In this document: in pieces, positions 1 through 21,511 of the stretch
Layout of the letters: each line of letters opens with the position of its first letter
Position numbering within the stretch: the stretch's first letter is position 1
From: a virus
Virus record (IMG/VR): IMGVR_UViG_3300030102_004025
Location: 3,278-24,788 of that record
Reading direction: 5' to 3' (one strand)
DNA length: 21,511 bases
Notes under the pieces: generated by a model
The model's database searches: none
What the model saw: only the letters and a program-made list of their open reading frames with translations
Told to the model about the DNA's origin: nothing
Program-made: the position numbers and the translations under genes

Positions 1-106
1 CAGGCTTACTACCTTTGTCGATAGCTTCAGTTAATATAATTCCACCAGCAGTTGCTTGTTCTTTATCTACTTCCGTAATTAATACGTTATTTCCTAACAT
101 TTTCAT
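1..106 (-). CDS. GroES/gp31-like co-chaperonin, N-terminal part only
   Basis: The first 35 residues read MKMLGNNVLI, then about ten residues, then TAGGIILTEAIDKG, and the frame stays open to the window edge. This is the Cpn10 pattern: a short strand containing the conserved 'LG..VLI' followed by the GGI(I/L)L mobile loop that docks onto GroEL. T4 solves the same problem with gp31, a divergent co-chaperonin needed to fold the capsid protein gp23; a GroES-like protein in a T4-like phage plausibly does this job. It follows the cell wall hydrolase gene by 7 bases and probably shares its transcript; the AGG before the ATG is a modest ribosome site. The C-terminal two thirds, including the roof loop, lie outside the window. 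The Cpn10 assignment rests on the mobile loop; the exact subfamily is uncertain. Confidence 0.72.
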   Translation of the reverse strand, partial: MKMLGNNVLITEVDKEQATAGGIILTEAIDKGSKP

Positions 107-113
107 AATTTTT

Positions 114-644
114 TTACCTATAAAATAAATGGTTATCAATTGTAACCATATGTTCTAACTCAGATGCCCAGTATGGGTATATATAATCAGCATGATAATA
201 TAATGCACCTTCAGTTATATCTCTATATCCCACCTCTAATAATAGGTCGGCTATATACAATGAAGTCATCCAAGTTTTAGAATCAACAGGTTCATCAGAT
301 TTACCATCACAGTACCAACTGAACTGACATTGATTTCTAATAGGAACTTCATTTCCTTTCCAATTAATTTTTGTTTTAGCTTGATATACTACATCACAAA
401 TATTACTAGGAAATTGTTTATCTCTTGCTCTATTTATAACAACATGACCTACGGCAAGCTTTCCTGCAAAAGATTGATTAGCTGACTCAAAGTAAATGTT
501 TTGTGCCATACAATATCTTTCGTCTTCATTTCCATATACCTTACCACTTACTAACCATATTATCATAATGGCTATAAACCAACCTAAGTATATTACTCCA
601 GCGTCGGTGTTTTTTCCTCTTCTTTTATTCTTGTTTATTTTCAT
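114..644 (-). CDS. Membrane-anchored or secreted CwlJ/SleB-type cell wall hydrolase (putative endolysin)
   Basis: A 176-residue protein with a basic N-terminus, one hydrophobic segment at about residues 15-37 ending in VSGKVYG, and then a Hydrolase_2 (CwlJ/SleB, PF07486-type) domain. The family hallmark is visible as CMAQNIYFESANQ (catalytic glutamate E53), then G.LAVGHVVINRA, a QCQFSWYCDG segment and a C-terminal HADYIYPYW...H.FY. Such domains cut peptidoglycan. The N-terminal hydrophobic stretch could be a cleaved signal peptide or a signal-anchor-release helix, so export would not need a classical holin pore; both are inferences. It starts inside the 3' end of the 51-residue gene (20-base overlap) and is followed closely by the co-chaperonin gene. 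It belongs to a unit headed by an early-type promoter, which is odd for a lysis enzyme, although a late promoter within the unit cannot be excluded. Confidence 0.78.
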   Translation of the reverse strand: MKINKNKRRGKNTDAGVIYLGWFIAIMIIWLVSGKVYGNEDERYCMAQNIYFESANQSFAGKLAVGHVVINRARDKQFPSNICDVVYQAKTKINWKGNEVPIRNQCQFSWYCDGKSDEPVDSKTWMTSLYIADLLLEVGYRDITEGALYYHADYIYPYWASELEHMVTIDNHLFYR

Positions 645-780
645 CGTGCATCTCGTTTAATAATGGTTCATATATAATTCTTCTAAAACTTTCTATATCT
701 AAAAGCTCTGATGCTTGAGGTAATGTTTTCTTATAATCATCATAAGCTTCTTTTAATTGCCATTCATAATAAAAAATCAT
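625..780 (-). CDS. Small 51-residue hypothetical protein
   Basis: An open frame of 51 codons begins with ATG in a four-base ATGA overlap with the stop of the primase-polymerase-like gene and ends 20 bases inside the cell wall hydrolase gene. The product is MIFYYEWQLK at the start, rich in Tyr, Glu and Asp, mostly predicted helix, with no membrane segment or cysteines. The tight overlaps at both ends are what makes it credible: phage genes on this strand are packed by ATGA and TAATG overlaps throughout the window, and without this frame there would be a 130-base gap. I do not recognise a family. Confidence 0.6.
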   Translation of the reverse strand: MIFYYEWQLKEAYDDYKKTLPQASELLDIESFRRIIYEPLLNEMHDENKQE

Positions 781-1694
781 AAGTTATTTCTAAACACAAA
801 CTCAATTGCTCTTTCAGCCTCTTTGTACATATCTCTTTTTAAATACCAATTACCTGTATCACCATCTAAATCTCTACATAAGTATTCGACTTCTTTAGCT
901 GTAATTGGATAACCTTTGCTCATTGCATTACCAGCAGTAGATACCATAATCTGATACATCTTTGCATACCATCCAGTATCTGTAATTCCTTTATACTCTT
1001 CTACTTGTTTCTTATTTACAAATGGACAATCTTGATATCCAGTCCAAGAATAATTTGTATTATTGAGTTGACCTTTACGATGTTCGATTAGACCTTTCTT
1101 AATTGCTTCAGGTAATCTGTCAAAGAAGTTTTCATTTGGTACAACATAAGGGTGTGTATCCATAAGTAAGTTAGGATCCATAGTTTCGCCGTCGTGTGAA
1201 AATATAAAATTAAAACTATTTTCGTATTTTGCTGGTATGTAATACATACGGCTTAAATCTTTTGTTTGAGCATCTGCAATATCTCCTATCTCTTTGTTAA
1301 GAGCATACCAAAAATGTTTAATCTTTTCTTTATCAACAAATGTTGTAAGTGGAAACACTAACCTGAACTTTGGTTTTTCTTTTGTTGATGATGCAGTGGA
1401 ATAACACACATATCGATATTTAGAGTATTTCTTTTCAATATCTTTCATCTCACCTTCATAATCATCAATGTCAAGAATACCAAATCCACCCCAACCTGTC
1501 ACATTATCATTACCTCTTGTAGTATCAGGTATGTAAACAGCTGGACTAATTAGTGGTGCATCTTTTTTAGTAGGATATTTTTTAGATTCTGATAGCTTAT
1601 ATAAAATAGCCTCAAACTCATCAAATGAGTTATAGTCCATTCTTTTATTTGTTTTATTATCGTATATCGAATCAAATATCGTTAAACTTACCAT
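777..1694 (-). CDS. Primase-polymerase (AEP)-like replication protein, RepB/BT4734-type N-terminal fold suspected
   Basis: A 305-residue protein. It carries a hydrophobic strand ending in GILDIDD (acidic residues at about 75, 77 and 78), then YSTASST..KPKFRLVFPL (about 98-116), then a D.QTKDLSRMYYIPA segment (about 141-155). This order (hhhDhDD; Y-S-T...K-R-hhhPL; D...R.hhhP) is what is seen in the archaeo-eukaryotic primase/prim-pol domains of plasmid and prophage replication proteins. The C-terminal 100 residues (W.GY..CPFV...) look like a helical accessory domain. No helicase domain is attached, so it might act as a stand-alone primase or polymerase, or be a degenerate relative. T4 itself uses gp61, a DnaG-type primase, so this would be an addition or replacement. 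The ATG overlaps the MazG-like gene by 23 bases and has AAAGGT six to seven bases upstream. Function is inferred from motifs only. Confidence 0.55.
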   Translation of the reverse strand: MVSLTIFDSIYDNKTNKRMDYNSFDEFEAILYKLSESKKYPTKKDAPLISPAVYIPDTTRGNDNVTGWGGFGILDIDDYEGEMKDIEKKYSKYRYVCYSTASSTKEKPKFRLVFPLTTFVDKEKIKHFWYALNKEIGDIADAQTKDLSRMYYIPAKYENSFNFIFSHDGETMDPNLLMDTHPYVVPNENFFDRLPEAIKKGLIEHRKGQLNNTNYSWTGYQDCPFVNKKQVEEYKGITDTGWYAKMYQIMVSTAGNAMSKGYPITAKEVEYLCRDLDGDTGNWYLKRDMYKEAERAIEFVFRNNL

Positions 1695-2073
1695 GATTAC
1701 CTTTGTGTGACGGTGCCTCCCAATCTTCTGGTTTTACTAAGTCTGGTACTCCAAGCGGATTAGGTCTTGTTGATTTTTTACCAACTGACTTTTGCATATT
1801 TGCTTTTAATACTTCGTCCCATGCTTTATATGGGTCAACACCATAAGCATCTAGTGTACCAATTGCAACAACACATAAATCAATAAGACCATCAACTATT
1901 TCTTCAGGATCTTTTACTATGTGTGCTTCTCTAGTTTCATCTAATTCTTCTTGTAAAAATTCAATACGAAACTTTAAAAACTCTCTAAGCTTATCAGGAT
2001 TATTCTCAACCCATTCACGAGTTTCATATTTCGTTTGCATATCATATATGTCTTTTACCCAATCTTTACTCAT
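1672..2073 (-). CDS. MazG-like / phosphoribosyl-ATP pyrophosphohydrolase-like NTP pyrophosphatase
   Basis: A 133-residue all-alpha NTP pyrophosphatase-type protein. The metal-binding helices are visible: FLQEELDETREAH (E42, E43, E46) and PEEIVDGLIDLCVVAIG (E57, E58, D61), the EExxE...ExxD arrangement of the MazG/HisE superfamily. A conserved tail with N..K..G.KSTRPN...DLVKPEDWE.P follows, which I know from phage members annotated as phosphoribosyl-ATP pyrophosphohydrolase-like. The likely reaction is hydrolysis of a nucleoside triphosphate to the monophosphate plus pyrophosphate. Phage MazG has been linked to altering (p)ppGpp or to nucleotide recycling; which applies here cannot be told. Its ATG overlaps the stop of the upstream Sm-like gene by one base (TAATG), implying translational coupling. 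Confidence 0.8.
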   Translation of the reverse strand: MSKDWVKDIYDMQTKYETREWVENNPDKLREFLKFRIEFLQEELDETREAHIVKDPEEIVDGLIDLCVVAIGTLDAYGVDPYKAWDEVLKANMQKSVGKKSTRPNPLGVPDLVKPEDWEAPSHKGNHGKFNDI

Positions 2074-2348
2074 TAGCTAAGTACCTTTCCATCTGGTACA
2101 ACGATTCCTGAATCCATTTGTCTAATTTGATTTACCATATCTTCAATAGGTTCTACTATAAACATAATAAACTCATTACCAATAGTAATACCGTCTTTTG
2201 CTTTAGTATAGGCCATGAATGGCATAAATCCAATTTTACCTTCTCCAGCTGGAATTAATGTATACCCATTTTCTATTATAACAGAATTTTCGGTCTCTGT
2301 TACTTTACCGATAATTTCCTCACCTGAGGACAATCTAACTAATTTCAT
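2073..2348 (-). CDS. Small Sm/SH3-barrel-like protein (paralogue A)
   Basis: About 91 residues, beginning MKLVRLSSGEEIIGKV. The in-frame ATG four codons upstream (2360) is less likely: the sequence GGAG lies six bases before the 2348 ATG, and only about four bases of leader would precede the 2360 ATG. The protein is a run of predicted beta strands: KLVRLSSGEEIIGKV, VIIENGYTLIP, IGFMPFM, then IGNEFIMFIVEPIEDMVNQI. A 'kL.sGeEIig.V' opening with a central P..I strand suggests an Sm-like or SH3-like barrel. It resembles the 132-residue protein at 17408-17806 (L..GdEIvalV, I.E.P.vv, F.P...f..AK, I....hI...P) and is probably its paralogue. It is the first gene of a unit with its own early-type promoter. 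RNA binding would be a guess. Confidence 0.65.
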   Translation of the reverse strand: MKLVRLSSGEEIIGKVTETENSVIIENGYTLIPAGEGKIGFMPFMAYTKAKDGITIGNEFIMFIVEPIEDMVNQIRQMDSGIVVPDGKVLS

Positions 2349-2370
2349 TTTTTTCTCCATAGTTATATAT

Positions 2371-2399
2371 ATTATACCACAGTTTTGGTATAATGTAAA
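2371..2399 (-). promoter_or_regulatory. Early-type promoter P1 (Sm-like/MazG/primase-like unit)
   Basis: On the minus strand TTTACA (2399-2394), 17 bases, then TATAAT (2376-2371), preceded by TGG, an extended -10. It is one of eight near-identical copies in the window. The start point should fall near 2364, giving a leader of about 16 bases with GGAG before the chosen ATG. Confidence 0.88.
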
Positions 2400-2408
2400 T
2401 AGTTAATT

Positions 2409-2999
2409 TCATTTAAAAGGTGGCCCCGTAAACCACACTACTAAAGATTTCCTTAAACCAGAAGTCACTGGCGTAACTCTATGTGGCATAAAAGATGGAA
2501 ATGCAATAACAGTACCTAATTGTTTTGTTGGTGCAAACCCTGGTTTAATATCTAAAGCTATTTCAAAATCTCCACCTTCATATTCTGAGCCATCAGATAA
2601 TTGAATAGTCATACTTAATTTTCTAACTCTGTTTCCAGGAACATTCCAATTCCAATCAGTATGCCAATCATAATGTCCTTTATAAGAACTATCATATTCT
2701 GTATACTGTATGCTATCTACGCCACCTATTTCTAGGTTAAAGAATTCTGTATTAATTTTTGTTACTAGGTTTGTTAATTCAGTATATAACTCGTGTGCAC
2801 CCCACGATTCATTTAATTTTATAAACCTTACTTTTGATTTTCTTATATTACCTTCAACAGTATTTTTTATATTACCACTTTTAGTATCTTGTACTGTAGC
2901 TTCTTGTTCTGGAAAACTTTTACATATCTTTTCTATATTTTGGCAATCATCTGCACTATAATGTCCAGGATATACTATTGAATTTTTTATTTTAATCAT
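2409..2999 (-). CDS. 2-oxoglutarate/Fe(II)-dependent dioxygenase (PiuC/prolyl-4-hydroxylase-like)
   Basis: A 196-residue protein when started at the ATG that overlaps the gp43 stop by four bases (ATGA); a GGAGGA nine bases upstream, embedded in the last gp43 codons, supports this start over one further upstream. The double-stranded beta-helix oxygenase signature is complete: HxD at WHTDW (H113, D115), the distal histidine at MPHRVTPV (H173) and the 2-oxoglutarate-binding arginine in GLRKSLVVWF (R183). An LSDGSEYEGGDF segment is typical of the prolyl-hydroxylase branch. These enzymes hydroxylate proteins, nucleobases or small molecules; substrate is unknown. Marine T4-like phages often carry such genes. 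It is co-transcribed with DNA polymerase, and ends just before promoter P1. Confidence 0.87.
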   Translation of the reverse strand: MIKIKNSIVYPGHYSADDCQNIEKICKSFPEQEATVQDTKSGNIKNTVEGNIRKSKVRFIKLNESWGAHELYTELTNLVTKINTEFFNLEIGGVDSIQYTEYDSSYKGHYDWHTDWNWNVPGNRVRKLSMTIQLSDGSEYEGGDFEIALDIKPGFAPTKQLGTVIAFPSFMPHRVTPVTSGLRKSLVVWFTGPPFK

Positions 3000-5515
3000 C
3001 CGAAAAAATCCTCCAAGGATACGACCTCTTCTGAATTCCAACCTACAGCATTTAGTATTGGTTCAATAGGGTCTAGGAATGTTTTTTGAAATTGCATATC
3101 GTAATCTATATATTTATGAAGATTAAATTCTTCAGGTAAATAATCAGGGAATGCAATTACATTTTCTTTAATAGTGTTTGGTGTTCGTAAATATACAAAC
3201 TTAATCTTCTCGCCATTTTGTATTTGAGCATATTTCTTTGTGAGTGCTAAATCTCTAACTTGTTTGTTAAACAATAAAGAACCACGAACATGTATTGGTG
3301 TACCTTTTTTGTATATGGTATTGTGATCTTTATATTCTTTAACTTTTGAGACTCCGCGTGGGAATGCAATCTCATCAGGTGGTAATGTCTTAAAGTAATT
3401 CTTAAATTGTTCAATAGACTTTTGTACATCAGACTCATTCTTTGACATAATAACTTTAAATAATTCTTTAAGTGCATCACGACATGGTTCTGGAGTAGAG
3501 GACTTAATTGCTTCAATACCCATAATCTTGAGCTTAGGTTCTTTATATCGGACACCTTCGTTATCTAGTACATTAAGAATATATCTTTTCTTAGCAGTCC
3601 AAATACCACGGTCAGCAATAACTTCTCTTGCCATAACCATTCTGTTTGATACTCCGCCTAGCATAGAATATAAATCATCATATGATTTTGCCAACACTGG
3701 CTCAAGTGTATCATTGCAAATCTTATCTAGGAAATCAATAGGATTCTTTGGATTAAATTTATTTACAATATCATCTAAGCTAACATACAAGGAATCTGTG
3801 TCGATTGCCACGACATAGTCTTTAAACGATGTAGTCTGCATTGTTCTGTTAAGAAAGGAATTGAGTTCATACTCTGCCCATCGTATAGTAAGCTGTCCGG
3901 TAAGAGTAATGGCTTCTGCAATTCGTTGGTCGAAGAAACGAAAGTATTTGTTACCCATAGCGCCATAAAGAGAGTTAAGAAGAATCTTAATGGCCATTTG
4001 GCTGTTTTCAGCAATCGATATTTCTCTTTCAATATTATATAATTCTTGTTTATCATTTTTATCTACCTTTTGTAATTTCTTTTGAGCTTTAATCATATTA
4101 CCTTTAATACCGACACGCTCTTGATACATTTCGTCAATAATGGCTGGAATGATTCCAGGTTTATCAGTATTAAAATATTGGCCATTTGCCGCTAGAGCTT
4201 TACCTTTATTATTTGGCCTTTGTGATTTTGTAAGTACTTGTTCAATATCAACATTACCTATTTCACCATCAGCAATTGTTTCTGGTGACATATTATATTG
4301 CATAATGATTGAAGGATATAGAGAGTTTAAATCAAAACTTACCAGGTTTTCATGTATACCAACATGTGGTTCTTTAACATAACCACCGGGATAAAATGTT
4401 TTTACTTTATCTTCTATGAATGGTATTACAATATTATTTTCATGTAGTTTACGATATATGATAGTATCCCATATAGCAGTAGTGCCAAATGTATCATTAT
4501 AGTTTACACCACCCTTATATGCCATAGTCATACATAGAGTAATTAATCCCATCTTATCTTCTATTCGGTCAACCAACTCAACGTCTTTAATATTATAATC
4601 AATAAACAGTTGGTGGTTGTGTTTATATAAAGTGTGTAGGTTACCATAATCTTCGTAAGATAACTTCTTCTCACCCAATACAACATGTGCTATATGGTCC
4701 AATTTATATGATTCTTGTGGACCATAAGAATAACCAAACTTTTGGAATAGGTCAAGATAATCAAGTTGTGATATACCTTTTAAGTCATAAGATGTTTGAG
4801 TCCTACCCATCTTTGTAATATCTTGTCTGTCAATCATACCCCATGGACTCAATCTTTTTACATATGCTTCACCAATAAGTTTATGAATACGGTTTACCAA
4901 GTAAGGTATATCAAAGAACCTTGTATTCCAACCAGTGACAACATCTGGTACATTTGATGGTTGAGACCAATGTGTAATAAATTTAATAAGTAAGTCTGCT
5001 TCATTGTCGCATTTGTTATATATGACACGATGTGTTTTCATATATGTGTTTTCCACATCATAGTCGCCGAGTCCCCATATATGATAAGTATTGTCGATAT
5101 TATTTTTAGTAGTAATTGAGATTACTTTATGCTCAGCTTTATCAGGCTCGGGAAAGCCATCGTCAGACGCAACCTCGATATCGATAGTAGTCACATTTAT
5201 TTTGTTCCTATCGAATTCGATGTGACCAGGATAATGGTCGTTGATAAAGGTTGAGATATACCGAGTATTACCAAAGATATGGCGACCGGCTGTGTCTTTG
5301 TTGGTCCTTACCCATTCAGTAGCTGTTCTCATAGAGTCAAATGCAACTTCGCCAACTGATGTACCATCTAGTGTTTTCCACTTAGTTGGACGATTCGTAC
5401 TCACATAGAGCTTTGGACCGTATTTGATTTTTTCTGTAATTCTTTTATTGTGATCATACCCACGAAGTAATATCATATTACCATATCGTGAGACGTTAGT
5501 ATAAAATTTAGACAT
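2996..5515 (-). CDS. 43: DNA polymerase, family B (T4 gp43-like)
   Basis: An 839-residue family B polymerase, a little shorter than T4 gp43 (898). Proofreading exonuclease motifs are intact: Exo I IDIE (D112, E114), Exo II GWNTRFFDIPYL (about 195-206) and Exo III YNIKDVELVDRI (about 307-318). Polymerase motifs are intact: A DLNSLYPS (395-402), B KILLNSLYG (about 510-518) and C AIDTDSLY (572-575). The extreme C-terminus SLEDFFG is a clamp-binding type peptide, consistent with docking on gp45. It synthesises the phage genome with gp45/44/62. The ATG begins only seven bases after the -10 box of promoter P2, so its transcript should have almost no leader and no Shine-Dalgarno. T4 gp43 represses its own translation through a hairpin in the leader; no room for that exists here. 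Certain. Confidence 0.98.
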   Translation of the reverse strand: MSKFYTNVSRYGNMILLRGYDHNKRITEKIKYGPKLYVSTNRPTKWKTLDGTSVGEVAFDSMRTATEWVRTNKDTAGRHIFGNTRYISTFINDHYPGHIEFDRNKINVTTIDIEVASDDGFPEPDKAEHKVISITTKNNIDNTYHIWGLGDYDVENTYMKTHRVIYNKCDNEADLLIKFITHWSQPSNVPDVVTGWNTRFFDIPYLVNRIHKLIGEAYVKRLSPWGMIDRQDITKMGRTQTSYDLKGISQLDYLDLFQKFGYSYGPQESYKLDHIAHVVLGEKKLSYEDYGNLHTLYKHNHQLFIDYNIKDVELVDRIEDKMGLITLCMTMAYKGGVNYNDTFGTTAIWDTIIYRKLHENNIVIPFIEDKVKTFYPGGYVKEPHVGIHENLVSFDLNSLYPSIIMQYNMSPETIADGEIGNVDIEQVLTKSQRPNNKGKALAANGQYFNTDKPGIIPAIIDEMYQERVGIKGNMIKAQKKLQKVDKNDKQELYNIEREISIAENSQMAIKILLNSLYGAMGNKYFRFFDQRIAEAITLTGQLTIRWAEYELNSFLNRTMQTTSFKDYVVAIDTDSLYVSLDDIVNKFNPKNPIDFLDKICNDTLEPVLAKSYDDLYSMLGGVSNRMVMAREVIADRGIWTAKKRYILNVLDNEGVRYKEPKLKIMGIEAIKSSTPEPCRDALKELFKVIMSKNESDVQKSIEQFKNYFKTLPPDEIAFPRGVSKVKEYKDHNTIYKKGTPIHVRGSLLFNKQVRDLALTKKYAQIQNGEKIKFVYLRTPNTIKENVIAFPDYLPEEFNLHKYIDYDMQFQKTFLDPIEPILNAVGWNSEEVVSLEDFFG

Positions 5516-5522
5516 AATATAT

Positions 5523-5551
5523 ATTATACCATAGTTTAGTCATAATGTAAA
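5523..5551 (-). promoter_or_regulatory. Early-type promoter P2 (gp43 unit)
   Basis: TTTACA (5551-5546), 17-base spacer, TATAAT (5528-5523) with TGG extended -10, on the minus strand. Only seven bases separate the -10 box from the gp43 ATG, so initiation at the usual distance would give a leader of zero or one base. Confidence 0.9.
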
Positions 5552-5576
5552 TAGTTAATTTCATTCATTTAAAGTT

Positions 5577-5596
5577 GGGGGTAATTTCTTACCCCC
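5577..5596 (-). terminator. Hairpin terminator after the Hsp20/membrane-protein unit
   Basis: Perfect 8-bp inverted repeat GGGGGTAA / TTACCCCC with a four-base loop. On the minus strand it follows the stop of the 38-residue gene by about 18 bases and precedes promoter P2. The following AACTTTAAATG is only weakly U-rich, so it may be an inefficient terminator or an RNA-stabilising 3' hairpin. Confidence 0.6.
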
Positions 5597-5613
5597 GCAT
5601 GATTTCAATTTCT

Positions 5614-5730
5614 TCAGCTTACCCAGGTAACGTAGATTACAAGTGGTGCTAATCCTAAAATCGTTCCACCTATTATCATCATTCCTAGGGCCTCTGCAAT
5701 ATCATCATATTTCGAAATGATATATTTCAT
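5614..5730 (-). CDS. Small 38-residue single-pass membrane protein
   Basis: A 38-codon frame starts MKYIISKYDDIAEALG and continues with one long hydrophobic segment (about residues 16-37, MMIIGGTILGLAPLVIYVTW) ending in VS. The ATG has a good ribosome site, GGAG eight bases upstream. It sits 52 bases after hsp20 and ends just before the hairpin at 5577-5596, so it is the last gene of the late hsp20 unit. The predicted topology is one transmembrane helix with a short charged N-terminus. That shape fits small phage membrane proteins such as holin-like, superinfection-exclusion or membrane-modifying peptides, but nothing here decides between them. Confidence 0.65.
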   Translation of the reverse strand: MKYIISKYDDIAEALGMMIIGGTILGLAPLVIYVTWVS

Positions 5731-5781
5731 TCTGTTTCTCCAGTAAAAAGTTTATTACTATCTACTGGGTTTTCGCTGATA

Positions 5782-6237
5782 TTAGCCTTTCAAATATTGC
5801 TTTTTCTTTGATGCCCCAGCAGACCCTATTTCGATCTTCCTAGGACGCTTCTCTTCTGGGAGTTCTACTCTGGCATACACCACTAGTATTCCGTCCACAA
5901 GGTCAGCACCATCTATTACGACAAATTCTGAGAGTCGGAAGCTTTTCTCAAATTTGCGAGATGAGATTCCTTTATAAGCATATTCTCTATCATCATTCTC
6001 AACAGCCCCTTTGATTTTTAAGATACCGTCCTTAAGTTCGATTTCTATGTCTTCCATTGAGAACCCTGCCACTGCCATTTCGATTAAAAATTTCTCTTCA
6101 TCGATTTTCACAATGTTGTGTGGTGGGTAGTTATCTGTTCCAGCTCTAGCACTTGTATGAATTCTTTCTAAGTCTTCAAATAAAGTATCAAAGCCAACGA
6201 ATAATGAACGAGGTACGTTCAAAGTATTTCTTACCAT
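5782..6237 (-). CDS. hsp20: Small heat shock protein, Hsp20/IbpA-like
   Basis: A 151-residue alpha-crystallin-type chaperone. The N-terminal LFVGFDTLFEDLERI opening and the start YPPHNIVKIDEEKFLIEMAVAGFSMEDIEIEL of the crystallin domain are very like IbpA. The domain continues through LKIKGAVEN, YAYKGISSRKFEKSFRL and GILVVYARVELPEE.RPRKIEI. The C-terminal RKIEI resembles the IXI anchor used for oligomerisation. It would hold unfolded proteins in the infected cell, perhaps capsid or tail intermediates. It has an excellent AGGAGG ribosome site and an exact TATAAATA late promoter about 60 bases upstream. Hsp20 genes are widespread in marine T4-like phages. Its place between regA and gp43 splits the classical replication cluster. 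Confidence 0.95.
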   Translation of the reverse strand: MVRNTLNVPRSLFVGFDTLFEDLERIHTSARAGTDNYPPHNIVKIDEEKFLIEMAVAGFSMEDIEIELKDGILKIKGAVENDDREYAYKGISSRKFEKSFRLSEFVVIDGADLVDGILVVYARVELPEEKRPRKIEIGSAGASKKKQYLKG

Positions 6238-6298
6238 TTTAATTTCCTCCTATTAATAGCAAGGTTAACGGAACCGGTCCAATACCGCATTCCTATTA

Positions 6299-6306
6299 TA
6301 TTTATA
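6299..6306 (-). promoter_or_regulatory. Late promoter (TATAAATA) for hsp20
   Basis: Exact T4-type late -10 element TATAAATA on the minus strand, a few bases beyond the RegA stop. A leader of about 55 bases would follow, ending in AGGAGGAAATTAAA before the hsp20 ATG. gp55-dependent use is inferred from the T4 consensus. Confidence 0.75.
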
Positions 6307-6311
6307 CAGGT

Positions 6312-6737
6312 TTACTCTTGAGTTTGAGTATTTCCTATATTATATTTTGGACATAATTCCCATTGAGTTTTTTCTTTAAAAGGAATGACCTTTATTTGTC
6401 TCAATGGAGCTAAGTCCTTTGCAGACTCAGGTTTAACTATACTAACTAAACCCCAGTCAGCTAACAGTGTAGCAATTGTATTTCTACGCTGTAAATCGTT
6501 TTCTATTAAATTGGATGGTTTTCCATCTAATAAAAATAGTTCTTTAAAATGTACTATAAAATACCTACCTTGTTTATGTAATATATGACAAGATTGGTAT
6601 AACTTATTGTCTTTTCGCGATGCAACTCCTATACGAGTTAGTGTTTCTCGTATCTTAAGAAAGTCATCGGGTTCGTTAAGTGTGACTTCGAGCATATCCG
6701 CTGAAGTCCAATTGTTAATTTGATTTTGTTCTTCCAC
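6312..6737 (-). CDS. regA: RegA translational repressor
   Basis: RegA binds early phage mRNAs around their start codons and represses translation. The core MLEVTLNEPDDFLKIRETLTRIGVAS.KDNKLYQSCHIL..Q.RYFIVHFKELFLLDG matches T4 RegA along its whole length, ending WELCPKYNIGN, plus a short TQTQE tail. T4 RegA is 122 residues. The frame here can start at a GTG at 6737 (141 residues, overlapping gp62 by 23 bases, AGGA nine bases upstream) or at the ATG at 6695, which aligns exactly with the T4 start but has only a weak ribosome site. I report the longer form. The gene ends the clamp-loader transcript; the hsp20 late promoter lies just beyond the stop. Confidence 0.93.
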   Translation of the reverse strand: MEEQNQINNWTSADMLEVTLNEPDDFLKIRETLTRIGVASRKDNKLYQSCHILHKQGRYFIVHFKELFLLDGKPSNLIENDLQRRNTIATLLADWGLVSIVKPESAKDLAPLRQIKVIPFKEKTQWELCPKYNIGNTQTQE

Positions 6738-7101
6738 CTTTATTCATCCTTGTTTTTAACTCATCAATTTGTTCATTACTTAATAGTGTTAAAACGGATT
6801 TAGCTTTTTCATTGCTATAACCATAACATTTTTTAATGAGTTCTAAATTTTCTACTTCGTTTGGTTTTAACCATTTAGAAAATCTTTGTTTCTTCTTAAT
6901 TATATTTATAAAAAAATCAAATTGAAGCCTATGGTCTATATGATGATACTTATTCATTTCATTAGCGAATAATATAGTATCTGGGAAAAACGATAATGCT
7001 TTATTTATGATATATGGATTATATTCCTTTTCAGCAATATCATCAACCATAATGTCATGTTTAGTCTTATTTATAGCATTTACATAATCAAATGGATTCA
7101 T
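6715..7101 (-). CDS. 62: Clamp loader small subunit (gp62-like)
   Basis: A 128-residue protein, shorter than T4 gp62 (187), but of the compact form seen in marine T4-like phages. It opens MNPFDYVNAINKTKHDIM, with later ALSFFPDTILFANEMN, QFDFFINIIKKKQRFSKWLK and a C-terminal YGYSNEKAKSVLTLLSNEQIDEL. gp62 forms a 1:4 complex with gp44 that loads clamp gp45 onto primer-template junctions. Its position between gp44 and regA, exactly as in T4, secures the call. The ATG overlaps the stop of the 42-residue gene by four bases. Two TATAAATA octamers fall inside this gene, at 6903-6910 and 7068-7075, but I do not treat them as promoters. Confidence 0.88.
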   Translation of the reverse strand: MNPFDYVNAINKTKHDIMVDDIAEKEYNPYIINKALSFFPDTILFANEMNKYHHIDHRLQFDFFINIIKKKQRFSKWLKPNEVENLELIKKCYGYSNEKAKSVLTLLSNEQIDELKTRMNKGGRTKSN

Positions 7102-7226
7102 TTTTCTTTACACCTTTTTTTCAGCTCTTCATTTTCACTTATTAGTTCTGAAACTCTAGTTTGAAAATGATGTAATTGTTTTTGCATTTCTGCAATATTG
7201 TTTTTTAGTATTTCTTCTATATTCAT
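7098..7226 (-). CDS. Small 42-residue coiled-coil protein in the clamp-loader operon
   Basis: A 42-codon frame joins gp44 and gp62 by four-base ATGA overlaps at both ends, the strongest possible packing evidence for a real gene. The product starts MNIEEILKNN and ends ELKKRCKEK. It is almost entirely charged or helix-forming, with leucine/isoleucine-like spacing (I.EIL..NIAEMQKQL, RVSELISENEELKKR) suggesting a short parallel coiled coil. T4 has no such gene between 44 and 62. It may be a subunit or adaptor of the clamp loader, or a piece of a once larger gp62, whose marine form here lacks about 60 residues compared with T4. I recognise no family. Confidence 0.65.
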   Translation of the reverse strand: MNIEEILKNNIAEMQKQLHHFQTRVSELISENEELKKRCKEK

Positions 7227-8158
7227 TTAAAATTTACCCCCGCCATAACTTCTGTAAGACAAGCCACCATGTTAAGTTCATGGTCAGCAACAAAACTGTC
7301 TTTATATTGATAATCAGCTAAAATAAGAACAAGCTGTGGAATCGATTGAGGATCCACATATTCATTCATATTATCATATAGCTTTCTAAATATTGCTGTA
7401 GGTTCTATGTCAATATTATCGACTACCCATTTACGCATACCTTTAAAGTTTTTAATTTTAAGATGGTTTATAAGTGTGTCTACTGAAACATCAGATACAT
7501 TAACAAGTATACCTGAGTCGATTTTACCACCTACTGCATATCTTTGTAATTCATTAATGATTCTTCTAAAGTCAGGAAAGTGTTTGATAATAAACTCAAC
7601 TAATACTTCTTTATCGTATTCAATTCTTTCTTCACCAAGTATGTGCATTAACCTAGCCATAAAGACTGAAGCTAACCTATCTTTTTCGTTTCTTGGTAAG
7701 GCAAATTCAATTACTGAACATCTACTGTGTAATGGTTCAATAATTCTATTCTTAAAATTACAAGTAAGAATAAATCTACAGTTTTCGCTGAACTCTTCAA
7801 TAAACCCACGTAGTGCAGGTTGGGTGGACTGTGGGTTCAGATAATCAGCTTCATCTAGAATGACCAACTTGTGTCCACCCGAAAGAGAGACGCTTGACGC
7901 GAACTGTTTAATTTTGTTACGAAGTGTATCAATATTCCCTTCTTCGGATCCGTTTATTATTATATAATCTAAATCTAATTCTTTAGCTAATGCTTTAGCT
8001 ATTGTTGTTTTACCGACACCAGCTGTGCCAGTGAATAACATATTTTGTATTTCTCCCGCTTTAACTATTTCACTAAATGTTTTGTGTAAGTCAGCGGAAA
8101 GTATACAATCATTGACCGTTTTAGGTCTGTACTTTTCTACCCATAAAAACTCATTCAT
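7223..8158 (-). CDS. 44: Clamp loader ATPase large subunit (gp44-like)
   Basis: An AAA+ ATPase of 311 residues if begun at MNEFLWVEKYRP, close to T4 gp44 (319). Walker A is FTGTAGVGKTT (about 44-52), Walker B VILDEADYL (about 99-107), sensor 1 FILTCNF and the arginine finger motif LHSRCSVIEF (about 145-154). With gp62 it opens clamp gp45 and places it on DNA using ATP. The start at 8158 overlaps the stop of the upstream gene by one base (TGATG). An in-frame ATG five codons earlier (8173) is possible but would lie inside the upstream gene and precede the conserved family start. The stop overlaps the 42-residue gene by four bases. Confidence 0.96.
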   Translation of the reverse strand: MNEFLWVEKYRPKTVNDCILSADLHKTFSEIVKAGEIQNMLFTGTAGVGKTTIAKALAKELDLDYIIINGSEEGNIDTLRNKIKQFASSVSLSGGHKLVILDEADYLNPQSTQPALRGFIEEFSENCRFILTCNFKNRIIEPLHSRCSVIEFALPRNEKDRLASVFMARLMHILGEERIEYDKEVLVEFIIKHFPDFRRIINELQRYAVGGKIDSGILVNVSDVSVDTLINHLKIKNFKGMRKWVVDNIDIEPTAIFRKLYDNMNEYVDPQSIPQLVLILADYQYKDSFVADHELNMVACLTEVMAGVNFK

Positions 8159-8412
8159 CAATTTGTATCCCATTGTTTAACTGTGTCTAATCTGAAACTT
8201 CTCCATGCTTTTTTATCTAGTGCCCAGCATGCAAAGTGGTCAGACTCTGCGTTCATGTCGACTTTTACATCAACTCCATTTTCTTTAAGTAGGTGGTCTG
8301 CAAGTGTACAAGGCATAATCCTTAGTTCACCCGTTCCTACTTTTTCAAATGTGACAGTTACGATACCCGTGTTAAGAGCTTCTAATAGTTTTTGTTTTTC
8401 GTTTGTTTCCAT
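8158..8412 (-). CDS. WYL_2 / DUF2693-like Sm-like SH3-barrel protein
   Basis: An 84-residue protein. After a short helix (KQKLLEALNTG), strands follow: IVTVTFEKVGTGELRIMPCTL, VDVKVDM and DHFACWALDKKAWRSFRLDTVKQW. The combination 'v.V.F.K..G..R.mpcTl' with 'f.vwdldk..WRsFrldtv' is the pattern I know from the WYL_2 (formerly DUF2693) SH3-like family, common in T4-like marine phages. No enzyme function is known; nucleic acid binding is suspected for the fold. It overlaps gp44 by one base and is therefore translationally coupled to it. A terminator-like hairpin lies just upstream, and no consensus early promoter is seen for it, so it is probably fed by read-through from P3 at gp45. Confidence 0.75.
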   Translation of the reverse strand: METNEKQKLLEALNTGIVTVTFEKVGTGELRIMPCTLADHLLKENGVDVKVDMNAESDHFACWALDKKAWRSFRLDTVKQWDTN

Positions 8413-8434
8413 AATATAATCCTATTCAAAATAA

Positions 8435-8453
8435 AGGGGGAGTGGATCCCCCT
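8435..8453 (-). terminator. Hairpin terminator between the 90-residue late gene and the gp44 operon
   Basis: A 7-bp inverted repeat AGGGGGA / TCCCCCT with a five-base loop, followed on the minus strand by TTATTTTG. It begins five bases after the stop of the 90-residue gene. This is a plausible intrinsic terminator or attenuator in front of the clamp-loader genes. Confidence 0.65.
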
Positions 8454-8457
8454 ATGA

Positions 8458-8730
8458 TTAATCAGCTGAGCCTTCGACTTCAACTTCTTCAGCATCGCCA
8501 TCTTCTACTGGCAAATCACCTTGGACATCTTCTTGTCCTTGTGCTTCTTGCGCAGCTTGAAGGAAAGCAACTACTCTGGACCTTAGTCCACCAACAGCTT
8601 CTAGCTCTGGTCCTTCGAATCCACCACGTCTTGAGACTAGGTCGATAATTTGAACCATAGTAGCTATGTCGTTAAGACCAAGCTGTACACCTTCGTTTTG
8701 AGGTGCTTCTACGTTTACTTCTTCAGTCAT
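8458..8730 (-). CDS. Conserved acidic late protein, unknown function (90 residues)
   Basis: The start chosen, MTEEVNVEAPQNEG, has AAGGAG at ideal distance; a frame extension six codons upstream lacks one. A central helical block, LGLNDIATMVQIIDLVSRRGGFEGPELEAVGGLRSRVVAFLQAAQ, looks like a conserved domain, and I have a faint memory of similar proteins next to clamp genes in marine T4-like phages. The C-terminal third is very acidic (EDGDAEEVEVEGSAD). An exact TATAAATA lies about 105 bases upstream and a terminator hairpin directly downstream, so it forms its own late transcript nested between gp45 and gp44. Being abundant and late suggests a virion or late-regulatory role, but that is inference. 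Confidence 0.75.
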   Translation of the reverse strand: MTEEVNVEAPQNEGVQLGLNDIATMVQIIDLVSRRGGFEGPELEAVGGLRSRVVAFLQAAQEAQGQEDVQGDLPVEDGDAEEVEVEGSAD

Positions 8731-8834
8731 TTTTTTTCTCCTTTGCAAAGTTTTTTAGACTAATTGTAAGATACCTACCCCATGTAGCATATCTTGTATT
8801 ATCCCCATAATAATATGGAGAACAACTTCTAATA

Positions 8835-8842
8835 TATTTATA
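8835..8842 (-). promoter_or_regulatory. Late promoter (TATAAATA) for the 90-residue acidic protein
   Basis: Exact TATAAATA on the minus strand overlapping the gp45 stop codon. The following leader of about 98 bases (8731-8828) contains no convincing gene; it ends in AAGGAGAAAAAAA before the ATG. Confidence 0.72.
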
Positions 8843-9533
8843 CATTAAAAGTTGAATTTTTCTCTAATGCGATAAAATATTCTATTGGATAATTACTATT
8901 TGTCCAATTAGAGATTAGTTTTGAAGATATACTTACAAAATAATCACCTGGTAGTAATTTCAAATTAGGAATACTTACAATAAATTCAAAGTCGTTTTTA
9001 CACGCATTATCTTTGTCAAGCTCTATTGTATATGAATTAGATGTTGAATCTTTAGTATCAACTACTGATGCAGTCACTAATCCATTTTCGCCTACTAGAG
9101 AAAGTTCGGTATGACCTAAAACAGCTGCAGCTTTTCTTATCTGATTTAAAATATCCTCAGATAGATTAACTCCTACTTCTGCATTAGGCATTTGAATATC
9201 CTTGGTTGGTGATGTTAAGATATCTGTTTCAGAAAAGTAATATCTTACTTTTTGCAGATTAGATAACTGAGTACCACCTTCTTGTGTCGATACCAATACT
9301 GATTTGTCTTCAAAATTTAGAACAGGGTTCTCAATAAGATTAAATACCGATAAGAATTCGTTTAGATCATAGATCCCAAACTCTTTTGGCATATCTTCAA
9401 CAATATCTGCTCTAGCCATAATGGTTTTGGATTCAGATATAGTTTTAAGTTGCTGTCCTGGTTGAAAAACAATGTTCGGATTGATTGACGCAAAGTTTTT
9501 CAGAACATTCAATGTATCATTTGATAAATTCAT
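8838..9533 (-). CDS. 45: Sliding clamp / DNA polymerase processivity factor (gp45-like)
   Basis: A 231-residue clamp protein, against 228 in T4. The N-terminus MNLSNDTLNVLKNFASINPNI and the middle segment FGIYDLNEFLSVFNLIE align clearly with T4 gp45 (KLSKDTTALLKNFATIN, IYDLNGFLG). The C-terminal block NFEFIVSIPNLKLLPGDY-like strands and IEYFIALEKNST also match. As a trimer it encircles DNA, holds gp43 and activates late transcription through gp55. Promoter P3 lies upstream, followed by a leader with GAGGAA before the ATG. Strong call from similarity and context. Confidence 0.95.
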   Translation of the reverse strand: MNLSNDTLNVLKNFASINPNIVFQPGQQLKTISESKTIMARADIVEDMPKEFGIYDLNEFLSVFNLIENPVLNFEDKSVLVSTQEGGTQLSNLQKVRYYFSETDILTSPTKDIQMPNAEVGVNLSEDILNQIRKAAAVLGHTELSLVGENGLVTASVVDTKDSTSNSYTIELDKDNACKNDFEFIVSIPNLKLLPGDYFVSISSKLISNWTNSNYPIEYFIALEKNSTFNV

Positions 9534-9556
9534 TTCATTTCCTCATTAATAATAAT

Positions 9557-9585
9557 ATTATACCACAGTTTGCACATAATGTAAA
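9557..9585 (-). promoter_or_regulatory. Early-type promoter P3 (gp45 unit)
   Basis: TTTACA (9585-9580), 17 bases, TATAAT (9562-9557) with TGG extended -10 on the minus strand. The -35 region lies right beside the stop of the upstream DUF3310-like gene. A leader of about 17 bases with a ribosome site follows. Confidence 0.9.
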
Positions 9586-9588
9586 TAG

Positions 9589-9870
9589 TTAATTACCCTT
9601 GTCATGTTCATTTAGAGCAATGATAGAGTAATGCAATACTTTCATTAAGTCCTTCCTGTGGTCACCAGTCGTACCTTTTTTTCCATATCGTTGTGCATAC
9701 TTAAGTATGTTACCAATGGCAAATCCTATACCATGACCACAGTCTGAAATAAATTCCGTTGATTGGAAATTATTTTTTGAGTAGTGACCATCGTAGGTAC
9801 TATCTATATAATTCTGGAGCTCTTGGATTAGAGCTCCTTCATTAAACTTGTAATTAATTTTATTCTTCAA
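9589..9870 (-). CDS. DUF3310-like protein (SaV-type), start probably TTG
   Basis: About 93 residues from a TTG at 9870 that has GGAG six bases upstream; a GTG at 9897 is the alternative and lacks a good site. The block GHGIGFAIGNILKYAQRYGKKGTTGDHRKDLMKVLHYSIIAL matches the DUF3310 pattern 'f..GNaiKYi.R.g.Kg....DL.Ka..Yl'. These small helical proteins are common in phages near nucleotide-metabolism or replication genes; a nucleotide-binding or kinase-like role has been proposed but is not proven. It overlaps the HNH gene by 11 bases. Within it, an inverted repeat GGAGCTC/GAGCTCC (9816-9837) is notable but coding. Confidence 0.7.
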   Translation of the reverse strand: MKNKINYKFNEGALIQELQNYIDSTYDGHYSKNNFQSTEFISDCGHGIGFAIGNILKYAQRYGKKGTTGDHRKDLMKVLHYSIIALNEHDKGN

Positions 9871-10261
9871 TTGTATCTCCAGTAATAAGCTTATCACTTT
9901 TAGAACTATTCAGTGGACCTTCTAACCATTGAAGATTAGAAAGTTCATCTCCACCACCTTTATTTGTAGGTATTATATGATCAACTGTCAAAGCATTCCA
10001 TGCAAAGTATTGTCTTTCTTTTACACTCATTTGTTTCCAAATTTTATAAGGTAAACTTTTAGGTGTATTCATTTTAGAATAATCAGTATTAGCATCTAAT
10101 AAATGTTTTATTAAAGATGCACTGCCAGGGACAGTAAAAACTTGTTGTTTGGTTTTCATATTGATAGCGTATCCATCTTCATGAAGACCATATATTCCAC
10201 CTTCTATAACTTTTACTTTAAGTTTATTTATGTTAATATTATTTGGATTAAACTCTTTCAT
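9860..10261 (-). CDS. HNH endonuclease, small stand-alone
   Basis: A 133-residue protein begun at MKEFNPNN, whose ATG has GAGGGGG about seven bases upstream; an earlier in-frame start at 10294 would lie deep in the CobS-like gene. The C-terminal half carries the HNH nuclease core: LTVDHIIPTNKGGGDELSNLQWLEGPLNSSKSDK (D94, H95, N109, N118). The first zinc-knuckle cysteines of many HNH enzymes are absent, as in the CxxC-lacking subgroup. The N-terminal half (KVKVIEGGIYGLHEDGYAINMKTKQQVF) looks like a small beta domain, perhaps for DNA binding. It does not resemble T4 endonuclease VII (gp49). It could be a free-standing homing endonuclease or a DNA processing enzyme. It overlaps the CobS-like gene by 14 bases. 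Confidence 0.8.
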   Translation of the reverse strand: MKEFNPNNININKLKVKVIEGGIYGLHEDGYAINMKTKQQVFTVPGSASLIKHLLDANTDYSKMNTPKSLPYKIWKQMSVKERQYFAWNALTVDHIIPTNKGGGDELSNLQWLEGPLNSSKSDKLITGDTIEE

Positions 10262-11390
10262 CAGTTTCCCCCTCAGCATCTTGAGTAATAGCACCTGAAT
10301 CTACTTTAGTGTAAAGATCCAGGAATGCCTCTTTAGTATCTAAGTCAAATCTTGAGATACACATATCAATTGCTTTCATTCTGTTATTAAATATAGAGAA
10401 TGTTTGAACAATGTGGCATAACCTTCTTGTAGATATTACTTCATCGACACCATCATCATAGAATGTTTTTCTAATAACATCAGCCCATGTGACTAGCTTG
10501 TCAGCAAAATCTTCATCAGCTTCACCAAATTTTTCCATATGTTTGATTACAATTTTCTTTTCAGTAACCAATGTTGGAAATGGTTGGTCAATAGAAACAG
10601 TAAATCTTTCTAAGAATGCTTCATCAATAATTGATGCCGCGGTAAATCTTCCATCTTCGGAACCTTTACCTTTTGTGTTAGCAGTTGCTACTACATTAAA
10701 CCCTGGTGCCGGAGATATTGTTTCACCCGTCTTTTTAACAACAACAGGTTTACCTTCAAGTATACCTTGTAGACACATAATTTTATTTGTAGCTCTATCG
10801 ATTTCGTCAAGTAATAAGACTGCACCGTTTTCCATCGCTTTAAGAACTGGACCTTTAGAGAATACAGTTTCTCCATCGATAAGTCTGAAACCACCAAGTA
10901 AATCATCTTCATCTGTTTCTGGATTAATTTGTACACGTATAAACTCCCTGTTTAATTTTGCACATGCTTGTTCTACCATAAATGTTTTACCATTACCTGA
11001 TAACCCAGATATGTAAGTAGGATAAAACATTTCTGATTTAAGTATTTTTACCACGTCATGGAATGAACCCCATGCCACGAATGTTTTGTCTTTTTGAGCA
11101 AATGTTTTTTCGTCATTTACTATAGATTGCATTGCCATAGCTCTGCCTGGCATTATGTTAGATTGTACAGGTGTTATGTTTTCCCTAATAGGAATTATCA
11201 CTGAGGATAAATCATATGTACCAACCTTGACTCTATTTTCTGCAGATAGCAAACAATAGTAATCTTTTCCAGTGTAGCCATTTTCTTTAGCTATGTCAAC
11301 GATTGTTGATTTTTTAAATTCATTACTGTCTGGATATCTTGTAGCCAATTCAGTAAGTATTTTTTGTGTAGATATTTTCAAGTTATTCAT
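10248..11390 (-). CDS. cobS: CobS-like (MoxR-related) AAA+ ATPase
   Basis: A 380-residue AAA+ protein. Walker A is YISGLSGNGKTF (about 127-137), Walker B VLLLDEIDRA (about 191-200), then FNVVATANTKGKG (sensor 1, about 231-243) and a FLERFTVSIDQPFP segment with arginine. This arrangement belongs to the MoxR/CobS clade, in which the ATPase remodels a partner that has a VWA domain. The N-terminal 100 residues form a separate domain. CobS of bacteria is the ATPase of aerobic cobaltochelatase with CobT and CobN, and CobS homologues are widespread in T4-like cyanophages. Here the upstream gene encodes the CobT-like partner and no CobN is seen. It has promoter P4 and AAGGAG before the ATG. The symbol reflects the usual phage annotation, not proven cobalt chelation. 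Confidence 0.87.
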   Translation of the reverse strand: MNNLKISTQKILTELATRYPDSNEFKKSTIVDIAKENGYTGKDYYCLLSAENRVKVGTYDLSSVIIPIRENITPVQSNIMPGRAMAMQSIVNDEKTFAQKDKTFVAWGSFHDVVKILKSEMFYPTYISGLSGNGKTFMVEQACAKLNREFIRVQINPETDEDDLLGGFRLIDGETVFSKGPVLKAMENGAVLLLDEIDRATNKIMCLQGILEGKPVVVKKTGETISPAPGFNVVATANTKGKGSEDGRFTAASIIDEAFLERFTVSIDQPFPTLVTEKKIVIKHMEKFGEADEDFADKLVTWADVIRKTFYDDGVDEVISTRRLCHIVQTFSIFNNRMKAIDMCISRFDLDTKEAFLDLYTKVDSGAITQDAEGETDERV

Positions 11391-11427
11391 AATATAGTTT
11401 TTCTCCTTTTCATCAATTTATATATCT

Positions 11428-11456
11428 ATTATACCATAGTACGGAGGCAATGTAAA
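11428..11456 (-). promoter_or_regulatory. Early-type promoter P4 (CobS-like unit)
   Basis: TTTACA (11456-11451), 17 bases, TATAAT (11433-11428), TGG extended -10, minus strand. Directly upstream is TTTTTTCACTCCAGC, shared with P5 and P7. A TATAAATT, one base off the late consensus, follows in the leader. Confidence 0.88.
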
Positions 11457-11486
11457 TAGCTGGAGTGAAAAAAGTAGCTATTATTT

Positions 11487-13682
11487 TCACATTGCCACCG
11501 CTTTACCAAAATTAGTAAGTAAAGATTTATTAAGCTTCTTTGACTTACTATGTTTTTTGAACGCTTGAGTTAGTTTACCTTTAGTAGCATCTTCCTCAAC
11601 CTCAAACTCTTCTGTTTCGATGTCCATTTGTTTTGCCTTCAGTACATAGAATTGATTATATCCTAAAACATTATCAAATGTACAAACTTTTTGTCTTGAC
11701 ATCATTTTTTGAGCACTCTTTTTAAAGTCTTGCTCATCGTCCCAATCTAATAGATTTTGTTCTTGTGCTACATCGCCAAGCTTTCTTTTATAATCCCATT
11801 GGTCTTGAGCAAGGAAAAACCCTAGAGTAGTAACACCGTAATTTTTTTGTAAGTTTTCTAGTAATGCTTTAGTAGCATCTGTTCTTAAACCTTTTGTTTT
11901 AACCTTTCTACCATCAACATTGATAACGAATGTTTTATCCCAACTGTATTTACTTAGTATCATTCTTTTATCGTCAAGCTTCTGGTCTCTATGGATATTC
12001 ATTCCATTAGTATCACCATCAGACATAACTACAAAATTCATATTTTCAATATTATGCTTAGCTCTAAATGCTTTAACTAATCTAGTGCACATAACAAGAG
12101 AAGTATTTAATGGTGTAGAACCCCAGTCCTCAAACTTAGAACCATATTCATAAATTCTAGCTCCGCCCCAGCATTTTTCCATAATCATTCTTCTGTGTAA
12201 AAACTTAATAGCCTCTTCGAAATCTTTCTTTTTAAGACCACTATGTATTTGTTGTACAAGTGCAAGATTTTCATGATGCAATTCAGTATCTGTTTGTTCC
12301 CATGATTTAATGTCATAGTTTGTTGTAGTGAATCCATATACATCGAATGGAATATTAACAGCTTTACAAAACATAATTGTATGTATAAGTTGATCAATTA
12401 CTTTATGCATAGTACCTGACATTGACCCTGAAAAGTCAATCAACATAAACATACCGTGGTTTTTAGCATCAGCTAATTGAGTAACTCTAGAAAAGATATC
12501 ATCATTAGTTTTGTATGACCATAGTTTATTAACATCTATTGACCCAGTCCTAGCAGTTTGAGCTCGTGTATATCTATACGCAGCCTTTCTCATTTCAAAT
12601 TCTTTAACAGCATAGTTTACATCTTTTTTGACATCTCTAATATATCCTGGGAATTCCATTTCCGCCTGAGCAAATCTCTCTAAAGCTCTATCTGGGTATT
12701 CATCTGTATATTGAGATTTTGAATATTCAATATAATTAGCAGTCCTTTGAGCTCTATCTTTAGAAATTGTTTCATAATCAAATACAACCCTTTTTCTAAT
12801 ATCTTTATTGAACTCATTACAAACAATAATTTCTTTTTCGCCTTCTTTTGGTTTTTCTAAAAGGCTCTCCTCAGATCTTCTATAATTTTCATCGGTGATA
12901 GAGACATCTTCATCTCCTCCGTGACTTCTTTCTGTTTCCTTTTCGCCTTCAAGTGATTCTTCGCCTTCTTCATCGCTATCTTTTGAAGGAGCCTGGGGTT
13001 GTTGTTTTTCTTGTTCTTCATCATTACTCTCCATATCATCATGACCCATGTTTGATGTTGGGTCTTCGTTTTCATTATTATTATTTTCATCCTCATCATT
13101 ACCTTGGGATGCTGGTGGCTTCATAAGCTCTTCTTGGTTCTCTTTAGTATATGCAAGAACATCTCTACATAATTGAACCACTTCATCAAATGAATCTGTA
13201 GTCATAGCTCTATCCATAAAGACTTGTTCTTCACTATTAAATGGAACATCAATAAGATTACCTATTTTAGCTTTAAGATTAATTTTATCGATTAGTTTAG
13301 TTTGATTCCAATCAATATCAGATAAGTCACCGAAGAACTCATTATCAAATAATTTTCTATAACCTTTACTAAAAGAATTAACAAGACCAGGATATCTTGA
13401 CTTTACTTTACGCTCAATCCTTGCATCTTCTATAACATTTATATATGATCTTGGACAACCTTCTAGTTGTTCTGGACTGTCATGCCAACCTTCAAATGGT
13501 GTTTCTAAAGCATGGCCTACTTCATGTCCAATTAATAAATCATATACATCTTTACCCATGTCTTTCCAGTTTGGAAGACCAAGAACTCTGTTTTTGATGT
13601 CAAACCACGCAGTGTGGTAATTACCGTGTTGAATAGTAATATTTTCTTTTGCTAGTAATTTGGCTAGGATACCTTTATTCAT
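11487..13682 (-). CDS. CobT-like protein: zinc metallopeptidase domain fused to VWA domain
   Basis: A 731-residue, three-part protein. Residues 1-120 carry an HExxH zinc-peptidase motif, IGHEVGHALE (H53, E54, H57), and a downstream NVIEDARIERK that could supply the third ligand. Residues 185-285 are a long acidic, Gln/Asn/Glu/Asp-rich linker. The C-terminal half has a von Willebrand A domain with the MIDAS motif LIDFSGSMSG (about 414-423) and a later MSDGDTNG. Acidic linker plus MIDAS VWA is the CobT layout; the peptidase-like front is extra. It probably forms a ring complex with the CobS-like ATPase encoded next, perhaps to remodel or cleave a host or virion protein. No CobN chelatase subunit is present. 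It has tandem early and late promoters and a GGAG ribosome site. Confidence 0.82.
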   Translation of the reverse strand: MNKGILAKLLAKENITIQHGNYHTAWFDIKNRVLGLPNWKDMGKDVYDLLIGHEVGHALETPFEGWHDSPEQLEGCPRSYINVIEDARIERKVKSRYPGLVNSFSKGYRKLFDNEFFGDLSDIDWNQTKLIDKINLKAKIGNLIDVPFNSEEQVFMDRAMTTDSFDEVVQLCRDVLAYTKENQEELMKPPASQGNDEDENNNNENEDPTSNMGHDDMESNDEEQEKQQPQAPSKDSDEEGEESLEGEKETERSHGGDEDVSITDENYRRSEESLLEKPKEGEKEIIVCNEFNKDIRKRVVFDYETISKDRAQRTANYIEYSKSQYTDEYPDRALERFAQAEMEFPGYIRDVKKDVNYAVKEFEMRKAAYRYTRAQTARTGSIDVNKLWSYKTNDDIFSRVTQLADAKNHGMFMLIDFSGSMSGTMHKVIDQLIHTIMFCKAVNIPFDVYGFTTTNYDIKSWEQTDTELHHENLALVQQIHSGLKKKDFEEAIKFLHRRMIMEKCWGGARIYEYGSKFEDWGSTPLNTSLVMCTRLVKAFRAKHNIENMNFVVMSDGDTNGMNIHRDQKLDDKRMILSKYSWDKTFVINVDGRKVKTKGLRTDATKALLENLQKNYGVTTLGFFLAQDQWDYKRKLGDVAQEQNLLDWDDEQDFKKSAQKMMSRQKVCTFDNVLGYNQFYVLKAKQMDIETEEFEVEEDATKGKLTQAFKKHSKSKKLNKSLLTNFGKAVAM

Positions 13683-13697
13683 TTTTTCACTCCTTAA

Positions 13698-13705
13698 TAT
13701 TTATA
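13698..13705 (-). promoter_or_regulatory. Late promoter (TATAAATA) for the CobT-like gene
   Basis: Exact TATAAATA on the minus strand, one base after the -10 box of early promoter P5. Transcription from it would begin close to the AAGGAG ribosome site, so the gene can be read in both phases with nearly the same leader end. Confidence 0.65.
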
Positions 13706-13706
13706 T

Positions 13707-13735
13707 ATTATACCATAGTCCAAGCATAATGTAAA
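13707..13735 (-). promoter_or_regulatory. Early-type promoter P5 (CobT-like gene)
   Basis: TTTACA (13735-13730), 17 bases, TATAAT (13712-13707), TGG extended -10, minus strand, with the TTTTTTCA upstream tract shared with P4. Confidence 0.9.
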
Positions 13736-13746
13736 TAGCTAAAATG

Positions 13747-13765
13747 AAAAAAGTGTGACTTTTTT
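13747..13765 (-). terminator. Weak A/T-rich hairpin at the end of gp46
   Basis: An 8-bp inverted repeat AAAAAAGT / ACTTTTTT with a three-base loop overlaps the gp46 stop codon; on the minus strand it is followed by CATTTT. The stem is A/T only except one G-C pair, so it may be a weak terminator; its poly-T arm also forms the upstream tract of promoter P5. Confidence 0.4.
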
Positions 13766-15479
13766 ACCTAATTTTTGAAAAATTCTTTTCTTTAAAGAAT
13801 TCAATCTTACTTCTGAACTTGTTTTCTAATACATCACCTTTATGCGATATAATAAATGTGTTACTACCTTCGTCTAATGTATCAAGTATTTTCATCAGAT
13901 TGTCGACTCCGTCCATATCAAGACTAGAGTCAAATGTTTCGTCGAGAACTAATAGATTGGTCGCAGCGGAGTTCTTCATTTTAGCGATTTGTCTCCATGT
14001 GAATAGAAGCGACAAGTCAATCCTTTGTTTTTCGCCTTCAGAAAAAGATGCATAATTAAAACTATCTCTATGTCTTGACCTAATGGTCTCATTAAAGTTT
14101 TCATCGAGATGGAATGATACAAAGAAATCCAACACTTGCAGATACTGATTTATTAGACGATTCATCACCGGTAAGTATTGCTTGATTACTTTTGTCTTGA
14201 TACCAGTATCTTTAAGCATCTCCCCTATAACCTCGTTATAAGTTCGTTCCTCTACATATTCTAGTTTCTTTTCAATGTGTTGTTCGTTTTTCTTTCTGAA
14301 ATTATTTAATTCTGTTTTAGCCTTTTTCACATCACCAGTTTGTCCCTGGAGATTATTAATTTCTTTTTGTATTTTATCGATTTCTTTTTGTAATAAAGAT
14401 ATAGAGTCATTATTAGAATTAATCTTTTGTTGTTTTTGTCTTAGCTTGTTCAGGTTTTGTGCTACATACTTTTGTGCAACCTTTACTTCACCAATTCTTT
14501 CTTCTAATTCTGACTTGGCGGTTTGTATTTCTTTTGCTTTATTCTTAATAGATGTAATCTTAGTTTGTTTAAGATCTTCAGTAATCTCTTGATCACATGT
14601 TGGACAGTTATCGTTTTCTTCATAGAATCGACTTTCTTCAACCATATCATGTATCTTATTATTAAACTGCATATCAAAAGAATTCATTTCTGATATTTTC
14701 TTTAATAACTCTTGTGATGATTTTTCCTCTGATGATATTGAAGCTGTAAGGTTTTTAGATAATGATTTACTTTCTTCAAACAGTTTACCTATTTCAGATT
14801 TATGTACATCAATAGATGATTGCTTACCTTCAATTTGGTCTTTATTTAAAGATTGTAAACTTTTAATATATTTACTCTGTGAATCTATTTTAGTTTTAGC
14901 TATATCAATCTGATGGTTTATATCAGTTAATTCTTCTTTTATTTTAGCATTTCTTTCTCTTAATAACATATTCATCTTACTAAATATATTAATATCTAAT
15001 AAGTCTTCTATGACAGCTCTACGAGACCATGCTGGTAGTTGCATAAATGGTATGAAGGAACTACTACCAAGTACAACGATTTGATGAAAAGATTTATGAT
15101 TAAGTTTTAATATATTTTGCTCTAAGAATTGTTGGAAATCTCTGGCATTAGATGCTTGGTTAATCATATTACCATTCTGCCAAATCTCAAACTTGTTCGG
15201 TTTAATACCTCTCACGATTTTAAAGTCTGAACCACCTGTAGAGAATTCAACCGTAACTACTGAACCTTTACCGTTTATAGAGTTTATAAGTTGAGCTTTA
15301 TTAATATCTCTATGTGCTCTTCCAAATAAGCCAAATGATAATGCATCTAGTAAAGTTGATTTACCTGCACCATTTTGACCTACGATTAATGTTGTTGGTG
15401 ACCTATCCAATAATATTTTAATTGGGTCATTTCCGGTGGATAAAAAATTCTTCCACTCACACGATTTAAATTGTATCAT
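13764..15479 (-). CDS. 46: Recombination nuclease ATPase subunit (gp46, Rad50-like)
   Basis: A 571-residue SMC-like ATPase, near T4 gp46 (560). Walker A is VGQNGAGKSTLLDALSFGLFG (about 33-53). Long coiled coils flank a zinc hook NCPTCDQE (C292, C295). The C-terminal lobe has the signature FSEGEKQRIDLSLLF and Walker B NLLVLDETFDSSLD with D-loop. With gp47 it resects double-strand ends and so feeds recombination-dependent replication, and in T4 helps degrade host DNA. It starts four bases before the gp47 stop ends (ATGA overlap), as befits subunits made together. Certain. Confidence 0.97.
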   Translation of the reverse strand: MIQFKSCEWKNFLSTGNDPIKILLDRSPTTLIVGQNGAGKSTLLDALSFGLFGRAHRDINKAQLINSINGKGSVVTVEFSTGGSDFKIVRGIKPNKFEIWQNGNMINQASNARDFQQFLEQNILKLNHKSFHQIVVLGSSSFIPFMQLPAWSRRAVIEDLLDINIFSKMNMLLRERNAKIKEELTDINHQIDIAKTKIDSQSKYIKSLQSLNKDQIEGKQSSIDVHKSEIGKLFEESKSLSKNLTASISSEEKSSQELLKKISEMNSFDMQFNNKIHDMVEESRFYEENDNCPTCDQEITEDLKQTKITSIKNKAKEIQTAKSELEERIGEVKVAQKYVAQNLNKLRQKQQKINSNNDSISLLQKEIDKIQKEINNLQGQTGDVKKAKTELNNFRKKNEQHIEKKLEYVEERTYNEVIGEMLKDTGIKTKVIKQYLPVMNRLINQYLQVLDFFVSFHLDENFNETIRSRHRDSFNYASFSEGEKQRIDLSLLFTWRQIAKMKNSAATNLLVLDETFDSSLDMDGVDNLMKILDTLDEGSNTFIISHKGDVLENKFRSKIEFFKEKNFSKIR

Positions 15480-16537
15480 AATACTTCTAGGTTTTGTGCT
15501 TCTGTATAAAGCTTTCTTAATTCAAGTTTTAAATGTTCTTTGTCCAAATCTGTATCAACAGCTTCAACATATGAGTCAAGTAATTCTGTAGTATCTTCTA
15601 AGGAAACCTTCTCATCTTCAACGCTGTCTCCTAGATACTCTTCAAACGACTCTGCTATTTTAAGTTCATATGTATCAGTACCTTGTAATCTATCGACAAA
15701 CTTGTCAAACATATACAAGTCATTTTTATTTATTACAATAAGTTTAATAAATTTCTTTTCAAATTGTTTCATATCAACTTTATCATAATCTATTTTAGTG
15801 TCATCATATACTACTTTTTTAAATATAGTTAAAGGATTTCTTACAGCTTCTACTTCTCGTGTTTCTGTATCTAATATATGGAAATACTTAGGGTCATCTA
15901 CATCTGCCCAGGTCATTTCAAATTGAGCACCAAGATAGTGAACATTGTCTCTACTTGATTTAGTATGAAAGTGGCCACTTAGTACAGACTCAAACCTTGA
16001 GAATATATCAGCATTCATTCCATGAGGGTTAGGTATTCCAGCCATCATATCAAATCCTTTTAACTCTAGGTGTGCACCAAGTATAGATGCTTCACACTTT
16101 TGAGCCCATTCTGTATATTCTTTATAGTTACTATTATTAATCCATGGGATAACAGCTACCTTAAGACCGTCATAATCTAATACTGTTGGCTTCATACATA
16201 TATTAACATTAGAGGTAAAGTAACCTAATAACTCTTTTAAAGAACAAAGCTCATTTGTATTTTTATAATATACATCATGGTTACCAGGAATAATATCCAT
16301 AGTCATACCAAGTTCTTTAAGAGGTTCTAGGAAATGTTTTCTGTTTGTATTCAGTGCTTTGAAGTTTACGAACTTACGATGCTCATAGTAATCACCTAAA
16401 TGTAATACATTCTTAATATTATGTTCTTTACAGTAAGGGAAAAATACTTCTGTATAAAATCTACCTTGGTATTCTAAAAATATATCAGATGAATTTCTAG
16501 TACCACAGTGTGTATCGTTTAATATTGCTACCTTCAT
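15476..16537 (-). CDS. 47: Recombination nuclease subunit (gp47, Mre11-like)
   Basis: A 353-residue calcineurin-type phosphoesterase, near T4 gp47 (339). Its metal-site motifs come in the Mre11 order: LNDTHCG (D8, H10), VLHLGDYYEH (D49), IIPGNHDVYY (N86, H87), LGAHLE and LSGHFHTKS. Two Mn ions normally sit here. The C-terminal part (DLYMFDKFVDRL and beyond) is the gp46-binding region by analogy. With gp46 it forms the end-resection nuclease of T4-like phages. It is coupled at both ends by four-base overlaps, with the 55-residue gene before and gp46 after. Confidence 0.97.
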   Translation of the reverse strand: MKVAILNDTHCGTRNSSDIFLEYQGRFYTEVFFPYCKEHNIKNVLHLGDYYEHRKFVNFKALNTNRKHFLEPLKELGMTMDIIPGNHDVYYKNTNELCSLKELLGYFTSNVNICMKPTVLDYDGLKVAVIPWINNSNYKEYTEWAQKCEASILGAHLELKGFDMMAGIPNPHGMNADIFSRFESVLSGHFHTKSSRDNVHYLGAQFEMTWADVDDPKYFHILDTETREVEAVRNPLTIFKKVVYDDTKIDYDKVDMKQFEKKFIKLIVINKNDLYMFDKFVDRLQGTDTYELKIAESFEEYLGDSVEDEKVSLEDTTELLDSYVEAVDTDLDKEHLKLELRKLYTEAQNLEVL

Positions 16538-16701
16538 AAACCAGCTCTAGCTTTCCTCATCGCTCGTTTGTACTTTAATGACATCTCGCGATAATATTGT
16601 TTTAGATATGCTCTTTTAGCTTTACGTTTAATTTGTTTTGCAAAGAGTTTCTTTCGTCTTCTCTCAGCTCTTAATAATTGTTTAGTTGTTAATTTTTTCA
16701 T
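16534..16701 (-). CDS. Small highly basic 55-residue protein
   Basis: A 55-codon frame links gp55 and gp47: its ATG shares one base with the gp55 stop (TAATG) and its TGA overlaps the gp47 ATG by four bases. The product begins MKKLTTKQLLRAERRRKKLF and is almost all Lys, Arg, Ala, Leu, Gln and Tyr, with about 20 basic residues and very few acidic ones, predicted helical. Such composition fits a nucleic acid-binding peptide or a basic helix binding an acidic partner. T4 has other small genes in the 55-47 interval, but I see no recognisable match. The perfect double overlap makes it a confident gene of unknown function. Confidence 0.72.
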   Translation of the reverse strand: MKKLTTKQLLRAERRRKKLFAKQIKRKAKRAYLKQYYREMSLKYKRAMRKARAGL

Positions 16702-17258
16702 TACATAAATAGTTCTAGTTTTTCTTTTTTCTTTTCTTCTTTTTTAAATACCTTAATAGCTTCGTCTTTAGTTCTTACTTGACTAATTCGTTGTCTTAAA
16801 GTATCTACATAAGCCATAGTCTCTTGAGCTCCTGCGTCGTCCATACCCATTTGAGTAAAGTCTTCAATACCCATTTTTTCAATAAACTTAAACTTGATAT
16901 CTTGTTGTCTTTTCTCTTTAGTAATTCTACGTATAAAAGCGAAATAACAAATTTGTGTAAAATAAGAAAACGCATTTGGTTTACCTGTTCTTGTAGCTGT
17001 TTCGATTTTATAATTACCGATAGCTCTTAAACAGTTTTCCACTGCATCCATAACCATTTCTTCACGATAAGTATACCTCACGAAGTTCGGTCTGTGGGAC
17101 AGGCCTTCTGCAATTTTGATAAAACATCTTGCGATATAATCAGTTACTTTTGGTAACTCTTGTTCTTTAGAACGAGCTTCCTGGACTAACAATGCATAAT
17201 CATACACTGCTTGAGAAAACTCTTTATTGTTTACATAATGTGCTTTATTTTTAGCCAT
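16701..17258 (-). CDS. 55: Late-transcription sigma factor (gp55-like)
   Basis: A 185-residue protein, the same length as T4 gp55. The N-terminus has YVNNKEFSQAVYDYA and IAEGLSHRPNFVRYTYREEMVMDAVENCLRAIGNY, matching T4 (YVNNKELLQAI; IAEGLSKRFNFSGY...EMIADGIE). A central FSYFTQICYFAFIRRITKEKR corresponds to the sigma region 2-like helix that recognises TATAAATA. The C-terminal tail KKEKLELFM is short and hydrophobic, like the T4 gp55 clamp-binding end. It redirects host RNA polymerase to late promoters such as those at hsp20, the cobT-like gene, gp19 and the 72-residue gene. It is headed by promoter P6 with GGAGGA before the ATG. Confidence 0.94.
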   Translation of the reverse strand: MAKNKAHYVNNKEFSQAVYDYALLVQEARSKEQELPKVTDYIARCFIKIAEGLSHRPNFVRYTYREEMVMDAVENCLRAIGNYKIETATRTGKPNAFSYFTQICYFAFIRRITKEKRQQDIKFKFIEKMGIEDFTQMGMDDAGAQETMAYVDTLRQRISQVRTKDEAIKVFKKEEKKKEKLELFM

Positions 17259-17282
17259 TATAATTCCTCCATAATAGATTAT

Positions 17283-17311
17283 ATTATACCACAGTTTACT
17301 TAAAATGTAAA
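17283..17311 (-). promoter_or_regulatory. Early-type promoter P6 (gp55-gp47-gp46 unit)
   Basis: TTTACA (17311-17306), 17 bases, TATAAT (17288-17283), TGG extended -10, minus strand. A leader of about 18 bases with GGAGG precedes the gp55 ATG. It stands back to back with P7. Confidence 0.9.
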
Positions 17312-17345
17312 TAGTTAATTTCTTTAATTATTTTCACTCTAGCTA

Positions 17346-17374
17346 TTTACATATGTGAAAAAGTATGGTATAAT
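17346..17374 (+). promoter_or_regulatory. Opposite-strand promoter P7, reading antisense to the 132-residue gene and uvsW
   Basis: On the plus strand TTTACA (17346-17351), 17 bases, TATAAT (17369-17374), with TGG extended -10: the same design as the seven minus-strand copies, including the TTTTCACTCTAGC upstream tract of P4 and P5. Its start point near 17381 would place a G-rich run (GGGGGGAGGGG, 17387-17397) at the head of the RNA. No plus-strand gene is convincing downstream, and every gene to the right is on the minus strand, so the product is probably an antisense or small RNA. Confidence 0.75.
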
Positions 17375-17407
17375 AATATAGTATCCGGGGGGAGGGGAAT
17401 ATACAAA

Positions 17408-17806
17408 TTAATGTATAGTCTTAGGAACATCAGGTTCCACGTCCACACCGTCGTCCGAATACTTTTCAATCAACTGTTGTTCATATTCCTCAAGTATTTC
17501 CTGTTCAGAACGCTGTCTCTCAGGAACAGACTGTCTAGCTGACAATGCCAACTTTACATAACTTTCCTTAGCTACATCTGAAATAGGAACATGCTGAATC
17601 ACATGATCTTTTAGTATTTTAAACATTTTAGCTTCTGAGAATGGAAACCATGGAGAAAACTGATAGGCCCCTAGAATATTTGATGATACTACTAATGGTC
17701 TTTCCAGAATCCAATTGTTGTCGTTTTTCACTGATACTAGTGCGACAATCTCATCTCCATTAACGAGTTTAAAATGTCTAATATTTAAAGATTGAATATC
17801 TTTCAT
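17408..17806 (-). CDS. Sm/SH3-barrel-like protein (paralogue B), late-expressed
   Basis: A 132-residue protein. The first 75 residues carry strands IRHFKLVNGDEIVALVSV, WILERPLVVSS, YQFSPWFPFSEAKMFKI and HVIQHVPISDVAKESYVKLAL, similar in order and key residues to the protein at 2073-2348 (L..GEEI..V; P; F.P; I....I...P..D). The last 40 residues are acidic and helical (EQEILEEYEQQLIEKY). T4-like phages outside the marine group lack an obvious counterpart. It lies between uvsW and gp55. An exact TATAAATA ends six bases before the ATG and no Shine-Dalgarno is visible, so a leaderless late mRNA is likely, although read-through from uvsW is also possible. Its 3' end faces antisense promoter P7. Confidence 0.7.
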   Translation of the reverse strand: MKDIQSLNIRHFKLVNGDEIVALVSVKNDNNWILERPLVVSSNILGAYQFSPWFPFSEAKMFKILKDHVIQHVPISDVAKESYVKLALSARQSVPERQRSEQEILEEYEQQLIEKYSDDGVDVEPDVPKTIH

Positions 17807-17812
17807 ATATAT

Positions 17813-17820
17813 TATTTATA
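17813..17820 (-). promoter_or_regulatory. Late promoter (TATAAATA) for the 132-residue Sm-like gene
   Basis: Exact TATAAATA on the minus strand, overlapping the uvsW stop codon. Six bases (ATATAT) separate it from the ATG, so by T4 spacing transcription would start at or one base before the start codon. Confidence 0.65.
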
Positions 17821-19318
17821 ACTTATAATCGAATAACTTGTAGTTAAACTTCTCTTTACTGTATATTTTAATTCTTTCTGCTGCGTGTTGTAATGTATAA
17901 TTTTTCTTTGACTTCCAATGTAAATCATCTGCGATATCATAAACTGTAGTATTAATACCATCACCACTTTTTCTTAATCCTCTTCCGATGCTTTGAAGAA
18001 CCCTAATTTGAGACTTACTTGGTGAAGCAAATATGATATTGTGTAAACGCTTAATATTAATACCTGTAGAAAAAGTACCCATGGAAGCAACGATAACGGC
18101 GTCTTTTTGGGTCTCGGTAATCTCACGGATTTGTTCCCTTGTGTCAACATCTGTTTCTCCTGATACATAAAACAACTTTCTATTATTATTTATTCTTTCT
18201 TGTAGCAGAGAATGAAGTGGTTTACCATGTTTTTCTACATATTGAAATAATATTAATGTATTACCATTCTTACATGTTTCATTAGCTAAATTACAAATAA
18301 ATTCGTTTCTTTCTTCATACTTAACTATAAAGTCAAGTTCATCTTGGTATTTTAAACCTGATACTATTTTACATACCTCATCACTATATTTAAGTAAACA
18401 TATTTTAATATCTAATTGTGATAAATCATTATTATCAATAAGTTCTTTAGTTGTGGTTACTTTATACACTGGACCAAATAACCCTTCTAGTACTAACTGA
18501 TGTGTTTGTGATCCATCCAATGTACCAGTTGTACCTATACGAAATCTAGCCTCAGTACATTTTTCCATAATACTTGTTAATGATTTAGCTTTAAAATTAT
18601 GAGCTTCATCACCAATCACCATACCAAAATCTATAAACCAATGTCCTGGTAATTTATATATTGATTGCCAAGTACTAATTAATACTCTTTGTTTTAATCC
18701 AAACTTTTCTTTACCTGAATATATCCTATGACAGTTTTCGTCAACATTCCAATTATCCTTTTCTGAATAGTCAGCAAAATCAGAATACATCTGCTCTACT
18801 AAAGAAGTAGTTGGTACAATTATTAATACGTTTTCATCATAATGATCTAAAAAGTATCTAACAGCTAAATATATGATTAAACTCTTACCAGAAGCTGTTG
18901 GCGATAGTAATAAAGACTTATTATGTGAAATACACTGCGAGAGTGCATCTAATTGGTAATTGCGGGGGGTTATATCACTACCCTTCACAGAAAGGACTAA
19001 TTGGGATAAAAATGAATTTATGTCATGTGTATCTAATTGATATACGGTACTATATTTTTCGCTTTCAACCTCATTTAAGGTATAATTTCTTAATGTGCAA
19101 AACTCCTGTAAGTATTTATGTAATCCACAATATAGAGTTTTCTTTCTCATATCGTATAGACGTATTTTACCATCCCACATACGATTACGGTATGCTGGCA
19201 TAAATTTATAACCAGGTACAAAGAAACAAAAATGTTCTGATAGTTCTTTTTCTATTGAAGGTTCGCATTGAACATGCATGAAGACTTCGTTCTTCTTCTG
19301 TATAGTGATGGATTCCAT
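17816..19318 (-). CDS. uvsW: RNA-DNA and DNA-DNA helicase UvsW
   Basis: A 500-residue superfamily 2 helicase; T4 UvsW has 503. The N-terminal domain (FFVPGYKFMPAYRNRMWDGKIRLYD) matches the UvsW DNA-binding region. Helicase motifs follow: Walker A LSPTASGKSLI (about 138-148), DEAH at about 237-240 (VIGDEAHNF), GTTGTL, and motif VI QSIGRGLRKSGDG (about 437-449). In T4 it unwinds R-loops and Holliday junctions, shifting replication from origin-driven to recombination-driven, and is a late gene. Here it follows uvsY after two bases, so both would be made from early-type promoter P8, a difference from T4. Certain on identity. Confidence 0.97.
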   Translation of the reverse strand: MESITIQKKNEVFMHVQCEPSIEKELSEHFCFFVPGYKFMPAYRNRMWDGKIRLYDMRKKTLYCGLHKYLQEFCTLRNYTLNEVESEKYSTVYQLDTHDINSFLSQLVLSVKGSDITPRNYQLDALSQCISHNKSLLLSPTASGKSLIIYLAVRYFLDHYDENVLIIVPTTSLVEQMYSDFADYSEKDNWNVDENCHRIYSGKEKFGLKQRVLISTWQSIYKLPGHWFIDFGMVIGDEAHNFKAKSLTSIMEKCTEARFRIGTTGTLDGSQTHQLVLEGLFGPVYKVTTTKELIDNNDLSQLDIKICLLKYSDEVCKIVSGLKYQDELDFIVKYEERNEFICNLANETCKNGNTLILFQYVEKHGKPLHSLLQERINNNRKLFYVSGETDVDTREQIREITETQKDAVIVASMGTFSTGINIKRLHNIIFASPSKSQIRVLQSIGRGLRKSGDGINTTVYDIADDLHWKSKKNYTLQHAAERIKIYSKEKFNYKLFDYKL

Positions 19319-19320
19319 GA

Positions 19321-19767
19321 TTAGATTCCGCTAGTAAACTTTCTCCATTCAATCATGTTTTTAATATTTTGATGTCTCCATTTAACATTCTCCATTATTT
19401 CTTTTAGAGTGTCGCATGTTTCTTTAAGGTAATCGATTTTACCTTGTGCTTCTTGTATTACTGGGTCTGAATCATAATAATAATTCATATCGCCTTTTAA
19501 TACAGTAAGACCATTTAAAGGATCATAATCCCACCCTTTTTCATCAATTTCTTCTTGTGTTAACTTGCCGTTATAATGTAGCCATTTGTCTTTAATTAGC
19601 ACTTTAAATTCAGCTTCAGCTTTTTTCAGTTTCATTTTATGAACTGAGTATATTTCTAAATATTTGGAATGTAATTTTGCGGATTCTCTAGAAGATTCAT
19701 CAAGATTCATTTCATCTATCTGCGAATCTTTTTTCCACATTTCTAAGATTTGTTGTAAATTATTCAT
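19321..19767 (-). CDS. uvsY: Recombination mediator UvsY
   Basis: A 148-residue protein (T4 UvsY 137). The pattern MNNLQQILEMWKKDSQIDEMNLDESS...LHSKYLEIYSVHKMKLKKAEAEFKVLIKDKWLHYNGK aligns with the T4 N-terminus (LEDLQEELKKDVFID...LYSKWLNKHSSIKKEMLRIEAQ...LDYYSG). A C-terminal segment IKNMIEWRKFTSGI matches T4 IKHIQDMRAFEAGK. UvsY loads the UvsX recombinase onto gp32-coated single-stranded DNA. Immediate linkage to uvsW, as in cyanophages, supports the call. The ATG lies seven bases after the TATAAT of P8, exactly the spacing seen at gp43, and no Shine-Dalgarno is present, so the mRNA is predicted to be leaderless. Confidence 0.93.
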   Translation of the reverse strand: MNNLQQILEMWKKDSQIDEMNLDESSRESAKLHSKYLEIYSVHKMKLKKAEAEFKVLIKDKWLHYNGKLTQEEIDEKGWDYDPLNGLTVLKGDMNYYYDSDPVIQEAQGKIDYLKETCDTLKEIMENVKWRHQNIKNMIEWRKFTSGI

Positions 19768-19774
19768 AATATAT

Positions 19775-19803
19775 ATTATACCATAGTTTAGTAGAAATGT
19801 AAA
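19775..19803 (-). promoter_or_regulatory. Early-type promoter P8 (uvsY-uvsW unit)
   Basis: TTTACA (19803-19798), 17 bases, TATAAT (19780-19775), TGG extended -10, minus strand. The -35 region lies against the gp19 stop codon. The -10 box to uvsY ATG distance is seven bases, as at gp43. Confidence 0.9.
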
Positions 19804-19806
19804 TAG

Positions 19807-20277
19807 TTATTTTATTATAAACTGAGTATATGCAAATGTAATATCTACTTGTACAAACTCTATATCAGTAGATTGTGTATTAAAATCAACACCTGTTATT
19901 GCTGTAGGAAATAATCCTTTAAACTCAATTTGTTTATTTACATTATTATGAGAACTCAAAATCAATAAAGTACCATCTTCTCTTTGGCTTTCTGAATTAC
20001 CTTGTTCTAATAAACGTTTCATCCAATTAAATGTTTCGATATAGTTTTCCATATTTTCAGTAACATTTATTCGTAAATTTAAATCTTCAAACTGTAATCT
20101 ATCACCAGTTGATGCTAAGTTCACTCCTCTATATGGAGTAGCTACAGCTGGTAAAGTTACCCCTGGTAATTGCGCAGCAATACAAAAATATTCAATATTA
20201 GCATATTTATTACTATTAATTTTAAATTGAAACCCTACTGGATTTAAAAAGTTTTTATTGTTAGTTAATGTACTCAT
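19807..20277 (-). CDS. 19: T4 gp19-like tail tube protein
   Basis: A 156-residue protein (T4 gp19 163). It opens with FLNPVGFQFKIN and has AQLPGVTLPAVATPYRGVNLASTGDRLQFEDLNLRINV, the typical tube-protein pair of strands (T4: ALPAGIVEKIPV, INVAGDRTFDDWTVTV). It continues with ENYIETFNWMKRLLEQ and ends KQIEFKGLFPTAITGVDFNTQSTDIEFVQVDITFAY, aligning with T4 EIEIKGLWPTNVGEL...FEVTLALDY. It would stack as hexameric rings inside the sheath. In T4 gp19 sits beside gp18 and gp20; here it lies two genes downstream of gp23, so it may be a second tube-like paralogue (a gp54-type relative or a tail terminator) rather than the main tube subunit. A late promoter lies directly before the ATG with no Shine-Dalgarno. 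Confidence 0.8.
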   Translation of the reverse strand: MSTLTNNKNFLNPVGFQFKINSNKYANIEYFCIAAQLPGVTLPAVATPYRGVNLASTGDRLQFEDLNLRINVTENMENYIETFNWMKRLLEQGNSESQREDGTLLILSSHNNVNKQIEFKGLFPTAITGVDFNTQSTDIEFVQVDITFAYTQFIIK

Positions 20278-20282
20278 ATTAT

Positions 20283-20290
20283 TATTTATA
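20283..20290 (-). promoter_or_regulatory. Late promoter (TATAAATA) for gp19
   Basis: Exact TATAAATA on the minus strand, five bases before the gp19 ATG. With T4 spacing the transcript would begin on the A of the ATG. Confidence 0.7.
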
Positions 20291-20298
20291 ATAGTTGC

Positions 20299-20315
20299 GG
20301 GGCCAGTTTGGCCCC
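20299..20315 (-). terminator. Hairpin after the 72-residue late gene
   Basis: A 7-bp inverted repeat GGGGCCA / TGGCCCC with a three-base loop just downstream of the stop at 20323. The minus-strand 3' flank (GCAACTATTATAAAT) has only a weak U tract, whereas the plus-strand flank (ATTTGTTTT) is U-rich, so it might also stop antisense RNA. Confidence 0.55.
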
Positions 20316-20322
20316 ATTTGTT

Positions 20323-20541
20323 TTACTTCTCGTTTACAAAGTCGTTTAAAACTCTAGCGGTCGAGATCACTTCTTCAACAGAAACGTATTGATTACCTAA
20401 TACTTTTTTATCATTTGGGAATGAATCGTTATGTTGGAATACAGACTCGTTTTCTCTATGGATATTTCCTGTAAGAATACCTTCTGCTAGTGATAATAAG
20501 TCAGCTCTTATTTCATAGCCACTTTTTGCTTGATTTGACAT
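20323..20541 (-). CDS. Conserved small late protein of unknown function (72 residues)
   Basis: The start MSNQAKSGYEIRADLL is fixed by a perfect AGGAGG ribosome site five bases before the ATG; an in-frame ATG eleven codons earlier has none and lies upstream of that site. The protein has a likely helix IRADLLSLAEGILTG, a polar middle (NIHRENESVFQHNDSFPNDKK) and a second helix SVEEVISTARVLNDFVNEK. It has no membrane segment and no cysteine. I believe similar small proteins occur beside gp23 in marine T4-like phages but cannot name a function. It is framed by its own TATAAATA late promoter and by hairpins on both sides, so it forms a single-gene late transcript, which suggests high expression during assembly. 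Confidence 0.82.
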   Translation of the reverse strand: MSNQAKSGYEIRADLLSLAEGILTGNIHRENESVFQHNDSFPNDKKVLGNQYVSVEEVISTARVLNDFVNEK

Positions 20542-20577
20542 AATTCCTCCTGTGTGTTTGTGTGTTAATGTCAATAT

Positions 20578-20585
20578 TATTTATA
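20578..20585 (-). promoter_or_regulatory. Late promoter (TATAAATA) for the 72-residue gene
   Basis: Exact TATAAATA on the minus strand, four bases beyond the U tract of the gp23 terminator. A leader of about 31 bases follows, with AGGAGG before the ATG. Confidence 0.78.
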
Positions 20586-20588
20586 CAT

Positions 20589-20614
20589 AAAAAAAAGAGG
20601 GTTCCGAAGAACCC
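20589..20614 (-). terminator. Strong intrinsic terminator after gp23
   Basis: On the minus strand GGGTTC-TTCG-GAACCC, a 6-bp stem closed by a very stable UUCG tetraloop (20614-20599), followed by TCTTTTTTTT. This is a textbook rho-independent terminator, placed about 25 bases after the gp23 stop. Confidence 0.93.
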
Positions 20615-20639
20615 CCTGAAAAATAGTTTAAAACTATCC

Positions 20640-21511
20640 TTACTCCATTATTCCATTAACTTTGAAAATTCTGAAGTATACGTTTTGTCTATCTGTACCT
20701 AGGCCTGAACCTGCTACAAATGGGTTAGCAACCATACCGTATCTTGTTTTGAATCCAATTCTTGGTTGGAAATCTTCCTCACCGACCGCTTTAACCATTG
20801 TTAAAGGAACGTAAGGACAATAGAAGATACCAGCATCGTATGGGTTAGCACCTCTGTAACCAACACATACAAAATCTTCAGTTGCATATGGATCTATGTA
20901 TACTTTTACTCTTCCGTTAAGAACACCAGCAAATGTATTACCTGTGTCATCAACATTTAAGTTAGCACTTAAAGCAGGAGTATAGTCAAGTAAACCAGCT
21001 GCAGCAAGAGCTGATGCTACGTCTGAAGAACATAGGATAAAGTTACCTTTACCTCTTCTTGTTTCTTTAGCGATTACGTTAGCTTCTCTCTCGATTTGCA
21101 TGATAAGACCTTTGAACTTCTCTACCATCCATCTGCCGTCTGAGTCAGTCTCAACATCAAAAGCACCTTTCAGTACTACGTTTGATTGTAGAGCACCTAA
21201 TTTAGCCTTAACAAGAATTGTTCTCACAACCTCTCTGTTAATTTCAGCTAAAATTTCAGATGAAAGAATGTTAGCAAGTTCGCCTTCAGCATCCAATCCG
21301 TGGATTGCTTTAAGGTCTTGTGCTAATTCCATTGTATACTCAGCTTTTAAAGCTCTTGACTTAGCAGTCACAGTTGTTTTCTCGATTGAGAAAGCCATTT
21401 CTGCGAAAGCAGGTGAACTTGGTGTACCTAGTGCTTCAGCCGCAGCTGTAGTCATACCAGAACCAAAAGTGTGAGTAGTATCGTCGTCAGCTAAAGTTGT
21501 AGCTGAAGGAC
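20640..21511 (-). CDS. 23: Major capsid protein gp23, C-terminal part (5' end outside the window)
   Basis: The frame is open to the window edge and continues upstream of the first internal ATG (21455), so the gene is cut and about 290 C-terminal residues are seen. They match T4 gp23 closely: FAEMAFSIEKTTVTAKSRALKAEYTMELAQDLKAIHGLDAEGELANILSSEILAEINREVV (T4 EMGFRIDKQVIEAKSRQLKAAYSIELAQDLRAVHGMDADAELSGILATEIMLEINREVV), GKGNFILCSSDVASALA, FAGVLNGRVKVYIDPYA, GYRGANPYDAGIFYCPYVPL and FQPRIGFKTRYGMVANPF. It builds the HK97-fold hexamers of the head. The internal ATG at 21455 is not a start. A strong terminator follows. Confidence 0.97.
   Translation of the reverse strand, partial: PSATTLADDDTTHTFGSGMTTAAAEALGTPSSPAFAEMAFSIEKTTVTAKSRALKAEYTMELAQDLKAIHGLDAEGELANILSSEILAEINREVVRTILVKAKLGALQSNVVLKGAFDVETDSDGRWMVEKFKGLIMQIEREANVIAKETRRGKGNFILCSSDVASALAAAGLLDYTPALSANLNVDDTGNTFAGVLNGRVKVYIDPYATEDFVCVGYRGANPYDAGIFYCPYVPLTMVKAVGEEDFQPRIGFKTRYGMVANPFVAGSGLGTDRQNVYFRIFKVNGIME

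Follow-up and report, generated by a model that had tools for sequence, protein, structure and literature searches.

What is a perfect early-type promoter doing on the one strand of a phage genome stretch that carries no identified gene? The question arises from 21,511 nucleotides of a marine T4-like phage (the window, meaning the whole stretch of DNA that was analyzed), taken from a virus record of 24,788 bases. Every identified gene of the window lies on the minus strand and the genes match T4-type families, the closest annotated relatives being Kyanoviridae, which include T4-like phages of Synechococcus, Prochlorococcus, SAR11, and Methylophilales. The promoter in question, P7, lies on the plus strand at the junction of two genes, where the following features were found.

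16701-17258, minus strand: gene for the late sigma factor gp55, assigned by gene-family match
17283-17311, minus strand: P6, the gp55 promoter as recognized from sequence, divergent from P7
17341-17345, plus strand: AGCTA element preceding the P7 -35 box and common to the minus-strand copies of the promoter family
17346-17351, plus strand: P7 -35 box, TTTACA
17369-17374, plus strand: P7 -10 box, TATAAT, extended by a preceding TGG and invariant across 52 diverse rows
17381, plus strand: predicted P7 start, a G placed by its spacing from the -10 box, with U coming next
17381-17407, plus strand: conserved non-coding start segment, GTATCCGGGGGGAGGGGAATATACAAA, kin to GTCATCCGGGGAGGATAGAGGTATACTA of relatives
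17408-17806, minus strand: gene for a 132-aa Sm/LSm-like protein (T4-GC 139), the putative antisense target, with its stop codon 27 nt past the P7 start

An exact search of the window for TTTACA-N15-GG-TATAAT returned eight copies, seven on the minus strand and P7 as the sole copy on the plus strand, in keeping with the initial annotation. The coordinates, spacing, and predicted start at 17381 given there were all reproduced, as was the back-to-back arrangement with P6, 34 bases separating the -35 boxes (P6 at 17311, P7 at 17346). The P7 boxes (17346-17374, plus strand) are divided by a 17-nt spacer that ends in TATGG, and the predicted start G17381 is followed by TATCCGGGGGGAGGGG. TAGCTA also stands ahead of TTTACA at the copy at 13735 and in close relatives. 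When up to three mismatches to the family promoter were allowed, 23 matches were found against 7.8 expected, and none of 100 shuffles reached 23.

To see how widely the arrangement occurs, gp55 was used as bait and the region upstream of it was read in 80 close, 80 cyanophage, and 160 HTVC008M- or Melnitz-type loci (~280 distinct), with a shuffled comparison covering the window group and the cyanophage group. Of the 74 distinct sequences in the window group, 73 had the whole antisense promoter with at most one mismatch and 70 had it perfect, where the typical best of the shuffles had 2 to 4 mismatches; gp55's own promoter was perfect in 47 of the 74. Among cyanophage-type loci all 58 distinct sequences carried the antisense promoter with at most two mismatches (TTGACA-17-TANNNT), while 21 of the 58 sense promoters showed three or more, which is the shuffled level. 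Many cyanophages have a gp55 without a recognizable promoter of its own and still possess the antisense promoter. In these two groups, the antisense promoter is better kept than that of gp55. It also occurs in most HTVC008M- and Melnitz-type loci, and some of the low-scoring ones were merely mis-registered, with a clear TTGACA...TATAAT downstream (e.g., L422, L426, L441). Cultured phages with the promoter comprise C48C1, HTVC008M, S-SM1, S-ShM2, and S-SRM01, and a weaker version (TTGCTT-17-TATATT) was recognized by eye in Melnitz.

The full element was found once per contig, or twice in the one tandem case (L059), the remaining hits per contig being promoters in gene direction without the start segment. 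In S-SM1, the junction element was the sole strong antisense promoter found; a supposed second element in C48C1, at 104667, turned out to be an ordinary gene promoter. The initial annotation had asked whether close relatives lose P7 and keep the minus-strand copies, and the comparison gave the opposite result. On this sequence comparison, a P7-type promoter at the Sm-like/gp55 junction is family-wide in Kyanoviridae, occurring in nearly all of the ~280 loci, and is not due to chance, and its conservation makes it close to certain that P7 is a functional promoter. An ncRNA of importance to these viruses is therefore very probable.

The promoter holds a steadier distance to one neighbor than to the other. 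Median distances from the P7-type start to the stop codon of the Sm-like gene were 29 (IQR 27-30), 20, and 25 nt in the three groups, whereas the individual distances from the start to gp55 ranged over 110-328, 61-108, and 36-265, with greater variation than the former in the window group and in the HTVC/Melnitz types. An additional ORF lies between P7 and gp55 in L032, and in L059 the promoter and start segment, along with part of the 3′ end of the Sm-like gene, are repeated in tandem within the stretch 140-361 bases upstream of gp55. In one clade, the element lies in antisense orientation at the 3′ end of gp4, the head-closure gene (L104:3696-4163 onward; L556-L563, L573-L575, L582), although it was absent from most gp4 loci examined. 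The gp4 copies retain the start segment unchanged opposite a different gene; the segment is therefore separable from its antisense target and the element is not tied to the Sm-like gene.

We then considered what P7 might produce. The only in-register ORF on the plus strand is 17411-17542 (43 aa). Its counterparts in relatives range from 1 to 81 codons and are not conserved in sequence, and a plus-strand ORF was ruled out as the product, which bears out the initial view that no plausible protein follows P7. A scan of about 45 loci over about 3 kb revealed no conserved terminator on the P7 strand; the same scan recovered the other-strand (late) gp23 terminators in most of those loci. A terminator-like hairpin, GGGGCCAGTTTGGCCCC, is present in the window at 20299-20315 (plus strand), ahead of the tail tube gene, but was rejected as the RNA end, as it is missing from nearly all relatives and only L011 has a similar one at equal distance. 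Nothing in Rfam reached the curated gathering score, and a literature search, with many subscription journals outside its coverage, found no report of this promoter or transcript. Unless it is blocked, P7 would with high probability yield a non-coding RNA. Codons overlapped by the predicted RNA showed little extra synonymous constraint, with a mild dip over the final 36 codons for the window group and none for the cyanophages; such constraint is not needed by cis-antisense, yet its low level lends that reading no support.

Conservation beyond the promoter was confined to the start of the predicted RNA. In the window group, the first 25-30 nt were conserved (GTCATCCGGGGAGGATAGAGGTATACTA in many relatives), beyond which similarity fell to background level, and this segment is antisense to no gene. 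When part of the motif was used for scanning, 81 of 120 hits stood behind such a promoter and the other 39 occurred in unrelated sequence. Start segments diverge strongly between groups: that of the cyanophages is AACACTGTAAGGGTTCAAG, while the HTVC/Melnitz types have an inverted repeat centered on the start (AGGC-ATGT-GCCT, AACGG-TGT-CCGTT, CCCTA-TG-TAGGG). Common to the groups is a G at about seven bases past the -10 box, mostly as GU. Positions 7-8 read GT in 35/48, 31/34, and 41/96 sequences, with TG (register ±1) in 37/96, whereas the gene-direction promoters in these phages carry AT, TT, or AA there.

Covariation of the repeat arms was assessed by dealing the right halves among sequences in 400 deals. 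The arms of the HTVC/Melnitz dyad around +1 covary (4.2 observed vs. 1.8 dealt; z 7.5; 0/400), and a weaker covariation of a 3-5 bp hairpin was seen in the window group (z about 2.7; 0 to 2 of 400). Arm covariation was absent from the small cyanophage set in the same test. Single-sequence folding energies, including that of the window's own hairpin, were no better than those of shuffles; the case for structure is therefore one of covariation, and no stable hairpin is claimed in the window phage. Just past the antisense -10 box in L390-L549, the repeat arms vary between relatives yet remain complementary. Since the HTVC/Melnitz dyad straddles the predicted start, it cannot sit wholly in an RNA begun at the G, and it may belong to the open complex. 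Conservation of this kind suggests that the start segment serves a purpose of its own, beyond what simple antisense requires.

The gene facing P7 is labeled 'methylamine utilization' in cyanophage annotations. Its S-SM1 orthologue matched Pfam Sm_like (PF16243) with an E value of 4.6e-47, the window protein itself only with 0.062, and the family profile matched 3by7 with 2e-9. An AlphaFold2 model of the 132-aa protein (pLDDT 82) found its best structural match in 3BY7 (Z 14.3, rmsd 1.3 over 81 residues), followed by eukaryotic and archaeal Sm/LSm chains at Z of about 7-8. From the model, the product is identified as having an Sm/LSm (Hfq/LSm) fold, which it has in common with the Sm-like protein of metagenomic origin represented by 3BY7 and PF16243. 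Unlike 3BY7, the window protein carries an additional tail, helical and acidic, whose last residues are T-I-H. This tail (17408-17450, minus strand) is acidic and variable with a conserved T-I/V/L-H end, likewise in HTVC008M and Melnitz, and the end is possibly a C-terminal binding motif, judging from its sequence. A 95-aa protein encoded elsewhere in the window (2073-2360, minus strand), which falls in PHROG 527 as does the Sm-like gene and has a family promoter at 2399, may be a second Sm-like protein.

Further along the path of the predicted RNA, three more features bear on when the opposing genes are expressed.

17813-17820, minus strand: TATAAATA, a late promoter motif of T4 type that precedes the Sm-like gene, by sequence
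17816-19318, minus strand: uvsW helicase gene, assigned by gene-family match, a putative second antisense target
19775-19803, minus strand: early-type promoter ahead of uvsY-uvsW, by sequence, convergent with P7

Late-type boxes (TATAAATA) numbered nine on the minus strand of the window and none on the plus strand. The initial annotation had called the 132-residue gene late and, noting that uvsW of T4 is translationally blocked early, proposed an early antisense RNA over a late gene as a phase switch. The late-type box of the 132-aa gene agrees with this, but uvsW need not be purely late here, given the early-type promoter at 19803-19775, from which early convergent transcription is expected. 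For P7, the promoter type is the one feature in the window that suggests early timing. In T4, early expression of UvsW is thought to be harmful, and a brake on uvsW is thus plausible. The T4 brake is a structure over the ribosome site, whereas here it would be an antisense promoter, and to our knowledge T4 does not have this gene order. The specific proposal of a phase switch on a late uvsW was not demonstrated: uvsW stands behind its own early-type promoter, the predicted RNA has its own conserved 5′ segment that is antisense to no gene, and the distance of P7 is fixed to the end of the Sm-like gene, not near the ribosome site of uvsW, which an antisense RNA begun at the 3′ end would need about 2 kb to reach. 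What stands of the antisense proposal is a real, selected antisense promoter and, very probably, an ncRNA made from it that would run opposite the 3′-terminal part of the 132-aa gene and uvsW.

We favor, at somewhat less than even confidence, the interpretation that P7 is the source of an early-phase ncRNA, most likely for cis-antisense control of the Sm-like/uvsW transcript. P7 does point into the Sm-like gene from the opposite strand, as expected of cis-antisense. As we envisage it, a sigma-70 promoter selected throughout Kyanoviridae would, in early infection, give rise to an RNA that is not translated. Beginning with GU, this RNA would first comprise a short segment that is not antisense, with covarying structure around the start site, before entering the coding strand of the Sm-like gene and, presumably, of uvsW. 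As long as host sigma-70 is active, this RNA or the polymerases making it would oppose expression of the Sm-like protein and UvsW, and the brake would be lifted when sigma-70 promoters are off. The start segment may protect the ribosome-free RNA or control how the promoter fires.

Among the alternatives, an appreciable though minor probability attaches to a small regulatory RNA whose active part is the start segment, through protein binding or trans pairing, with an incidental antisense body. The appeal of this reading lies in the restriction of conservation and covariation to the first 20-28 nt, the start segment, and in the retention of the segment in the gp4 clade, where the antisense gene changes. 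The protein partner could possibly be the Sm-like ring from the opposite strand, in line with the Sm/LSm fold encoded there, or another protein. Against this, a short RNA with an intrinsic terminator, as looked for in Hfq/LSm-associated sRNAs, was not recovered from the terminator scan, the start segments differ strongly among groups, folds of single sequences do not surpass shuffles, and no complementarity above chance was found inside the window. That a portable RNA element and the Sm-like ring protein of the opposite strand form a virus-borne sRNA/LSm pair ancestral to Kyanoviridae is distinctly doubtful.

It is rather unlikely that the act of transcription matters and not the RNA, whether P7 polymerases collide with those of uvsY-uvsW-Sm or of late genes and so insulate gp55, or divergent firing of P7 aids P6 through supercoiling. 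The location of P7 at the border between the uvsY-uvsW-Sm block and the gp55 block, the convergent uvsY promoter, and the lack of conservation in the RNA body would suit such a role. It leaves the conserved start segment unexplained, however, and is at odds with the many cyanophages that retain the antisense promoter and have no recognizable gp55 promoter, as well as with a distance held to the Sm-like stop and less to gp55.

An R-loop replication origin, at which the promoter and a G-rich start RNA prime DNA synthesis beside uvsW, appears quite improbable. R-loop origins of T4, e.g., ori(uvsY), have a promoter near uvsY/uvsW and a nascent RNA able to form an R-loop, which T4 UvsW dissolves, and P7 resembles ori(uvsY) in its location near these genes and in an RNA that could form an R-loop. 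The single full element per contig, the G-rich start segment of the window group, and the start-site dyad of the HTVC/Melnitz types would also be compatible with an origin. Unlike ori(uvsY), P7 is of the sigma-70 early type; no switch in GC skew or fourfold-site skew was found at the junction in C48C1, S-SM1, G002, or HTVC008M, in a test weakened by the one-sided gene orientation; G-richness is not common to all groups; and the gp4 copy shows mobility. A small plus-strand protein begun at an ATG behind an AGAGG ribosome site is scarcely credible, and is refuted for most relatives, since, although many of them have a GAGG-like motif with an ATG or GTG a few bases further, the ATG distance varies along with ORF length and sequence, and the apparent start codon is simply the conserved His codon at the C-terminus of the Sm-like protein, read in reverse complement.

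The cis-antisense interpretation finds its nearest known phage counterpart, so far as the account of it in PMC5931967 goes, in CfrI, an antisense RNA over psbA in cyanophage S-PM2 that was detected as RNA (cited in PMC5931967). Going by that account, CfrI and the predicted P7 RNA are both non-coding antisense RNAs of T4-like phages on the 3′ side of a gene. By the same account, CfrI belongs to a single phage and involves psbA together with a homing endonuclease gene, whereas P7 is a family-wide feature of the Sm-like/gp55 junction and brings a conserved start segment with it; for CfrI the RNA itself has been seen, and the P7 transcript is predicted from sequence. Antisense RNAs of phages as such are known; here, we describe a family-wide antisense RNA promoter that faces an Sm-like gene and has a covarying element at its start site. 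A family-wide promoter without a protein product suggests that regulation by RNA has gone unrecognized where the uvsY-uvsW block meets the gene for the late sigma factor. It also offers a biological setting for an Sm-like protein whose PDB entries are 3BY7, of metagenomic origin, and the designed nanoparticle TIP60. In HTVC008M (KC465899), two more antisense promoters, both with an extended -10 and no mismatch in either hexamer, were observed inside genes, at 19426 and 23535 (minus strand).
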